From contig NZ_JABBWV010000002.1 in NCBI RefSeq assembly GCF_012999535.1, forward strand, positions 62,001 to 126,000: a DNA stretch of 64,000 nt, given 5' to 3'. Of the stretch, positions 1 to 64,000 are shown piece after piece; the stretch's first letter is position 1, and every line of letters starts with the position of its first letter. Made by a program: the position numbers and the translations under genes. The notes under the pieces were generated by a model. The model saw nothing but the letters and a program-made list of their open reading frames with translations. It did no database searches and was not told the DNA's origin. The DNA comes from Microbispora sp. H11081 (GTDB lineage Bacteria > Actinomycetota > Actinomycetes > Streptosporangiales > Streptosporangiaceae).

Positions 1-684
1 ATGTACGGCGCCTACGGCGTCCTCGCCGCGCTGATCGAGAGGGAGCGCACCGGCCGCGGTCAGATCGTGCGCACCTCGCTGCTCGCGGCGATCGTCGGCG
101 TCCACGCCTACCAGGGGACCGCCTGGACGGTCGCGGGCCAGGTCGGGCGGCCGCAGGGCAACCACCACCCGTCGATCGCGCCGTACGGGCTGTTCCGCTG
201 CCGGGACGGGTCGGTGCAACTGTCGTGCGGCAGCGAGTCGCTGTGGCACCGGCTCTGCGCCGAGTTCGGCCTGGACCCGGCGGCGCAGGGCATGGCGACC
301 AACAGCGAGCGGGTGGGCAACCGGCAGCGGGTCATCGACCTGATCGAGGACGCGTTCGCGGGGCATGCCGCGGAGGAGCTACTGGCCCGGCTGGCCGCGG
401 CGGGCATCCCGGCCGGCAAGGTGCGCACGCTCGACGAGGTCTACACGTGGGAGCAGACCCTGTCGCAGGGGCTGCTCGTCGACGTCGAGCACGCCACCCT
501 CGGCCGGCTGCGGCTGCCCGGCCCGCCGCTGCGCTTCTTCACCCCCGGCCCCGGCGGTGAGACCGAGACCACCCGCGGGGACCACGCCGCCCCGCCCGTG
601 CTCGACGGCCACGGAGCGGCGATCCGCGCCGAGATGGCCCGCGACGCGTCCCCCGAGGGCCCGGCGGCCTCGCCCGGCGCCTGA
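1..684 (+). CDS. CaiB/BaiF family CoA-transferase, 5' end outside window
   Basis: Class III CoA-transferase that moves CoA between acyl groups. The frame is open from base 1; family members are about 400 aa and only the C-terminal 227 residues are visible, starting at MYGAYGVLAALIERERTGRGQ, which normally lies near residue 170. The catalytic Asp lies in the missing part. Visible family features are the R-T-G-x-G-Q segment, the PYGLFRCRDG strand and the C-terminal GIPAGKV segment (about residues 136-142). The ATG at base 1 is very probably internal. The acyl substrate cannot be told from this part. Confidence 0.85.
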   Translation: MYGAYGVLAALIERERTGRGQIVRTSLLAAIVGVHAYQGTAWTVAGQVGRPQGNHHPSIAPYGLFRCRDGSVQLSCGSESLWHRLCAEFGLDPAAQGMATNSERVGNRQRVIDLIEDAFAGHAAEELLARLAAAGIPAGKVRTLDEVYTWEQTLSQGLLVDVEHATLGRLRLPGPPLRFFTPGPGGETETTRGDHAAPPVLDGHGAAIRAEMARDASPEGPAASPGA

Positions 685-881
685 GCCGCCGGCCGTACGG
701 GCCTGTCCGCTCTTGGCCGGGGCGGCCCGTTCGTGTTTCAATCACTGTGCGCGGTGGCCACTCGATGGGTGGGCTCCAGGAGGGCGTGTGGCGATGCCGC
801 ACGCGTTCTTCTCGTACGGAAGCCCTGACGGCTCGACCTTCCCAGGAAGGCGTGCCCGCCCCATCATGAGGAGAACTTCAC

Positions 882-1991
882 GTGCAATCCCCGCGTTCGA
901 GATCGCTGTCCCTGAGATCCCTTTCCTTGAGATCCGGGCCCAAAGTCGCCGTGCTCGCCGTGGTGGCGGCCGTGCTCGCCGGCGTCGTCGCGGTCCTGAC
1001 GCAGACCGCGGCCGAGGCGCACGGCGCGCTGCAGTCCCCGGCGAGCCGCACCTACGCGTGTTACACCGACGGTCTCACCGGCGGCCAGATCATCCCCAAC
1101 AACCCCGCCTGCAAGGACGCCGTTGCGGCCGGCGGCACGCAGCCCCTCTACGACTGGTACGGCGTGCTCAGGTCCGACGGGGCCGGCCGCACCCGGGGCT
1201 TCATCCCCGACGGCCAGTTGTGCAGCGGCGGCTTCAGCAAGTACGCGGCCTATGACGCGCCCAGGACCGACTGGCCGATCACCACGCTCAAGGCGAACAC
1301 GATGTACGACTTCGTCTACGGCGCGTGGGTGCCGCACCCCGGCGGTTTCAAGCTCTACGTCACGAAGGACGGCTACAACCCGACCAAGCCTCTGACGTGG
1401 GCAGACATGGAGGAGGAGCCGTTCCTCACGGTCGACCCCGAGCCCCCGGTCAGCAACGGCGCCTACCGCTTCTCCGGCAGGCTGCCCGACAAGAGCGGCC
1501 ACCACATCATCTACGCCGTGTGGTTCCGGTCCGACAGCCAGGAGACCTTCTACGGCTGCTCGGACGTGAACTTCCTCCGCGACCGCGTCTCGCCTAGCCC
1601 GTCGCCCAGCGCTTCGCCGAGTGCCTCGCCGAGCGCTTCTCCGAGCCCGCCGCCCAGCCCTTCGCCGAGCCCCATGGCCTCCCCGACGGGCAACCCGGCG
1701 TGCACGGCCACGGTGAAGCTGACCAACACCTGGCCTGGCGGTTTCCAGGGCGAGGTCACGATCAAGAACACCGGCACGAGCCCGCTCAACGACTGGTACG
1801 TCCAGTGGATGATGCCGCTGGGCACGACGCTCACCCAGGCGTGGAACGGGACGTCCATGCAGAGCGGGCCGTTCATGATGATCCACGCGCCGGACTGGAA
1901 CAAGTCGCTGGCCCCCGGAGCATCGGCCACGGCCGGGTTCCTCGGCAGCGGTTCTGCCACCCCGTCGATCAGCGACATCACCTGCGGCTGA
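882..1991 (+). CDS. Secreted AA10 lytic polysaccharide monooxygenase with C-terminal CBM2
   Basis: Copper enzyme that oxidatively cleaves crystalline polysaccharide outside the cell. A GTG start at 882 follows an AGGAG at 869-873. Residues 1-46 form a signal peptide ending AEA, so His47 becomes the mature N-terminus, as required for the copper histidine brace; His152 in GAWVPHPGG is the second brace ligand. A Ser/Pro linker (about 232-270) leads to a CBM2-type module starting at NPACTATVKL with conserved Trp residues. The build resembles Streptomyces CelS2-type cellulose-active enzymes; chitin activity is less likely but not excluded. A poor match to the CebR operator (TGGGTGGGCTCCAG, 766-779, 10 of 14) lies upstream. 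A strong terminator follows the gene. Confidence 0.93.
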   Translation: MQSPRSRSLSLRSLSLRSGPKVAVLAVVAAVLAGVVAVLTQTAAEAHGALQSPASRTYACYTDGLTGGQIIPNNPACKDAVAAGGTQPLYDWYGVLRSDGAGRTRGFIPDGQLCSGGFSKYAAYDAPRTDWPITTLKANTMYDFVYGAWVPHPGGFKLYVTKDGYNPTKPLTWADMEEEPFLTVDPEPPVSNGAYRFSGRLPDKSGHHIIYAVWFRSDSQETFYGCSDVNFLRDRVSPSPSPSASPSASPSASPSPPPSPSPSPMASPTGNPACTATVKLTNTWPGGFQGEVTIKNTGTSPLNDWYVQWMMPLGTTLTQAWNGTSMQSGPFMMIHAPDWNKSLAPGASATAGFLGSGSATPSISDITCG

Positions 1992-2069
1992 CCAGCTCGC
2001 GACGCCGGCCGGACGGGCCCCGCCTGATCCGCCCGGCGTTCGCCGGGTCTGTCCCGAGGGTTTAGGGGA

Positions 2070-2108
2070 GATGCCCGGGGAGGCCGTCACGGCGGCTCCC
2101 CGGGCATC
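2070..2108 (+). terminator. Intrinsic-type hairpin after the LPMO gene
   Basis: Arms GATGCCCGGGGAG (2070-2082) and CTCCCCGGGCATC (2096-2108) pair perfectly over 13 bp around a 13-nt loop, 78 bases after the LPMO stop. There is no clear T tract, which is usual for high-GC actinomycete terminators. Confidence 0.8.
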
Positions 2109-2197
2109 GCGCGATGGGTGGGCGGAGGAGGATCCGCCTCTCGTACCCGCGGTGCGATAGCCACAGTGGGTGTGGCCTCACCTCCCTCTGGGGATGG

Positions 2198-2211
2198 TGG
2201 GAGCGCTCCCA
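2198..2211. promoter_or_regulatory. CebR-type operator between convergent genes
   Basis: TGGGAGCGCTCCCA is a perfect 14-bp palindrome identical to the CebR box known from Streptomyces cellulose/cellobiose regulons. It lies beyond the LPMO terminator and before the 3' end of the sanA-like gene, so it fronts no visible gene. A second LacI-type short palindrome, GAAAGTTTC, lies at 2304-2312. I see no credible coding region elsewhere in the 1992-2361 gap. Confidence 0.7.
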
Positions 2212-2361
2212 CATGGCCCGGACCCTAACCGGCCGCGTCGCGCCGGACCAGTAGACCCGCCCCGGCGCGTCTTGTCCGCCCAGGTCGCGGCCCGGCACGC
2301 GATGAAAGTTTCGCGCGGCCCTCCGCACGCGGCCCGCACAGGCCGCCCATGGGAGCCGGTG

Positions 2362-3060
2362 TCAGCGGGCCACGGCCTGGTCGAGCGCGGTCTCGCGCGG
2401 GCCGAGGAAGCGCGGCGACGAGCGCAGCACCAGGGCGTCGACCAGGCCCTTGGCCGAGGCGGGGAACTCCCTGACGGCGTAGGCCACCGTCTCGGCCGGC
2501 CAGTCGCGGCTCGAGTCGTCGCCCACCCCGAACGCGTCCAGCCCGGCCGTACGGCACAGCGCCACGGCCCGGGGGAGATGGAACACCTGGGTCACGACGA
2601 CGAGACGGGACGCGCCGAAGATCTCTTTTGCCCGTACGCAGGAGTCCCAGGTGTCGAAGCCGGCGTAGTCGAGCACGATCCTGCCGGCGGGCACGCCGGT
2701 GGATATCAGGTAGTCGCGCATCACCGAGGGCTCGTCGTAGTCCCTGCGGCTGTTGTCGCCGGACAGCAGCAGGGCCCGCACCCTGCCCGCGCGGTACAGC
2801 TCGGCCGCGATGTCGAGCCGGGCGCGCAGCATCGGAGTGGGCTGCCGGCCCCGCACGCCCGCGCCCAGCACGAGCGCGGCCGGCATCACGGGCACCTCGG
2901 CGGCCCAGCGCGTGCCCGGCGCCGCGGTCACCCGGTGGCCGGCGCTCGTCAGCCAGACCCACGTCATCGGGACCAGCGGCAACACGCTCAGGGCGACCAG
3001 CGCCTGGAAGCCCCGGCGCAGGGCCGTACGCGACCAGGTCCAGGGACGCAGGGCTCCCAA
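2362..3060 (-). CDS. SanA/YdcF-like DUF218 membrane protein
   Basis: DUF218 envelope protein of the SanA (vancomycin exclusion) type, 232 aa. One N-terminal membrane segment (about residues 16-38) is followed by an outward-facing DUF218 domain with the family motifs ALVLGAGVRG, LLLSGDNS and VVVTQVFHLPRA. Biochemical role in the family is poorly defined; it is usually linked to envelope barrier or peptidoglycan function. The start is a TTG at 3060, six bases after the ctaA stop, so it is probably translated from the ctaA message. Confidence 0.8.
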   Translation of the reverse strand: MGALRPWTWSRTALRRGFQALVALSVLPLVPMTWVWLTSAGHRVTAAPGTRWAAEVPVMPAALVLGAGVRGRQPTPMLRARLDIAAELYRAGRVRALLLSGDNSRRDYDEPSVMRDYLISTGVPAGRIVLDYAGFDTWDSCVRAKEIFGASRLVVVTQVFHLPRAVALCRTAGLDAFGVGDDSSRDWPAETVAYAVREFPASAKGLVDALVLRSSPRFLGPRETALDQAVAR

Positions 3061-3066
3061 CGGGGG

Positions 3067-4065
3067 TCAGACCCCGGCGTGGTGGAGCTCCGGCCGCTCG
3101 GGCGCGGGGACGGGGGCGGGGCCCCGGGTCCGCAGCAGGAACACGACGCGCAGCGTGCAGATCCACACGAGCGTCGCTCCCAGCACGTGCAGAAGCACCA
3201 GCGCGGCGGGAACGGCGAGGAAGTACTGCACGTAGCCGACCACGCCCTGGGAGAGCACCACCGCGAGCAGCACGAGCGCGGCGCGCCGGGCCGGGCGGGG
3301 AGCGTCGGACACGCGCAGGGCCAGCAGCATGGCGAACGTCAGCCCGACGACGACGTAGGCGATGTCGGTGTGCAGCCGCACCACGCTCTGGATGTCGAAG
3401 CCGAACCGGGAGGCCGCGTCGTCGCCCGAGTGCGGCCCCGTTCCGGTCACCACCACCCCGGCGAGCAGCAGCGCGAAGGCGGCGGTGGTCAGCACGTACC
3501 CCAGCGTGCGGATGTCCCTGTGCACCAGCCGGGTCGCCGGGGCGTCGCCCTCGCCCGCCCGCGCGAACAACACGACGGCGGCGGCGGTCATGCCGATGGA
3601 CAGCAGGAAGTGGACGCTGACGGTCACCGGGTTGAGCATGGTGTGGACCACGAGCCCGCCCCACAGGGCCTGCACGACGACGCCGGCCGGCTGCAGCAGC
3701 GCGAGCCGCAGCAGGACCGGGCGGCCGTGCTCGCCCCGCGACAGCTTCCACGCGGCGATCACGCAGGCGACCGCGACGGCGAGCACGAGGAACGACAGCA
3801 GCCGGTTGCCGAACTCGATCGCCATGTTGAGGGGCGCGTGCGAGTCGGTCTTCGTCGGCACGAAGCTATCGGACGTGCAGCGCGGCCATGTCGGGCAGCC
3901 GAGCCCCGAGCCGGTGACGCGCACGGCGGCGCCGGTGACGGTGATGCCGACGTTGACCACGATCGCCGCCAGCGCCCACCGTCGCATCGACTCGCCGGTC
4001 GGGAACATGAACGAGCGGTAGAAGGCGAGCAGCCCACCGCGGATACGGTCGGTCGTGGGATTCAC
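3067..4065 (-). CDS. ctaA: Heme A synthase (COX15/CtaA family)
   Basis: Integral membrane oxygenase converting heme O to heme A for cytochrome aa3 oxidase. About eight membrane segments with the COX15 signatures GAAVRVTGSGLGCPTWPRC near the N-terminus, the first-half EFGNRLLSF (conserved Glu) and paired heme-ligand histidines in VVHTMLNP, VSVHFLLS, VRLHTDIAY and LLHVLGA. I start it at GTG 4065 (MNPTTDRIRGG), because residues upstream in the open frame are Pro/Arg-rich and look non-coding. The downstream sanA-like gene begins six bases later. Position beside a two-gene ABC transporter and the SUF operon is common actinobacterial synteny. Confidence 0.93.
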   Translation of the reverse strand: MNPTTDRIRGGLLAFYRSFMFPTGESMRRWALAAIVVNVGITVTGAAVRVTGSGLGCPTWPRCTSDSFVPTKTDSHAPLNMAIEFGNRLLSFLVLAVAVACVIAAWKLSRGEHGRPVLLRLALLQPAGVVVQALWGGLVVHTMLNPVTVSVHFLLSIGMTAAAVVLFARAGEGDAPATRLVHRDIRTLGYVLTTAAFALLLAGVVVTGTGPHSGDDAASRFGFDIQSVVRLHTDIAYVVVGLTFAMLLALRVSDAPRPARRAALVLLAVVLSQGVVGYVQYFLAVPAALVLLHVLGATLVWICTLRVVFLLRTRGPAPVPAPERPELHHAGV

Positions 4066-4210
4066 GGCACCAATCGTAGGTGGCCCCTGGGGTGGTCCCT
4101 TCTCCGGGCCGCGGCCCTCCGGCCGGGCGCCCGTCGCCCGCGATGATCGTTCTCCCGGCGCGGGCCGGTACGATCGGCCGTACGGGACCGAGGAGGGCGG
4201 TGGCCGGTCG

Positions 4211-4945
4211 ATGGTCGGGGAGTGGGACGGACCGGCGGGCCGCACGCGCGACGACTTCCGCGCACCGGACGGGAGATCACGGCGGAACCTGCGCGAGCAG
4301 GTGGCGCAGGCGCTGCGCGAGGCGCTGGTGGCCGGGGAGATGCGGCCGGGCGTCGTCTACTCGGCGCCGGTGCTTGCGGCGAGGTTCGGGGTCTCCGCCA
4401 CGCCGGTGCGGGAGGCCATGCTCGACCTCGCCAAGGAGGGCCTGTTCGAGGCGCTGCGCAACAAGGGCTTCCGGGTGGCGGAGGTGTCCGAGCGCGACCT
4501 CGACGAGATCACCGAGATCAGGCGGCTGATCGAGGTGCCCACGGTGGCCAGGCTCGCGCGGGAGTCGGCGGCTTCGGCGGCTTCGGCGGCCGAGGGGCTG
4601 CGTCCGATCGCCGAGGAGATCGTCTCGGCCGCGGCGAGGGGTGACCTGCTCGCCTACGTGGCCGCCGACCAGCGGTTCCACCTCGCGCTGCTGGCCCTGT
4701 CCGGCAACGTCCGGCTGGTCGAGACGGTCAGGGACCTGCGCGCAAGGGCCCGGCTCTACGGGCTGCGCGGCCTGCCCGACGCGCGGCTGCTCGTGGCCTC
4801 GGCGCGCGAGCACCTCGACCTCCTCGACGCCGTCGTGCGCGGTGACGCCGCCGGGGCCGGTAGCCTGATGGACCACCACCTCCGGCACGTACGGGCGATC
4901 TGGTCGCCAGGCGGCGGGGAACCGGAAGCCGGGCCGTACAAGTAG
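4211..4945 (+). CDS. GntR-family regulator, FCD subfamily
   Basis: Transcriptional regulator of 244 aa. An N-terminal winged HTH (about residues 28-95, with LAARFGVSATPVREAMLDL as recognition region) is followed by an all-helical FCD ligand domain carrying DQRFHLALL, REHLDLLDAV and HHLRHV, which in the family supply metal and acid-ligand contacts. ATG 4211 is chosen because AGGAGGG lies at 4191-4197, although spacing is long. The gene diverges from ctaA with a 145-bp shared upstream region and converges on the EamA gene. The ligand is unknown; FCD members often sense organic acids. Confidence 0.88.
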   Translation: MVGEWDGPAGRTRDDFRAPDGRSRRNLREQVAQALREALVAGEMRPGVVYSAPVLAARFGVSATPVREAMLDLAKEGLFEALRNKGFRVAEVSERDLDEITEIRRLIEVPTVARLARESAASAASAAEGLRPIAEEIVSAAARGDLLAYVAADQRFHLALLALSGNVRLVETVRDLRARARLYGLRGLPDARLLVASAREHLDLLDAVVRGDAAGAGSLMDHHLRHVRAIWSPGGGEPEAGPYK

Positions 4946-4953
4946 TGCGACGG

Positions 4954-5889
4954 TCAGCCGTCGCCCGCGCGCGTGGCGCCGACGGAGGCCGCGACCACGC
5001 AGCCGATCGCCGCCCACTCGCGGGCCTTCAGCACCTCGCCCAGGACGAACAGGCCGACGAGGGCGGCGACGGCGGGCTCCAGGCTCATCAGGATCCCGAA
5101 GACCCGCTTGGGCATCCGGCGCAGCGCCTCGAGCTCCAGCGAGTAGGGGATGACCGACGAGAGCAGGCCGACACCTGCCCCGATGAGCAGGATCTCGGGC
5201 CGCAGCAGGTCGATCCCGCCCGAGGCCACGCCGACGGGCGCGATCACGATCGTCGACACGATCATGGCGAACGACAGCCCGCTGGCGCCGGGGAAGCGGG
5301 CGCCGGTGGCCTGGGAGAACACGATGTAGGCGGCCCAGAACGCACCCGCCATCGCGGCGAACCCGATCCCCGCCCAGCTCGTGGACGCCGCGTCGCCCCA
5401 GGGGGCGAGCAGGACCACGCCGACGGCGGCCAGCGCCACCCACAGCAGGTCGATCCTGCGGCGTGAGGACACCACGGCCAGGGTGAGCGGCCCGATGAAC
5501 TCGATGGACACCGCGATGCCGATCGGCAGCCGGGCGAGGGCCTCGTAGAACGACAGGTTCATCAGGCCGAGGCTGAGCCCGAAGGCGACGCCGACGCCGA
5601 GGTCGCGCCGCGAAAGCCCGCGCACGCGGGGCCGTACGACGGCCAGCAGCATGACCGCGCCGGTGGCGATCCGCAGGAACACCACGGCCGTGGGAGGGAG
5701 CTGGGCGAACAGGTTCTTGGCCAGGCCCGCGCCGACCTGGACGGACAGGATGGCCAGCAGCACCAGGCCGGGCGGCGGTATCGCGTCCGACGCGGCCCGC
5801 AGCGCCCTGACCGGCGACGGCCTCATGCGGTACGACTCGGCCCCCGGATGTGACTCAGCGGTCATGCCGGCGACCCCAGACTGCCCCAT
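4954..5889 (-). CDS. EamA-family (RhtA-like) exporter
   Basis: DMT-superfamily permease of 311 aa with ten hydrophobic segments arranged as two EamA repeats. The first half has AILSVQVGAGLAKNLF and GLSLGLMNLSFYEALARLPIG, the second IPYSLELEALRRMPKRVFGI and LMSLEPAVAALVGLFVLGE, a layout close to the threonine/homoserine exporter RhtA. The substrate is therefore probably an amino acid or related small metabolite, by inference. The start is uncertain: ATG 5889 has no clear ribosome site, and ATG codons at 5865 and 5826 are alternatives. Confidence 0.85.
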   Translation of the reverse strand: MGQSGVAGMTAESHPGAESYRMRPSPVRALRAASDAIPPPGLVLLAILSVQVGAGLAKNLFAQLPPTAVVFLRIATGAVMLLAVVRPRVRGLSRRDLGVGVAFGLSLGLMNLSFYEALARLPIGIAVSIEFIGPLTLAVVSSRRRIDLLWVALAAVGVVLLAPWGDAASTSWAGIGFAAMAGAFWAAYIVFSQATGARFPGASGLSFAMIVSTIVIAPVGVASGGIDLLRPEILLIGAGVGLLSSVIPYSLELEALRRMPKRVFGILMSLEPAVAALVGLFVLGEVLKAREWAAIGCVVAASVGATRAGDG

Positions 5890-5959
5890 TGATCACGCAC
5901 AACGCCCGCAATCATATGCAGAGGCCGCAGGCACGCGGCCGGTCATTCCCAGCGGCCGG

Positions 5960-6733
5960 TCATTCCCAGCGGAACGTGCGGGCGGCCAGGGCGAGCGCGG
6001 CCACCGCCCAGCACAGCAGCACGAGCAGCGCGCCGCCGGGCAGGCCGCCGCCGCTCAGGACGGCCCGCAGGCCGGAGGTGAGCGCGCTGATCGGCAGCAG
6101 TTCGAGCACCCGCTGTACGCCGGCAGGGAACCGGTCCAGCGGGAACAGCACGCCGCCGAGCCCGAGCAGCACCAGGTAGACCAGGTTGGCCCCGGCCAGC
6201 GTGGCCTCCGCCCGCAGCGTGCCCGCCATGAGCAGGCCGAGGCCGCTGAAGGCCGCGGTGCCGAGCAGCAGGAGCGGCACGGCCCACAGAAGCTCGCCGT
6301 GCGGCGACCAGCCGAGCGCCAGCGCCACCGCGACGATCACGGCGACCTGCAGCGCCTCCACGGCGACGACGGCGACGGTCTTGGCCAGCAGCAGCCCGGA
6401 CCGCGACAGCGGGGTCGCGCCCAGGCGCTTGAGCACGCCGTACCGCCGCTCGAAGCCGGTCGCGATCGCCTGCCCGGTGAACGCGGTCGACATGACCGCC
6501 AGCGCGAGGATTCCCGGGGCGACGAAGTCGACGCGCGGGCCGTCGCCGAGGTCCACGAGCGGGGCGGCGCTGAAGCCGGCCAGCAGCAGGACCGGAATGA
6601 TCAATGTGAGCAGGAGCTGCTCGCCGTTGCGCAGCGTGGCCCGGATCTCCGCGCCCGCCTGGGCGAGGACCATCCGGCGAAGCGGCGCGGCCCCCGGCCG
6701 GGGCTTGAGGTCCAGCGTGGCGAACGTGGTCAC
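5960..6733 (-). CDS. ABC-2 type transporter permease
   Basis: Membrane half of a two-gene ABC exporter, 257 aa, with six hydrophobic segments and the ABC-2 pattern: a cytoplasmic amphipathic N-terminus (LRRMVLAQAGAEIRATLRNG), then VLLLAGFSAAP, FERRYGVLKRLGATPL (the conserved coupling element) and later membrane helices ending TFRWE. GTG 6733 overlaps the ATPase stop by GTGA, so the pair is translationally coupled. Substrate is unknown; the ATPase is of the daunorubicin-resistance type. Confidence 0.9.
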   Translation of the reverse strand: MTTFATLDLKPRPGAAPLRRMVLAQAGAEIRATLRNGEQLLLTLIIPVLLLAGFSAAPLVDLGDGPRVDFVAPGILALAVMSTAFTGQAIATGFERRYGVLKRLGATPLSRSGLLLAKTVAVVAVEALQVAVIVAVALALGWSPHGELLWAVPLLLLGTAAFSGLGLLMAGTLRAEATLAGANLVYLVLLGLGGVLFPLDRFPAGVQRVLELLPISALTSGLRAVLSGGGLPGGALLVLLCWAVAALALAARTFRWE

Positions 6734-7686
6734 CGCAGCTCCCTGCCGGTCAGTTCGAGGAAGACGTCCTCCAACGTGCGCCGCTCGATGCGCAGGTCCT
6801 CCGTGGTGACGCCGTCGGCGGCGCACCAGGCCGTGACGGTCGCGAGCAACTGGGGGCCGACCTGCCCCTCGATGATGTAGTGCCCCGAGGGCGACTCCTT
6901 GGCGGCGCTGCCCGGCGGCAGCGCGGCCAGCAGCTCCTCCAGATCGAGCCCGGGCCGCGCGCGGAACCTGAGCTGACGCTCGGCGCCGGTCAGCGACTGG
7001 GGCGTGCCCGAGGCCACCACCGTGCCGTGGTCGACGACCACCACGTGGTCGGAGAGCTTCTCCGCCTCGTCCATCTGGTGCGTGGTCAGCACCACCGACA
7101 CCCCGGCGGCGCGCAGGGCGGTGACGAGGTCCCAGCAGGCGTGGCGCGCCTGCGGGTCGAGCCCGGCGGTCGGCTCGTCCAGGAAGACCAGCTCCGGCCG
7201 CCCGATCACCGCCGCCGCGAGCGACAGCCGCTGCTGCTGCCCGCCGGACAGCCGCCGGTACGGCGTGCGCGCGTGCCCGGCCAGGCCGAGCAGGCCGAGC
7301 AGGGCGTCCGGGTCGAGGGGATGGGCGTAGAAACGGGAGACCGTCCGCAGCCACTCGCCCGCGCGGGCGGCGGGAGGCACGCCTCCCGTCTGCGGCATGA
7401 TCCCGAGGCGTGGCCGGAGCCGGGGGTCGGCAGGGTCCATGCCGAGCACCCGGACGGTCCCGCCGTCCGGCCGGCGGAAGCCCTCGCAGATCTCGATCGT
7501 CGACGTCTTGCCGGCGCCGTTGGGCCCGAGGATCGCCGTGACGGCGCCCCGCGCGCAGGTGAGGGTCAGCCCGGCGACGGCCGTGGTGCTGCCGTACCGC
7601 TTGACCAGCCCGTCGATCAGGACGGCGGGAACGCCGTCGTCCTGGCCGCCCCCAGTGCTGTCAAGCGTGTCGTCCACCCCCGGCAC
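6730..7686 (-). CDS. ABC transporter ATPase, DrrA type
   Basis: ATP-binding subunit of 318 aa powering the permease next to it. Walker A is GPNGAGKTST, Q-loop IMPQTGG, signature LSGGQQQR, Walker B LVFLDEPTAGLD and switch TTHQMDEAEKL; the final about 80 residues form the accessory domain typical of DrrA-like ATPases. GTG 7686 follows a GGGGAGG. The gene diverges from the SUF operon. Actinobacteria often keep this pair beside ctaA and suf, but its cargo is not known from sequence. Confidence 0.92.
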   Translation of the reverse strand: MPGVDDTLDSTGGGQDDGVPAVLIDGLVKRYGSTTAVAGLTLTCARGAVTAILGPNGAGKTSTIEICEGFRRPDGGTVRVLGMDPADPRLRPRLGIMPQTGGVPPAARAGEWLRTVSRFYAHPLDPDALLGLLGLAGHARTPYRRLSGGQQQRLSLAAAVIGRPELVFLDEPTAGLDPQARHACWDLVTALRAAGVSVVLTTHQMDEAEKLSDHVVVVDHGTVVASGTPQSLTGAERQLRFRARPGLDLEELLAALPPGSAAKESPSGHYIIEGQVGPQLLATVTAWCAADGVTTEDLRIERRTLEDVFLELTGRELR

Positions 7687-7856
7687 TCCACCGGCCTCCC
7701 CTCACGGACCGACCGCGGGAACCGGCCGGATGCGGGCGGGCCTGGTCGGTCGTCGACGGCATCGAGTCTAGGGAGCGGGACAGACGCTCTCGTCGGCGAC
7801 CGCCGTCATTCCAGCCCTCGGGGGTAAAGGATCGGGAAAAGCGACGTCCGCGCAGG

Positions 7857-7875
7857 TTAGGTAAGGCTTACCTGC
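7857..7875. promoter_or_regulatory. Iron box (IdeR/DmdR-type operator) before the SUF operon
   Basis: TTAGGTAAGGCTTACCTGC matches the 19-bp actinobacterial iron-box consensus (TTAGGTTAGGCTAACCTAA) at 15 of 19 positions and has perfect 7-bp arms AGGTAAG/CTTACCT around a central G. It ends 72 bases before the chosen sufR start. A DtxR/IdeR-family repressor with Fe2+ would repress here, tying SUF expression to iron supply as well as to SufR. Confidence 0.72.
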
Positions 7876-7947
7876 GTGAGAAATTACATTCTCGCGGACC
7901 CCGGCACGGGTTTGTCGGCCGGGAAGGAATTACGGCACACTGATGTT

Positions 7948-8745
7948 GTGAAAAACGTGCAGGGGAAGCAGAACGCCGAGAAGGCCGTGGTGACGCGGCC
8001 GGCTTCGGCGACCCCTGTGCGCGGCGACATCGTCGGCAAGGACATCGGCGCGGAGCGCGGGACCCGCGCCAGGGTGGCACGGCTCATCCTGGAGCACGGT
8101 CCGGTGACCGCCGCGGCGCTGGGCGAGAGGCTGGGCCTGACCCCGGCCGCGGTCCGCCGTCACCTCGACGCGCTGCTGGCCGAAGGCATGATAGAGCCCC
8201 GCACGGCACGGCCGCGCGGCCAGCGGGGGCGCGGCAGGCCGGCGAAGATGTTCGCGATCACCGACGCGGGCCGCAGCGCCTTCGTCCACGCCTACGACGA
8301 CCTGGCCGGCAGCGCGCTGCGCTTCCTGGCCGAGCGCCTGGGCGGCGAGGCGGTGTCGGAGTTCGCGCGGGCGCAGGTGTCCGGGCTGGTCGGCCGGCTC
8401 GATGCGCTAATGCGCGAGGTCCCCGCCGAGCAGCGGGTCCGCGTGCTGGCCGAGGCGCTGTCCACGGAGGGCTACGCGGCGTCGGCCACCGAGACGGGCA
8501 AGGGCGGCGAGCAGTTGTGCCAGCACCACTGCCCGGTCGCGCACGTCGCGGCGCAGTTCCCGCAGCTGTGCGAGGCGGAGACCGAGGCGTTCGCCCGGCT
8601 GCTCGGCACCCCGGTGCAGCGACTGGCCACGATCGCCAACGGCGACGGGGTCTGCACCACCCATGTGAGTTCACACGCGCTCGCCGTACGGCACGCGCGC
8701 ACCGACCTATCGAGCACATCGACGAGCAAGGAGTCCGGAAGGTGA
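7948..8745 (+). CDS. sufR: SufR-type Fe-S-sensing repressor of the SUF operon
   Basis: 265-aa regulator. An N-terminal winged HTH (about residues 37-105, [20 protein letters not shown]) is followed by a C-terminal region with four cysteines: C191 and C195 in [12 protein letters not shown]208 and C236, the set expected to hold a cluster in SufR proteins. The open frame begins at GTG 7876, but that codon abuts the iron box; I prefer GTG 7948 (MKNVQGKQ), which leaves room for a promoter. Its stop overlaps the sufB start by GTGA. Expected role: repress suf when its own cluster is intact. Confidence 0.88.
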
Positions 8746-10154
8746 CTGTCACCGACCGCCCGGAGCTGGAAGGCCTCGGGAATTACAAGTTCGGCTGGGC
8801 CGACGCCGACGTGGCGGGAGCCACGGCCCGGCGTGGGCTGTCCGAAGAGGTCGTCCGCGACATCTCCGCGCTCAAGAGCGAGCCGGAGTGGATGCTCGAC
8901 CTGCGCCTCAAGGGCCTTCGGCTGTTCGGGAAGAAGCCGCTGCCGACCTGGGGCTCCGACCTCACGGGCATCGACTTCGACAACATCAAGTACTTCGTCC
9001 GCTCCACCGAGAAGCAGGCCGCGTCCTGGGACGAGCTGCCCGCGGACATCAAGAACACCTACGACAAGCTCGGCATCCCCGAGGCGGAGAAGCAGCGCCT
9101 CATCGCCGGCGTCGCCGCCCAGTACGAGTCCGAGGTCGTCTATCACAAGATCCGTGAGGACCTCGAGGAGAAGGGCGTCATCTTCGTCGACACCGACACC
9201 GGGCTGCGCGAGCACGAGGAGCTCTTCAAGGAGTACTTCGGCTCGGTGATCCCGGTGGGCGACAACAAGTTCGCCGCGCTCAACACGGCCGTGTGGTCGG
9301 GCGGCTCGTTCATCTACGTGCCGCCGAACGTGACCGTCGAGATCCCGCTGCAGGCCTACTTCCGGATCAACACCGAGAACATGGGCCAGTTCGAGCGGAC
9401 GCTGATCATCGTGGACGAGAACTCCTACGTCCACTACGTCGAGGGCTGCACCGCGCCGATCTACTCGTCCGACTCGCTCCACTCGGCGGTCGTGGAGATC
9501 ATTGTGAAGAAGGGCGCCCGCTGCCGCTACACGACGATCCAGAACTGGTCGAACAACGTCTACAACCTGGTCACCAAGCGCGCCGTGGCGTACGAGGGCG
9601 CGACCATGGAGTGGATCGACGGCAACATCGGCTCCAAGGTCACCATGAAGTACCCGGCCGTCTACCTGATGGGCGAGCACGCCAAGGGCGAGACGCTGTC
9701 GGTCGCCTTCGCCGGCGAGGGCCAGCACCAGGACGCGGGTGCCAAGATGGTGCACCTCGCGCCCAAGACGTCCTCGACGATCATCTCCAAGTCCGTGGCG
9801 CGCGGCGGCGGCCGCACCTCCTACCGCGGCCTCGTGCAGATCGAGGAGGGCGCGGCCGGTTCGGCCTCGACCGTCAAGTGTGACGCGCTGCTGGTCGACC
9901 AGATCAGCCGCTCCGACACCTACCCGTACGTGGACGTCCGTGAGGACGACGTGTCGATGGGCCACGAGGCCACGGTCTCCAAGGTGTCGGAGGACCAGCT
10001 CTTCTACCTGATGAGCCGCGGCCTCGGCGAGGACGAGGCGATGGCCATGATCGTGCGCGGCTTCGTCGAGCCGATCGCCCGCGAGCTGCCCATGGAGTAC
10101 GCGCTGGAGCTCAACCGCCTGATCGAGCTGCAGATGGAAGGAGCGGTCGGCTGA
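8742..10154 (+). CDS. sufB: Fe-S assembly scaffold SufB
   Basis: 470-aa core subunit of the SufBCD scaffold on which Fe-S clusters are built. GTG 8742 overlaps the sufR stop and follows CAAGGAG at 8727-8733. Full-length and collinear with the family, including the [15 protein letters not shown] entry motif, the [13 protein letters not shown] strand of the beta-helix, [10 protein letters not shown] and the C-terminal [17 protein letters not shown] segment that contacts SufC. The next gene starts inside its stop codon. Confidence 0.97.
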
Positions 10155-11278
10155 TGGGCCTGGAGACCAAGCCGCTGTCGACGTTGCACGAGAAGTCGTC
10201 GTACGACGTGGCCGACTTCCCGGTGCCGACGGGCCGCGAGGAGGAGTGGCGCTTCACGCCGCTGTCGCGGATGAAGGGGCTGCACGACGGCACGGCCGCC
10301 GTCACCGGCGGCGTCGTGGTGGACGTCGACGCCGCGCCCGAGGTGCGCGTCGAGACCGTCGGCCGCGACGACGCCCGCCTCGGCAAGGCCTACACGCCCG
10401 CCGACCGCGTCAGCGCGCAGGCGTACTCGTCGTTCGAGAAGGCCACCGTGATCACGGTGCCGAAGATGACGGCCGCCTCCCGGCACACCGTGATCACCCT
10501 CCGGGGGTCGGGCGCGGGCGCCGCGGCGTACGGGCACATCCTCGTGTCGGTGGAGCCGATGGCCGAGGCCGTGCTGGTCCTTGACCACCGCGGCAGCGCC
10601 GTCTACGCCGACAACGTCGAGTTCGACGTGGCCGAGGGCGCGACGCTCAAGGTCGTCAGCCTGCAGGACTGGGACGACGACGCCGTGCACGTCTCCCACC
10701 ACCACGCGCGGCTCGGCAAGGACGCGACGTTCCGCTCGTTCGTGGTCACTCTCGGCGGCGACCTCGTACGGCTGTCGCCCTCGGTGTCGTACACCGCCCC
10801 CGGCGGCGACGCCGACCTCACCGGGCTCTACTTCGTCGACGCGGGCCAGCACCTGGAGCACCGCCTTCTGGTGGACCACAGCGTGCCGAACTGCCGCAGC
10901 AACGTGACCTACAAGGGCGCGCTGCAGGGCGACGACGCGCACGCGGTGTGGATCGGCGACGTGATCATCCGGGCCGAGGCCGAGGGCACCGACACCTACG
11001 AGCTGAACCGGAACCTCATCCTCACCGACGGCGCCCGCGCCGACTCGGTGCCGAACCTGGAGATCCTCACCGGCGAGGTCGCGGGGGCGGGCCACGCGTC
11101 CGCGTCCGGCCGCCTCGACGACGAGCACCTGTTCTACCTCCAGGCCCGCGGCATCCCGTTCGACGAGGCGCGCCGCCTGGTCATCCACGGGTTCTTCGCC
11201 CAGCTCATCGAGAAGATCGAGGTGCCGGAGATCCGCGAGCGGGTCCTGTCGGCGGTCGAGGCGGAGCTGGCTCGATGA
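10154..11278 (+). CDS. sufD: Fe-S assembly protein SufD
   Basis: 374-aa partner of SufB in the scaffold. ATG 10154 shares a base with the sufB stop (TGATG). It has the EEEWRFTPLSRM N-terminal motif, a central beta-helix, and the C-terminal QARGIPFDEARRLVIHGFF segment that parallels SufB and binds SufC. The stop overlaps the next start by ATGA, so sufB, sufD and the Rieske gene are translationally coupled. Confidence 0.96.
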   Translation: MGLETKPLSTLHEKSSYDVADFPVPTGREEEWRFTPLSRMKGLHDGTAAVTGGVVVDVDAAPEVRVETVGRDDARLGKAYTPADRVSAQAYSSFEKATVITVPKMTAASRHTVITLRGSGAGAAAYGHILVSVEPMAEAVLVLDHRGSAVYADNVEFDVAEGATLKVVSLQDWDDDAVHVSHHHARLGKDATFRSFVVTLGGDLVRLSPSVSYTAPGGDADLTGLYFVDAGQHLEHRLLVDHSVPNCRSNVTYKGALQGDDAHAVWIGDVIIRAEAEGTDTYELNRNLILTDGARADSVPNLEILTGEVAGAGHASASGRLDDEHLFYLQARGIPFDEARRLVIHGFFAQLIEKIEVPEIRERVLSAVEAELAR

Positions 11279-11604
11279 GCGCAGAGAGCGCCCACTGGGA
11301 GAAGGTCTGCCAGGTCGGCGACATCCCCGACGGCGGCGTGATCGGCCTGGAGGCCGGCGACACGCCGATCGCGCTGGTGCGTACCGGCGGCGAGGTCTTC
11401 GCCCTGCACGACGTGTGCTCACACGCCGAGGTGCGGCTCAGCGAGGGCGAGGTCTACGACCACACCCTCGAATGCTGGCTCCACGGCTCCTGTTTCGACC
11501 TGCGCAGCGGCAAGCCCACCGGGCCGCCCGCGACCAGGCCCGTCAACGTCTACCGAGTCAAGATCGAAGGCGACGACGTGTACGTCTCGCTCTCGAAGGA
11601 GTAA
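11275..11604 (+). CDS. Rieske-type [2Fe-2S] ferredoxin within the suf operon
   Basis: 109-aa non-heme-oxygenase-type ferredoxin. The cluster ligands are visible as C48-x-H50 (DVCSHAEV) and C67-x2-H70 (ECWLHGSCF), the classic Rieske pattern. ATG 11275 overlaps the sufD stop. A Rieske gene at this point is usual in actinobacterial suf operons; it is presumed to supply electrons for cluster assembly, though that role is inferred from position only. Confidence 0.92.
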   Translation: MSAESAHWEKVCQVGDIPDGGVIGLEAGDTPIALVRTGGEVFALHDVCSHAEVRLSEGEVYDHTLECWLHGSCFDLRSGKPTGPPATRPVNVYRVKIEGDDVYVSLSKE

Positions 11605-11610
11605 ATACCC

Positions 11611-12360
11611 GTGTCCACTCTTGAGATCCGTGACCTGCACGTCGCCGTCGGCGACAAGGAGATTCTGCGCGGCGTCGACCTGACCGTCCGCAGCGGCGAG
11701 ACCCACGCCATCATGGGCCCGAACGGCTCCGGCAAGTCGACGCTGGCCTACGCCGTCGCCGGCCACCCGAAGTACACCGTCACCTCCGGCTCCGTGCTGC
11801 TCGACGGCGAGGACCTGCTGGAGATGTCGGTGGACGAGCGCGCCCGCGCCGGCCTCTTCCTCGCCATGCAGTACCCCGTCGAGGTCCCCGGCGTCAGCGT
11901 GTCGAACTTCCTGCGCTCCGCGATCACCGCGGTCCGCGGCGAGGCGCCCAAGCTGCGCGACTTCGCCAAGGAGCTGAAGGCGGGCATGGACGGGCTGTCC
12001 ATCGACCCGGCCTTCGCCCAGCGCAACACCAACGAGGGCTTCTCCGGCGGGGAGAAGAAGCGCCACGAGATCCTCCAGCTCGAGCTGCTCAAGCCCAAGA
12101 TCGCGGTGCTGGACGAGACCGACTCCGGCCTCGACGTCGACGCGCTGCGCGTGGTCTCCGAAGGCATCAACCGGTTCCGCGCGAGCGGCGACACCGGCGT
12201 GCTGCTGATCACCCACTACACCCGCATCCTGCGCTACGTGAAGCCGGACTTCGTCCACGTCTTCGCCGCCGGGCGCGTGGTGGAGGAGGGCGGCCCCGAG
12301 CTGGCCGACAAGCTGGAGAACGAGGGCTACGAGGCGTACACGACGAAGGCGTCCGCCTGA
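11611..12360 (+). CDS. sufC: Fe-S assembly ATPase SufC
   Basis: 249-aa ABC-type ATPase that drives shape changes in SufBCD. Walker A GPNGSGKST (about residues 36-44), signature FSGGEKKRHEI, Walker B IAVLDETDSGLD and the His switch LLITHYTRIL are all intact. The GTG 11611 start lies six bases after the Rieske stop. No membrane segment, as expected for a soluble ABC protein. Confidence 0.97.
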   Translation: MSTLEIRDLHVAVGDKEILRGVDLTVRSGETHAIMGPNGSGKSTLAYAVAGHPKYTVTSGSVLLDGEDLLEMSVDERARAGLFLAMQYPVEVPGVSVSNFLRSAITAVRGEAPKLRDFAKELKAGMDGLSIDPAFAQRNTNEGFSGGEKKRHEILQLELLKPKIAVLDETDSGLDVDALRVVSEGINRFRASGDTGVLLITHYTRILRYVKPDFVHVFAAGRVVEEGGPELADKLENEGYEAYTTKASA

Positions 12361-13622
12361 TGAGTGCGCCCGGCTTCGACGTCGAGAGGATCAGGAAGGA
12401 CTTCCCGGTCCTCGGCCGTGAACTCCCCGGAGGCAGGTCGCTGGTCTACCTCGACTCCGGCAACTCCTCCCAGAAGCCGACCCAGGTGGTCGAGACCATG
12501 CGCGACCACCTGACCTGGCATTACGGCAACGTCGGCCGGGCGCTGCACGTGCTGGGCAGTGAGTCGACCGAGGCCTACGAGGGCGCCCGCGACAAGATCG
12601 CCGCCTTCGTGAAGGCCCCGTCGCGCGACGAGATCGTCTTCACCAAGAACGCCTCCGAGGCCCTCAACCTCGTGGCGTACGCCTTCGGCAACCCCATCGG
12701 CGAGGACGAGCGGTTCCGGATCGGCCCCGGCGACGAGATCGTCATCTCGGAGATGGAGCACCACTCCAACATCGTGCCGTGGCAGCTGCTCGCGCAGCGG
12801 ACCGGCGCGACGCTGCGCTGGTTCCCGGTGACCGACGAGGGCCGCCTCGACGTCGATGGCCTGGACGAGCTGGTCAACGAGCGCACGAAGATCGTCTCGA
12901 TCGCGCACCAGTCGAACGTGCTCGGCACGGTCAACTCGGTCTCGCCGATCCTGGCCCGCGCGCGCGAGGTCGGCGCGCTGATGATGCTCGACGCGTCGCA
13001 GTCGGTGCCCCACCAGCCCGTGGACGTGACCGAGCTGGGCGTCGACTTCGTCGCGTTCACCGGCCACAAGATGGCCGGGCCGTCCGGCATCGGCGTGCTG
13101 TGGGGCCGCCGCGAACTGCTCGACGCCATGCCGCCGTTCCTCGGCGGCGGCGAGATGATCGAGGCGGTCTGGATGGACCGCTCGACGTACGCGCCGGTGC
13201 CGCACAAGTTCGAGGCGGGGACGCCGCCCATCGTCGAGGCGATCGGCCTCGGCGCCGCGGCCGACTACCTGACCGCCGTCGGCATGGACCAGATCAAGGC
13301 GCACGAGAAGGAACTCGTCGCGTACGCGCTGGAGGCGCTGCCGGAGGTCCCCGGGCTCAGGATCATCGGCCCGCGCACGCCCATCTCCCGCGGCGGGACG
13401 ATCTCGTTCACGCTGGAGGGGATCCACCCGCACGACGTTGGGCAGATCCTCGACGACGTGTACGGAATCGCGGTCCGGGTAGGTCATCACTGCGCCCGCC
13501 CGCTGCATCTCAGGTTCGGAATTCCCGCGACCACACGGGCGTCTTTCTACCTGTACAACACGACGGCCGAGATCGACGCACTGGTCCGCGGCCTCCACCA
13601 CGTGCAGAAGGTGTTCGGCTGA
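12360..13622 (+). CDS. sufS: Cysteine desulfurase SufS
   Basis: 420-aa PLP enzyme that takes sulfur from cysteine and passes it as persulfide to SufU. K237 in FTGHKMAGP binds PLP and C378 in HHCARPLH is the persulfide cysteine, both at the usual group II positions. ATG 12360 shares a base with the sufC stop. Complete length, no irregularity seen. Confidence 0.97.
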   Translation: MSAPGFDVERIRKDFPVLGRELPGGRSLVYLDSGNSSQKPTQVVETMRDHLTWHYGNVGRALHVLGSESTEAYEGARDKIAAFVKAPSRDEIVFTKNASEALNLVAYAFGNPIGEDERFRIGPGDEIVISEMEHHSNIVPWQLLAQRTGATLRWFPVTDEGRLDVDGLDELVNERTKIVSIAHQSNVLGTVNSVSPILARAREVGALMMLDASQSVPHQPVDVTELGVDFVAFTGHKMAGPSGIGVLWGRRELLDAMPPFLGGGEMIEAVWMDRSTYAPVPHKFEAGTPPIVEAIGLGAAADYLTAVGMDQIKAHEKELVAYALEALPEVPGLRIIGPRTPISRGGTISFTLEGIHPHDVGQILDDVYGIAVRVGHHCARPLHLRFGIPATTRASFYLYNTTAEIDALVRGLHHVQKVFG

Positions 13623-13625
13623 GCC

Positions 13626-14063
13626 ATGATCGCTGAATCCATGTACCAGGAGCTGATCCTGGAACACTACAAGCACCCCCAGGGGCGCGGCCTGCGTGAT
13701 CCGTACGACGCCGAGGTGCACCACGTCAACCCCACCTGCGGCGACGAGGTGACGCTGCGGGTGAAGGTGGCCGACGGCGGCAAGGTGCTCGACGTGTCCT
13801 ACGACGGGCAGGGCTGCTCCATCAGCCAGGCCGCCGCCTCGGTGCTGCACGAGCTCGCCACCGGCTCCACGGTGGAGGAGTCGCTGTCGGTGGTGGACGA
13901 GTTCACCCGGCTCATGCAGGGCAGGGGCCAGGTGGAGCCGGACGAGGACGTGCTGGGCGACGCGGTGGCGTTCGCCGGGGTGGCGAAGTTCCCCGCCCGC
14001 GTCAAGTGCGCGCTGCTGGCCTGGATGGCCTACAAGGACGCGCTGATGAGGAGTCAGGCATGA
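13626..14063 (+). CDS. sufU: Zinc-dependent sulfur acceptor SufU
   Basis: 145-aa sulfurtransferase that accepts persulfide sulfur from SufS. The expected zinc ligands C38 and D40 (NPTCGDEV), C64 (GQGCSISQ) and C128 (RVKCALLAW) are all present, which marks it as SufU and not the IscU scaffold. It starts three bases after the sufS stop and is separated from the DUF59 gene by 67 bases. Confidence 0.95.
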   Translation: MIAESMYQELILEHYKHPQGRGLRDPYDAEVHHVNPTCGDEVTLRVKVADGGKVLDVSYDGQGCSISQAAASVLHELATGSTVEESLSVVDEFTRLMQGRGQVEPDEDVLGDAVAFAGVAKFPARVKCALLAWMAYKDALMRSQA

Positions 14064-14130
14064 CCGGCCTTCGCCGGCGCGTACACGAGAACGGCGCCGC
14101 GCCGCGGGCGGCGAGAGGTGAGGAGACGAC

Positions 14131-14532
14131 GTGAGCAAGCCGACCCAGACCCCCACGGGACCGGTCGCCGACGCGGCAGAGGCCGCCCCCGGCGCGTACG
14201 ACGGGGACACCCCCGGTCTCGACGACGTGTTCGAGGCGCTGAAGGACGTCGTGGACCCCGAGCTGGGGATCAACGTGGTGGACCTCGGCCTCGTGTACGG
14301 CGTCAACCTCGACCCGGCCGGTGAGGGCGAGCGCCCGATCGCCACCATCGACATGACGCTGACCAGCGCCGCCTGCCCGCTGACCGACGTGATCGAGGAC
14401 CAGGCCAACTCGGCTCTCGCCGACCTGGTCTCCAGCGTGGTCATCAACTGGGTCTGGCTCCCGCCGTGGGGCCCCGACAAGATCACCGACGAGGGCCGGG
14501 ACCAGCTCAGAATGCTCGGCTTCAACGTCTAA
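14131..14532 (+). CDS. MIP18/DUF59 metal-sulfur cluster assembly factor (SufT-like)
   Basis: 133-aa DUF59 protein. The family motif DPELGINVVDLGLVYGV and the conserved reactive cysteine in TSAACPLTDVIEDQ are visible; a variable Ala/Pro/Asp-rich N-terminus (residues 1-30) precedes them. DUF59 proteins help deliver Fe-S clusters to targets. It is the last gene of the suf operon; the start is GTG 14131 after a GAGGTGAGGAG stretch. Confidence 0.9.
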   Translation: MSKPTQTPTGPVADAAEAAPGAYDGDTPGLDDVFEALKDVVDPELGINVVDLGLVYGVNLDPAGEGERPIATIDMTLTSAACPLTDVIEDQANSALADLVSSVVINWVWLPPWGPDKITDEGRDQLRMLGFNV

Positions 14533-14563
14533 CTCCTAACCCCCACCCACCCACCCACTCCCG

Positions 14564-14856
14564 CCGTGATCTTGTAGTTTGTCGCAGTTGTGTGCGCTGA
14601 CCTGCGCGTCGAGCGTTCGTGATCTTGCAGAAATGCGAGATCATCTGCCCTGGCCTGGGTGAATACCCTCCGTGATCTTGCACATGCAAGATCGCGGAGC
14701 GCGAAGTCGCTGGCCCGGCGCGGGTGACGCGAACTACTGCATGATCACTGAGCCTTTCCGGCCAGGTCGCGGGCGTACTGTGCGACAAACTGCAAGATCA
14801 CGGCGTGTTTGTGCGGAGGTCGGGCGCGTGGCCTGCGACAAACTACAAGATCACGG
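14564..14856. repeat. Six-copy interspersed 20-23 bp repeat in a gene-free region
   Basis: Copies: 14564-14586, 14618-14645, 14670-14697 (plus sense, core GTGATCTTGYA) and 14729-14750, 14781-14803, 14834-14856 (opposite sense, core TRCAAGATCAC). The first and last copies are perfect 23-bp inverted repeats of each other (ends CCGTGATCTTG and GTTTGTCGCA). The second and third are themselves palindromic: the third pairs CCGTGATCTTGCA with TGCAAGATCGCGG around two bases. The 14533-15146 gap holds no credible gene. Spacing is irregular and both orientations occur, so this is not CRISPR. Confidence 0.85.
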
Positions 14857-15146
14857 TGGTTTGGGGTGGTGGTGAATAGGGGGAGGGGTGCGGGAATGCC
14901 GTACGATCGTTTTTTGCTCCTCCTTGTGCGACGTGAGTGAGAGGCGTCCGTGAGAGCCGCCGCCCTGGCGGTCTCCACTTTCTGCGGGACGTAGGCTCAC
15001 GGCATCGTCAGGGCATCAGGCCGTCGCAGTTCCGGTCCGTGACGCCCGCCGGCACGGCTCGCCTGCCGTGCCTGTCCAGGCTCGTCCTTACGCAGAGGTG
15101 ACGCGCCCGCGTGTTCCGGCACGTCTTTCTTCGAAAGGCACGATTC

Positions 15147-16661
15147 GTGACCATCTCTGTCCTCGACGAGGGCACGACCATCCCTGACGAGTTCGCGGTC
15201 CTCGGGCTGCCAAGGCCGCTCGTGACAGGCCTGGCCCGGCAGGGCATCACCGCGCCGTTCCCGATCCAGCGGGCGGCCATCCCCGACATCCTCGCCGGGC
15301 TCGACGTGCTCGGACGCGGCCGGACCGGTTCCGGCAAGACCCTCGCCTTCGGGCTGCCGACGCTGGCCAGGATCGCGGGGGAGAAGTCGGCGCCCAAGCG
15401 GCCCCGCGCCCTCGTCCTGGTGCCCACCCGCGAACTCGCCATGCAGGTCGCGGCCACCATCGAACCGCTCGGGCGCGGCCTGTCGCTGCGCACCAGGACG
15501 GTCGTCGGCGGCATGCCGATGGGCCGTCAGATCGAGGACCTGCGCCGCGGGGTGGACGTCGTTGTCGCCACGCCCGGCCGCCTCACCGATTTGATCGAGC
15601 AGGGCGCGTGCGCGCTGGACGACGTCGAGATCACGGTCCTCGACGAGGCCGACCACATGTGCGACCTCGGTTTCCTTCCCGTGGTGAGCGCTCTGCTGGC
15701 GCGGACGCCCGCCGACGGGCAGCGCCTGCTGTTCTCCGCGACGCTCGACGGCGACGTGGACAAGCTGGTCCAGCGCTTCCTCACGGACCCGGTGGTCCAC
15801 TCGCTTGACCCGGCCACCTCGCCGGTGGACACGATGGAGCACCACCTGATCCAGGTGCAGCGCGACGACAAGGTCGACGTGACGGCCGAGATCGCCAACC
15901 GGGCCGGCCGTACGATCCTGTTCGTGCGCACCCAGCACGGCGTCGACCGGGTCGTGAAGCAACTCGCCCGGGCGGGGGTCAGCGCGGGCGGCCTGCACGG
16001 CGGCAAGCGGCAGAACCAGCGCACCCGCATCCTCGACGGGTTCCGTCAGGGCAAGATCGGGGTGCTCGTGTGCACCGACGTGGCGGCGCGCGGCATCCAT
16101 GTCGACGACGTGAGCCTCGTGCTGCACGTGGACCCGCCCGCGGACCACAAGAGCTACCTGCACAGGGGCGGTCGTACGGCCCGCGCGGGCGAGCGCGGCG
16201 TGGTGCTGACGCTGGTGCTGCCGAGCGAGCGTCGCTCGACCGAGTCGCTGACCCGCAAGGCGGGGGTCGCGGCGTCGCGGCACCGGGTGGAGCCGGGCGA
16301 CCCGGTCCTGGCGGAGATCGCCGGGGCCCGGCGGCCGAGCGGCGAGGCCGTGCCGGTGTGGGAGCCAGAGGCGCGCCCGCAGCCGCGGGCCGGTCGCGAC
16401 GACCGGCCGCGGGACGACAATCATCGTGGCCGTCGCCGTTTCGGCGACCGTCCCCGCGCCGGCGACCGTCCGGGCGAGGGCGACGGCAGGCACAGGTGGC
16501 AGGAGCAGGGTGAGCGGCCCCCGAGGGCGGGCTGGGCCGGTGACGGCCGCGGCGAGTCCCGTGGCGGGCGGGGCGCTGGTCCCCGCCGGGGCAGGGCCGG
16601 CGGGCAGGCGGGGTACGGCGCGGGCGAAGGCGGCCGCGGCCGCCGGTTCACCGGTCGCTGA
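15147..16661 (+). CDS. DEAD-box RNA helicase with Arg/Gly-rich tail
   Basis: 504-aa RNA helicase, presumably acting in ribosome assembly or RNA turnover. Motifs in order: Q-motif GITAPFPIQ (33-41), I GRGRTGSGKT (56-65), Ia PTRELA (93-98), Ib TPGR (142-145), II DEAD (166-169), III SAT (197-199), V TDVAARGIHV and VI HRGGRTARAG. The last about 110 residues are an unstructured Arg/Gly/Asp-rich tail with RGG-like pieces, typical of RNA contact. I choose GTG 15147, nine bases after GAAAGG, over ATG 15111. It stands alone; the upstream region is repeat-rich. Confidence 0.93.
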   Translation: MTISVLDEGTTIPDEFAVLGLPRPLVTGLARQGITAPFPIQRAAIPDILAGLDVLGRGRTGSGKTLAFGLPTLARIAGEKSAPKRPRALVLVPTRELAMQVAATIEPLGRGLSLRTRTVVGGMPMGRQIEDLRRGVDVVVATPGRLTDLIEQGACALDDVEITVLDEADHMCDLGFLPVVSALLARTPADGQRLLFSATLDGDVDKLVQRFLTDPVVHSLDPATSPVDTMEHHLIQVQRDDKVDVTAEIANRAGRTILFVRTQHGVDRVVKQLARAGVSAGGLHGGKRQNQRTRILDGFRQGKIGVLVCTDVAARGIHVDDVSLVLHVDPPADHKSYLHRGGRTARAGERGVVLTLVLPSERRSTESLTRKAGVAASRHRVEPGDPVLAEIAGARRPSGEAVPVWEPEARPQPRAGRDDRPRDDNHRGRRRFGDRPRAGDRPGEGDGRHRWQEQGERPPRAGWAGDGRGESRGGRGAGPRRGRAGGQAGYGAGEGGRGRRFTGR

Positions 16662-16679
16662 TCCGCGTTCTCCTCTCGG

Positions 16680-16715
16680 CCGCCGGGCCGTCCGCACGCG
16701 CGGGCGGTCCGGCGG
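16680..16715 (+). terminator. Hairpin after the DEAD-box helicase gene
   Basis: CCGCCGGGCCGTCCGC (16680-16695) pairs with GCGGGCGGTCCGGCGG (16700-16715) over 16 positions if two G-U pairs are allowed, with a 4-nt loop, starting 18 bases after the stop. Confidence 0.65.
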
Positions 16716-16740
16716 TGCCGAATTCGTGCAGTGCCCGGTG

Positions 16741-16855
16741 CTGAACCGGATTAGTTCCGCGGGACCGTCTCATCCCGGGCGTAACGCCGATTCGCGTACG
16801 GCTTCCAGCTCAGAAGGCAGGGGCGCAATTTCGGGAGGCTCCTAAACCGGGTTAG
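16741..16855. promoter_or_regulatory. Two LacI-type palindromes before the esterase gene
   Basis: CTGAACCGGATTAG (16741-16754) and CTAAACCGGGTTAG (16842-16855) match at 12 of 14 positions, both centred on CCGG, with centres 101 bases apart. Paired CCGG-centred palindromes of this kind are typical LacI-family operators in carbohydrate genes. The nearer copy ends 73 bases before the esterase start. Confidence 0.55.
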
Positions 16856-16928
16856 AAGTGTGAAACAAGGCGTTTGTGTAACCTTGCGGCGTAACACGAG
16901 CCCCGCCCACCACTCACGGGAGTCCTCC

Positions 16929-17894
16929 ATGTTCGTCGACATGCCTCTCGACCAACTGCGCGCGTACCTGCCCGAGCGCCGGGAGCCCGCCGACTTCGAC
17001 GCGTTCTGGGACCGCACGCTGGCCGAGGCCCGCGCGCACGATCTGAACCCCGTCTTCGAGCCGTACGAGGCGGATCTCGGGCTGATCGACGTGGCCGACG
17101 TGACGTTCGCCGGGTTCGGCGGGCATCCGATCAAGGGGTGGTTCCTCGCTCCGGCCGGCGCGTCGGGGCCGCTGCCGTGCGTGGTGGAGTTCATCGGGTA
17201 CGGCGGGGGCCGGGGCCTGCCGCACGACTGGCTGCTGTGGCCCGCCGCCGGATACGCGGCCTTCGTGATGGACACCCGAGGCCAGGGCGGCACCTGGCGC
17301 TCCGGAGACACCCCCGACCCGGTCGGCGGCAACGGCGCGCAGATCCCCGGCAAGCTCACCCAGGGCGTGTTCGACCGGGACGGCTACTACTACCGGCGGC
17401 TCTACACCGACGTCGTGCGCGCCGTCGAGGCGGCCAGGTCGAACCCGCTCGTGGACGCCGACCGTGTCGTGGTGACCGGCGGCAGCCAGGGCGGCGGCAT
17501 GGCGCTCGCCGCCGCAGCGCTCGTGCCGGGCCTCGCCCACGCGTTCGTCAACGTGCCCTTCATGTGCGACATCCGGCGCGCGGTCGAGATCACCGACGAG
17601 GACCCGTACGCCGAGCTCGGCCGGTTCTGCGGGATCCACAGGACCCGGGTGGACGAGATCTTCGCGACCCTCGGCTACTTCGACGGCCTGCACTTCGCGG
17701 CGCGGGCCGCCACGCCCGCCCGGTTCTCCGTCGCGCTGCGCGACGGCGTCACCCCGCCGTCGACCGTGTTCGGGGCCTACAACCACTACGCGGGGCCCAA
17801 GGACATCACGGTCTGGCCGTTCAACGGCCACGAGGGCGGGGAGTCGCAGCAGGCGCTGGAGCAGCTCAGGCTGGCCAGGAAGATCCTCGGCTGA
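16929..17894 (+). CDS. Acetylxylan esterase / cephalosporin-C deacetylase (CE7-like)
   Basis: 321-aa alpha/beta-hydrolase of the AXE1 family, which removes acetyl groups from xylo-oligosaccharides and cephalosporin C. The nucleophile Ser is in GGSQGGGMA, the conserved RGQGG in DTRGQGGTW and the catalytic His in FNGHEGG near the C-terminus. There is no signal peptide, so it would act on imported sugars. ATG 16929 follows GGGAG at 16917-16921; longer frames upstream run through the putative operator and are rejected. It stands alone before hisE. Confidence 0.92.
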
Positions 17895-17994
17895 GGTGAT
17901 CTCGCAGGGTGGACGCGGGGCGCGGCGGTACGCCCCCGCGACTACCCTGGGGGCCGATACCCTGGACGTGCACACCCACGAGCCGAGAGAGACC

Positions 17995-18258
17995 ATGAAG
18001 ACCTTCGAAGAGCTGTACGCCGAGCTGGCAGAGAAGGCGCGCACCCGGCCCGCGGGGTCGGGCACCGTGGCCGCCCTGGACGCCGGCGTCCATGCCATCG
18101 GCAAGAAGGTCGTGGAGGAGGCCGCGGAGAGCTGGATGGCGGCCGAGCACGAGTCGGCGGACCGGGCGGCCGAGGAGATCTCGCAGCTGCTCTACCACGT
18201 GCAGGTGCTGATGCTGGCGCGCGGCATCGAGCTGGACGAGGTCTACAAGCATCTGTAG
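17995..18258 (+). CDS. hisE: Phosphoribosyl-ATP diphosphatase
   Basis: 87-aa enzyme for step 2 of histidine synthesis (PR-ATP to PR-AMP). The all-helical MazG-like fold signature [14 protein letters not shown] and the following [15 protein letters not shown] carry the Glu/Asp metal ligands. ATG 17995 gives the usual family length; a longer frame from 17896 is not credible. It lies 59 bases before hisG, so the two form a short histidine operon, as is usual in actinobacteria. Confidence 0.95.
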
Positions 18259-18317
18259 CCGCCGCGGCGGCCCCAGATCGTCATGACCCTCGTTCCGCTG
18301 AAAGGATCTTCTTAGCC

Positions 18318-19163
18318 ATGCTCCGCATCGCCGTACCCAACAAGGGCGCGCTCTCCGAGGCCGCCCAGACCATGCTCAAGGAGGCGGGCTACCGCCAGCG
18401 CAGGGACAGCAAGGAGCTCGTGGTCGTCGACTCCGAGAACTCCTGCGAGCTGTTCTTCCTCCGCCCGCGCGACATCGCCGTATACGTCGGTGAGGGCACC
18501 CTGGACGCCGGGATAACCGGGCGCGACATGCTCTTCGACTCCGGCGCCCCCGCCGAGGAGGTCATGCCGCTCGGGTTCGGGCGGTCGACGTTCCGCTTCG
18601 CCTCCGCGCCTGGCGCCTACTCCGGCGTCTCCGACCTGTCCGGCCTGCGCATCGCGACCTCGTACGCGGGACTGCTCGGCAAGTACCTCGCCGACCAGGG
18701 CGTGGACGCCCGGGTCATCAAGCTCGACGGCGCGGTCGAGACGGCGATACGGCTCGGCGTCGCCGACGCGGTCGCGGACGTGGTGGAGACCGGCACGACG
18801 CTGCGCAACGTCGGCCTGGAGGTGTTCGGGGAGCCGATCGCGCACTCCGAGGGAATCTTGATCAAGCGGGCCGGCGCCGCGGAGGCCAACGGGTTCCAGC
18901 AGCTCATCCGCCGCCTGCAGGGCGTGCTCGTGGCCCGCGACTTCGTCATGATCGACTATGACATCCGGGCCGAGCGCATCGACGAGGCCATCGCCATCAC
19001 CCCGGGCATGGAGGGGCCGACCGTCTCCCCGCTGCACCGCGAGGGCTGGGTGGCCGTACGGGCGATGGTCCCGCGCAAGGGCCACCAGCAGGTGATGGAC
19101 CAGCTCTGGGACATCGGCGCGAAGGCGATCCTGGTCACCGCCATCTTCGCCTGCCGCCTCTAG
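18318..19163 (+). CDS. hisG: ATP phosphoribosyltransferase, long form
   Basis: 281-aa first enzyme of histidine synthesis, joining ATP and PRPP. It begins with the family motif LRIAVPNKGAL, has the PRPP loop region DAVADVVETGTTLRN, and a C-terminal about 75-residue ACT-like regulatory domain, marking the long HisZ-independent form inhibited by histidine. AAAGGA lies 13 bases before ATG 18318. Full length. Confidence 0.96.
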   Translation: MLRIAVPNKGALSEAAQTMLKEAGYRQRRDSKELVVVDSENSCELFFLRPRDIAVYVGEGTLDAGITGRDMLFDSGAPAEEVMPLGFGRSTFRFASAPGAYSGVSDLSGLRIATSYAGLLGKYLADQGVDARVIKLDGAVETAIRLGVADAVADVVETGTTLRNVGLEVFGEPIAHSEGILIKRAGAAEANGFQQLIRRLQGVLVARDFVMIDYDIRAERIDEAIAITPGMEGPTVSPLHREGWVAVRAMVPRKGHQQVMDQLWDIGAKAILVTAIFACRL

Positions 19164-19220
19164 ATCGGGCTCCGGCGACCCGCTGTCGCGGCGGGCGGGC
19201 CCTGTGTCAAGATCGGCGTC

Positions 19221-19784
19221 ATGAATCGATTACCCCGTTTGTTGGTGCCGTTGATCTGCGCGCTCACCCTCTCGGCCGCCGCGCCCGCCGTCGCGGCGGG
19301 GCACTCGGCGAGCGCGGGGGCGGCCGACGTCCCCGCGACGCAACTCGACGCGATCCGCAGGCTCGACTTCATGGCCGGGCACTGGGCCGGCTCGGGATGG
19401 GTAGACACCGCCTCCGGCCGGCAGCAGTTCCTCCAGACAGAGAAGGTCGCCTACAAGGCGGGCGGCCAGGTGATGACGGTCGAGGGCCAGGGCCGCGACA
19501 AGGCCGATCCGCGCAGGATCGTGGACACCGCGCTCGCCGTCGTCAGCTACGACGACCAGACCGGGCAGTACCGCTGGGAGGCGTTCTCGCAGGGGCACGT
19601 CACCGCCACGGTCCCCGTGGTCGGCGACCGCTTCTTCCAGTGGAGCCTCCAGACCGCGGGCCCGACCGTCCGGTACACCCTGCGCTTCACCGGCAGGGAG
19701 TGGCACGAGATCGGCGAGTACACCCTCGACGGCGGAGCCACCTGGCGGCAGAACTTCCAGATGGACCTGCGCCGCGTGGCGTGA
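19221..19784 (+). CDS. Secreted protein, DUF1579-like
   Basis: 187 aa with a clear signal peptide (residues 1-25, cut after AVAA). The mature part starts with LDFMAGHWAGSGW, followed by alternating strands and a motif GQYRWEAFSQG, a pattern like DUF1579 small beta-barrel proteins. No catalytic residues can be named. It stands alone and shares a bidirectional terminator with the phosphatase gene on the other strand. Function unknown. Confidence 0.75.
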   Translation: MNRLPRLLVPLICALTLSAAAPAVAAGHSASAGAADVPATQLDAIRRLDFMAGHWAGSGWVDTASGRQQFLQTEKVAYKAGGQVMTVEGQGRDKADPRRIVDTALAVVSYDDQTGQYRWEAFSQGHVTATVPVVGDRFFQWSLQTAGPTVRYTLRFTGREWHEIGEYTLDGGATWRQNFQMDLRRVA

Positions 19785-19796
19785 CGACCGCGCGCC

Positions 19797-19824
19797 CTCC
19801 CTCCTCCCGGCGCGGAGGAGGGAG
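19797..19824. terminator. Bidirectional hairpin between convergent genes
   Basis: CTCCCTCCTCC (19797-19807) and GGAGGAGGGAG (19814-19824) form a perfect 11-bp stem with a 6-nt loop between the 3' ends of the secreted-protein and phosphatase genes. Confidence 0.75.
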
Positions 19825-19880
19825 TACGCCGACGAAGGCCGCCGCGAACGCGGGAGACACGGCGCGTACGGAGGCCCTGG

Positions 19881-20990
19881 TCAGGGCTCCCGCACCGGCA
19901 GCCGCTCGATCGCGATCATGACGGCGTCGTCTTTCAGCCTGCCCTCGACGTGGTCGAACAGGCGTTCGCAGAGCCGTTCGACGAGCGTGCCGCCGTCCTC
20001 GCCGGTCCGTTCGCCCAGGCGCGCGGGGAGGTCGAAGAACGCGCCCGCGGGGTCACGGGCCTCGATGACGCCGTCGGTGTAGAGCAGGAGGATGTCGCCG
20101 AGTTCGAAGGGGAACGTCGTCGGACGGAGCTCGGACGCCGTCAGCAGTTCGAGCCCCAGCGGGGGAGCGACCCGGTCCGGCTGCAGGGTCAGCACCCGGT
20201 CGCCGTGGAGGAGCAGCGGGGGCGGGTGGCCGCAGGCGATCACGCTCACCGTCGGTTCCGCGTCGGGGATCTCGGCGACGGCCACCGTGACGAAGCACTC
20301 CTGGGCGTACGTGTCGGGCTCGCCGAAGTCGGCGAGGTTCTGGCGGATGCTCGCCTCCATGCGCGTCATCAGCTCAGGGAGGGTCGTGGGGCGGTGCGAC
20401 GCCTCGCGAAAGGCGCAGAGCGACGCCGCGGCGTCACCGATCGCGGCCAGCCCCTTTCCGCGTACGTCACCGATCATCAGGCGGGTGACGCCGTCGGCCC
20501 GGGTGGCCGCGTACAGGTCGCCGCCGATCGTCGCCTCCGCGGCCGCGGCGACGTAGATCGACGCGATGCGCAGGGGGCCGACCTGCCGGGGCAGCGGCCG
20601 CAGCAGCACGCGCTGGGCGACCTCGGAGACCGATCTGACCTGGTGGAGCACGGCCCGGTGCCGTTCGTAGATCACGCGGAAGACGACCACGACGGACGAC
20701 ACGGCGAACAGGGCGAGCATCTCGACGTGGTGCGCGGGGCGTCGCAGGACGCCCTGTCCGAGACCGCTCACCACGTCGGCCACCATCGCCAGCGCTCCGA
20801 TGAGCGCGGTGCACCTCGGACCGGCGAACGACGCGGTGAGCGCGGGGGCGACGACGAGCAGCGGTCCGAGGTGGACGCTTCTAGGCAGCGCGAGGTCGAG
20901 AGCCGTGATGATCACGATGAGCCCGAGCGGGATCATCACCAGGGTGTTGGTCCCCTGGAGAACCTGGCGGAAATCCCGGAAGGTCGGCAT
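19881..20990 (-). CDS. Membrane-bound PP2C/SpoIIE-type serine phosphatase
   Basis: 369-aa regulator. Four to five membrane segments occupy about residues 15-110, followed by a short coiled linker and a SpoIIE-like PP2C domain with metal-binding motifs ATIGGDLYAA, IGDVRGKGLAA and LLYTDGVIEARD. Such proteins typically dephosphorylate anti-sigma-factor antagonists in partner-switching systems; no partner is encoded nearby. I choose ATG 20990, nine bases after AGGAGAG, over ATG 20999, which directly abuts that site. Confidence 0.88.
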   Translation of the reverse strand: MPTFRDFRQVLQGTNTLVMIPLGLIVIITALDLALPRSVHLGPLLVVAPALTASFAGPRCTALIGALAMVADVVSGLGQGVLRRPAHHVEMLALFAVSSVVVVFRVIYERHRAVLHQVRSVSEVAQRVLLRPLPRQVGPLRIASIYVAAAAEATIGGDLYAATRADGVTRLMIGDVRGKGLAAIGDAAASLCAFREASHRPTTLPELMTRMEASIRQNLADFGEPDTYAQECFVTVAVAEIPDAEPTVSVIACGHPPPLLLHGDRVLTLQPDRVAPPLGLELLTASELRPTTFPFELGDILLLYTDGVIEARDPAGAFFDLPARLGERTGEDGGTLVERLCERLFDHVEGRLKDDAVMIAIERLPVREP

Positions 20991-21179
20991 GCCGGGCATC
21001 TCTCCTGGTTATCACGCTGCGTCGGCCGCCTCGCGGTCAGGGGCGGCGCGCCGGGACAGGGGGAGGCCGGCCACGCCGGCGCGGCGGCCGGGCGGATGAC
21101 GGCGGATGACAAAAGTCACGGCGAAGGCCGGAGACAGGGCACTGACGGCATGCGGGTCCCGATTCCTACCGTGAAGCCC

Positions 21180-22064
21180 ATGAACGCCATCGCCTTCACC
21201 GGCGTCACCAAGAGGTACGGGGACGTGCTCGCGGTCGACGGCCTCGACCTGGAGATCCCGGCCGGGGCCACGGTCGCCCTCCTCGGGCCGAACGGGGCCG
21301 GGAAGTCCACCTCCATCACCATGCTGCTGGGCCTGCTGCGGCCCAGCTCGGGGGAGATCCGGGTCTTCGGCGCGCCGCCGGAGACGGCGGTCGCCGCCGG
21401 CGAGATCGGCGCGATGCTCCAGGAGGGCACGCTGATCCCGGAGCTGACCGTGGCCGAGACCGTGGACTTCGTCCGGCGGCTCTACCCGCGTCCGCTGCCG
21501 CTTGAGGAGATCCTCCGGCTCGCCGACCTCACCGCGCTCGCCCGGCGGCGGGCCGACCGGTTGTCCGGCGGCCAGACCCAGCGGGTCCGGTTCGCGCTGG
21601 CGATCGCGGGCGGCCCGAGGCTGCTGCTGCTCGACGAGCCCACCGCGGCCATGGACGTCGAGTCCCGCCGTACGTTCTGGGACAACATGCGGGCGTACGC
21701 CGCCGGGGGCCGGACGATCCTGTTCGCCACCCACTATCTGGAGGAGGCCGACGAGAACGCCGACCGGGTCGTCGTGATCGCCCGCGGCCGGGTCGTCGCC
21801 GACGGCAGCGCCGCCGAGATCAAGGCCGGGGTCGCCGGTCAGGCGGTGAGCTTCCTGCTGGGCGGGCAGCCGGTCGCCGGGCTCGACGCCCTGCCGGGGA
21901 CGACCGGCGTGGAACTCCAGGGCGGCCGGGTCACGTTGCGCACCACCGACCTCGACGCCACCGTCGCCGCCCTGTATCGCACGACCACCCTCGAGGTCCG
22001 CGACCTCCAGGTCCACGGGGCCGACCTGGAGGACGCCTTCCTCGCCCTCACCAAGGAGGCCTGA
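21180..22064 (+). CDS. ABC transporter ATPase next to a DesK/DesR pair
   Basis: 294-aa ATPase of a two-gene ABC-2 exporter. Walker A GPNGAGKSTS, Q-loop AMLQEGTLIP, signature LSGGQTQRVRF, Walker B LLLLDEPTAAMD and switch FATHYLEEADE are intact, plus an about 70-residue C-terminal extension. ATG 21180 (MNAIAFTGVTKRYG) is preferred; an in-frame ATG at 21150 is possible. The permease starts two bases after the stop and a sensor kinase and response regulator follow, the layout of membrane-stress or peptide-responsive ABC modules such as the desKR type. Confidence 0.92.
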   Translation: MNAIAFTGVTKRYGDVLAVDGLDLEIPAGATVALLGPNGAGKSTSITMLLGLLRPSSGEIRVFGAPPETAVAAGEIGAMLQEGTLIPELTVAETVDFVRRLYPRPLPLEEILRLADLTALARRRADRLSGGQTQRVRFALAIAGGPRLLLLDEPTAAMDVESRRTFWDNMRAYAAGGRTILFATHYLEEADENADRVVVIARGRVVADGSAAEIKAGVAGQAVSFLLGGQPVAGLDALPGTTGVELQGGRVTLRTTDLDATVAALYRTTTLEVRDLQVHGADLEDAFLALTKEA

Positions 22065-22066
22065 CG

Positions 22067-22804
22067 ATGCGGCACTACATCAAGGTCGAAATGCTGCGGA
22101 TGCTGCGCAACAAGCGCTACATCATCTTCGTGGTGGCCTTCCCCGTCGGGTTCTACCTCCTCTACTCCAACCTCTGGGGGTCGGAGTCCGACCAGGCGAC
22201 CGGGCTGCGCGGCAGCGTCCTGCTGATGGTGTCGATGGCCGCGTACGGCGCGCTGGCCGCCGCCATGATGTCGACGGCCGTGCCCTGGTCGCAGGAGCGG
22301 CACAGCGGCTGGCTGCGGCAGCTCCAGATCACCCCGCTGCCGGGCCGGGCGATCATCTTGACGAAGCTGGCCTCCTCGCTGCTGCTGGTGCTGCCGTCGC
22401 TGCTGCTGGTCGGCCTGGCAGCGGTGCTGACCCAGCACGTCTCGCTGCCGCCGCTGCGGTGGGTGGAGCTGATTTTGGCAATGTGGGCCGGCACGATCCC
22501 GTTCGCGGCGCTGGGCCTGGCGATCGGATCCCTGCTGCCGCCCGACACCGCGCAGCCCGTCGCGATGATCGGCATGTTCGGGCTGGCCCTGCTCGGCGGG
22601 CTCTGGTTCCCCGAGAGCATGATGCCCGCGACCATGAAGAGCATCGCCCACGTCACCCCGTCGTACGACTACGCGCGCATCGGATGGCGGATCGCGGCGG
22701 GCGAGACCCCGCACGCGGCCGACGCGGCCGGCATCCTCGCCTGGGGGATCGCTCTGGTGGGGCTGGCGCTCGTCGCCTACCGTCGTGCCACGGTGCGCGC
22801 CTGA
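22067..22804 (+). CDS. ABC-2 type transporter permease
   Basis: 245-aa permease with six membrane segments; the amphipathic start MRHYIKVEMLRMLRNKRYI and the conserved GWLRQLQITPLPGRA coupling loop are typical of ABC-2 proteins linked to DesK/DesR systems. It starts two bases after the ATPase stop. Its last codons, including the stop, form the first copy of a three-copy 15-bp direct repeat. Confidence 0.9.
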   Translation: MRHYIKVEMLRMLRNKRYIIFVVAFPVGFYLLYSNLWGSESDQATGLRGSVLLMVSMAAYGALAAAMMSTAVPWSQERHSGWLRQLQITPLPGRAIILTKLASSLLLVLPSLLLVGLAAVLTQHVSLPPLRWVELILAMWAGTIPFAALGLAIGSLLPPDTAQPVAMIGMFGLALLGGLWFPESMMPATMKSIAHVTPSYDYARIGWRIAAGETPHAADAAGILAWGIALVGLALVAYRRATVRA

Positions 22805-22859
22805 AGGAACCGTGCGACGGTGCGCGCCTGACCGAGACAACGCGACGGTGTGCGCCTGA
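22790..22859 (+). repeat. Three direct copies of a 15-bp sequence at a gene end
   Basis: ACGGTGCGCGCCTGA occurs at 22790-22804 (the permease C-terminus and stop), 22817-22831, and 22845-22859 with one change (T for C). The period is 27-28 bases. It fills the gap between the permease and kinase genes. Confidence 0.8.
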
Positions 22860-22887
22860 CATCCACCATGTTCGGAGGGACAGCGGG

Positions 22888-24054
22888 ATGAGCTGGCTGG
22901 CCAACGTGTTCACCTTCGGCGGGATCGACGAGCGTCCCTCCCGCCTGAGGCGCCTGATGGGCATGTCGCTGGGCCTGATCTACCTCTTCTACCCGGTGTC
23001 CGAGGTGATCGACGGCACGGTGAGCGGCGCGCGGGCGGTCTGGTGGATGAGCGCGCTCGCGGCCTTCGTGGCCGCCTATCTGGCGGTCGTGCTGGGGCCG
23101 CGCGATCTCGACCACCACCCCCGGTGGATGTTCCATCTGCTCGGCGTCGTGACGACGATGGCGGCCGTCTTCCCGTTGATCTTCCGGAGCCCTTCCTGGC
23201 TGACCCTGCCGGTCTACATGGTGGTGGTCTACGCGATGGGCCTGCCGCCTCGCCGCGCCCTGCTGGGGATCGCGGCGATGGGTGGGCTCGTCCTCGCCGA
23301 GGGCAAGGTCATAGGCGCCGACGACGGTATGGTGTGGGCGCTCGTGCTGCAGATCATCACGCTCGGCGTGCTGTTCGTGAGCGTCCGCAACACCCGTATC
23401 CTCGTCGTCCAGCTGAGGCAGGCACAGAGCGAGGTCGCCAGGCTGGCCGCCACGGAGGAGCGGCTGCGGATCGCCCGGGACCTGCACGACCTGCTGGGAC
23501 ACAGCCTCTCGCTCATCGTGCTCAAGAGCGAACTGGCCCGCCGCCTGGGCGAGCAGGGCTCGCCGAAGGCCGCAGGGGAGGTGGCGGACATCGAGTCGGT
23601 GGCGCGGCAGGCGCTGGCCCAGGTGCGCGAGGCCGTCAGCGAATACCGCCGGCGCCGCCTGTCGGAGGAGATCGACGGCGCCAGGTCGGCGCTTGGCGCC
23701 GCCGGCGTCGCCCTCACCGTGCGCACCCGCGGCACCCCGCTGCCCGAGGACCTCGACGGCCTGTTCGCCTGGGCCGTGCGCGAGGCCACCACCAACGTCG
23801 TACGGCATTCCGGGGCCACCCGCTGCGAGATCGACGTGTCGTACGGCGAGGAGGGCGCGGTGCTGGAGATCGCCGACAACGGCGGCGGCGCGTACGAGCC
23901 GGGCAACGGCCTCACCGGGCTCGGCGAGCGGGTGCGCGCGGCGGGCGGGAGCCTGGAGGTCGAGGCCGGCAGGCATGGGTTCAGGGTGCGGGTGGCGGTT
24001 CGGCCGCCCCTGGACCGTGCGGCCGAGATGACCGCGGATAGGTTGGGCCAGTGA
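22888..24054 (+). CDS. DesK-type sensor histidine kinase
   Basis: 388-aa kinase. About five membrane segments (residues 25-170) are followed by a coiled linker (LRQAQSEVARLAATEERLRIA), the HisKA_3 phospho-acceptor box RDLHDLLGHSLSLIVLKSEL with its His, and an HATPase domain with REATTNVVRHSGA (N-box) and IADNGGG / NGLTGLGERV (G-boxes). GGAGGGA at 22874-22880 supports ATG 22888. Its stop overlaps the response-regulator start by GTGA. Probably senses membrane state and controls the ABC genes just upstream. Confidence 0.93.
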   Translation: MSWLANVFTFGGIDERPSRLRRLMGMSLGLIYLFYPVSEVIDGTVSGARAVWWMSALAAFVAAYLAVVLGPRDLDHHPRWMFHLLGVVTTMAAVFPLIFRSPSWLTLPVYMVVVYAMGLPPRRALLGIAAMGGLVLAEGKVIGADDGMVWALVLQIITLGVLFVSVRNTRILVVQLRQAQSEVARLAATEERLRIARDLHDLLGHSLSLIVLKSELARRLGEQGSPKAAGEVADIESVARQALAQVREAVSEYRRRRLSEEIDGARSALGAAGVALTVRTRGTPLPEDLDGLFAWAVREATTNVVRHSGATRCEIDVSYGEEGAVLEIADNGGGAYEPGNGLTGLGERVRAAGGSLEVEAGRHGFRVRVAVRPPLDRAAEMTADRLGQ

Positions 24055-24656
24055 TCAGGGTCGTGCTGGCGGAGGACCAGAGCATGGTGAGGGGAGCGCT
24101 CGCCTCCCTGCTCGGCCTGGAGCCTGACATCGAGGTGGTCGGAGAGGCGGCGGACGGCGACGAGGTGATCGGCGTCGCCGAGGCGACCAAGCCGGACGTC
24201 GCGCTGCTCGACATCGAGATGCCCGGCAGGGACGGGATCTCCGCCGCCGAGGAGTTGCGCCTGCGGGTCCCCGGATGCAAGGTGGTGATCCTCACGACGT
24301 TCGGCAGGCCCGGCTATCTGCGCCGCGCGATGGAGGCGGGGGCGGTGGCCTTCCTGGTGAAGGACAGCCCGGCGAGCGAATTGGCCGCCGCGATCAGGCG
24401 GGTGCTGCGGGGCGAGCGCGTGATCGATCCGGGGCTGGCCGCCGCCGCGCTAAGCGCGGGGCCGAACCCGCTGTCGCCGCGTGAGCGCGACGTGCTGTCC
24501 GCGGCGGCGGACGGCTCGACGATCAACGACATCGCGCTGCGGCTGCACCTGTCGGAGGGCACGGTGCGCAACTACCTGTCGGCGGCCATCCACAAGACCG
24601 GCGCGCGCAACCGGATCGAGGCCGTCCAGAAGGCCCAGGCGCAGGGCTGGCTCTGA
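24051..24656 (+). CDS. DesR-like LuxR-family response regulator
   Basis: 201-aa partner of the preceding kinase. Receiver domain with acidic pocket LAEDQ, phospho-acceptor D54 in LLDIEMPGR and the conserved KD in FLVKDSPA; LuxR-type HTH at about residues 140-200 (LSPRERDVLSAAADG, LHLSEGTVRNYLS). GTG 24051 overlaps the kinase stop. It resembles the RamR-like regulator at 47420 in domain plan. Confidence 0.94.
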   Translation: MIRVVLAEDQSMVRGALASLLGLEPDIEVVGEAADGDEVIGVAEATKPDVALLDIEMPGRDGISAAEELRLRVPGCKVVILTTFGRPGYLRRAMEAGAVAFLVKDSPASELAAAIRRVLRGERVIDPGLAAAALSAGPNPLSPRERDVLSAAADGSTINDIALRLHLSEGTVRNYLSAAIHKTGARNRIEAVQKAQAQGWL

Positions 24657-24669
24657 CCGCGGAGCGGGC

Positions 24670-25986
24670 TCAGCGGGCCGGCCGCGACTGGAGGTCGGCG
24701 GCGTGCCGCAGCAGGTCGCCGACCCGGACCACGCCCAGGCACCTGCCGACCTCGTCGACCACCACGAGGTCGTCGTACACGCGGGTGTTGTCCCGCCCCG
24801 CCACCTGCATGGCCGCGATCACCGGGGTCGTCTTCGCCACGATCTTCGCGGTGTCCGCCAGGCGGCCGGCCGGCTTCTTCGCGTGCAGCGCGTGGCCGTA
24901 CGCCCCGGCCATGAAGAGCAGGAACCGGCTGCGGTCGATGCTGCCCTGAGGGCGCTGATACTCGTCCACCAGGATCACGCTCGTGATCGAGGGCTCGGCG
25001 CTCAGCACGGCGACCACCTCCTCGGCGGTCGACTCGGCCGGCAGCGTCACGGCGGGGAGCAGGAGTTCCTGCACGCGGGGACCAAGCGTGGCGGTGGGGA
25101 CGACGGCCTCCGGCACCGGCAGCGGCACGTGGACGCGGTTGTACCCGTGTGAGGGCCGCCAGCCGGACGGCGCGAGCAGGGGGCCCTGGGCGAGCCTGAT
25201 GCCCCAGCCGCGTACCGCCGCCAGCCCCGTCTCGTCCCGCACGCCGGGGGCGAGCACGTGCGCCCCGACGCCGCGCGCCAGGCGGACCAGCGACTCCGCG
25301 AGCGCCCCGCGCCGGGGGTCGCGGGGCGCCCGCTCGACCAGGTCGGCGGACAGCGCGACCATGTACGGCGAGGCGTCGGCGAGCAGGTCGAGCGGCAGCG
25401 GGGCGGAGCCGAGCCCGGCGAACGCGATGAGGTAGCCCACCGCGCGCAGCCCGTCGATGCCGGACAGCAGAGCCGTCCGCTCGCCTGCCATCGCATCGCC
25501 CGTGAGGGCGAGGATGACCTCGCGCGGACGCCGGCCGCACGTCCGCATCGCCTCGTGCAGCGGCGCGAGGCCGGCCGAGCCCTCGGCGACGGCGGCGGCG
25601 GAGATCGGCAGGACGAGAGGCAGCAGGGCCTCCTCACGCGCGGCGGCGAGCACGCCGCTGACCGCCCCGGCCACGCCCTCCGTGCCCGGAGCCGCCACCT
25701 CGACGGCCACCGCGCCGCCGGTGTCAAGGTCGACCACCGGGAGGAAGAGCGGGGCGGCCGGACGGTCGTCGGGAAAGCCGGGCGCGGGCGGGTACGCGCG
25801 CTGGTCGTACGGCTGGGGGGAGGCCGGCTGGGGGTAGGCCGCGGGGGTGTATCTCCGCACGATGCCCGCGGCGCCCTGTCCCTGCGCGGCATCCGCGGGG
25901 AACGGGGTCGCCGCGGCCGGGCCGGGCGCCGGGACGTGCTGAGGGCTCGCGGCGGACGGCGCCGCGGAGGGAGAGGGGAGCGACAC
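24670..25986 (-). CDS. Degenerate EAL domain protein with C-terminal CBS pair
   Basis: About 438 aa. After a Pro/Ala-rich N-terminus (about 80 residues) comes a domain with the EAL fold layout: LFLPVVDLDTGGAVAVEV matches the EAL entry strand but lacks the E-x-L motif, the usual DDFG position reads AGLG, and the K-I-D strand reads VALSADL. It is therefore probably catalytically dead and may bind c-di-GMP or act as an adaptor. Two CBS motifs follow (VTLPAESTAEEVVAVL to VVRVGDLLRH). I prefer GTG 25986 (MSLPSPSA): ATG 26106 would overlap the divergent start codon within one CATG. Confidence 0.72.
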   Translation of the reverse strand: MSLPSPSAAPSAASPQHVPAPGPAAATPFPADAAQGQGAAGIVRRYTPAAYPQPASPQPYDQRAYPPAPGFPDDRPAAPLFLPVVDLDTGGAVAVEVAAPGTEGVAGAVSGVLAAAREEALLPLVLPISAAAVAEGSAGLAPLHEAMRTCGRRPREVILALTGDAMAGERTALLSGIDGLRAVGYLIAFAGLGSAPLPLDLLADASPYMVALSADLVERAPRDPRRGALAESLVRLARGVGAHVLAPGVRDETGLAAVRGWGIRLAQGPLLAPSGWRPSHGYNRVHVPLPVPEAVVPTATLGPRVQELLLPAVTLPAESTAEEVVAVLSAEPSITSVILVDEYQRPQGSIDRSRFLLFMAGAYGHALHAKKPAGRLADTAKIVAKTTPVIAAMQVAGRDNTRVYDDLVVVDEVGRCLGVVRVGDLLRHAADLQSRPAR

Positions 25987-26104
25987 GATTGAATTGTGGG
26001 ACGTCAGGACCGGGACGTTGACGCTCGTGGAACGAAATTCACCTACATTTCCCCACCAGTTGGACGGAATACGGCAGACAGCCGCACGGGTAGGCTGATC
26101 AGCC

Positions 26105-26896
26105 ATGACGGCACGGCCCGCCGCCGGCGGGGGCAGGTGGGTCCCGGTCGCCCCCGAGCGGCTCGCGGGATGGATCTCGCGCTTCGCCGAGCGGCACGGC
26201 GAGGTTGAGGCCGTCCTGCTGCCGGACGTGGTCCGCCTCGACGCCGCCGACGGCGCGGTCGCGGAGTGCCACGTGCCGTTCCCGCCGCTGAGGCCCGCGC
26301 CGATGGCGCCGTCGTCTCCGCCGAGGGAGCCCGTCAAGCCGCCGCCGGACGACGGGCGGGACGACGGCGCGGCGGGAGGCGGACGCGGTCACGCTCCCGA
26401 CGGCCCCGCGGACGACGGACAGGAGGGCGGGTTCCGCCTTCCCCCGCCCGCCGCGGCGCTGGTCGCCCACGTGTGCCGCGAGCGGACCGTCGGCGTGCTG
26501 CTGGCCCGGCTCGGCGGGCACGCCGCGGGAGTCTTCACCGGAGCCCGCCTCGTCACCGGCAAGGCCGGCTCACGCCAGGTCCACGGGCGCAGTGCGGCGG
26601 GCGGGTGGTCGCAGCAGCGTTTCGCCCGGCGCAGGGACAAGCAGTCGGCCGAGGCGCTGCGGGCCGCCGCCGACGTGGCCGTCGGGGTGCTCGTGCCGAG
26701 GCTCGGGGAGTTGCAGGCCGTCGTGCTCGGCGGCGACCGGCGCTCGATCGACGAGATCAGGCGGGACCGGCGGCTCGCGCCGGTGTTCGCGCTGGAGACA
26801 GGGCCGTTCCTCACGGTCCCCGACCCCAGGCTGACGGTCCTGGAGGCCACACCGGAACAGTTCCGCGCCGTACGGATCCGCCTGGTCGACCCCTGA
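26105..26896 (+). CDS. acVLRF1-type peptidyl-tRNA hydrolase
   Basis: 263-aa member of the actinobacterial VLRF1 (Vms1-like, eRF1-fold) family, thought to release nascent chains from stalled ribosomes. The diagnostic loop GRSAAGGWSQQRFARRRDKQ (about residues 160-179) contains the expected catalytic Gln; VGVLLARLGGHAAGVFTG precedes it and LVPRLGELQAVVLGGDRR follows. An acidic Pro/Asp-rich insert occupies about 70-105. TAGGCT at 26091-26096 followed by eight bases then ATG suggests a leaderless message. An ABC-F ATPase lies downstream, also a ribosome-associated family. Confidence 0.85.
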   Translation: MTARPAAGGGRWVPVAPERLAGWISRFAERHGEVEAVLLPDVVRLDAADGAVAECHVPFPPLRPAPMAPSSPPREPVKPPPDDGRDDGAAGGGRGHAPDGPADDGQEGGFRLPPPAAALVAHVCRERTVGVLLARLGGHAAGVFTGARLVTGKAGSRQVHGRSAAGGWSQQRFARRRDKQSAEALRAAADVAVGVLVPRLGELQAVVLGGDRRSIDEIRRDRRLAPVFALETGPFLTVPDPRLTVLEATPEQFRAVRIRLVDP

Positions 26897-27073
26897 GGCG
26901 GCGGCGCGGCGCGGAGCCCAGGGCGGGGACGGGTTCCGCGCCCGGCTACGGGTCGTTTTGGCCCAGGCGGTCGTGGGGACGGCGGCACTACACTGGAGGC
27001 CATGCGCGCTCCCGACTGATCGTTCCCCGGTGCCGATCCTGACCTCATCACCCACGGGAGTGTCCCCTTCATC

Positions 27074-28672
<1,599 letters not shown>

Positions 28673-28787
28673 TCTTAATTTGAGCGGGTAGGGATCTTTT
28701 CCCGCGGAGTAGGTAGCCGATCCCGTCGAAATGACTGATCATGGGCTGAAGTAACGCTGCGGAAGTCTGGCACTACAGGAGGTACTC

Positions 28788-29003
28788 GTGGCTGAGACTC
28801 TGAAGAAGGGCACCCGGGTGACCGGGGCCGACCGGGAAAAGCTGGCCGCCGATCTCAAGAAGCGGTACGCCGCGGGTGAGAGCATCCGCGCGCTGGCCGC
28901 CTCCACGGGCAGGTCGTACGGGTTCATCCACCGCATCCTGAGCGAGTCCGGAGTGACTCTGCGCGGGCGCGGCGGCGCGACCCGGGGCAAGTCGAAGCGC
29001 TAA
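28788..29003 (+). CDS. Small helix-turn-helix DNA-binding protein
   Basis: 71 aa. A helical domain REKLAADLKKRYAAGESIRALA then STGRSYGFIHRILSESG forms a compact resolvase-like HTH, followed by a basic Gly/Arg/Lys tail (RGRGGATRGKSKR). The GTG 28788 start has an excellent GGAGGT at 28779-28784, so it is well translated. Size and charge suggest a nucleoid-associated or small regulatory DNA-binding protein common in actinomycetes. Target unknown. Confidence 0.85.
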   Translation: MAETLKKGTRVTGADREKLAADLKKRYAAGESIRALAASTGRSYGFIHRILSESGVTLRGRGGATRGKSKR

Positions 29004-29202
29004 CGATCCACCTCAAGACGCGCGACCGCAGCCGCTCGTTCCTGCAGGAGGAGCGACCGCGTCCGGCTCGCCAGAACGATATTCGGTAAGCTCGGGCGCG
29101 ACCGCGAGATGGACAGGAGGGCGGACGCCGGCACGGACGGTGCGCCGCACCGGACCGGCCGTGCGAGGCGACGCCGCTCCGCACAGGACGCAGGAGCATG
29201 GC

Positions 29203-30069
29203 ATGGCGGAAGCGGCAGTGGGGGGGAATCCGGAGCACGTCCCCGAGACGGGCGGCGGCTCCGATGTGTCGACGATCTCGGCGGCGGAGCCGGCCGAGGT
29301 CGGAGTGCGCTTCGAGGTGGACGGCGAGATCGCGACCGTCACCTTGGACCGGCCGGACAAGCGCAACGCGCAGACGTTCGCCACCTGGTCGGCCCTGGCC
29401 CGGATAGGGGAGACCCTTCCGGAGCAGGTGAGAGTGGTCGTGGTCAGAGGCGAGGGGCCGTCCTTCTCAGCCGGGATCGACCTGCGGATGTTCAAACCAG
29501 AGGGGGTGCCCGGGCAGGGGTCGTTCTCGAGCGCCGCCGCGCTCGGCGACACGGAGTTCGAGCAGCGGATCGAGGAGGCCCAGAAAGGCTTCCTGTGGCT
29601 GCGCAGGCCGGAGATCGTGTCGATCGCCGCCGTGCAGGGCCACGCGATCGGGGCGGGCTTCCAGCTCGCGCTCGCGTGTGACCTGCGGGTCGTCGCGGAC
29701 GACGTGAGGTTCTGCATGAAGGAGCCCGCGCTGGGGTTGGTTCCCGACCTGACCGGGACCAAGCCCCTGACCGACATCGTGGGCGTTCCCCGGGCCATCG
29801 AGATTTGCCTGACCGCGCGTACCGTGGGGGCCGCCGAGGCCGTACGGCTCGGCCTGGCCGAGCTCGCGGTGCCCGTGTCCGAGCTGGCCCAGGCCGTGGA
29901 CGACCTGGCCGCCGCGCTGCTGGCGACCGACCGCGCCGCCGCGGCCGCAACCAAGAGGCTGCTGCGGGCCGCGCCGGGACGCACGCTGGAGGAGCAGGCC
30001 GCCGCCGAGCGTGCCGAGCAGGTCGCGCGCATCCGAGCGCTCTTCGGGGGAGTTTCCGCGCCGAACTGA
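29203..30069 (+). CDS. Enoyl-CoA hydratase/isomerase family protein
   Basis: 288-aa crotonase-fold protein. After a variable about 40-residue N-terminus come ATVTLDRPDKRNAQT, the oxyanion-hole strand VVRGEGPSFSAGIDLRMF and the second loop GHAIGAGFQLALACDLRV. The usual hydratase glutamates are not clear: FCMKEPALGLVPD supplies one Glu at the common position. Substrate unknown; could act in fatty or amino acid breakdown. ATG 29203 has AGGAG six bases upstream. Confidence 0.88.
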   Translation: MAEAAVGGNPEHVPETGGGSDVSTISAAEPAEVGVRFEVDGEIATVTLDRPDKRNAQTFATWSALARIGETLPEQVRVVVVRGEGPSFSAGIDLRMFKPEGVPGQGSFSSAAALGDTEFEQRIEEAQKGFLWLRRPEIVSIAAVQGHAIGAGFQLALACDLRVVADDVRFCMKEPALGLVPDLTGTKPLTDIVGVPRAIEICLTARTVGAAEAVRLGLAELAVPVSELAQAVDDLAAALLATDRAAAAATKRLLRAAPGRTLEEQAAAERAEQVARIRALFGGVSAPN

Positions 30070-30195
30070 CGGCGGTGCTCGCGCCGGATCGGGGGCCGGC
30101 GTACTCGTGGCGCCTGCGGGCGCTGTTCGCTTCGAGCTGACCGGGGAATCGGGGGAGGCCTCCCACTGCTGCACGCCTGGGAGGATGTACCACAT

Positions 30196-32082
30196 ATGTC
30201 GATGATGAACGGAGGCTACGGCTTCCAGGCGATGCGGTCCTTACGGCGAGACAGCTCCGTGACCAAGGAGCGGATCGCGCCGGGGACCGTACGGCGCATC
30301 GCCGCCTACGCCCGGCCGTTCCGCAGGCAGATCGCCGGTTTCCTCGCGCTGGTCGTGGTCGACGCGGTCATCGTGGTCGCCAACCCGCTGCTGATGAAGG
30401 CGATCATCGACTACGGCATCACCCCCGGGCGGGTCGACGTGGTGGTGTGGCTCGCCGTGACGATCGGAGCGCTCGCGGTGCTGGACGCCGGGCTCGGCCT
30501 GCTGCAGCGCTGGTTCTCCGCGCGCATCGGCGAGGGCCTGATCTACAACCTGCGCACGGAGGTCTTCGACCACGTGCAGCGCATGCCGGTGGCGTTCTTC
30601 ATGCGCGCCCAGACCGGCGCGCTCGTCTCCCGGCTGAACACCGACGTCATCGGGGCGCAGCGGGCCCTCACCAGCACGCTGTCGTCCGTGGTGTCGAACG
30701 TCGTCAGCCTGGTCATGGTGCTCGCCACCATGCTCGTGCTGTCGTGGCAGGTCACGCTGGTCGCGCTGGTGCTGCTGCCGATCTTCATCTTCCCGGCCAA
30801 GTGGGTCGGCCGGCGGATGTCCGCGCTGACCCGCGAGCAGATGCAACTCGACGCGGAGATGAGCTCGGTGATGACCGAGCGGTTCAACGTCGCGGGGGCC
30901 ATGGTCGCCAAGCTGTACGGCAGGCCGGACGACGAGGCGGCCCACTTCTCCGAGCGCGCGGGCCGGGTCCGCGACGTGGGGGTGACCGTCGCCATGTACG
31001 GCGCAGTGTTCCGCATCGCGCTCGGCCTGGTCGCCGCTCTGGCGACCGCGCTCGTCTACGGCATCGGCGGCGTGCTCGCGATCTCCGGGGCCTTCGCGCT
31101 CGGCACCCTGGTCGCCCAGTCGTCCCTGCTCATGCGCCTGTACGGCCCGCTGACCAGCCTGTCGAACGTCCACGTGGACGTGATGACGGCGCTGGTGAGC
31201 TTCGACCGGGTCTTCGAGGTGCTCGACCTCAAGCCGATGGTGGCCGAGAAGCCGGACGCCCGGCCGATCCCCGACGGGCCGGTCACGATCGAGTTCGACG
31301 ACGTCCGCTTCCGCTACCCGGCCGCGTCCGAGGTGTCGCTGGCGTCGCTGGAGTCGGTGGCCCGCCCGGACACCGGGCCCTCGCAGGAGGTGCTGAAGGG
31401 TGTGACGTTCACCGCGCACCCGGGCGAGCTGGTGGCGCTCGTCGGCCCCTCGGGCGCGGGCAAGACCACCATCACCTCGCTGGTGTCCCGCCTCTACGAC
31501 GTGGACGAGGGCGCCGTGCGCCTCAACGGCGTGGACGTCCGCGACGCCACCCTCGACGGCATCAAGGAGACCGTCGGCGTCGTCATGCAGGACGCCCACC
31601 TGTTCCACGACACGATCGGCGCCAACCTCCGCTACGCCCGTCCCGAGGCGACCGACGAGGAGGTCTGGGAGGCGCTGCGCGCGGCCCAGATCGCCGACCT
31701 GGTGAAGAACCTTCCCGAGGAGCTGGAGACGGTCGTCGGCGACCGCGGCTACCGGCTGTCGGGAGGGGAGAAGCAGCGCATCGCCCTGGCCAGGCTCCTG
31801 CTGAAGGCGCCGCGGGTGGTGGTGCTCGACGAGGCCACCGCCCACCTGGACTCCGAGTCCGAGGCGGCGGTGCAGCAGGCGCTGAAGACGGCCCTGCGGG
31901 GCAGGACGTCGCTGGTGATCGCCCACCGGCTGTCGACCATCCGCGAGGCCGACACGATCCTGGTGATCGAGGACGGCAGGGTCGCGGAACGGGGGCGGCA
32001 CGAGGAACTGCTGGAGCGGGGCGGCGCCTACGCCGAGCTGTACCGCACCCAGTTCACCGGCGCGGACCAGGACGGGTCCTGA
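30196..32082 (+). CDS. ABC exporter, membrane domain fused to ATPase
   Basis: 628-aa half-transporter that would work as a homodimer (MsbA/multidrug type). Six membrane helices lie within about residues 45-330, with the NTDVIGAQRAL coupling region; the ATPase domain has Walker A GPSGAGKTTI, Q-loop VMQDAHLFHDTI, signature LSGGEKQRIAL, Walker B VVVLDEATAHLD and switch IAHRLSTI. A short extra loop (SLASLESVARPDTGPSQ, about 378-395) sits in the first beta-strands. GGGAGG lies upstream of ATG 30196. Cargo unknown. Confidence 0.93.
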   Translation: MSMMNGGYGFQAMRSLRRDSSVTKERIAPGTVRRIAAYARPFRRQIAGFLALVVVDAVIVVANPLLMKAIIDYGITPGRVDVVVWLAVTIGALAVLDAGLGLLQRWFSARIGEGLIYNLRTEVFDHVQRMPVAFFMRAQTGALVSRLNTDVIGAQRALTSTLSSVVSNVVSLVMVLATMLVLSWQVTLVALVLLPIFIFPAKWVGRRMSALTREQMQLDAEMSSVMTERFNVAGAMVAKLYGRPDDEAAHFSERAGRVRDVGVTVAMYGAVFRIALGLVAALATALVYGIGGVLAISGAFALGTLVAQSSLLMRLYGPLTSLSNVHVDVMTALVSFDRVFEVLDLKPMVAEKPDARPIPDGPVTIEFDDVRFRYPAASEVSLASLESVARPDTGPSQEVLKGVTFTAHPGELVALVGPSGAGKTTITSLVSRLYDVDEGAVRLNGVDVRDATLDGIKETVGVVMQDAHLFHDTIGANLRYARPEATDEEVWEALRAAQIADLVKNLPEELETVVGDRGYRLSGGEKQRIALARLLLKAPRVVVLDEATAHLDSESEAAVQQALKTALRGRTSLVIAHRLSTIREADTILVIEDGRVAERGRHEELLERGGAYAELYRTQFTGADQDGS

Positions 32083-32091
32083 CCACGGCCC

Positions 32092-32970
32092 TCAGCGGTA
32101 GCCGAGGCGGGTGAGCTCGTCCCTGGCGACCTTCTCCACCAGCTCGGCGTCCCCGGCCGACAGCCGCCCCCGCCAGCTCCCCGGCCGGGGGACCCGTGCG
32201 CCGTACAGCGCGATCGTGGAGACCTTGGTCTCCAGGAAGGACGACACCGCGTCGATGGCCTCTCCCGGCGCGGTCACCATGTCCTCGTACCGCAGGGTGA
32301 GCAGGTGCTCGGGGGGCAGTTCGCGGCGCAGTGCCGCGCTCAGCCGTACGGCGCCGCGCCAGCGCAGGGCGCACTTGCCCGCGGGCGGCATCCGCGCCCA
32401 GCGCTCGCGGTGCTCGGCCGAGCGCACGCCGAGGAACGGGTTGGGAAACTCGGCGTCCTCGCTCAGCATGTGGGGCTTGACCCAGGTCATGCAGGCGGGG
32501 TCGGCCAGCATGTCGGCGACCACGTCGCGGCCGTCCCGGATGATCTGGATGAACCGGGCGTCGGGGAACGCCCGCAGCAGCACGGGCGCGCTGTAGAGCA
32601 GATCGGGGCTGGCGTCGCCGAACCGGGACAGCGCGCCGGGCTCCGCGCAGGGGCCGGCGCCGACGATGCCGCCCGCCTCCCGGCAGGCGGTCGTGCACTC
32701 GGCGCACGCCGCGGGGACCACCTGCCAGGCCTCCGCGAGCACGTCGCGCAGCACCTGCGGGGCGCCGCCGCTACGGGCGATCGACGGTCTCCTGGCGAAG
32801 GCGTAGACGACCCGCGCCACCGGACCCCTGCCCATGGTCATGTGGAAGCCGGGCGAGCGCTTGAGCGCACGGCCCAGCAGGTCCGCGCCGGAGTGCGGGG
32901 CGGCGACCACGAACACCGGACGGCGGACCTTGACACCGTTGACCACGAGGATGTGCGTCGGAGGTCGCAT
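32092..32970 (-). CDS. Sulfotransferase-like protein
   Basis: 292-aa PAPS-dependent sulfotransferase family protein. The 5'-phosphosulfate loop is VFVVAAPHSGADLLGRAL (about residues 18-35, normally R-S-G-T/S) and the 3'-phosphate site is ARFIQIIRDGRDVVADML. A Cys-rich insert (CAECTTACREAGGIVGAGPC) at about 88-107 is unusual and could bind metal. ATG 32970 is chosen as the frame upstream is basic and non-coding-like. It diverges from the LD-carboxypeptidase gene with only 31 bases between starts. Confidence 0.82.
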   Translation of the reverse strand: MRPPTHILVVNGVKVRRPVFVVAAPHSGADLLGRALKRSPGFHMTMGRGPVARVVYAFARRPSIARSGGAPQVLRDVLAEAWQVVPAACAECTTACREAGGIVGAGPCAEPGALSRFGDASPDLLYSAPVLLRAFPDARFIQIIRDGRDVVADMLADPACMTWVKPHMLSEDAEFPNPFLGVRSAEHRERWARMPPAGKCALRWRGAVRLSAALRRELPPEHLLTLRYEDMVTAPGEAIDAVSSFLETKVSTIALYGARVPRPGSWRGRLSAGDAELVEKVARDELTRLGYR

Positions 32971-32988
32971 AGATACCGCTAAGTCTGA

Positions 32989-33004
32989 CACCCTTTGAAG
33001 GGTG
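32989..33004. promoter_or_regulatory. 16-bp palindrome over the LD-carboxypeptidase start codon
   Basis: CACCCTT-TG-AAGGGTG is a perfect 7-bp inverted repeat whose right arm ends with the GTG start at 33002. It lies in the 31-bp divergent gap, so a bound protein could block both genes; an RNA hairpin at the start codon is another reading. Confidence 0.5.
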
Positions 33005-33964
33005 AGCGAGCGCTTCCGCGACGGGGCGGGCGGTGACGCCTCGATAACGGTACCGGTCCTGCCCCGGCGGCTGCGGCCCGGCGACACGGTCGCTCTGGTC
33101 GCGCCGGCCGGCCCGGTCGATCCCGTACGGCTGGAGCGCGGCACCGAGGTCCTGGAAGGGCTTGGGCTGCGGGTCGTGCACGGGGCGTCGATCCTCGCCC
33201 GGGACGGCTACCTCGCCGGGCCGGACGTCGCACGGGCGGCCGACCTGCGGGACGCGTGGTGCGATCCAGGGGTGGCGGCGGTCGTGTGCGCCAGGGGCGG
33301 CTACGGCGTGACCCGGCTGCTCGGGCTGCTCGACTGGGACGCGATGGCGGCGGCCGGGCCGAAGATCCTGCTCGGGTCGAGCGACATCACCGCGCTGCAC
33401 CGGGCCTTCGCCGAGCGACTCGGCCTGGCGACGCTGTTCGGGCCGATGCCGGCGACCGAGACGATCGGCGGCCCTGAGGGGCCGGAGCCTGCCACTTTCG
33501 CGCACCTGCGCGAGGCGCTGTTCGAGGGCGGCGCGCCCGCGCCCGTCACCGGCGACCGGGTGATCGTGCCAGGCCGGGGCGAGGGCAGGCTTACCGGGGG
33601 CAACCTGGCGCTGCTCGCCGCCCTGTGCGGCACGCCGTACGCGCTGCGGGCGCGGGGCCGTGTCGTGCTGCTGGAGGACGTGACCGAGGAGCCGTACCGG
33701 ATCGACCGTATGGTGACGCAACTGCTGCAGGCGGGCTGTCTCGACGGCGCGGCGGGCATCGCGCTGGGGTCATGGGTGGACTGCGGAGACCCGCTGCCCA
33801 TGCTGGCGGAACGCCTTGCTCCGCTGGGCGTGCCGATCGTCGCGGGCCTGCCCGTCGGGCACGGCGCACCACAGATGGCGATGTGGTTGGAGACGAATGT
33901 GGCTATCGATACCGAATTGTGCTCTATCTCGGGCACTTTCCGCGACTCAGACGCGGCAACCTGA
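33002..33964 (+). CDS. LD-carboxypeptidase, peptidase family S66
   Basis: 320-aa serine peptidase that trims the terminal D-Ala from the tetrapeptide of recycled muropeptides, or a related microcin-immunity-type peptidase. Family motifs: RLRPGDTVALVAPAGPVDP at the N-terminus, ARGGYGVTRLL, nucleophile Ser in LGSSDITALH, Glu in LLEDVTEEPYRIDRM and His in LPVGHGAPQMA. No signal peptide, so it is cytoplasmic. The GTG 33002 start lies inside a palindrome. Confidence 0.92.
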   Translation: MSERFRDGAGGDASITVPVLPRRLRPGDTVALVAPAGPVDPVRLERGTEVLEGLGLRVVHGASILARDGYLAGPDVARAADLRDAWCDPGVAAVVCARGGYGVTRLLGLLDWDAMAAAGPKILLGSSDITALHRAFAERLGLATLFGPMPATETIGGPEGPEPATFAHLREALFEGGAPAPVTGDRVIVPGRGEGRLTGGNLALLAALCGTPYALRARGRVVLLEDVTEEPYRIDRMVTQLLQAGCLDGAAGIALGSWVDCGDPLPMLAERLAPLGVPIVAGLPVGHGAPQMAMWLETNVAIDTELCSISGTFRDSDAAT

Positions 33965-34007
33965 GACGCGCCCGGACGCACCCGGGCGGTGGCGAAGGGA
34001 TGGTGCG

Positions 34008-34913
34008 TTGGGACTCTTGCGGCGACTGCTCAGCCGGACGCGGCCAGAACATCCCGCCCCTAGATCCGTAGAGGACGTCGACCTCGACTCCCTGCTCGCC
34101 CTGGTCGCCGAGACAATGGGCTACGCCTGCGGGTTCGCGGCCGACGGCACGTCGCTGACGCTGACCTCGCCCGACCGCGAGCGGGTCGTGAACCTCGTCG
34201 GCCTGCGCAGGGAGGCCGGCCGCCGCAGCCGCGAGGACTGGCCGATGCTGGTCTCCGAGCACCTGGCCCACGCCGTCTCCGGCGAGCCCTTTGACGCGTG
34301 CAACCTCACGCCGATCAAGCCGCTGCTGCGCACCCGGGTCCACGCCGCCGACGACCCCGCCTTCCCCGACCCCTCCCGGATCATCGGCCGCCACCTCAGC
34401 GCCGACCTCATCGAGGTGCTGACCGTCGGCGCCCGGCCGGTGCGCCCGGAGGAGGCGTTCTGCTGGCCGATCCCGCCGGCCGAGGCGCTCGACGTGGCCA
34501 TCGGCAACGCCCTGACCGACGAGCGGCCCGTCGTGTCGCGCCTCGACCTCGGCGGCACCGAGGTGTCGCTGCTGACCGCGCCCAGCGCCGCGGCCCACCT
34601 GCGCCGCCTGCCCGCGTACACGGAGGTGCCCGAGGACGGCATGCTCGCCGTGCTGCCGCACCGCGGCATGATCGCGGTGCATCCGGTGGCCGGCATCGGC
34701 GTCGTCCGCGCGATCGAGCGCCTGCGCATCTTCGCCCACCGGGAGCACGGCGGCCGGGCCGACGGACTCAGCCCGCACGTGTACTGGTGGCGCAGGGGCA
34801 AGCTGACCCGCATCCAGGCCGACCTCGTCAGCCACGACGGGCAGACCCGCCTGGTCGTCGCCCCGCCGCCGGAGTTCGCCCGGCTGCTGGCCCGCATCGC
34901 CGGCCAGCCGTAG
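34008..34913 (+). CDS. Hypothetical protein, 301 aa
   Basis: I do not recognise this protein. TTG 34008 (MGLLRRLLSRTRPEHP) has GAAGGGA seven bases upstream. It is soluble, with a basic start and then mixed alpha/beta sequence; noticeable segments are DLDSLLALVAETMGYACGF, DGMLAVLPHRGMIAVHPVAG and a C-terminal LSPHVYWWRRGKLTRIQAD. No Cys cluster, nucleotide loop or signal peptide is seen. A remote likeness to DUF1444 proteins is possible but weak. It ends 16 bases before the convergent GH15 gene. Confidence 0.75.
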   Translation: MGLLRRLLSRTRPEHPAPRSVEDVDLDSLLALVAETMGYACGFAADGTSLTLTSPDRERVVNLVGLRREAGRRSREDWPMLVSEHLAHAVSGEPFDACNLTPIKPLLRTRVHAADDPAFPDPSRIIGRHLSADLIEVLTVGARPVRPEEAFCWPIPPAEALDVAIGNALTDERPVVSRLDLGGTEVSLLTAPSAAAHLRRLPAYTEVPEDGMLAVLPHRGMIAVHPVAGIGVVRAIERLRIFAHREHGGRADGLSPHVYWWRRGKLTRIQADLVSHDGQTRLVVAPPPEFARLLARIAGQP

Positions 34914-34929
34914 GGACTGCCGGACACGC

Positions 34930-36687
34930 TCAGGGGCTGAGCGCCAGGGCGGTGCGGATCAGGTGGATGTGGGTGAAGGCCTGGGGGAAGTTGCCGAGTT
35001 GGCGGCGCGCCACGGGGTCGTACTCCTCGGCCAGGAGGCCGACGTCGTTCGACAGGGCGACGAGGCGTTCGAACAGCTCCACGGCCTCGTCGTGCCGCCC
35101 GGTCAGGGCGCGGGCCTCGGCTAGCCAGAAGCTGCAGGCGAGGAAGGCGCCTTCGCCGCCCGGCAGGCCGTCGACGGGGTTGTCCTCCGCGAGCGGGTAG
35201 CGCAGGACGAAGCCGTCGGTCATGAGCTCGCGTTCGATTGCCTCGATGGTTCCGATGACGCGGGGGTCGTCGGGCGGCAGGAAGCCGACGATCGGGATCT
35301 GCAGGAGCGCGGCGTCCAGTTCGCGTGAGCCGTAGGACTGGGTGAAGGTGTTGCGTCCCGGGTCGAAGCCCTTGTCGCAGACCTCGGCGTGGATGCGGTC
35401 GCGCAGCGCGCGCCAGCGCTCCACGTCGCCGCGCCTGCCCAGCTCCTCGATGACGCGGACCATGCGGTCGGCCGCGACCCACGCCATGACCTTGGAGTGG
35501 ACGAAATGGCGGCGGGGGCCGCGCACCTCCCACAGCCCCTCGTCGGGCTGGTCCCAGTTGTGCTCGAAGAACTCCATGATCTTGGTGACGAGGGCCCAGG
35601 CGTGGTCGTCGGGTCCCATGCCCTGCTTGCGCGCCTGGTAGAGGGCGTCGACGAACTCCCCGTAGATGTCGAGCTGCAGTTGCGTCGCCGCGCCGTTGCC
35701 GATCCGCACGGGCCCCGAGTTCTCGTAGCCGGGCAGCCAGTCGAGCGTCATCTCCGGCAGCCGGCGCTCGCCGGCCACGCCGTACAGGACCTGTACGTCC
35801 TCGGGGCGGCCGGCGATGGCGCGCAGCAGCCAGGAACGCCAGGCGTCCGCCTCCTCGACGTATCCAGAACCGGTCAGCGCGTCGAGCGTCATCGCCGCGT
35901 CGCGCAGCCAGCAGTAGCGGTAGTCCCAGTTGCGCACCCCGCCCAGGTGCTCGGGCAGGGAGGTGGTCGGCGCGGCGACGATGCCGCCGGTCGGGCTGTA
36001 GGTGAGGGCCTTGAGCGTGATGAGCGAGCGGACCACGGCGTCGCGCCACGGGCCCTGGTGACCGCAGTGGGAGACCCACTCCTCCCACATGAGCCTGGTC
36101 TCCGTGAGCTGCTCCAGCGGGTCGATCCGCTCCGGCTCCGGCTGGTGGGAGGGGTGCCAGGTGAACACGAAAGGCACCCGCTCACCGGCGGAGACGGTGA
36201 ACGTCGCCTCGTGCCGGTAGTCGCTCCCCCGCAGATGGACGGGGGAGTGGATCCAGACCGAGTCGGGGCCGCCCACGGCGTGCAGGTGCCCGTCGGTGCG
36301 CCGCACCCAGGGGACGATGCGGCCGTAGTCGAACCGGATGCGGATCTCGGTCGTCATCTCCACGGTCCCCGACAGGCCCTCCACGATCCGTACGAGATCG
36401 GGGTTCGCGTGCCGGGGCGGCATGAAGTCGATCACCTTGACCGCGCCCGTGGGCGTCTCCCAGACGGTCTCCAGGATGAGCGTGTCCTCGACGTACGAGC
36501 GGCGCGTGGCCTGCTCCTGCCCCACGGGGGCCAGCCGCCAGAAGCCGTTGGTCTCGTCGCCGAGCAGGCGGGTGAAACAGGAGGGGGAGTCGAAGCGGGG
36601 CAGGCAGAGCCAGTCGATCGAGCCGTTCCGGCCGACGAGGGCGGCCGACTGCATGTCGCCCACGAGTGCGTAGTCCTCGATCCGCAT
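34930..36687 (-). CDS. GH15-family glucosidase (trehalase/glucoamylase-like)
   Basis: 585-aa cytoplasmic protein, one of the GH15 proteins abundant in actinobacteria, some of which are trehalases in mycobacteria. An N-terminal beta domain (IEDYALVGDMQSAALVGRNGSIDWLCLPRFDSPSCF) is followed by the (alpha/alpha)6 catalytic barrel with NWDYRYCWLRDAAMTLDAL and DEGLWEVRGPRRHFVHSKVM, and a C-terminal LLAEEYDPVARRQLGNFPQAF motif holding the conserved Glu. No signal peptide. Substrate is probably trehalose or a short alpha-glucan. Confidence 0.9.
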   Translation of the reverse strand: MRIEDYALVGDMQSAALVGRNGSIDWLCLPRFDSPSCFTRLLGDETNGFWRLAPVGQEQATRRSYVEDTLILETVWETPTGAVKVIDFMPPRHANPDLVRIVEGLSGTVEMTTEIRIRFDYGRIVPWVRRTDGHLHAVGGPDSVWIHSPVHLRGSDYRHEATFTVSAGERVPFVFTWHPSHQPEPERIDPLEQLTETRLMWEEWVSHCGHQGPWRDAVVRSLITLKALTYSPTGGIVAAPTTSLPEHLGGVRNWDYRYCWLRDAAMTLDALTGSGYVEEADAWRSWLLRAIAGRPEDVQVLYGVAGERRLPEMTLDWLPGYENSGPVRIGNGAATQLQLDIYGEFVDALYQARKQGMGPDDHAWALVTKIMEFFEHNWDQPDEGLWEVRGPRRHFVHSKVMAWVAADRMVRVIEELGRRGDVERWRALRDRIHAEVCDKGFDPGRNTFTQSYGSRELDAALLQIPIVGFLPPDDPRVIGTIEAIERELMTDGFVLRYPLAEDNPVDGLPGGEGAFLACSFWLAEARALTGRHDEAVELFERLVALSNDVGLLAEEYDPVARRQLGNFPQAFTHIHLIRTALALSP

Positions 36688-36937
36688 CCCGCCACGCTAC
36701 CCGGCTCGGGCCTTCCCCCACATCCGCGGTTCGATCGCGCGCGATCGAATGGCTTTACCGCCGTGGCAAGGCGAACGTAATCTTTTCCTTCGCCGCTTCT
36801 CGCCGATAGTCGACCGGACCCTGCGACGCCTCGGCCTCGACACCTCGGGCCTGGCGGCCGTACGCGAGATGCGCGACACGTTGGAGGGCCGTCGAGCCCA
36901 GTTGGACCAGGGCTTCTTCCACGCGTTCGGAGAACAT

Positions 36938-37528
36938 GTGACGAGTTCTGCCGCGGTTCGGGCGATGGCTCTCATCGGTGCGGTGCTATCGCTGACAGGG
37001 TGCCAGCACAGCGAGAAAAAGGCGGTCGACCAGGATCCCCTTCCGACGGTGGCAGAGCCTCCGTACGTGTGCGGCTACATCCCGACGAGAGCGGTGGAAC
37101 TCATGACCGGCGTACGCGACCCGTTGGTGCGGGGGTCCTTCGACCTCTCGGTGGCCGACGGTCTCGGGGCGGGCGGTTGCGCCGTTTACCAGCCCGAGGG
37201 TGAGCGTCTCCAGTTGCTGCAGATCCAACTGACACCCGGAGGATTCCGAGAAGCTGTGGAGGAGCAAGTCGCCGCCGGAGCGTCGCCCTTGCCGGAGATC
37301 GTGCCGGGGGCCGTCGGGTACTACTTCGCCTCTGCCCATGGCGAGGACAACGACGCCCACGCACTTCTCGTACGGGGGAAGGCGGAGATCAACATAGCGC
37401 TGGAGATAGGCGTCGAGGGGCGGGACAACGCGGCTGATGTGCTGGCGCTGATGAAGCTGATCGCGCCAAGGCTGATCACGGACGCGAGCGCTCCGTCGGC
37501 GAGTCCGTCCGCTTCGGGGAAAGGCTGA
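36938..37528 (+). CDS. Predicted lipoprotein, DUF3558-like
   Basis: 196 aa. The N-terminus MTSSAAVRAMALIGAVLSLTGC is a lipoprotein signal with lipobox LTGC (C22 lipidated). The exported part has two Cys (YVCGYIP and AGGCAVYQ) spaced as in DUF3558 lipoproteins and ends in a Ser/Pro/Ala tail. GGAGA at 36929-36933 supports GTG 36938. The frame is also open back to 36749 with coding-like third positions from about 36790, so a longer form or the remains of an older gene is possible. Function unknown. Confidence 0.72.
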   Translation: MTSSAAVRAMALIGAVLSLTGCQHSEKKAVDQDPLPTVAEPPYVCGYIPTRAVELMTGVRDPLVRGSFDLSVADGLGAGGCAVYQPEGERLQLLQIQLTPGGFREAVEEQVAAGASPLPEIVPGAVGYYFASAHGEDNDAHALLVRGKAEINIALEIGVEGRDNAADVLALMKLIAPRLITDASAPSASPSASGKG

Positions 37529-37640
37529 CCGGCTGACGGGGGCGTTGGCACCCGATCCGCTGTAGGCCGCGCGGTCAGGCGCTGCTCCGGCTTCTCGCCG
37601 AGGGCCGTCGCGACGACCCCGGCGGGCAGGCCATCCTTCG

Positions 37641-38279
37641 TTATGACGGCTTCGTGCCCGGCGGTGTGGCGGTGTCCCCGGCCGGGGCCCACAGCCGCAT
37701 GAAGACCTGGGTCGCCGGGCCGATCGTCACGGCGAACAGGACCGTGCCGACGCCGACCGTGCCGCCGAGCACCCAGCCCACGGCGAGGACGCTGATCTCG
37801 ACGATCGTGCGGGCGAGCCGGATCGACAGGCCGAGCCGGTTGAGGCCCGTCATGAGGCCGTCGCGCGGCCCAGGGCCGAAGCCCGCGTGGATGTAGAGCC
37901 CCGAGGCGGCGGCGATGGCGATGATGCCGCCGATCAGGAAGGCCCACTGCACGGGCCACGCCGAGGGCGCGGGGACCAGGGCCATCGCGCCGTCGGCGCT
38001 GGTGCCGACCACCAGGACGTTGCTGATCGTGCCGAGGCCCGGCCGCTGCCGCAGCGGGATCCACAGCAGCAGCACCGCCGCGCCAACGAGGTTGATGCAC
38101 AGGCCGATCGACCATCCGGTGCGCACCGACATGCCCTGGTGGAAGACCTCCCAGGGGTCGAGGCCGAGCCCGGACCTGACGAGCAGCGCGATGCCGGCGC
38201 CGTAGAGCACGAGGCCGGTGTAGAGGCGGAGGAGCCGCAGGGGGAGCGAACGGGGACGAGGAATGGACAGTTCGGTCAT
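37641..38279 (-). CDS. YczE/YitT-like membrane protein
   Basis: 212-aa protein with five to six membrane segments (LRLYTGLVLYGAGIALLV, WSIGLCINLVGAAVLLLW, WAFLIGGIIAIAAASGL and others) and the family motif GLGLDPWEVFHQG near residues 35-47. YczE proteins often sit divergent from MocR regulators, exactly as here, and are presumed to move a small molecule sensed by the regulator. ATG 38279 is chosen; the frame above it overlaps the operator-like repeat. Confidence 0.85.
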   Translation of the reverse strand: MTELSIPRPRSLPLRLLRLYTGLVLYGAGIALLVRSGLGLDPWEVFHQGMSVRTGWSIGLCINLVGAAVLLLWIPLRQRPGLGTISNVLVVGTSADGAMALVPAPSAWPVQWAFLIGGIIAIAAASGLYIHAGFGPGPRDGLMTGLNRLGLSIRLARTIVEISVLAVGWVLGGTVGVGTVLFAVTIGPATQVFMRLWAPAGDTATPPGTKPS

Positions 38280-38320
38280 AGTCCGCCCATGGTGCAGCCG
38301 CGCGGAGTTGCCAGAAAAGA

Positions 38321-38339
38321 GCCAATCGGCGAAATTGGC
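38321..38339. promoter_or_regulatory. Inverted repeat in the YczE/MocR divergent region
   Basis: GCCAAT-N7-ATTGGC lies in the 64-bp gap between the two divergent starts and ends four bases before the MocR ATG. CCAAT/ATTGG-type elements are common in MocR operators, so self-regulation is likely by inference. Confidence 0.5.
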
Positions 38340-38343
38340 CTTC

Positions 38344-39765
38344 ATGGATCGGTATCTCAGCGCGCCCCAGCTCGCCAGGCTCGTCCGGGTGCCGCCGGAC
38401 GGCCGGCCCTACTACCGGGAGCTCGCGGAGGCGGTGCGCGGCCTGATCCTCGACGGGCGGCTCGCCGTGGGGGTGCGCCTGCCGGCCGAGCGGCACCTGG
38501 CCGACGCGCTCGGGGTGAGCCGCACCACGGTGACCGCGGCGTACGACCGGCTGCGCGGGCGGGGCTACCTGGAGAGCAGGCAGGGGTCGGGAAGCCGTAC
38601 GGCCCTGCCGGACCCCGGCGCCCTGGGCACCGACAACCCGTGGCTCGCCTCCGACGAGGACGGGCTGCTGCCGCTGCACGCCGCCGCGCCGCCCGCGACC
38701 GTCCTGCTCGGCGAGGCCGTCGAGGATGCGGGCCGGGCCTACCACAGGTACGCGCTGGGATCGGGCTACCACCCGGCCGGGCTCACGCCGCTGCGTGAGG
38801 CGGTCGCCCGCAGGTACGGCGAGCGGGGCCTGCCCACCCGGCCGGAACAGATCCTCGTCACGGCCGGCGCCCAGCACGCCGTCCACCTGCTGATGTCGGC
38901 GTTCGCCGAGCCGGGCGGCCCGGTGCTGGTCGAGTCGCCGTCCTACCCGCACGCGATCGACGCGGTGCGGCTGCGGGGCGCCCGCCTGGTGCCGGTGGGC
39001 GTCCAGGAGGACGGCTGGCATCTCGACCTGGTGAGCGGTGCGATGCGCCAGTCGGCGGCCCGCCTGGCCTACGTCATCCCCGACTTCCAGAACCCGACAG
39101 GACACCTGATGTCCGACGACGACCGCCGGGCGCTGGTGGACGCGGCCCGCAGGCACGGGGTCACGCTGATCGCCGACGAGAGCTGGGCCGAGATCGCCCT
39201 GGACGACACGGCCCGGGCGGCGCCGCTGGCGGCGTTCGACACCGACGGCCGGGTGATCAGCGTCGGGTCCGCCTCGAAACTGTGGTGGGGCGGCCTGCGG
39301 GTCGGCTGGATCAGGGCGAGCGCCGCGACGGTGCGCCGCCTGGCCGGGCTGCGCGCCGCCGTGGACATCGCGGGCGGGGTGTTCGAGCAGCTCGTGGTGG
39401 CGCGCCTGTTCGAGCGGATCGAGGAGGCGCGCGCCGAGCGCCGCCACGCGCTCGGGGCGTCGTGCGCGGCGCTCGCCGCCGTCCTGCGCGAGGAACTGCC
39501 CGCCTGGGCGTTCAGGGTGCCGCGCGGCGGTGGCTCGCTGTGGGTCCGGCTGGACGGGCCGGTGGCGGACGCCGTAGCCGGGGCCGCCGCCGCCCGCGGC
39601 GTACGGCTGGCTCCTGGGCCGTGGTTCGGCGTGGACGGCACGCTGGCGCGGTATCTGCGGCTGCCGTTCACGCAGCCGCCGGCCGTGCTTGAGGAGGCGG
39701 TGCGCCGCATCGCCCGCGATCCCGCCGGCTATCGGCCGTGCGAGCCGCTCACGCCGTTCCTGTGA
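38344..39765 (+). CDS. MocR-type regulator (GntR HTH fused to aminotransferase fold)
   Basis: 473 aa. A GntR winged HTH (about residues 18-85, LADALGVSRTTVTAAYDRL) joins a fold type I aminotransferase domain. PLP would bind K312 in VGSASKLWWGGLRVGW; PDFQNPTGHLMS and ADESWAEIALD are the other cofactor motifs. MocR proteins sense PLP or amino compounds. The divergent YczE-like gene is the probable target. No ribosome site precedes ATG 38344. Confidence 0.92.
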   Translation: MDRYLSAPQLARLVRVPPDGRPYYRELAEAVRGLILDGRLAVGVRLPAERHLADALGVSRTTVTAAYDRLRGRGYLESRQGSGSRTALPDPGALGTDNPWLASDEDGLLPLHAAAPPATVLLGEAVEDAGRAYHRYALGSGYHPAGLTPLREAVARRYGERGLPTRPEQILVTAGAQHAVHLLMSAFAEPGGPVLVESPSYPHAIDAVRLRGARLVPVGVQEDGWHLDLVSGAMRQSAARLAYVIPDFQNPTGHLMSDDDRRALVDAARRHGVTLIADESWAEIALDDTARAAPLAAFDTDGRVISVGSASKLWWGGLRVGWIRASAATVRRLAGLRAAVDIAGGVFEQLVVARLFERIEEARAERRHALGASCAALAAVLREELPAWAFRVPRGGGSLWVRLDGPVADAVAGAAAARGVRLAPGPWFGVDGTLARYLRLPFTQPPAVLEEAVRRIARDPAGYRPCEPLTPFL

Positions 39766-39772
39766 CCGGTCC

Positions 39773-41281
<1,509 letters not shown>

Positions 41282-41378
41282 GCGTTCTCCCCCCCGGTCA
41301 CGCATCGTCAATGTACCTTACCTGCCTTTACGTCCTATTTGTCCGATTGTGATGACGGCGTGGGGGCGAGGCCGAGGG

Positions 41379-41405
41379 CCCCGCCCGGCCCCCGGCCGGG
41401 CGGGG
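41379..41405 (-). terminator. Strong hairpin after the SDR gene
   Basis: CCCCGCCCGGCC (41379-41390) and GGCCGGGCGGGG (41394-41405) make a perfect 12-bp stem with a 3-nt loop, 10 bases past the SDR stop on the minus strand. Confidence 0.75.
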
Positions 41406-41415
41406 AGGGGCGGGT

Positions 41416-42135
41416 TCACACCAGGATCGCGCCGCCGTCCACGGTGAGGACCGTGCCGGTGACCCACCCCTGGGTCATGCAGTAGAGGTAGGCGGGTGCG
41501 ACGTCGCCCGCCTCGCCGACCCGTCCGGCGGGGACGGCCGCGCCGACTCCGTCGAACATCGCCTGCCGGCCGGCCTCGTCCATCGAGGCCCACAGGGGCG
41601 ACCGGACGACCCCGGGTGAGACGGCGTTGACGCGGACCGGGGCGAGTTCGACGGCGAGCGCGCGGATCAGCGACTCGATCGCGCCGCAGACGCTCGCCGC
41701 GACGGCCCAGCCAGGGCCCGGCCGGTCCTTGGCCACACCGGTGGTGAGGGTGATCGAGCCGCCGGCGCGGATCAGGGGGGCGGCGGCCTGCACGGCGGCC
41801 AGGGCGCCGAAGTAGCGCAGGGTGAAGAACTCCCTGGCCGCGGCGAGGTCGAGCGTGGCGACCGGCATGAGGTCCAGCGCCTCGCCGGCGGTGAACACCA
41901 GGTGGTCGAGTCCGCCGATCTCCTGGAGCACCGCCCGCACACGGCCGGGGTCCGCGAGGTCGGCGACCTTCCCCACGGTCCCGCCGGGCAGCGCGGCCAG
42001 CGCCCGGTCGACGCTGGCGCGCCTGCTGGACACCACCGCGACCTCCGCGCCCTCGGCGGCGGCGGCCTCGGCGGTGGCGAGGCCGATGCCGGAGGTGCCG
42101 CCGAGGACGACGACGCGTTGTCCGGTGAGGTTCAT
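41416..42135 (-). CDS. SDR-family oxidoreductase lacking the YxxxK pair
   Basis: 239-aa Rossmann protein of the short-chain dehydrogenase family. The cofactor motif VVLGGTSGIGLA (about residues 8-19), VFTAGEAL and the SITLTTGVA strand are clear, as is VRVNAVSPGVVRSPLW. At the catalytic helix the text reads GWAVAASVCGAIESLIRAL: the usual Tyr and Lys positions are Ala and Cys by my alignment. It may be a divergent enzyme subgroup or a binding protein. It diverges from a LysR gene that probably controls it. Confidence 0.85.
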   Translation of the reverse strand: MNLTGQRVVVLGGTSGIGLATAEAAAAEGAEVAVVSSRRASVDRALAALPGGTVGKVADLADPGRVRAVLQEIGGLDHLVFTAGEALDLMPVATLDLAAAREFFTLRYFGALAAVQAAAPLIRAGGSITLTTGVAKDRPGPGWAVAASVCGAIESLIRALAVELAPVRVNAVSPGVVRSPLWASMDEAGRQAMFDGVGAAVPAGRVGEAGDVAPAYLYCMTQGWVTGTVLTVDGGAILV

Positions 42136-42223
42136 GAGAGGGGCCTTTCGGTAGTGCCGTTCTGTCCCCTTCACGATGCTGCCGTCCGGGTCCCGCCGTC
42201 CAAGACCCTTCCTGGCCGCTGTA

Positions 42224-42238
42224 ATACCCTGAGGGCAT
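42224..42238. promoter_or_regulatory. LysR-type operator (T-N11-A) between the SDR and LysR genes
   Basis: ATACCCT-G-AGGGCAT is a near-perfect 15-bp palindrome containing the LysR-box T-N11-A (T42225 to A42237). It lies 21 bases before the LysR start and about 90 before the SDR start. Confidence 0.62.
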
Positions 42239-42259
42239 CAGGGGGCGGAGGAGATGCCG

Positions 42260-43138
42260 GTGGACGTCGACCTGCGCAAGCTGCGCTACTTCGTCGCGGT
42301 CGCCGAGCGGCTGCATTTCGGCCGGGCCGCGCAGGCGCTGCACATCGCGCAGCCCGTGTTGTCGCGGCAGATCCGCGCGCTGGAGAACGAGCTAGGGGCG
42401 CAGCTGTTCTTCCGGGACAGGCGGGCGAGCGAGCTGACCCCGGCGGGCCGGCAGCTGCTCGAGGACGCCCGCCCCCTGCTGGCCTCCGCCGACGCGCTGC
42501 GCCGCCGCGTCGGCCGGGCCGCCCGCGGCCCGCGCGTGTTCGCCGTGGGGTTCGTGCCCGGCCTGATCGTGACCCCCGCGGTCCGCGCGCTGTCCGCCCG
42601 CCACCCCGGCCTGACCGTCGAGGTGCTGAGCATGAGCTGGTACGACCAGGCCGAGATGATCCGCGACGGCTGCGTGGACGTGGGCTACGTCCGCCTGCCG
42701 ATCGAGCGGCGCGGACTGCGCACGCGCCACCTGCTGTCCGAGCCCCGGGTCGTCACGCTGCCCGCCGGCCACCGCCTCGCGGGCAAGGCCGAGGTCGGCG
42801 TGGCCGATCTCGCCGACGAGCGCCTCCTGCAGGACCCGGCCGCCGTCCCCGAGTGGCGGGACGTCGCCACCGAGACCGCCACGGCCTCCCAGAACACGGC
42901 CTCCCGAAACACGGTGCCGCGGATCCGCACGGTCGAGGAGAAGCTCGAACACGTCGCCGCCGGTCAGGGGATCGTCATCATCCCGATGTCCACCGCGGCC
43001 TTCTACACCCGCCCCGACGTCGTCCACGTCTCCGTGCGCGACCTGCCGCCCAGTCAGGTCCACCTCGCCTGGGACGCCACCCGCCGCAGCCCGCTGATCC
43101 AGGAGTTCGTCGGGATCGCCGTCGAATCGCAGGGCTGA
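42260..43138 (+). CDS. LysR-family transcriptional regulator
   Basis: 292 aa. N-terminal HTH (about residues 4-63: LRKLRYFVAVAERLHFGRAAQAL, QPVLSRQIRALENELGAQLFFR) followed by a LysR substrate-binding domain beginning FAVGFVPGLIV. A short insert NTASRNTVPR near residue 215 is present. GTG 42260 is six bases after GGAGGAG (42247-42253), whereas ATG 42254 directly abuts it. Likely controls the divergent SDR gene and itself. Confidence 0.92.
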   Translation: MDVDLRKLRYFVAVAERLHFGRAAQALHIAQPVLSRQIRALENELGAQLFFRDRRASELTPAGRQLLEDARPLLASADALRRRVGRAARGPRVFAVGFVPGLIVTPAVRALSARHPGLTVEVLSMSWYDQAEMIRDGCVDVGYVRLPIERRGLRTRHLLSEPRVVTLPAGHRLAGKAEVGVADLADERLLQDPAAVPEWRDVATETATASQNTASRNTVPRIRTVEEKLEHVAAGQGIVIIPMSTAAFYTRPDVVHVSVRDLPPSQVHLAWDATRRSPLIQEFVGIAVESQG

Positions 43139-43236
43139 ACCCCGCCCGCGCCGGGCTTTCCGATGGGTCTTGTCGGCGGCTGATCTTTGTGATGCGATGC
43201 ATGCCACGCGTGCGACATGCCCCATTGGGAGGCGCG

Positions 43237-45078
43237 ATGACCGGCGTACTTGAGGACAGGGCGGCGATCGAGCGGGAGATCGCGGGCAGAACGGTATGCG
43301 ATCAACTGGACTGGGCCGCGCGGGAGCATCCAGACGCCCCCGCCTACTCCGATCCGGCGGGAGACGAGTGGACGACGCTGACCTACGCCCAGGCGCAGGG
43401 GCGCGTGCTGGAGATCGCCGCGGGCTACGCCGCGCTGGGGCTGCGTCCCGGCGACGCCGTCGCGCTGATGCTGGTCAACCGCAGCGAGCACGTGCTGGCC
43501 GACCTCGGCGCGGTCCACGCGGGCGCCGTCCCCTGCTCCGTCTACGCCACCTTCGCCCCCGAGCAGGTCGCGTACGTCGCCCGTGACGTCGGGGCGCGGA
43601 TCGCGGTGCTCGGCGGCCCCGCCGACCTGGCCCGCTGGGAGCCGGTGCTCGGCGACCTGCCCGAGCTGACGAGGATCGTCATGCTGGAGGGCGCGCCGGA
43701 GGACGACGAGCGCTTCCTGAGCTGGGAGGCGTTCCTCAAGATCGGAGCCGACGCGCTGGCCGCCGACCCGGCCGCGGTGGACGCGCGCTGGCGCGCGGTG
43801 ACCCCGGAGGACACGCTGACCGTCCTCTACACCTCGGGGACGACGGGCAACCCCAAGGGCGTCCCGCTGACCCACGCGAACGTGCTCTTCGAACTCGCCA
43901 CGACGCAGCGGATGATCGACCTGCCCCCGCAGAGCACGCAGATCTCCTACCTCACCTACGCGCACATCGCCGAGCGCGTGCTCAGCCTGTACCTGCCGCT
44001 GGTAAAGGTCAACCACGTCTATTTCTGCACCGACATCGCCAACCTCGCCGCGACGCTCGGCCAGGTGCGCCCGGTGCTCTTCTTCGGCGTCCCCCGCGTC
44101 TGGGAGAAGATGACGGCCCGGCTGCAGGCGATGCTGGCCGGCCAGCCGCAGGAGCAGCAGGAGAGCGTGCGCGCCGCGATGGCCGCCGGGCTCGCCTACA
44201 TCGAGGGGCTGCAGTACGGCCACAAGGTCACGCCCGAAGTGCGGGAGGCGTACGAGCAGGCCGACGCAGCGCTGCTGTCGATCATCCGCGGCCTGATCGG
44301 GCTCGACCGGGCCCGCTGGTGCGCCACCGCCGCAGCGCCGATGCCGATCGAGGTGCAGCGGTTCCTCGCGGGTCTCGGCCTGAAGGTCATCGACGTGTAC
44401 GGCATGACCGAGACGACCGGCGCGTTCACGGCCAACTCGCCGGACGTCTTCAAGCTCGGCACGGTGGGCAGGGCCGAGCCGGGCGTCGAGGTGCGGATCG
44501 CCGAGGACGGCGAGATCCTCACCCGCAGCCCGCTCAACACGCGGGGCTACCTCGGCCTGCCCGAGGCGACCGCCGAGCTTCTCGACGCCGAGGGCTGGCT
44601 GCACACCGGCGACGTCGGGTCGATCGACGAGGACGGCTTCGTCCGGATCGTCGACCGCAAGAAGGAGCTGTTCATCACCTCCGGCGGGGAGAACGTGTCC
44701 CCGGCCGTCATCGAAGGCCACCTGAAGGAGCACCCGCTCGTCGGGCAGGCCCTCGCGTACGGGGACCGCAGGCCGTACCCGGTGGCGATCCTCACGCTGG
44801 ACGGCGAGGTCGCGCCCGAGTGGGCGCGGGCGCGCGGCATCTCCTTCGAGTCCCTGGCCGACCTGGCCGGGCATCCCGAGGTGCTCGCCGAGATCGAGAC
44901 GGCCGTGGAGACCGCCAACCGCAGGCTCGCCAGGGTGCAGCAGGTCAAGAGGTGGCGGCTGCTGCCCAGCGAGTGGACGGCCGAGACCGAGGAGCTCACC
45001 CCCAGCCTGAAGCTCAAGCGCAGGGTCGTGCACGCCCGGTACGCGGACGTGATCGAGGAGCTGTACGCGGAGGGCTGA
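43237..45078 (+). CDS. Long-chain acyl-CoA synthetase (AMP-forming)
   Basis: 613-aa ANL-superfamily ligase that activates fatty acids to acyl-CoA. Signature motifs: A3 LYTSGTTGNPKGVPLTH, A5 YGMTETTGAF, the GEILTRSPLNTRGYLG / GWLHTGDVGSIDEDGF segment and hinge DRKKELFITSGGENVSP, with the C-terminal catalytic Lys in PSLKLKRRVV. Length and the large VFFGVPRVWEKM region match the FadD15/long-chain type. ATG 43237 follows GGGAGG at 43227-43232. Confidence 0.94.
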   Translation: MTGVLEDRAAIEREIAGRTVCDQLDWAAREHPDAPAYSDPAGDEWTTLTYAQAQGRVLEIAAGYAALGLRPGDAVALMLVNRSEHVLADLGAVHAGAVPCSVYATFAPEQVAYVARDVGARIAVLGGPADLARWEPVLGDLPELTRIVMLEGAPEDDERFLSWEAFLKIGADALAADPAAVDARWRAVTPEDTLTVLYTSGTTGNPKGVPLTHANVLFELATTQRMIDLPPQSTQISYLTYAHIAERVLSLYLPLVKVNHVYFCTDIANLAATLGQVRPVLFFGVPRVWEKMTARLQAMLAGQPQEQQESVRAAMAAGLAYIEGLQYGHKVTPEVREAYEQADAALLSIIRGLIGLDRARWCATAAAPMPIEVQRFLAGLGLKVIDVYGMTETTGAFTANSPDVFKLGTVGRAEPGVEVRIAEDGEILTRSPLNTRGYLGLPEATAELLDAEGWLHTGDVGSIDEDGFVRIVDRKKELFITSGGENVSPAVIEGHLKEHPLVGQALAYGDRRPYPVAILTLDGEVAPEWARARGISFESLADLAGHPEVLAEIETAVETANRRLARVQQVKRWRLLPSEWTAETEELTPSLKLKRRVVHARYADVIEELYAEG

Positions 45079-45174
45079 CCCGGGACGGGCCTGGATCTCA
45101 CGTGCCGGATTTTTACCCGGCCGGGAGCGTGTCGGGGGCGGGGCGGACTCCGGGCGTGCGTACGGTCACGGGGC

Positions 45175-46131
45175 ATGATGAGATCGTTGCTCGCGACGCT
45201 GGCCCTCGCGGCCCCGACGACGGCCCCCGCGACGGCCCCCGCGACGGCCCCCGCGACGGCCCCGGCGACGGCGGCGGCCGCGCCGGTCCCCGCCTCCGGT
45301 GAGCTGGTCATCCGCTCGGTGGAGGTGCGCCCGTCCGATCCCGTGGTGGGCCCCACCGGGTCGGTGCGGGTGGTCGTCGACGTGGTGGCGCGCGGCGCCG
45401 ATCGGGTCTCCGTCGTCCTGGAGCCTGGCCGTGCCCCCGCGGCAGACGACGAGCCGGACAGGGAGCCCGAGCCGGACATGCCCGTCACGCCGCCGTCCGG
45501 AGACGCGGTGCCGGTGGCGCCCGGCTCCCCGGATCCGGCCGTTCCCGACGCGCCCGTCGCCCCTGCCGTGCCCGTGTCCGCCGTCGGGCCGCTGCCGGGC
45601 CTGGGCGGCCTGGCCTCCGCGATGCCCGGCGTGGTGGGCGTGCCGCGCGTGCACGGCCGGCCCGCCCGGCACGGGTCCCCCGTGTCGTCGGGGGAGTGGG
45701 AGACCTGGCGGTTCCTCCCGGACAAGCCGTTGTCGCGGTGGTATCGGAGCGGCCCCTGGACGGTCACCGCGACGGCGGTGAACGCGCGCGGCGAGCGGGC
45801 CGTCGCCCGTACGGGCTTCAACCTGCGCAGGGCGACCGAGATCGAGGGACTCAAGGCGGTCCGCGACCGGGGCGCCGTACGGGTCACGGGGACGCTGATG
45901 CGGGTCGATCCGGTCGGGAAGGTCGACTACCGGCCCTTCCCTGGCCAGCGGGTCGCCATCGCGTTCCGCCCCGCGGGGTCGTCCCGATGGAGGACCGTGG
46001 GGCAGGCGGTCACCCGGAGGGACGGCTGGTTCAGCGCCCAGGTTCGCGCGGATGGACCCGGCGCATGGCGTGCCGAATATGCAGGTACGTCACGGTATGC
46101 GGCTGGCGCAAGTTCGCAACGAGAGGCATGA
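45175..46131 (+). CDS. Secreted protein, first of a tandem beta-sandwich pair
   Basis: 318 aa. A signal peptide (about residues 1-35) contains an A-P-A-T repeat. Then an Ig-like domain beginning LVIRSVEVRPSDPVVGPTG, a Pro/Asp-rich spacer (about 85-150) and a C-terminal domain with PFPGQRVAIAFRPAGSSRW and GPGAWRAEYAGTSRY. Both domains align in order with the next gene's product (RILSVSVDPSVAVVSKGRS; VKVYFQPSGSHRW; RSGTWAVRFDGDRRL). No enzyme motif; a cell-surface or matrix role is possible. ATG codons at 45175 and 45178 are both usable. Confidence 0.75.
   Translation: MMRSLLATLALAAPTTAPATAPATAPATAPATAAAAPVPASGELVIRSVEVRPSDPVVGPTGSVRVVVDVVARGADRVSVVLEPGRAPAADDEPDREPEPDMPVTPPSGDAVPVAPGSPDPAVPDAPVAPAVPVSAVGPLPGLGGLASAMPGVVGVPRVHGRPARHGSPVSSGEWETWRFLPDKPLSRWYRSGPWTVTATAVNARGERAVARTGFNLRRATEIEGLKAVRDRGAVRVTGTLMRVDPVGKVDYRPFPGQRVAIAFRPAGSSRWRTVGQAVTRRDGWFSAQVRADGPGAWRAEYAGTSRYAAGASSQREA
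45220..45267 (+). repeat. 12-bp tandem repeat inside the signal peptide region
   Basis: Four tandem copies of ACGGCCCCCGCG (the last with one change) keep the frame and encode repeated T-A-P-A. Copy number could vary without frameshift. Confidence 0.85.
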
Positions 46132-46288
46132 AATCCGACATTTACGTCATGGATCCATATGCGAACGTTACTGTTTTGTAATCTCTTTACCCGAAAGTGG
46201 CAGCAACTTTTCTCTTCTCCGCGACGTCTATGACGTAGGTGCGTCCCACACCGGGGCGCGATCCTTGAACGGGGAGAGGATTTACCTC

Positions 46289-47215
46289 ATGGTGAAACGA
46301 GTCGCTACCGGCCTGGTAGCGGTCGCCATGGGCGCCACGGCGCTCGCGACTGCGCCCGCGTACGCGAGCCCTGTCGCGCCCACGACGTCGTCCACGAAGG
46401 ACTCGGCCCCTGCCGACGAGGCCCGCAAGCCGTACACGCCGGACCCGCGCATCCTGTCGGTCAGCGTCGACCCGAGCGTGGCCGTGGTGAGCAAGGGCCG
46501 GTCGGTCCAGGTCACCGCGAGCGTCACGACCAAGGACGTCAAGAGCGTCGACATCGACCTGTGGGGCCCGAGGGGCGGCGACTACGGCGGTCACGGTGGT
46601 CACCACGCGTTCGGCAAGCGGAAGAGCGGCCCGCACGACGGTCCGAAGTTCGACCGCGCGTCGCGGTCGTGGCGCTTCGACTGGAGCGACCGCACCGGCA
46701 CCTACAAGGTGCGCGTCGTGGCGACCGGCCTCGACGGCAAGAAGTACACCGCCGACCGCTCCTTCACGCTGAAGCGCAAGGAGTGGCACGCGCCGCGCCC
46801 GGCGGGCCCGAAGGCGACCCGCATCGCCGGCTTCGACGCCACGCCCGAGCCGGTCCGCAAGGGCCGCTCGCTGACCCTCAAGGGCACGCTGCAGGTCGCG
46901 CAGTGCTGGGGTGACTGGTACTACGGCAGCTGGAACGACTTCTCCGGCCGTCGTGGCGGCGACCGCTTCTGCTCCGACAGCCGCAACTACTGGAACGACT
47001 GGCGCTGGCTCGGCGCGCAGAACGTGAAGGTCTACTTCCAGCCCTCCGGCTCCCACCGCTGGCAGTACGTCAGCACCGTCGAGACCGACGGCGACGGAGA
47101 CTTCGCCACCAAGGTCCGGGCCCTGCGGTCCGGCACCTGGGCCGTGCGGTTCGACGGCGACCGCCGTCTCAAGGGTTCCCAGGCGACCGACTACGTGAAG
47201 GTCTGGCGCCACTGA
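46289..47215 (+). CDS. Secreted protein, second of a tandem beta-sandwich pair
   Basis: 308 aa with a clear signal peptide (MVKRVATGLVAVAMGATALA, cut near AYAS). Domain 1 (about 50-160) has the Ig-like start RILSVSVDPSVAVVSKGRS and a His/Gly-rich loop (GGHGGHHAFGKRKSG); domain 2 (about 175-308) holds a Trp/Tyr-rich insert with two Cys (QCWGDWYYGSWNDF, DRFCSDSRNYWNDW) and ends FDGDRRLKGSQATDYVKVW. GGGGAGAGGA lies eight bases before ATG 46289. A strong terminator follows. Probably a paralogue of the previous gene; function unknown. Confidence 0.82.
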   Translation: MVKRVATGLVAVAMGATALATAPAYASPVAPTTSSTKDSAPADEARKPYTPDPRILSVSVDPSVAVVSKGRSVQVTASVTTKDVKSVDIDLWGPRGGDYGGHGGHHAFGKRKSGPHDGPKFDRASRSWRFDWSDRTGTYKVRVVATGLDGKKYTADRSFTLKRKEWHAPRPAGPKATRIAGFDATPEPVRKGRSLTLKGTLQVAQCWGDWYYGSWNDFSGRRGGDRFCSDSRNYWNDWRWLGAQNVKVYFQPSGSHRWQYVSTVETDGDGDFATKVRALRSGTWAVRFDGDRRLKGSQATDYVKVWRH

Positions 47216-47243
47216 TCAGGCACGACCAGGGAAACCCTCCCGC

Positions 47244-47284
47244 GACGCCCGGCTCCCGTACGGAGGCCGGGCGTCCGCCTTTTC
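47244..47284 (+). terminator. Intrinsic terminator after the second secreted protein
   Basis: GACGCCCGGC (47244-47253) and GCCGGGCGTC (47266-47275) form a perfect 10-bp stem followed by CGCCTTTT. It insulates the secreted-protein gene from the RamR-like gene. Confidence 0.85.
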
Positions 47285-47419
47285 TCCGACTCGATTCCTG
47301 ATTAAAGGTAAATGTTGGGGTAGAGACATCCTGCTGTGCGCACGAAACCTGCATGGTGAATGGAGCGCTGCGGTCACGAAACGCGAGCATCCGCTCGCGC
47401 CGCGTGTAGGGGGTCTGGG

Positions 47420-48076
47420 TTGATCCGACTGATGCTCGCCGAGGACATGCACCTCATACGCAAGGCCCTGGTCGCTCTGCTGTCGAGCGAGGACGACCTC
47501 GAGGTGGTCGCGGAGGCGGACAAGGGCGAGGACATCGTGCGGCTCGGCTGCCTGCGGCATCCCGACGTCGCGGTGCTCGACATCGGGATGCCCGGTGTCG
47601 ACGGGCTCACCGCGGCGGCGGAGCTGCACCGCCGATTACCCTCCTGCAAGACCGTCGTCCTCACGGGCCTCGGCACGCCCACCGCGCTGCGCAAGGCGCT
47701 GGACGCCAACGTCCGCGGCTTCGTCGTGAAGGACGCCTCACCGGGTCACCTCGTGGACTGCATCCGCCGCGTGGCGAAGGGAGAGCGGGTCGTCGACCCC
47801 GAGCTCGCGGTGGCCGCGCTCGACGCCGAGGCCAACCCGCTGACCGCACGCGAGCTCGACGTCCTGGAGACCGCCGCGGGCGGCGCGACCGTCGGCGAGA
47901 TCGCCGAGCGCCTGTCGCTGTCGCGCGGCACGGTCCGCAACTACCTGTCCCGCATCCTCACCAAGGTCGGCGCCCGCTCACGCGTCGAGGCGATCCAGAT
48001 CGCCTCCGAGTGCGGCTGGCTCTGGCCCGCGGCCGGGCGCGACATCGGCATCCTGCGCTACCGCTCCCGCCGGTAG
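47420..48076 (+). CDS. ramR: RamR/AmfR-like LuxR-family response regulator
   Basis: 218-aa regulator. Receiver domain with LAEDMH, D54 in VLDIGMPGV and FVVKDASPG; LuxR HTH at about 139-200 (LTARELDVLETAAGG, LSLSRGTVRNYLSR). TTG 47420 follows AGGGGG at 47408-47413; a hairpin (CGCGAGC/GCTCGCG, 47382-47399) and two CACGAAAC direct repeats (47341, 47375) precede it. It converges on the lanthipeptide transporter gene and overlaps it by 99 bases. Position beside RamCSAB-like genes suggests it activates them, as RamR does in Streptomyces; the name rests mainly on this context. Confidence 0.82.
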   Translation: MIRLMLAEDMHLIRKALVALLSSEDDLEVVAEADKGEDIVRLGCLRHPDVAVLDIGMPGVDGLTAAAELHRRLPSCKTVVLTGLGTPTALRKALDANVRGFVVKDASPGHLVDCIRRVAKGERVVDPELAVAALDAEANPLTARELDVLETAAGGATVGEIAERLSLSRGTVRNYLSRILTKVGARSRVEAIQIASECGWLWPAAGRDIGILRYRSRR

Positions 48077-49801
48077 CGGCCCCGGGCCCGCCCAGTGGCC
48101 GACCAGGTCCGCGTACAGCGGCGAGGCGGCCACCATCTCCTCGTGCGTGCCGAGCAGCACGCGGGTGCCGTCCATGACGAGCACGCGCCGGGCCCGCAGG
48201 GCAGAGGAGATCCGGTGCGCCACGACGATCACCGTGCCCCCGCGCGCGGCGAACGCCTCCTCCGCCCGCGCCTCCGCCGCCGGGTCGAGGTGGCAGGTCG
48301 ACTCGTCGAGCACGACCAGCCGGGCGGGGGACAGGTAGGTCCTGGCCAGCGCGACCAGCTGCCGCTCGCCCGCCGACAGCTCGGCCGGGTCGAGCGGGCC
48401 GCCCGCCGTCCGCCGCGCCAGCTCCGTCAGCCCGAACGTCGCCACCGCCTCGTCCACCCGCTCGGCCGGCGTCCGCGGTGCGAGATAGGTCAGGTTCTCC
48501 GCCAGGGTGCCGGAGAAGACGTACGCCTCCTGGGGGATCAGCGCCCTGGCGGCCGGATGGACCCGCGCGGCGGGGACGCCGCCGACGAGCACCTCGCCCT
48601 GGTCCGGGCTCAGCAGTCCGGCGACCAGGGCGGCGAGCGTGGACTTGCCGATCCCGCTCGGGCCGACGACGGCCAGGTGGTCGCCCTCCGGCACGTCCAG
48701 GTCCAGGCCGTCGATCACCGGCTCGGCGGCCTTCCCGCCGGGAGCGCCGTAGGCGAAGCGCACCCCGCGCAGTTCCAGGCGGACCCCGGGGGGCCGCTGG
48801 TCGCCGTGCGGCACGGGCGGGCCGGGAGCGTGCAGGATGCGCTCCAGCGTGACGGCCAGGCGGACGCCGCTGACGCCGAGGCCCTGCACGAGGCCCCCGA
48901 GCGCGGGGGAGAGCGACTGCATCACATAGGTCAGCGAGCCGAGGATCACTCCGCCGGTGACGCCCTGGCGCACCAGCCAGGGCCCGGCCGCGAGCAGGAG
49001 CACGACCGGCAGCCACGCGCCCGCCGCCAGCGACAGCGTCCGCGACGCCGTCACCCTGGCCAGCGCCCGCGCGGCCCTCGCCTGCCGGGAGACCTCCCGC
49101 CCGACGCTCGCGAGGACGCGCTCCTCGCCGCCGCACGCGGTCACGTCGCGCAGCCCGCCCGCCATCGCCGCCACCGCCCCGGCCGTACGCTCGTCGGCGA
49201 TGATGAACTCGCGCTGACGCCGCGCGAGGGCGGGCAGCGAGACGAGGAACAGGCCGAGACCCAGAGCCGTCGGCGCCAGCACGAGCGGGACGACCAGCGG
49301 GGTCAGCGTCGTGAGCCCCACGACCACGCCGGCCAGCGTGAACACGAAGGTCCTGACCACCGTGATGATCGCGCCGAAGGCGTCCCTCGCCAGTTCCACC
49401 TGGTGGTTCATCCGGGCGACGGCGGCGCTGTCGCCGCCCCGCCCCGCACGCAGCGCCCCGGCCACCACGCGCTCCAGCAGATCGTCGCGGAAGGGCTCGA
49501 CGATCCCGGCGACGAGCAGCAGCACCTGCCGGGCGGCGACCGCGGCGACCCCCCACGCGGCGGCGAGCACGCCCAGCCACATCAGGCCGGAGCCGGGCCT
49601 GCCCGCGGCGAAGCCGTCGTCCACGGCCCGTGCGATCGCGTACCCGCCGGACAGCGCGGGCAGCGCCTCCGCCAGCGACCACAGGGCCAGCCACAGCAGC
49701 CGGGACGGCTCGCGCAGCAGCGCCCGGGTGACCACGCGCCGCACCTCTGCCCGCCGCGCGCCGGCCTCCCCCGGCCCCCCGGCGGGGCCGCGCCGCCTCA
49801 C
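47978..49801 (-). CDS. ramB: Lanthipeptide ABC exporter subunit (RamB-like)
   Basis: 607-aa half-transporter: six membrane helices (about residues 30-310) and an ATPase domain with Walker A GPSGIGKSTL, Q-loop LIPQEAYVFSG, signature LSAGERQLVAL, Walker B LVVLDESTCHLD and switch VVAHRIS. The catalytic Glu is present, unlike in its partner. No C39 peptidase domain, so it does not cut the leader. GTG 49801 overlaps the partner's stop by GTGA. The last about 30 residues run into the RamR-like gene on the other strand and look like an extension beyond the usual end (VGHWAGPG). Confidence 0.88.
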   Translation of the reverse strand: MRRRGPAGGPGEAGARRAEVRRVVTRALLREPSRLLWLALWSLAEALPALSGGYAIARAVDDGFAAGRPGSGLMWLGVLAAAWGVAAVAARQVLLLVAGIVEPFRDDLLERVVAGALRAGRGGDSAAVARMNHQVELARDAFGAIITVVRTFVFTLAGVVVGLTTLTPLVVPLVLAPTALGLGLFLVSLPALARRQREFIIADERTAGAVAAMAGGLRDVTACGGEERVLASVGREVSRQARAARALARVTASRTLSLAAGAWLPVVLLLAAGPWLVRQGVTGGVILGSLTYVMQSLSPALGGLVQGLGVSGVRLAVTLERILHAPGPPVPHGDQRPPGVRLELRGVRFAYGAPGGKAAEPVIDGLDLDVPEGDHLAVVGPSGIGKSTLAALVAGLLSPDQGEVLVGGVPAARVHPAARALIPQEAYVFSGTLAENLTYLAPRTPAERVDEAVATFGLTELARRTAGGPLDPAELSAGERQLVALARTYLSPARLVVLDESTCHLDPAAEARAEEAFAARGGTVIVVAHRISSALRARRVLVMDGTRVLLGTHEEMVAASPLYADLVGHWAGPGPLPAGAVAQDADVAPGRGPEPAALGGDLDRLDA

Positions 49802-51615
49802 GCGTCCTCCCCGGCACGGAAGACCGCCCGGTAGGAGGGGTCCTCCCACAGGCGGTCGTGCGTGCCGGTCGCGCGGACCCGCCCATCCTCCAGCCACACG
49901 ACCTGGTCGGCCCGCGCCGCCGTCGTCACCCTGTGGGCCACCACCAGCCGGGTCCGGCCGGACAGGCTCCCGGTGAGCGCGCGCGCCACCTGCCGCTCGG
50001 TCGCCGTGTCCAGGCTCGACATGGCGTCGTCCAGGATCAGCAGCCGGCCGGCCTGGGCGAACGCGCGGGCCAGGCCGACGCGCTGGATCTCGCCCCCCGA
50101 CATGGGCGCCTCGCCGACCGGAGTGGCGTAGCCGCGCGGCAGCCGCCGGATGAAGCCGTCGGCCCGGGCGGCGCGGGCGGCCGATCGCACGACGCCGGAG
50201 TCTCCGCTCGGCCCGGTGTCTCCGCTCGGCCCGGTGTGTCCAGTTGGCCCGGTGTCTCCAGTGGGCGTGGTGTCTCCGCCTCGCTCGCCTGGGGCGTCCC
50301 CTGGGCCCAGCCCGAAGGCGACGGCCTCGCCCAGCGTCTCGCCGAACAGCGCGGGCCGCTCGAACGCGTACCCCACCGCACGGCGCAGCGGCTCGCGGCC
50401 GATCTCGCGCAGGGGCACCCCGTCGAGCAGGACGGCGCCGCGTTCCGGATCGACGAGGCGGCCCGCGACGGCGGCCAGCGACGACTTGCCAGAGCCGGAA
50501 CGCCCCACGACCGCCGTGCACGTGCCGCCTGGCACGACCAGGTCGACGCCGCTCAGCAGCCGCGCGCCGCCGGCCCGCACGGTGACGTCGCGCAGTTCCA
50601 GGGTGCCGGGGCCCGGCGGCAGCGCGCGGCCACCGTACAGGGGGGCAGGAACGGCGAACAGCTGCTCAAGCCGTACGGCGGCGGACCGGGCGCGGGCGAT
50701 GCGCGCCGCGTATCCGAGCGCCGACCCGAGGCCCGCGCCGAGCACGACGTACCGCGCGGCGGCCAGCAACTCCCCGACGGTCAGGCCGCCCGTCGACAGG
50801 CGCAGCCCGCCGACCGCGAGCACCGCGATCTCCAGGAGCGGGATCACGACGGCGGCCTGCACGCCGGCCCGCGCCTGCAGCCGCCACAGCGCGAGGCCGC
50901 TGGCCCGCAGGCGGGGGAGCGGGGCGAGCACGCGCGCGGCCTCCCGCTCCTCGGTCCCGGCGGCGGTGATGGTGCGGGCCCCGGCGAGCGCGCCGACGAG
51001 CATGCCCGCGATCTCCCCCTGGGCCTGCTGGTATCCGCCGGAGGCCGCCGTGGTCTTCCGCATGAACGCGCGCAGCACCGCCACGATCACGAGCAGGCCG
51101 GCCACCAGGGTGCCCGCGAGCCACGGGTCGATCAGCGCGAGGGCGACGACGCTGCCGGCCGCCGGAACGATCAGCGTGGCGGCAGTGACCACCGCCTCGG
51201 GGGTCCGCCCGGCCTCCTCCACGTTCACCCCCGCCCGGGTGACGAGCTCGCCCGGTGTGAGATGCCGGGTCATGCCCGCGCCGACGGACAGGGTGTGCGC
51301 CACGACCCGGGAGCGCAGCCACTGCGCGGCCCGCGCGCCGCTCACCCCGGCCGCGAGCACCCCCAGGGCGTCGCACGCGACCACCAGCGCGACCAGCAGC
51401 GCGGCGGTCGCGACCGGGCCGGTGAGCCAGGCGCCGGCCGCCGATCCGTCGCCGGGCCTGATCCCCACCACGGCGTCGACCGCGCGGCCGAGCGCCGCCG
51501 GGAGCAGCAGGTCGGCCGCGGCGCCCAGCAGCGCCGTCGCCGTCAGCACCGCGAGCCAGGGGCCGCCGCGCCGTACGGCCCGCGCGATCAGCAGGTCCGC
51601 CGGACGAGAACTCAC
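49798..51615 (-). CDS. ramA: Lanthipeptide ABC exporter subunit (RamA-like) with degenerate ATP site
   Basis: 605-aa half-transporter. Six membrane helices, then an ATPase domain with Walker A GRSGSGKSSL and signature MSGGEIQRVGL, but the Q-loop Gln is Glu (AFERPALFG) and the catalytic Glu after Walker B is Asp (LLILDDAMSSLD), so one ATP site of the heterodimer is probably weak. Between Q-loop and signature lies an insert of collagen-like G-x-y triplets encoded by an 18-bp minisatellite. GTG 51615 has GGAGG five bases upstream; ATG 51627 has no site. No peptidase domain. Confidence 0.86.
   Translation of the reverse strand: MSSRPADLLIARAVRRGGPWLAVLTATALLGAAADLLLPAALGRAVDAVVGIRPGDGSAAGAWLTGPVATAALLVALVVACDALGVLAAGVSGARAAQWLRSRVVAHTLSVGAGMTRHLTPGELVTRAGVNVEEAGRTPEAVVTAATLIVPAAGSVVALALIDPWLAGTLVAGLLVIVAVLRAFMRKTTAASGGYQQAQGEIAGMLVGALAGARTITAAGTEEREAARVLAPLPRLRASGLALWRLQARAGVQAAVVIPLLEIAVLAVGGLRLSTGGLTVGELLAAARYVVLGAGLGSALGYAARIARARSAAVRLEQLFAVPAPLYGGRALPPGPGTLELRDVTVRAGGARLLSGVDLVVPGGTCTAVVGRSGSGKSSLAAVAGRLVDPERGAVLLDGVPLREIGREPLRRAVGYAFERPALFGETLGEAVAFGLGPGDAPGERGGDTTPTGDTGPTGHTGPSGDTGPSGDSGVVRSAARAARADGFIRRLPRGYATPVGEAPMSGGEIQRVGLARAFAQAGRLLILDDAMSSLDTATERQVARALTGSLSGRTRLVVAHRVTTAARADQVVWLEDGRVRATGTHDRLWEDPSYRAVFRAGEDA
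50200..50280 (-). repeat. 18-bp minisatellite inside the RamA-like ATPase domain
   Basis: Plus-strand unit GTCTCCGCTCGGCCCGGT at 50200-50217 and 50218-50235 (identical), degenerate copies at 50236-50253 and 50254-50271 and a partial copy after. In the gene each unit encodes T-G-P-S-G-D or a variant (T-G-P-T-G-H), keeping the frame. Confidence 0.9.
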
Positions 51616-51663
51616 GTGGTCCTCCATGAGTGCGAGGGCGGGAGGGGGCCGGAAACGCGGAAG

Positions 51664-51690
51664 CCTGGGCGGCCGCGACGACCGCCCAGG
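51664..51690 (-). terminator. Hairpin between precursor genes and exporter genes
   Basis: CCTGGGCGG (51664-51672) and CCGCCCAGG (51682-51690) pair perfectly over 9 bp with a 9-nt loop, 19 bases after the second precursor stop and about 48 before the exporter start. There is no T tract. Probable attenuator or 3'-end stabiliser that keeps precursor message above transporter message. Confidence 0.7.
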
Positions 51691-51708
51691 ACTCCGTTAC
51701 GCGAGCTG

Positions 51709-51840
51709 TCAGCCGCAGATGAGGCTGAGGCTGCTGTTCTCGTGCGGGGTGCAGCCCAGCAGGCTCAGGTTGCTGCCGCCGCCGCCACCGCCGCTGTGGC
51801 CGCCGGGGACTTCGAGCGTCTGCAGGTCGAGAAGCGCCAT
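51709..51840 (-). CDS. ramS: SapB-like lanthipeptide precursor 2
   Basis: 43-aa prepeptide. Leader starts MALLDLQTLE, the L-x-D-L-Q helix recognised by class III synthetases; a Gly-rich stretch (VPGGHSGGGGGG) leads to the core SNLSLLGC, then TPHEN, then SSLSLICG. The two S-x2-S-x3-C and S-x2-S-x2-C arrays match the ring pattern of SapB. AAGGAGA lies upstream of ATG 51840. It differs from precursor 1 mainly in the Gly linker, at residue 2 and in Ile for Val near the end. Confidence 0.95.
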   Translation of the reverse strand: MALLDLQTLEVPGGHSGGGGGGSNLSLLGCTPHENSSLSLICG

Positions 51841-51906
51841 GAGAATCTCCTTGTATGAGTGCCGTCAGCCGGATCGCGGCCGAAGATCGTGATCACCGAA
51901 GGGTCG

Positions 51907-52035
51907 TCAGCCGCAGACGAGGCTGAGGCTGCTGTTCTCGTGCGGGGTGCACCCGAGCAGGCTCAGGTTGCTGCCGCCGCCGCCACCGCCGGAGCCCGTG
52001 GGGGCCTCCAGGGTCTGCAGGTCGAGGAGAGTCAT
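51907..52035 (-). CDS. ramS: SapB-like lanthipeptide precursor 1
   Basis: 42-aa prepeptide, MTLLDLQTLE leader, linker APTGSGGGGGG, core SNLSLLGC-TPHEN-SSLSLVCG. Ser/Ser/Cys triplets would become labionin or lanthionine rings with a HEN turn between them. An ideal GGAAGGAGG ribosome site overlaps the end of the synthetase gene and lies about eight bases before ATG 52035. Processing site cannot be read from sequence; the Gly run is a likely cleavage zone. Expected role: surfactant-like morphogenetic peptide at the hyphal surface. Confidence 0.95.
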   Translation of the reverse strand: MTLLDLQTLEAPTGSGGGGGGSNLSLLGCTPHENSSLSLVCG

Positions 52036-52042
52036 CGTGCGT

Positions 52043-54658
52043 TCACCTCCTTCCGGTGCTGGTCGGGACGGATGACCCGGCGGCGGTGCGCAGGGGCCCC
52101 TGCGCCCTGAGACCGTCCGGGGGCTCGAGGAACGGGAGGCCGACCGGCGCGTCGTGCAGCGCGGCGCCGAGCGCGAGCAGCACTCCGGCACTCCCTGTGG
52201 CGAGGTCCATGGACAGGCGGAGCAACTGGGCTCCGGGGAAGGCCAGCCCGCCCTGGTAAGGAAGCTCGTGCCAGGCCAGCCGGGCGATCTGCGCCGCGGC
52301 GGCCCCGGGATCGGGGCGGGAGCCCGACGACAGGCAGGCGATCATGCCGGCCCGCCCCGCGAACAGCCCCGGCTGGACGTAGTAGTCCAGGGTGGTCACC
52401 GGCCTGATCGCGGCCAGCGACTCGGCGAAGGTCTCGTCGTGCCGGTGCGCGAGGAAGCGGTCGAGCACCAGGCCGATCCCGGCCGACCCCTCGTCGAGGT
52501 AGGGGTTGGTCCGCCACCCCTGCTGCACCTGGAGCTGGCCGTCCTCGCGGCCGACGCACCGGCGCAGGTCCTGCCGCAGGGCGGTGGCCGCGAGGTCGAG
52601 CAGCCCGGGGTCGCCGGTCCGCTCGTAGGCGTGCAGGAACATCAGGGCGGGTCCTGAGGAGCCGTACATCAGCCCCGCGTGGGGATGCCTGCCGCCGCTG
52701 ATCTCGGGCACGTCGTCCGGGCCGCCGAGCCGGTCGGCCACCTCGGCCATGACGCGGGCGGCCCGCTCGCGGAACTCCGGCTCGCCGGTCGCGTCGTGCA
52801 GGTGCGTCAGGGCGAGGGCCACGCCGGACAGGCCGCGGTAGAGGCTCAGGTCGAGCCCTTCTCCGTGCCCCCGCGCGCACCGTTCCGCCACGGCGAGCGC
52901 GTCGTCGCGGCGGCCGAGCGCCTCCAGCGCGTACGCCACGCCGTGCAGGCCGTTGTAGAACCCGATGCCGATCCCGGGCCTGGCGGCCTGCCTGACGAGC
53001 CACTCCTCGTGCTCGGGGAAGCGCCCTGCCCCGGTCGCCGCCAGCGCCCACAGCACACCGGCCGCGCCGTTGGCGAGGCTCACGCCGCCGCCCGGCTCGA
53101 ACTGGAGGATGTCGCCGGGGAACAGCCGGTCCTCGCGGTCCGGCGTCGCCGAGGCGAGGATCGCCCTCGCCAGCGCGTCCCGTACGGCGGGCCAGTCCTG
53201 CCTCGCGCGGTCCTGCCGGGGGAGCGCGCTCGCCTGCGGCGCGGGCGGGTCCTGCCCGAGAATGGTGCGCACGGCTCCCTCGATCAGCGCGGGGGGCACC
53301 GGGAACGTCTCGGTGACCAGCCGCCCGAGCTGCGCGGCCTTGGGCCGGTGAAGCTGCAGCAGCATGGTGGTCATCGGGGCGAACACCCCGAGGTGCAGGC
53401 AGGCCAGCGCGTACTCGTCGGCCTCGACGCCGGCCAGCCCGGCCGGCGGCACGAAGCCGGGGTTGGCGAGCGTGGGGCGCCTGCGCTCCTCGACCGGCGA
53501 GGAGACCTCGAAGTCGATCAGCACCACGCGCTCGCCCTCGACGAGGATGTTGAAGGGGTGCAGGTCGCCGAACACGACGCCGCGTTCGTGCAGCGCGGAG
53601 ACCGCCGCCCGCACCTTGGCGAGCATCCCGACGGCCCACTCGGTGTATTCCGCGTCCGCCCGCGGCGTGCGGTCGGCCCGGGTGAGGGGGTGCTTCTGGG
53701 CGATGAGCTGGCTGAGCGAGGCGCCGTCGACGTACTCCTGCACCAGGAAGTGGTGCTCGCCCACGGTGAAGTAGTCGCGCAGGGCCGGCACCACGTCGAG
53801 GCCGGTCAGGCGTTCCAGGATCGCGGCCTCGTGCCGCAGGCGGGTGACGGCGTCGCGTCCCTCGACGTCGAGCCCGGCGTGCGGGCGGGCCTCCTTCAGC
53901 ACCACCTGCTCGCCGGTGCGCCTGTCGCGCCCGAGGTACACCCCGCCGCCGTTGGAGAAGTGCAGGACGCTCTCCACGTCGTACGGCACGCCTTCGAGCG
54001 TCACCGCGTCGCGGGCGGCCAGGTGCGGTTCGAGGAAGGCCGGCAGGGTGACCCAGGAGGGCAGGGAGAACGCGGGCCCGCGCACGTCGGGGACGAGGCG
54101 GCCGTCGGCGTCCTCGATCGCGAGCACCCGCTCGCCGTTGTCGTCGAGGCAGTGGCGCTCGGCGAACCCGCCGTAGCGGACGAACAGGGGCCCTTCGCCG
54201 TAGCGCAGGTCGCTCAGGATGTACGGGCCCTCGACGCCGTCGAGGATCTCGGCGAGCTCCTTGAGCGTCAGCTCCAGCTGGGCCTCGTCGACCGGATAGA
54301 CGGTGACCAGCTTGCCGCTCGACCCGCGGAAGGCGTATTTGGAGTTCTGCATCGTCATCACGCGCCGGCCGCGCAGGAACTTGAAGGCCAGCCCGCGGGG
54401 CACGCAGTAGTCCCACGCCGCCGCGATCACCTGTTCCGCCTCGGGCACGGACGAGGAGATGTGGATCTTCCAGCCCTGCGTGGGCAGAGCCGCGCCGGCC
54501 GGCGCGTAGTGCAGCCAGGTCTCGCTCTCGGCGTGCCACCAGCCCTCGGGCGTGGGCCGGGCGGCGATGGAGAAGTCGGGGTGCTCGGCGCGCTTGCCGT
54601 CGAGCGTGTCGTAGAACAAGGGATCTGCGAGGCAGTAAATCTCGTACTTACTAATCAC
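52043..54658 (-). CDS. ramC: Class III lanthionine synthetase (RamC/LanKC-like)
   Basis: 871-aa synthetase that phosphorylates Ser, eliminates to dehydroalanine and forms rings. N-terminal lyase-type region (YEIYCLADPLFYD start, FKFLRG), kinase domain with glycine loop NGGGVYLG (about 236-243), K255 in VVLKEARP, catalytic GDLHPFN (D365, N370) and DFE (D382), and a LanC-like C-terminal domain. The Cys/Cys/His zinc ligands are absent (GSSGPALMF, GLFAGRAGM), which marks class III rather than IV. GTG 54658 follows GAGGGGA by six bases; the longer frame is not needed. Precursor 1 starts seven bases after the stop. Confidence 0.95.
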   Translation of the reverse strand: MISKYEIYCLADPLFYDTLDGKRAEHPDFSIAARPTPEGWWHAESETWLHYAPAGAALPTQGWKIHISSSVPEAEQVIAAAWDYCVPRGLAFKFLRGRRVMTMQNSKYAFRGSSGKLVTVYPVDEAQLELTLKELAEILDGVEGPYILSDLRYGEGPLFVRYGGFAERHCLDDNGERVLAIEDADGRLVPDVRGPAFSLPSWVTLPAFLEPHLAARDAVTLEGVPYDVESVLHFSNGGGVYLGRDRRTGEQVVLKEARPHAGLDVEGRDAVTRLRHEAAILERLTGLDVVPALRDYFTVGEHHFLVQEYVDGASLSQLIAQKHPLTRADRTPRADAEYTEWAVGMLAKVRAAVSALHERGVVFGDLHPFNILVEGERVVLIDFEVSSPVEERRRPTLANPGFVPPAGLAGVEADEYALACLHLGVFAPMTTMLLQLHRPKAAQLGRLVTETFPVPPALIEGAVRTILGQDPPAPQASALPRQDRARQDWPAVRDALARAILASATPDREDRLFPGDILQFEPGGGVSLANGAAGVLWALAATGAGRFPEHEEWLVRQAARPGIGIGFYNGLHGVAYALEALGRRDDALAVAERCARGHGEGLDLSLYRGLSGVALALTHLHDATGEPEFRERAARVMAEVADRLGGPDDVPEISGGRHPHAGLMYGSSGPALMFLHAYERTGDPGLLDLAATALRQDLRRCVGREDGQLQVQQGWRTNPYLDEGSAGIGLVLDRFLAHRHDETFAESLAAIRPVTTLDYYVQPGLFAGRAGMIACLSSGSRPDPGAAAAQIARLAWHELPYQGGLAFPGAQLLRLSMDLATGSAGVLLALGAALHDAPVGLPFLEPPDGLRAQGPLRTAAGSSVPTSTGRR

Positions 54659-54736
54659 CAGATGTCCCCTCAGTCCGGTCACATCAAAGAATTCCGGAAA
54701 TGGGGAGAACGGCCAAGTTACGCCCGTCAACGAGGT

Positions 54737-54755
54737 CATGTGAATTCTGCACATG
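54737..54755. promoter_or_regulatory. Inverted repeat upstream of the lanthipeptide operon
   Basis: CATGTG-N7-CACATG lies 79-97 bases upstream of the synthetase start. Its left arm is part of GTCATGTG (54735-54742), which recurs twice in the minisatellite at 54903-54985. Candidate activator site; which protein binds is unknown. Confidence 0.5.
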
Positions 54756-54902
54756 GCGAACGGTGACGCGGTCATGGGCGGGCGGGCGCGTCGTTCACAG
54801 TGGCAATGGGGGCGCTGTGCGGGACTATTCGGTCAAATGGCTGGTCAAGTGCGTGGTCTCCGAGGCGCGCCAGGGAGAGGCCGCGAGGCGGTGATCGGGC
54901 GC

Positions 54903-54985
54903 GTGCGCCGGGTGTCATGTGCGCCGGGTGTCATGTGCGCCGGGATGGACGTGCGTGCCGGGATGGACGTGCGTGCCGGGCGGAC
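54903..54985. repeat. Five-unit minisatellite upstream of the synthetase
   Basis: Units: GTGCGCCGGGTGTCAT at 54903-54918 and 54919-54934, GTGCGCCGGGATGGAC at 54935-54950, GTGCGTGCCGGGATGGAC at 54951-54968 and GTGCGTGCCGGGCGGAC at 54969-54985. No credible gene lies in the 54659-55128 gap, so the array is in the control region of the operon or the kinase 3' flank. Confidence 0.9.
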
Positions 54986-55128
54986 GCCGGGAAACCGGGC
55001 AGTGGCGTCCGGCGGCGCGCACGGGGAGAGCCGCCGACGAGGCGTTCAGTAACCGGGGAAGGGCCGGCCGGGAGGCCGTGCGTCGTGCCGCGGGAGCCGG
55101 CCAGGCGGGCGGACGGGCCCGGCAGCGG

Positions 55129-55887
55129 TCAGCGGCGCTCTCCGCTCCTGCGGGGGATCTCGACGATGAGGCGGAACCAGCCGTCCGGGTCGAGGATCGT
55201 TCCCATCATGCCGCCGAGCGCCGCCGCCCGGTTGCGCAGGTTGTCGAGGCCGTTCCCCTCGCCGGGCGGCACGGAGGAGTCGACGCCGTCGTTGGCGACG
55301 GTGAGCGTCACCGCGGGACCGCGCACGGCGATCTCGATCGTGCACAGGGACGCCTCGCTGTGGCGCAGGACGTTGGTCACCGCCTCCCGCACCATGATCG
55401 CGAGCGTGGCGCTCACCTCGCGGCCCAGTTCCGCCTCGGCGACCACGACCTTGCAGTCGGCTCCGTACGCGCGGAGTGCGGCCCGGGCGTTGGCCAGTTC
55501 CGAGGTGAGCGAGACGTCCTGGAAGGAGCGGGTCACGTCGCGGATGTCGGCGTACGCCTGACGGATCGCCTGCACCACGTCGGCGAGCGCCGGTCGCAGG
55601 GGGCTGTCGTCGTCGGTGAGCCGGTAGGCGAGTTCGCTGCGCAGGGTGGCCAGCCACAGGCGGTTGCTCACGAGGTCGTGCACGTCGCGGCCGAACTGCT
55701 CGCGTGCCTCCGCCGCCGCCTGGCGCACGGCGACGGCCTGCAGCGCGCGCAACCGGCGCAGCCGCATCGCGAGGATCACCAGCGCGACGATGAGGAGCGT
55801 GCCGAGCAGGAGGAGCAGGGCGATGAGGGTGAACTGCGGCAAGTGACGACCCTCCAGTCGGGCTTGCCGTAACATCGGCCCCGCCAT
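55129..55887 (-). CDS. DesK-type histidine kinase flanking the lanthipeptide operon
   Basis: 252-aa kinase with one membrane helix (about residues 20-42: TLIALLLLLGTLLIVALVIL), a short coiled linker, a HisKA_3 box with the phospho-His in FGRDVHDLVSNRLWLATLRS, and an HATPase domain (REAVTNVLRHSEA, VANDGVD, GNGLDNLRNRAAALGG). It has almost no sensor domain. No response regulator is adjacent; the nearest of matching class is the RamR-like protein at the far end of the operon. ATG 55887 is one of several possible starts (GTG 55896, ATG 55875). Confidence 0.85.
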   Translation of the reverse strand: MAGPMLRQARLEGRHLPQFTLIALLLLLGTLLIVALVILAMRLRRLRALQAVAVRQAAAEAREQFGRDVHDLVSNRLWLATLRSELAYRLTDDDSPLRPALADVVQAIRQAYADIRDVTRSFQDVSLTSELANARAALRAYGADCKVVVAEAELGREVSATLAIMVREAVTNVLRHSEASLCTIEIAVRGPAVTLTVANDGVDSSVPPGEGNGLDNLRNRAAALGGMMGTILDPDGWFRLIVEIPRRSGERR

Positions 55888-55931
55888 TGAGTGCACAGGT
55901 TAGATCTTTGCATACCGGTCAGGAAATATGG

Positions 55932-55948
55932 CGACATCAACTATGTCG
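55932..55948. promoter_or_regulatory. Inverted repeat upstream of the kinase gene
   Basis: CGACAT-N5-ATGTCG is a perfect 6-bp inverted repeat in an unusually A/T-rich stretch (about 55900-56040), 45 bases upstream of the kinase start. Candidate operator. Confidence 0.45.
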
Positions 55949-56075
55949 AATTACATTCTATTGGCGAGGTGTGACTCGTCGAGGGCGTCCTAAAAACGGG
56001 CGTTCATCAACTGTGAATCCGGCTGTAACAATTCCGGGACGCACTTCCTGTTCCGGGAAGAAGGCGCGACGGCGG

Positions 56076-57107
56076 TCAGGCGAGCGCCCGCACCGCGGCC
56101 GCGAAGACGGCGGGCAGGCGCCGCGCGGCCGGCACCACCATCCGGGCCGCGCAGGGATGCCTGCGGGCCTCCACGAGCGCGCCCGTCAGCAGCCGGGAGC
56201 GCCGCGACAGGCGCCGCCAGGCGGCCTCGTAGTCCTCCGGGCGGCCCGCCCGCAGACAGCCGACCAGCGCGCGGGCCGACAGCAGCGCGAGTGAGAGCCC
56301 TTCGCCGGTGAGCGCGTCCACGTAGCCCGCCGCGTCGCCGACGAGCAGCACCCGCCCGGCCACCCGCCGCCGCACCCGCTGGCGCAGCGGCCCCGCTCCG
56401 CGCACCGGGGTGACGGGCGGCCCGTCGAGCCGGGCGACCAGATCGGGGAACTCGGCCAGGTGCTCGTCGTAGGTCCGCCGCTCGCTGCTCAGCACCGCCA
56501 CGCCGACGAGGTCGGCGCTCACCGGCGTGACGTACGCCTCGCCGCCGCGCGCCCAGTGCACCTCCACGAAGTCCGTCCACGGGGCGACCCGGTAATGGCG
56601 GCGCAGCCCGTACCTGCGCGGCCCGCGGGAGGGCAGGCCGAGCCCGAGCCGGGCCCTGGTCGGCGAGTGCAGCCCGTCGGCGGCGACCAGCCACCGCGCG
56701 CCGAGCGGCGCCTGGCCCGTCACACACGCGTGCACGGCCTCGTCGGTGACGCGCACCCCGTCCACCCGGCCGGTCACGACGCGGACGCCGAGTTCCCGCG
56801 CGCGCAGGGCGAGCGCGGCGTGCAGCGCCGTCCTGCGCACGCCCAGCCCCGGGCCGTCCCTGAACTCCGCGCCCACCCGATGCCGCCCGTCCACGTAGCT
56901 GATGCCGAGGAACGGCCTGCCGTCCGCGACCGCCACCCCGAGGTCCGCGAGCACGGCGGCGCCCGTGGGCATCAGGCCCTCCCCGCACGCCTTGTCGACG
57001 GGGCCCCGCCGGGGCTCGACGACGACCGCCTCCATGCCGGCCAGGGCCGCCTGGACGGCGGTGGCCAGCCCGGCGGGCCCGCCGCCGGCGACGAGCACGT
57101 CGATCAC
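56076..57107 (-). CDS. FAD-dependent hydroxylase/reductase (SrsC-like)
   Basis: 343-aa flavoprotein of the geranylgeranyl-reductase/aromatic-hydroxylase superfamily. It starts with the FAD dinucleotide fold VLVAGGGPAGLATAVQAAL, has DKACGEGLMP (G-E-G-L motif), VAADGLHSPTR and the second FAD motif VLLVGDAAGYVDALTGEGL. GTG 57107 overlaps the methyltransferase stop by GTGA. In the S. griseus srsABC locus the third gene is such a hydroxylase that oxidises the alkylresorcinol ring toward a quinone; the same role is inferred here from gene order. Confidence 0.88.
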   Translation of the reverse strand: MIDVLVAGGGPAGLATAVQAALAGMEAVVVEPRRGPVDKACGEGLMPTGAAVLADLGVAVADGRPFLGISYVDGRHRVGAEFRDGPGLGVRRTALHAALALRARELGVRVVTGRVDGVRVTDEAVHACVTGQAPLGARWLVAADGLHSPTRARLGLGLPSRGPRRYGLRRHYRVAPWTDFVEVHWARGGEAYVTPVSADLVGVAVLSSERRTYDEHLAEFPDLVARLDGPPVTPVRGAGPLRQRVRRRVAGRVLLVGDAAGYVDALTGEGLSLALLSARALVGCLRAGRPEDYEAAWRRLSRRSRLLTGALVEARRHPCAARMVVPAARRLPAVFAAAVRALA

Positions 57108-57658
57108 GCCGAGGTCCCCGCGCCGCGCGGGGCGGGCCCAGGGGCGGCGGTGGCGAGCGCGGCCTCCTCGCACCGCAGGCGAACGGCCATGAGCGGCACG
57201 TTGAGCAGGGTGAAGGCGAGCGCGGTCACCCAGGCCGAGTGGACGAGCGGCAGCGCCGCGCCCTCCACCGCCACCGCGACGTAGTTGGGGTGGCGCAGCC
57301 ACCCGAGCCGGTACGGCCCGCGGGTCACGAGCGGCAGGCCGGGCACGACGATGACCTGTGTGTTCCACTGCGGGCCCAGCGTCGTGACGCACCACCAGCG
57401 CAGCGCCTGCGCGGCCACGACCAGCGCGAGCATCGGCCAGCCCAGGCCGGGGACGAACGGCCGGTCCGCCACCCACACTTCGATCAGGCACCCGGCCAGC
57501 AGGCCGGTGTGCAGGGCGACCATCCAGGGATAGTGGCCCCTGCCGTACACCACCCCGCCCCGCGCGAGGCTCCAGACGGCGTTACGGCGCGCGACGACGA
57601 GTTCGGCGAGCCGCTCAAGCGCGACCAGCGTGACGAGCAGCACGTACCAGAGGGACAC
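57104..57658 (-). CDS. ICMT-family methyltransferase (SrsB-like)
   Basis: 184-aa integral membrane methyltransferase with about four to five helices. The isoprenylcysteine-methyltransferase core is seen as RGPYRLGWLRHPNYVAVAVEG (about 112-132) with the conserved R-H-P-N and a following Glu, and the C-terminal RLRCEEAAL. It starts nine bases after the type III PKS stop and is coupled to the FAD gene. Probable role: O-methylation of a phenolic lipid. Confidence 0.88.
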   Translation of the reverse strand: MSLWYVLLVTLVALERLAELVVARRNAVWSLARGGVVYGRGHYPWMVALHTGLLAGCLIEVWVADRPFVPGLGWPMLALVVAAQALRWWCVTTLGPQWNTQVIVVPGLPLVTRGPYRLGWLRHPNYVAVAVEGAALPLVHSAWVTALAFTLLNVPLMAVRLRCEEAALATAAPGPAPRGAGTSA

Positions 57659-57667
57659 GGTCTCTCC

Positions 57668-58738
57668 TCACCAGCGCAGCAGGACGAGTTCGGAGCAGAA
57701 ACCCGGGCCCATCGCCATCAGCAGGCCCGGCGTGCCCGGCGGAGGCGGCCGCTGGGCGAGCGTGTCGCGCAGCACGTGCAGCACCGAGGCGGACGACAGG
57801 TTGCCGTTGGCGGCCAGCGAGCGCCAGGTGAGATCGAGCGCGCCGTCCGGCAGCGCGAGCGTCTCCGCCACGGCCTCCAGCACCTTGGGGCCGCCGGGAT
57901 GGCAGACCCAGGCGGCGACGTCGCCGGTGGTCAGGCCGTGGTCGGCGAGGAACCCGTGCACGTCGGCGCCCAGGTAGGCGCGGACGACGTCGGGCACCCC
58001 GGCGTCGAGCACCACCCGGAAGCCGCTGTCGCGGACGTCCCAGCCCATCACGCGTTCCGAGCCGGGATAGAGGTGGCCGCGCGTCGCGACGACCGCGGGC
58101 CCCGACGCGCCGCCGTCCCCGGGTGGCTCGCGGTCGTCCCCGTACGCGACCACGGCGGCGGCGCCGTCCCCGAAGAGGGCGCCCGCCACGAGGTTGGCCG
58201 TGGAGGTGTCGTCGCGCTGCAGGGTGAGGGAGCACAGCTCCACCGAGAGCAGCACCGCCACGTGACCGGGCCAGCCGCGCAGGTAGTCGTGCAGCCGGGC
58301 GATCCCCGCCGCGCCCGCGACGCATCCGAGGCCGAACACCGGCACCCGCTTCACGTCGGGGCGCAGGCCGATCCGCCCGGCCAGCCGGGCGTCCAGCGAC
58401 GGCGCGGCGACGCCGGTGACCGACGTGCACATGATCAGGTCGACGTCCGCGGGCGTGAGGCCGGCCGCGTCCAGCGCCGCCGTGACGGCCTGCGCGCCCA
58501 GGTCGAGCGCGGCCTCGATGAACAGGTCGTTGGCCGCGCCGAAGCCGTCGAGCTTGCCGTACTGGTCGAGCGGCAAGACGAGGTTGCGGTGCTCCACGCG
58601 GGCGCCGGTGTGCAGTCTGTCGAGGAGCCGGCGGTCGGCGCCGGGAGGAAGGCAGACCCGCGCCAGGGTGTCCGCGATCTCCGCCTGCGAGTGACGATGT
58701 GGGGGGACGACACCGTGGACAGCCGCGATTCGCGTCAT
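57668..58738 (-). CDS. Type III polyketide synthase (SrsA-like)
   Basis: 356-aa chalcone-synthase-fold enzyme that extends an acyl starter with malonyl-CoA. Catalytic triad C139 ([12 protein letters not shown]), H280 ([10 protein letters not shown]) and N313 ([10 protein letters not shown]) is complete, and the C-terminal GPG loop is [14 protein letters not shown]. Partner genes suggest an alkylresorcinol/alkylpyrone synthase with a fatty acyl starter. ATG 58738 has a GAGGATG upstream. It heads the three-gene operon and diverges from a UbiA gene. Confidence 0.95.
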
Positions 58739-58859
58739 CTCACATCCTCGGGCTGGCGAAAATCGTGACAAGTGCGTCTTGCCCGCTGCGGGGCGTCGCA
58801 TGCCTCCGGAGCCCTCGCGATGATCTCGCCTCCGCGAGGTCCCCGGTTAGGCTCGGGGC

Positions 58860-59789
58860 GTGACCGGCTCCGAGGCGCCGCCCGACGACACGACCGACCG
58901 CACCGCCGACCGCACCGCCGACGACACCGCCGACCGCACCGCCGCCGAGACGGCCGGGTTATGGCGTACGGCGGCCGGGCTGGCCAGGGCGTGCCATCCG
59001 GGTCCGGCCGCGGCGGTGACGGTGCTGCTCGCCGTGCTCGTGGCGCTCGCCGGATGGGGACCGGCGGGGACGGCGCTCGCGGCTCTGGCCGTGCTGACCG
59101 GGCAACTGTCCGTGGGCTGGTGCAACGACGCCGTGGACGCCGCCAGGGACGCCGCGGCGGCGCGGACGGCCAAGCCGATCGTCGCGGGACTGGTGACCGC
59201 GCGCACGGTGCGCGCCGCGGCGTTCGCCGCGCTGGCGGCCTGCGTGCCGCTCTCGCTGGCCTGTGGTCCCGTGGCGGGGGTGACACACCTGTTCGCCGTG
59301 GCCGCGGCCTGGGCCTACGACCTGTGGCTCAAGGGCACCGCCGCATCATGGGCGCCGTACGCCGCGGGGTTCGGCGCGGTGCCGGTGTTCGTGGCGGCGG
59401 GGACGCCGGGCGGTGTGCCGCCGGCCTGGTGGGCGGTGCTCGCCGCGGCGCTGCTCGGCTGCGCGGCGCACCTCGCCAACGTGCTGCCCGACATCGACCA
59501 GGACGTCGCCACGGGAGTGCGAGGCTGGCCGCAGCGCCTCGGCCCCGCGCGGGTGCGGGTCCTCCTGCCGCTGCCGCTGCTGGCCGCCTCCGGGCTCCTG
59601 GTCGTGGGTCCTCCGGGCCCGGCCGGTCCGCTGCGGTGGCTGGCGCTCGCGGGGGTGGCCGTGTGCGCCGCGGCGGGGCCGCTGCTCGGGCGGCGTGTGC
59701 CCCGGGCGCCCTTCGCCGCCGCGATCGGCGCCGCCGGCGTCGACGTCCTGCTGCTGGCGGCCGCGCCGGGGGCGTTCACCGCAGGGTGA
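58860..59789 (+). CDS. UbiA-family prenyltransferase
   Basis: 309-aa integral membrane prenyltransferase with about eight helices. The two Asp-rich motifs are N89-D90-x2-D93-x3-D97 (WCNDAVDAARD) and N207-x3-D211-x-D213-x-D215 (NVLPDIDQD). The N-terminus carries a degenerate D-R-T-A-D repeat. TAGGCT at 58848-58853 lies six bases before GTG 58860, suggesting a leaderless message. Divergent from the type III PKS operon; it may prenylate its phenolic product or serve another lipid. Its 3' end overlaps the convergent DUF2079 gene by 14 bases. Confidence 0.88.
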   Translation: MTGSEAPPDDTTDRTADRTADDTADRTAAETAGLWRTAAGLARACHPGPAAAVTVLLAVLVALAGWGPAGTALAALAVLTGQLSVGWCNDAVDAARDAAAARTAKPIVAGLVTARTVRAAAFAALAACVPLSLACGPVAGVTHLFAVAAAWAYDLWLKGTAASWAPYAAGFGAVPVFVAAGTPGGVPPAWWAVLAAALLGCAAHLANVLPDIDQDVATGVRGWPQRLGPARVRVLLPLPLLAASGLLVVGPPGPAGPLRWLALAGVAVCAAAGPLLGRRVPRAPFAAAIGAAGVDVLLLAAAPGAFTAG

Positions 59790-61326
59790 GCACCACGTAT
59801 CCGGCCTCCTGGAACACCACCCGGTAGCCCCGCGCGCGCAGCGCCTCGACCCGCGCGACCTGCGCGCCGACCGAGTCGAAGGGAAAGGCCCTGGCCCCCA
59901 CGTCGGCGGCGACCCAGGGCGCCCCGCGCGGCGTGCGGTCCCACAGCAGCGTCCGCGTACGCGGGGACAGGGCGGGGGCGAGGGAGTCGGACGCCTCGAC
60001 CAGCGCGCCGTCCGGCACAGCGGCGACGGCCCGTACGGCCGCGCGGGTCCGGGCGGTCTCGGCGTGGAAACCCGGGGTGAACAGCGCGCCGAACGAGAAG
60101 AACGGCACGAGCGCGAACGCGACGGCGAGCGTCAGCAGCGCCCACGCCCGCACGAGCGTTGCGGGCCGTCGAGGAAGGCGGGCGGCCGCCCGCAGCGCGC
60201 CGTCGACCCCGGCGGCGAAGACGACCGCGACGACGAAGGCCGTGTAGTGGTAGCGCGGGGTCCACCAGTTCGGATAGGTGCTGGCGAGCATGCGTTCCAG
60301 CAGCGGCGGCAGCAGGATGAGCGACAGCGGGGACAGCACCGCGGTGAACAGCACGGGAGCCAGCGTCAGCACGAGCGTGCGCAGCTTCAGCGGCGGGTCG
60401 GCGAGCAGCGCGGCCACGTCGCCAGGATGGGTGACGGCGTGCGCGACGGCCCTGGGGAGGTCGGGGCCCAGCGTCCAGTACGCCCAGTAGTAGCCGGCCC
60501 TGCCTCCGAACCACGGGACGAGGACGGCCGTCGCCACCAGGGTCGCGGCGACGCCGCCCGCGACGAGCAGCGCCCCCGCGATCCGGTCGCGGCGGCGGGT
60601 GAGGAGGAACAGCCCGAACCCGGCGAGCAGCAGGCCCATGTCCTCTTTCACCAGCAGGAGCGCCAGCCCCGCGAGAACCGCCGCCCGCCTGCGCCCCGCC
60701 TGGTGCCGCTCCAGCATGGCCGCCGTGAGCAGCGGCGCGAACGCCACCTCGTGGAAGTCGAAGGCCACGGCCTCGGTGATCGGCCACGACAGGGCGTAGG
60801 CGGCCGCGACCGGATAGGCGACGCGCCGTCCGTCCGTGACCGCCGAGGCGGCGCGGAAGGCGTACGCCCACACGAACGGGATCGACAGCGCCAGCAGCAC
60901 GGCCTGTGCGACGAGCAGGGTCGCGGGCCCGTCGTGGATCCGGTACAGCGGCGCCAGCAGCGCGAGCGCCGGAGACCAGTGGTCGCCGAGCACGCAGAAC
61001 CCCGGCCCGAACCCGTTGTGCACTCCCTTCAGCATCGAGACCGGCGGCTGGAGGCGCGCGTACGACCGGATCGCCTGGTCGAAGATCACCAGGTCGTAGG
61101 CGCCCGCGCGGAACCGCGCAAGCCGCACGCACGAGTAGAACGCGTAGAGCGCCGCCGCCGCGACGGTGAGGGCGCAGACGCACGCGAAATCCCGGCGGCG
61201 CGCACTCCCGGTGGAGAGGTCTCCGGCGGCGCCGTTCCCTTCGACGGGGTCGCCGCGCCGCGCCCGCCACCGTCGTGCGACCGCCCGTGCAGTCATGCGT
61301 GCGGCCGCGCGCGCGATCCCCGCCAT
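59776..61326 (-). CDS. DUF2079 polytopic membrane protein
   Basis: 516-aa protein with about 11-13 membrane segments and a GT-C-like plan. The early outside loop has AYDLVIFDQAIRSYA (acidic motif after helix 1), HWSPALALLAPLYRI and later FHEVAFAPLL and STYPNWWTPRYHYTAFV, all DUF2079 hallmarks. These proteins are probable lipid-linked sugar transferases, though this is not proven. A basic about 45-residue N-terminal tail is cytoplasmic. It follows the methyltransferase/GT2 cluster on the same strand after a 127-bp gap. Confidence 0.85.
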   Translation of the reverse strand: MAGIARAAARMTARAVARRWRARRGDPVEGNGAAGDLSTGSARRRDFACVCALTVAAAALYAFYSCVRLARFRAGAYDLVIFDQAIRSYARLQPPVSMLKGVHNGFGPGFCVLGDHWSPALALLAPLYRIHDGPATLLVAQAVLLALSIPFVWAYAFRAASAVTDGRRVAYPVAAAYALSWPITEAVAFDFHEVAFAPLLTAAMLERHQAGRRRAAVLAGLALLLVKEDMGLLLAGFGLFLLTRRRDRIAGALLVAGGVAATLVATAVLVPWFGGRAGYYWAYWTLGPDLPRAVAHAVTHPGDVAALLADPPLKLRTLVLTLAPVLFTAVLSPLSLILLPPLLERMLASTYPNWWTPRYHYTAFVVAVVFAAGVDGALRAAARLPRRPATLVRAWALLTLAVAFALVPFFSFGALFTPGFHAETARTRAAVRAVAAVPDGALVEASDSLAPALSPRTRTLLWDRTPRGAPWVAADVGARAFPFDSVGAQVARVEALRARGYRVVFQEAGYVVLTLR

Positions 61327-61453
61327 CCGCCCCGTTCGCTTCCCCCCGCTTTGCGCGGCAGCCTATCCACGCGGGCACGGCGCGGACCGGAACCGGCGCC
61401 TGACCGGCGGACGTGCCTTCCCGGGACGCCCGGAATGGCGAGATGTGCCCCAT

Positions 61454-62065
61454 TCAGTCCAGGACGGAGAACCAGCGGCCCGCCTCGGTCCACACCTCCG
61501 CGGGGCGGAAGCCGGTGCGCGCGGCGAGCGGCCCGATGCCGGACACGCTGACCCGCGCCCAGTCGAACCACCCGGTGGCCCTTCCCTCCCCGCGCAGCCG
61601 GACCCGTTCCGTGCGGGTCGCGGCGCCGGGCGGATCGAGTTCCGCGACGACCTCGCCGCCGGGCCGCAGCAGCTCGCGGACCCGGCGCAGCAGGGCGTCG
61701 GGGTCGCCGCCGATGCCGATGTTGCCGTCGGCCAGCAGCACGGTGCCCCAGCGGCCTGCGCCGGGCACGTGGCCGAACACGTCACGGCAGAGGGCCCGCC
61801 CGCCGGCCAGGCGGGTGAGCCGGACGGCCCGGGGGGTGACGTCGATGCCGAGCGCCCGCACCCCGCGCCTCGTCAGCGCCACGGTCAGCCGCCCGGGTCC
61901 CGAGCCCACGTCGAGTGTGGGGTCGGCGCAGCGGGCGAGCATGGCCTCGTCCCCTTCGGCGCCGTGGAGCCAGCGCCGCGCCTCCAGCGGCCACGTGCCG
62001 CCGTCGGCCGACTCGACCTCGACCCGCGCGCCGTCAAGCGCCTCGGCGTAGAGGGGGCCGATCAC
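61454..62065 (-). CDS. SAM-dependent class I methyltransferase
   Basis: 203-aa Rossmann methyltransferase. Motif I is TLDVGSGPGRLTVAL (about residues 50-64), followed by ALGIDVTPRAV (acidic ribose contact), a central GTVLLADGNIGIGG and LRPGGEVVAELDPPG. GTG 62065 overlaps the upstream stop by GTGA, so it is coupled to the DUF2064 and GT2 genes. Substrate unknown; context suggests a glycolipid or cell-envelope product. Confidence 0.88.
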   Translation of the reverse strand: MIGPLYAEALDGARVEVESADGGTWPLEARRWLHGAEGDEAMLARCADPTLDVGSGPGRLTVALTRRGVRALGIDVTPRAVRLTRLAGGRALCRDVFGHVPGAGRWGTVLLADGNIGIGGDPDALLRRVRELLRPGGEVVAELDPPGAATRTERVRLRGEGRATGWFDWARVSVSGIGPLAARTGFRPAEVWTEAGRWFSVLD

Positions 62066-62724
62066 GCCGGGACGTCCGCGCCGAGGGCCGCCAGCGTCGC
62101 CGCGAACCGCGAGGACGGGATCCGCGCGGCGACCGCGCGCGCGTCCGCGACGGTGTCCACGTCGGTCAGTTCGGGCAGCAGGGCGGTCCGTACGCGGGCG
62201 GCGCGGATCCGCTCCATCAGCAGCGCTCCCGTGTCGGGCCGCGACATCGGCAGCCCGGCCAGCAGGGCGGGGTCGGGCGTGCGCTGCCCGAGCAGCCAGA
62301 ACCCGCCGTCGGCGGCCGGGCCGACCACGACCTCGTGCCCGTCAAGCAGCCGCCCCGCCTCGGCCAGCAGAGCGGGGGTGACCTGAGGGGTGTCCATGCC
62401 GATCAGCACGACAGGGACGGGCAGGGCCGTCCACGCGTCGGCGAAGGCGGCGGCCAGCCGTGCGGCAAGGTCGTCCCCCCGCTGGGCGACCACGTCGAAC
62501 CCCTCGGGCAGCCAGGGCCCCGGCTCGCCGTGCAGGGCCAGCACCCGGCGCGCGGCGGGGGTGGCGGCGACGGCCGACAGCGTGTCGCGCAGCGCGGCCT
62601 CCGCGAGCGCGGCGGCCTCCCTCGCGGTGCAGGGCGGCGTGAGCCGGGTCTTCACGGTCCCCGGCACGGGCGCCTTGGCGATGACGACGAGTTGCGCCGT
62701 GGTGCCGCTCGCGGCCGGCGTCAC
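62062..62724 (-). CDS. DUF2064 / TIGR04282-type nucleotidyl or glycosyltransferase
   Basis: 220-aa protein of the GT-A-like DUF2064 family: VVIAKAPVPGTVKTRLTP at the N-terminus (basic loop), VVLIGMDTPQVTPALL (metal-site-like M-D-T-P) and VVGPAADGGFWLLG, the three family hallmarks. GTG 62724 overlaps the GT2 stop by GTGA. Such genes typically accompany a GT2 and a methyltransferase, as here; the arsenosugar label used for the family is not evidence of that product. Confidence 0.88.
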   Translation of the reverse strand: MTPAASGTTAQLVVIAKAPVPGTVKTRLTPPCTAREAAALAEAALRDTLSAVAATPAARRVLALHGEPGPWLPEGFDVVAQRGDDLAARLAAAFADAWTALPVPVVLIGMDTPQVTPALLAEAGRLLDGHEVVVGPAADGGFWLLGQRTPDPALLAGLPMSRPDTGALLMERIRAARVRTALLPELTDVDTVADARAVAARIPSSRFAATLAALGADVPA

Positions 62725-63365
62725 GCCGCCCGCCACATGTCGCGCACCGTCCGCACGGTGCCGCGGACGGTCCCCGTCACCTTCGAGCGGCCCACCCGCG
62801 GCAGGTAGTCGACCTCCACCTCGCCGATGCGCCAGCCCGCCTCGCTCGCCCGCAGCACCATCTCCAGGGGGTAGCCGAACCGCCGGTCCCGCAGGCCCAG
62901 GGCGAGCAGCGCCGTACGGCGGGCGGCGCGCATCGGGCCGAGGTCGTGCAGCGGCGCGCCGGTGCGGCGGCGCAGCCGCCAGGCGAGCACCCGGTTGCCC
63001 AGCCGGGCGTGCGCGGGCCACGCCGACGCGGTGACGGGCCTGCGGCGGCCCAGCACCAGGTCGGCGGCGCCGCTCACCACCCCCTCCGCGACGTACGGGA
63101 TCTGCCGCGGGTCGAGGGAGGCGTCGGCGTCCATGAAGCACACGACAGGGGCGGTCGCGGCCTCCAGGCCCGCGTGGCAGGCGGCGCCGAAGCCCGGCCT
63201 CGGCTCGCTCACCACGAGCGCGCCGTGCCGGGCGGCGACCTCGGCCGACCCGTCGGTGGATCCGTTGTCCACCACGATGGCGCGGCAGCCGTCCGGCATG
63301 CGGCCGAGCACCCACGGCAGAGCCGCCGCCTCGTCGAGGCAGGGAAGCACCACATCGATCTGCAT
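62721..63365 (-). CDS. Family 2 glycosyltransferase
   Basis: 214-aa GT2 enzyme. GT-A fold start IDVVLPCLDEAAALPWVL, nucleotide-binding VVDNGSTDGS, and metal-binding DxD in CFMDADASLDP, then LGRRRPV and a C-terminal EVEVDYLPRVGRSKVTGT segment typical of dolichol/polyprenyl-phosphate mannosyltransferase-like enzymes. No membrane anchor. First gene of a coupled three-gene operon, divergent from the last gene of the window. Confidence 0.9.
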   Translation of the reverse strand: MQIDVVLPCLDEAAALPWVLGRMPDGCRAIVVDNGSTDGSAEVAARHGALVVSEPRPGFGAACHAGLEAATAPVVCFMDADASLDPRQIPYVAEGVVSGAADLVLGRRRPVTASAWPAHARLGNRVLAWRLRRRTGAPLHDLGPMRAARRTALLALGLRDRRFGYPLEMVLRASEAGWRIGEVEVDYLPRVGRSKVTGTVRGTVRTVRDMWRAA

Positions 63366-63469
63366 GCCGCAGAAGCTAGGGCCGCAGGGGCCGCCCAGTT
63401 CTTACGAAGTGACTACGGGGCCGTCCGCGGGGCGGGGATCGGCGGCGCGGCGGGCCTAGCGTGTGGCCC

Positions 63470-64000
63470 GTGACGAGACGACGGGCGGCACTGGCCGGCT
63501 GGGCCGCCCTGGTGGCGGGCGCGTTCGCGGTGGGCGGCCTGCTGCACGCCCGCGGGGTGCTGCGCATCGACCACCTCCCGCCGCTGCAGGCCCTGGCGCG
63601 CCTGCCCACGCCCGCGCTGCTTCCGGCCGTGGCCTTCGCGGCGGTCGCGGTCCCCGTGCTGCCCCGGCTGACCGCGCACCTGCCGATGCGCGTGGCGCTG
63701 GCGGCGGCCTTCGCCGCGTCGCTCGCCTGGACGGTCCTGCTGGCGGTGTCGGGGGAGGGGCTGGCGTGGCCGTTCACCCACCCGCAGGAATACCTGGCCG
63801 GGCTCGGGGCCGTGGGCGGCGACCCTCTCGGCTGGCTCGCCGGGTTCACCCGGGACCTGCCTGCCTATCCCACGCACGTGCGCGGTCATCCGCCGCTGCC
63901 GGTGCTGGTGCTGTGGGCGCTGGCGGCCGCCGGGCTGCCCGGACCGTTCTGGGCGGCCGTCCTCGTGGTCGCCACGGGGTGCTCGGCCACGGTCGCGATC
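63470..64000 (+). CDS. Polytopic membrane protein, possible GT39/GT-C transferase, 3' end outside window
   Basis: The frame is open from GTG 63470 to the window edge (177 codons). It starts MTRRRAALAGWAALVAGAF and has at least four membrane helices with a first loop near residues 26-45 and an outer loop PTHVRGHPPLPVLVLWAL (about residues 140-157), whose H-P-P resembles GT39-type membrane mannosyltransferases. TAGCGT at 63457-63462 seven bases before the start suggests a leaderless message. Divergent from the GT2 operon, so probably part of the same glycan pathway. Confidence 0.75.
   Translation, partial: MTRRRAALAGWAALVAGAFAVGGLLHARGVLRIDHLPPLQALARLPTPALLPAVAFAAVAVPVLPRLTAHLPMRVALAAAFAASLAWTVLLAVSGEGLAWPFTHPQEYLAGLGAVGGDPLGWLAGFTRDLPAYPTHVRGHPPLPVLVLWALAAAGLPGPFWAAVLVVATGCSATVAI

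Follow-up and report, generated by a model that had tools for sequence, protein, structure and literature searches.

The closest described systems are the SapB locus of Streptomyces coelicolor (ramCSAB/ramR) and the AmfS locus of Streptomyces griseus (amfTSAB/amfR), in which a LanKC synthetase gene is combined with a short precursor gene, two ABC genes and a response regulator gene. In Streptomyces, RamR is counted among the orphan regulators (PMC9739842). The durhapeptin locus of Streptomyces durhamensis belongs to the same SapB/AmfS family; its durKC-durA-transporter-regulator layout, with a single precursor gene, has been likened to ram and amf, and the two labionins of its product are backed by mass spectrometry and partial hydrolysis (PMC13380574). 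Among the literature matches listed, titles and the openings of abstracts mentioned neither a SapB-type locus of Microbispora or Streptosporangiaceae nor a kinase partner of RamR.

Here we describe a locus of this kind in a 64,000-nucleotide stretch of Microbispora sp. H11081 (the window). It has the same components and the same precursor family (NF033212/PF19402) as the SapB and AmfS loci, but differs from them in the tandem arrangement of its precursors (two, versus one in durhapeptin) and in a leader end that is Gly-rich instead of acidic. The comparison was drawn via two annotated Streptomyces plasmid loci (L093 and L094), which stand in for the S. coelicolor and S. griseus loci.

Locus organization and conservation

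All genes that a first-pass annotation had placed between positions 47420 and 54658 were found there (Table 1), in the ram-like order that it described. Along the minus strand, the LanKC gene is followed by precursors A1 and A2, a hairpin and two ABC genes that overlap by 4 bp, with the NarL/LuxR-type regulator convergent downstream. As a yardstick for the ram/amf-type layout we used L093 and L094, annotated as lanKC, SapB/AmfS, ABC, ABC and convergent response regulator; they have the same gene order, including the convergent regulator and a hairpin behind their single precursor, and the kinase is absent. LanKC and both precursors exceed the curated cut-offs of their family models. For the second half-transporter, the Pfam search listed no membrane-domain match, and no Rfam family matched anywhere in the window at gathering scores. 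Since curated models, layout and relatives agree, the class III, SapB-like reading already proposed in the first-pass annotation is supported, and the locus as a whole is very probably a SapB/AmfS-type operon for class III lanthipeptides. The histidine kinase gene and the hairpin had been overlooked in that annotation.

Table 1. Features of the lanthipeptide locus and its flanks (window positions; scores in bits)
Feature	Position	Strand	Remarks
NarL/LuxR-type response regulator	47420..48076	+	218 aa, TTG start; PF00072 74.7, PF00196 58.5
ABC half-transporter 2	47978..49801	-	PF00005 84.3
ABC half-transporter 1	49798..51627	-	membrane and ATPase domains; PF00664 56.1, PF00005 71.7
GC-rich hairpin between A2 and transporter genes	51658..51696	-	17 pairs, 1 mismatch
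Precursor A2, RamS/AmfS family	51709..51840	-	43 aa; NF033212 57.7, PF19402 50.5
Precursor A1, RamS/AmfS family	51907..52035	-	42 aa; NF033212 56.0, PF19402 49.2
LanKC class III lanthionine synthetase (RamC/AmfT type)	52043..54658	-	871 aa, GTG start
Promoter-proximal block	54689..54754	-	candidate promoter/operator (inferred function)
TTCCGGAATTC	54689-54699	-	within promoter-proximal block
GTTGACGGGCGTAAC	54717-54731	-	within promoter-proximal block
Dyad ATGTGCAGAATTCACAT	54738-54754	-	within promoter-proximal block
Small histidine kinase, HisKA_3	55129..55896	-	255 aa; PF07730 36.7 (cut-off 24)

The gene order is the same in all ten named Microbispora relatives. LanKC was found in 14 of 15 Microbispora genomes, as were the precursors; the one genome without both is 92% complete and split into 810 contigs. 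Other Streptosporangiaceae loci (Streptosporangium, Planobispora, Sphaerisporangium and others) share the Gly-rich leader end, have one to three tandem precursors with a hairpin behind the last one, and in many cases carry a kinase-regulator pair.

Precursors and synthetase

The precursor sequences are MTLLDLQTLEAPTGSGGGGGGSNLSLLGCTPHENSSLSLVCG and MALLDLQTLEVPGGHSGGGGGGSNLSLLGCTPHENSSLSLICG. The database search of both, called for in the first-pass annotation, gave matches above the cut-offs of NF033212 (25 bits) and Pfam RamS (PF19402, 24.3 bits). Each combines an LLDLQ leader with an S-x2-S-x3-C and then an S-x2-S-x2-C segment, separated by T-P-H-E-N, as had been noted before; SapB/AmfS precursors have an LxLQ-type leader and two S-x2-S-x(2-5)-C motifs (motif range from PMC8960859). 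The second ring segment is one residue shorter than that of L094 (x3). A1 and A2 differ mainly in the leader and the Gly-rich linker, in good agreement with the few, mostly linker-borne differences described earlier, and their final 21 residues are alike save for one V/I exchange. If the leader were cut so as to leave the 21-residue segments starting SNLSL, loss of four waters would give monoisotopic masses of 2057.966 and 2071.982, about 14.016 Da apart for an identical cut site.

The Gly-rich linker and the twin precursors had been taken as unusual at first pass. Both are common across Streptosporangiaceae, and the copy-number comparison suggested at that stage gave two or three precursor copies in 22 of 26 close loci. 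Among such loci it is normal for the leader end to be Gly-rich, for the hinge to read T-P-H-E-N and for precursors to stand in tandem; outside the T-P-H-E-N group, the Streptosporangiaceae loci differ in hinge and ring B (e.g., KPSNLSLLLC, x3).

The synthetase scored 1107 bits on the class III model NF038151 (cut-off 575) and 400 on the class IV model, which is below the cut-off of 650. Its Pfam domains are RamC_N (271 bits), Pkinase and LANC_like. Zinc-dependent cyclases bear a CHG motif. At the corresponding site LanKC has QPGLFAGRAG, the Cys and Cys-His zinc ligands are absent, and in alignments to a solved LanKC-like chain and to relatives the cyclase region lacks a Cys-His motif. Metal independence has been described for LanKC-type cyclization, and an Asp at a seemingly equivalent place to the one discussed next was needed for cyclization by ThurKC (PMC10604976). 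The residue after the LF pair is Ala in the window LanKC and Asp in the aligned solved chain 9wop_A; this is a point against the proposed reading of the locus, tempered by the high variability of the residue among relatives.

Hairpin behind the last precursor

An alignment of the stem (22 sequences, 21 distinct) showed changes on both sides in 11 of 15 pairs, with 93.6% of cells paired. All 51 distinct untruncated last copies are followed by a stem of 9 or more pairs. Of the 36 distinct copies further up the array, 2 have such a stem, one with 10 and one with 12 pairs, and both stems contain a mismatch. When these GC-rich regions were shuffled by mononucleotide, the stem score had a mean of 7.6, a 95% point of 11 and a maximum of 18, so the case for the hairpin rests on covariation and position. 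The hairpin would probably keep the level of precursor mRNA above that of transporter mRNA.

Two products or gene dosage

The first-pass annotation had left two products and a gene-dosage effect as alternatives. In five Microbispora species (L033, L034, L035, L039 and L057), the core DNA of copy 1 and copy 2 forms separate sets: within a genome the cores differ by 4-6 nt in 60, yet the first copies are identical across four of these species and the second copies across three. Because of these separate core lineages, we lean slightly towards two near-twin products, both used, over pure dosage, in which the second precursor would merely boost one functional product and the V/I difference would be neutral. 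Dosage is the somewhat less probable reading, and it draws on several observations. The nearest relative, L032, has three precursor cores that are all identical, which does not favour two products; the copy number ranges from 1 to 3 inside Microbispora, with L038 and L040 being single-copy; and L/I/V exchanges are chemically mild. A single nt separates the window's second core from those of L032, and 3 nt separate it from three second copies and likewise from four first copies elsewhere, so its lineage is not clear-cut.

Concerted evolution of both precursors was also considered as a general rule, and is rejected for the five loci by their separate core sets; it may apply in L032.

Kinase and regulator as a putative split pair

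The histidine kinase gene lies 470 bp upstream of the LanKC gene on the same strand, and its product has one membrane segment (by eye). Its HATPase_c score (22.7 bits) is under the cut-off of 26.4, and the protein aligns with its relatives. The receiver pocket of the regulator (E-D-D-T-K) is intact; this and the kinase gene beside the cluster distinguish the window from both Streptomyces copies. The genome gave 39 matches to the kinase and 67 to the regulator (self included), and the best two paralogues of the one are neighbours of the best two of the other at two other places. The kinase resembles its best paralogues at only 34-39%. In a survey of 72 distinct loci, 30 of the 31 kinase-bearing ones have the convergent regulator. 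Since the paralogues adjoin elsewhere and the two genes co-occur, kinase and regulator are likely to form a split cognate two-component pair.

It is rather unlikely that they are not partners but neighbours that have been passed down with the cluster through shared ancestry alone, as their positions are fixed across genera and the nearest paralogues are adjacent as kinase-regulator pairs. Such co-inheritance would nevertheless fit the small number of independent gains or losses, the whole operon that separates the two genes, and two exceptions that were the same at relaxed thresholds, L118 (intact regulator, no kinase) and L108 (kinase, no regulator). Neither gene is nearby in 31 of the 72 loci. 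As these include Sphaerisporangium, whose precursors are of the same T-P-H-E-N kind, a locus of this type can do without the pair.

Of the 30 loci that have the kinase, 29 keep an intact regulator pocket, versus 1 of the 10 that lack it. A kinase profile, built from the kinase-bearing loci and one paralogue only, gave no match in these 10 regulator-only loci even when E was relaxed to 1. On the LanKC tree, the link between kinase and pocket shrinks to 4 kinase and 3 pocket changes, and a phylogeny-corrected comparison of kinase loss with pocket decay gave, in four independent pairs, 2 concordant, 0 discordant and 2 without difference, which is not significant (p 0.5). The kinase link rests on few independent evolutionary events.

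With the plasmid-borne regulators of L093 and L094 as one-way queries in place of S. coelicolor RamR, the window regulator was the best match in the genome for the former (47%) and second by E-value for the latter (48%); the three subfamily members in the genome outrank every other match for both. In its position and its subfamily, the window regulator resembles RamR.

Promoter region

In the promoter-proximal block, GTTGACGGGCGTAAC is identical in all 11 aligned Microbispora loci. The window has a match to the dyad form ATGTG-N5-9-CACAT. A scan of 35 other loci found it in 5 (L032, L033, L034, L036 and L037), with no match in the other kinase-bearing loci among the 35. Because it is unmatched there, the dyad is not tied to kinase presence, and a kinase-linked operator at this site was rejected. 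The shorter block GTAACT...AATTCT has a wider spread, and a similar sequence was seen by eye also at the kinase-less loci L054 and L044-L048. A sigma-factor assignment for the promoter block was considered and set aside, as no -10 element matched.

Proposed function and implications

From the observed genes, family membership, conservation, hairpin covariation and paralogue pairing, we infer chemistry, protease, export, regulation and function as follows. LanKC would bind the LLDLQ leader of A1 and A2, phosphorylate and eliminate Ser residues, and, independently of zinc, close two rings of the lanthionine or labionin type in each peptide. A protease encoded elsewhere may trim the Gly-rich leader end, the ABC pair would export two near-identical products in which Val or Ile precedes the last Cys, and the upstream sensor kinase and convergent downstream regulator would probably switch the operon on. 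By analogy with SapB, the product may act as a surface-active morphogen at aerial growth, a role that we consider reasonably probable. Class III peptides vary in activity, with labyrinthopeptins among the examples. NAI-112, another member of the class, is described as antinociceptive. A product that is mainly antibacterial or another signal is nonetheless unlikely here: the precursors match best the SapB/AmfS subfamily model, the layout fits morphogen loci, and presence in 14 of 15 Microbispora genomes is easier to reconcile with a core role in development than with an antibiotic peculiar to single strains.

Soil bacteria of the Microbispora type probably use this cluster to make two near-identical SapB-type surface peptides that carry rings. 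The locus is ordinary and widespread and its twin precursors are no discovery; the same operon recurs across Streptosporangiaceae with one to three precursors, a conserved hairpin at the end of the array and often a kinase with an intact regulator. The less ordinary part is the matching kinase and regulator that flank the cluster; the kinase link is the interesting lead. We tentatively suggest, at somewhat less than even odds, that SapB-type morphogens of Streptosporangiaceae are under the control of a true phosphorelay, with the kinase gene on one side of the operon and the regulator gene on the other, and that the Streptomyces-type RamR is a derived orphan whose kinase was lost before its pocket decayed. 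If so, these actinomycetes would supply the sensor that is missing from the SapB pathway. The locus offers a test case outside Streptomyces, in which experiments can address how twin morphogens are used and also which signal feeds into RamR-like regulators.

Gene content and organization of the locus

The lanthipeptide locus is well formed, conserved and of the SapB/AmfS type. All the genes named for it in the first-pass annotation (LanKC, two ramS-like genes, two ABC subunits and a regulator) are present, and the precursors and synthetase score above curated cut-offs. The regulator and the last transporter gene are convergent, and their reading frames share 99 bp. Named relatives place the window in Microbispora; the nearest of them, locus L032, encodes a synthetase with 93% identity over the full length.

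Features of the lanthipeptide locus in the window
Feature	Position	Strand	Remark
Histidine kinase	55129-55896	-	first in transcription order of the minus-strand genes
Dyad	54738-54754		upstream of lanKC
Class III lanthionine synthetase (lanKC)	52043-54658	-	above NF038151 curated cut-off
Short precursor, first	51907-52035	-	above NCBIfam NF033212 and Pfam RamS curated cut-offs
Short precursor, second	51709-51840	-	above NCBIfam NF033212 and Pfam RamS curated cut-offs
ABC half-transporter, first	49798-51627	-	3' of the precursors
ABC half-transporter, second	47978-49801	-	last minus-strand gene of the locus
Response regulator	47420-48076	+	convergent to the operon

No Cys-His pair was found at the zinc site of the window synthetase. 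The residue after its LF pair is Ala; in ThurKC, according to a passage in PMC10604976, an Asp at a seemingly equivalent place is needed for cyclization. Because this residue is variable among relatives, we would not take the Ala as evidence of a dead cyclase. A second LanKC-like protein of the same genome (locus L070, G000:C43:83009-85609) scores 445 bits against the class III cut-off of 575; it may belong to class IV or be a divergent member of class III.

All 11 Microbispora loci compared share an identical GTTGACGGGCGTAAC upstream of lanKC. A longer ATG frame considered for lanKC is probably not the gene, since the surroundings of the GTG start are conserved and the sequence further upstream has diverged. 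Two short direct-repeat arrays with units of 16 and 18 bp lie between the kinase and lanKC (54903-54980). The first ABC gene contains an 18-bp tandem repeat of 4.7 copies (50195-50279), encoding a collagen-like T-G-P-rich insert that was placed by eye between Walker A and the signature motif and scores 11.8 bits with Pfam Collagen, below its cut-off. Two genes lie just past the locus. One (57668-58801, minus strand) is type III polyketide synthase-like and has near-cluster matches in L043 and, at 79-94%, in all ten named Microbispora loci; the other (58860-59789, plus strand) is for a UbiA-type prenyltransferase.

Distribution and divergence of the tandem precursors

The locus is mostly ordinary, and twin precursors are typical. 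Genome-wide matches to NF033212 were found in 193 of the 341 family genomes searched. The comparison of copy number across related genomes proposed in the first-pass annotation gave one to three matches in 14 of 15 genus genomes (one in two genomes, two in nine, three in three); LanKC is present in the same 14, and the genome without either is 92% complete, in 810 contigs. Two or three tandem precursors occur in 22 of the 26 close loci whose array is untruncated, a set that comprises the window, L032-L048 and L050-L057 and has synthetase identities of at least 59%. Ten named loci remain: two (L049, L064) are truncated by contig ends, and in each of the eight more distant ones (L058-L063, L065, L066) the motif search detected at most one precursor. 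L064 comes from a Sphaerisporangium record whose title calls it a plasmid; its synthetase and precursors are of the same type. As stated in a portion of PMC7268733, 57% of class III precursors are the sole precursor in their cluster, so the remainder come from multi-precursor clusters.

The shortened second motif S-x2-S-x2-C is found in all 39 aligned precursors of the group with a T-P-H-E-N hinge, which reads TPHEN in 37 and VPHEN in two (both L041); the motif range given in PMC8960859 is S-(X)2-S-(X)2-5-C. Leader ends in these loci are, as a rule, Gly-rich. Neither the Gly-rich linker nor the pair of precursors is thus unusual here.

The proposal that the copies provide two products or a dosage effect was examined by comparing 22 precursors, drawn from 11 Microbispora loci, over a 60-nt core segment. 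First-copy cores are identical among L033, L035, L039 and L057, with that of L034 2 nt off; second-copy cores are identical among L035, L039 and L057 and, separately, between L033 and L034. Within each of these five loci the two cores are 4-6 nt apart, so the duplication appears to predate these species, with both variants retained. The first core of the window is 2 nt from the first copies and 4-6 nt from the second copies. The second core of the window differs by 1 nt from the L033/L034 second copies and from every L032 core, by 3 nt from the remaining second copies and by 3-4 nt from first copies, which makes its lineage less clear. Two variants are thereby favoured in five loci, but this does not hold throughout: L032 has three identical cores, only a single copy is present in L038 and in L040, and L036 and L037 are arranged differently. 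The two predicted products would differ by only one or two aliphatic residues.

A conserved stem-loop after the last precursor

A GC-rich stem-loop lies between the last precursor and the transporter genes. We scored 58 last and 40 earlier precursor copies. For the distinct counts, five locus pairs that represent the same place were each taken once, and the 'last' copies of L020 and L064 were dropped (a further precursor, broken by the contig end, lies beyond). A stem of at least nine pairs was found in 51 of 51 distinct last copies (median score 14 over all 58) and in 2 of 36 distinct earlier copies (median 6 over all 40), namely L016/L041 (10 pairs) and L037 (12 pairs), both of which contain a single mismatch. 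When these GC-rich stretches are shuffled by mononucleotide, the scores have a mean of 7.6, a 95% point of 11 and a maximum of 18, so any single region is not decisive. In an alignment of 22 last-copy hairpins (the window, 20 named loci and L012, leaving out near-copies and more distant genera), both-sided changes occur in 11 of 15 pairs and 93.6% of cells are paired. Not one of the five measures was equalled in 500 shuffles, and every slid control was lower, in a test biased in favour of the structure, which was taken from the same 22 sequences. A like hairpin also lies 3' of the lone precursor at two Streptomyces plasmid loci (L093, L094). The hairpin is naturally read as a site of partial termination or of mRNA processing, which would favour the precursor over the transporter.

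A probable split kinase-regulator pair

The histidine kinase falls outside the locus boundaries of the first-pass annotation. A profile scan of 79 loci (72 distinct after removal of seven repeats) identified kinase and regulator together in 30, kinase alone in one (L108), regulator alone in ten and neither in 31; the last include truncated contigs (L049, L064, L104, L117) and short upstream regions (L061, L065), and a regulator on the other side in L115 was left uncounted. No kinase was detected in the regulator-only loci even at E up to 1, and no regulator in L108 even at E up to 10. In the 30 two-gene loci, the kinase immediately precedes lanKC in the same orientation, and the convergent regulator is 5-8 kb downstream.

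In the genome of the window, the two best regulator paralogues (53% each; 67 matches including itself) directly adjoin the two best kinase paralogues (39% and 34%; 39 matches including itself). One such pair lies within the window at about 23278-24656 (plus strand), with an ABC-2 type membrane gene nearby (22067-22804). The phosphorylation pocket E-D-D-T-K of the regulator is intact in 29 of the 30 loci with both genes (E-N-D-T-K in L121), as compared with one of ten regulator-only loci (L118; Fisher p 3.6e-7, related loci not being independent). On a quick LanKC tree, with several long branches and parts unsure, there were four kinase and three pocket changes; four independent pairs gave two concordant, no discordant and two cases without difference (p 0.5).

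PMC9739842 counts RamR among the orphan regulators of S. coelicolor, and a 2013 survey (PMC4255298) detected ramR in streptomycetes only. The two Streptomyces plasmid loci have a convergent regulator, as in the window. Their pockets are altered (EEDAK and HDDAK), and no kinase was detectable in the roughly 9 kb to each side of lanKC. The window regulator belongs to the same subfamily as these two regulators and may be their orthologue: it is the best in-genome match for one, but second by E-value for the other. Judged by gene arrangement and paralogy, the kinase and regulator are a probable split two-component pair bracketing the operon. Both this pair and the hairpin are additions to the first account of the locus that are worth testing, in a locus whose lanthipeptide chemistry and role in aerial growth are predicted from its family.
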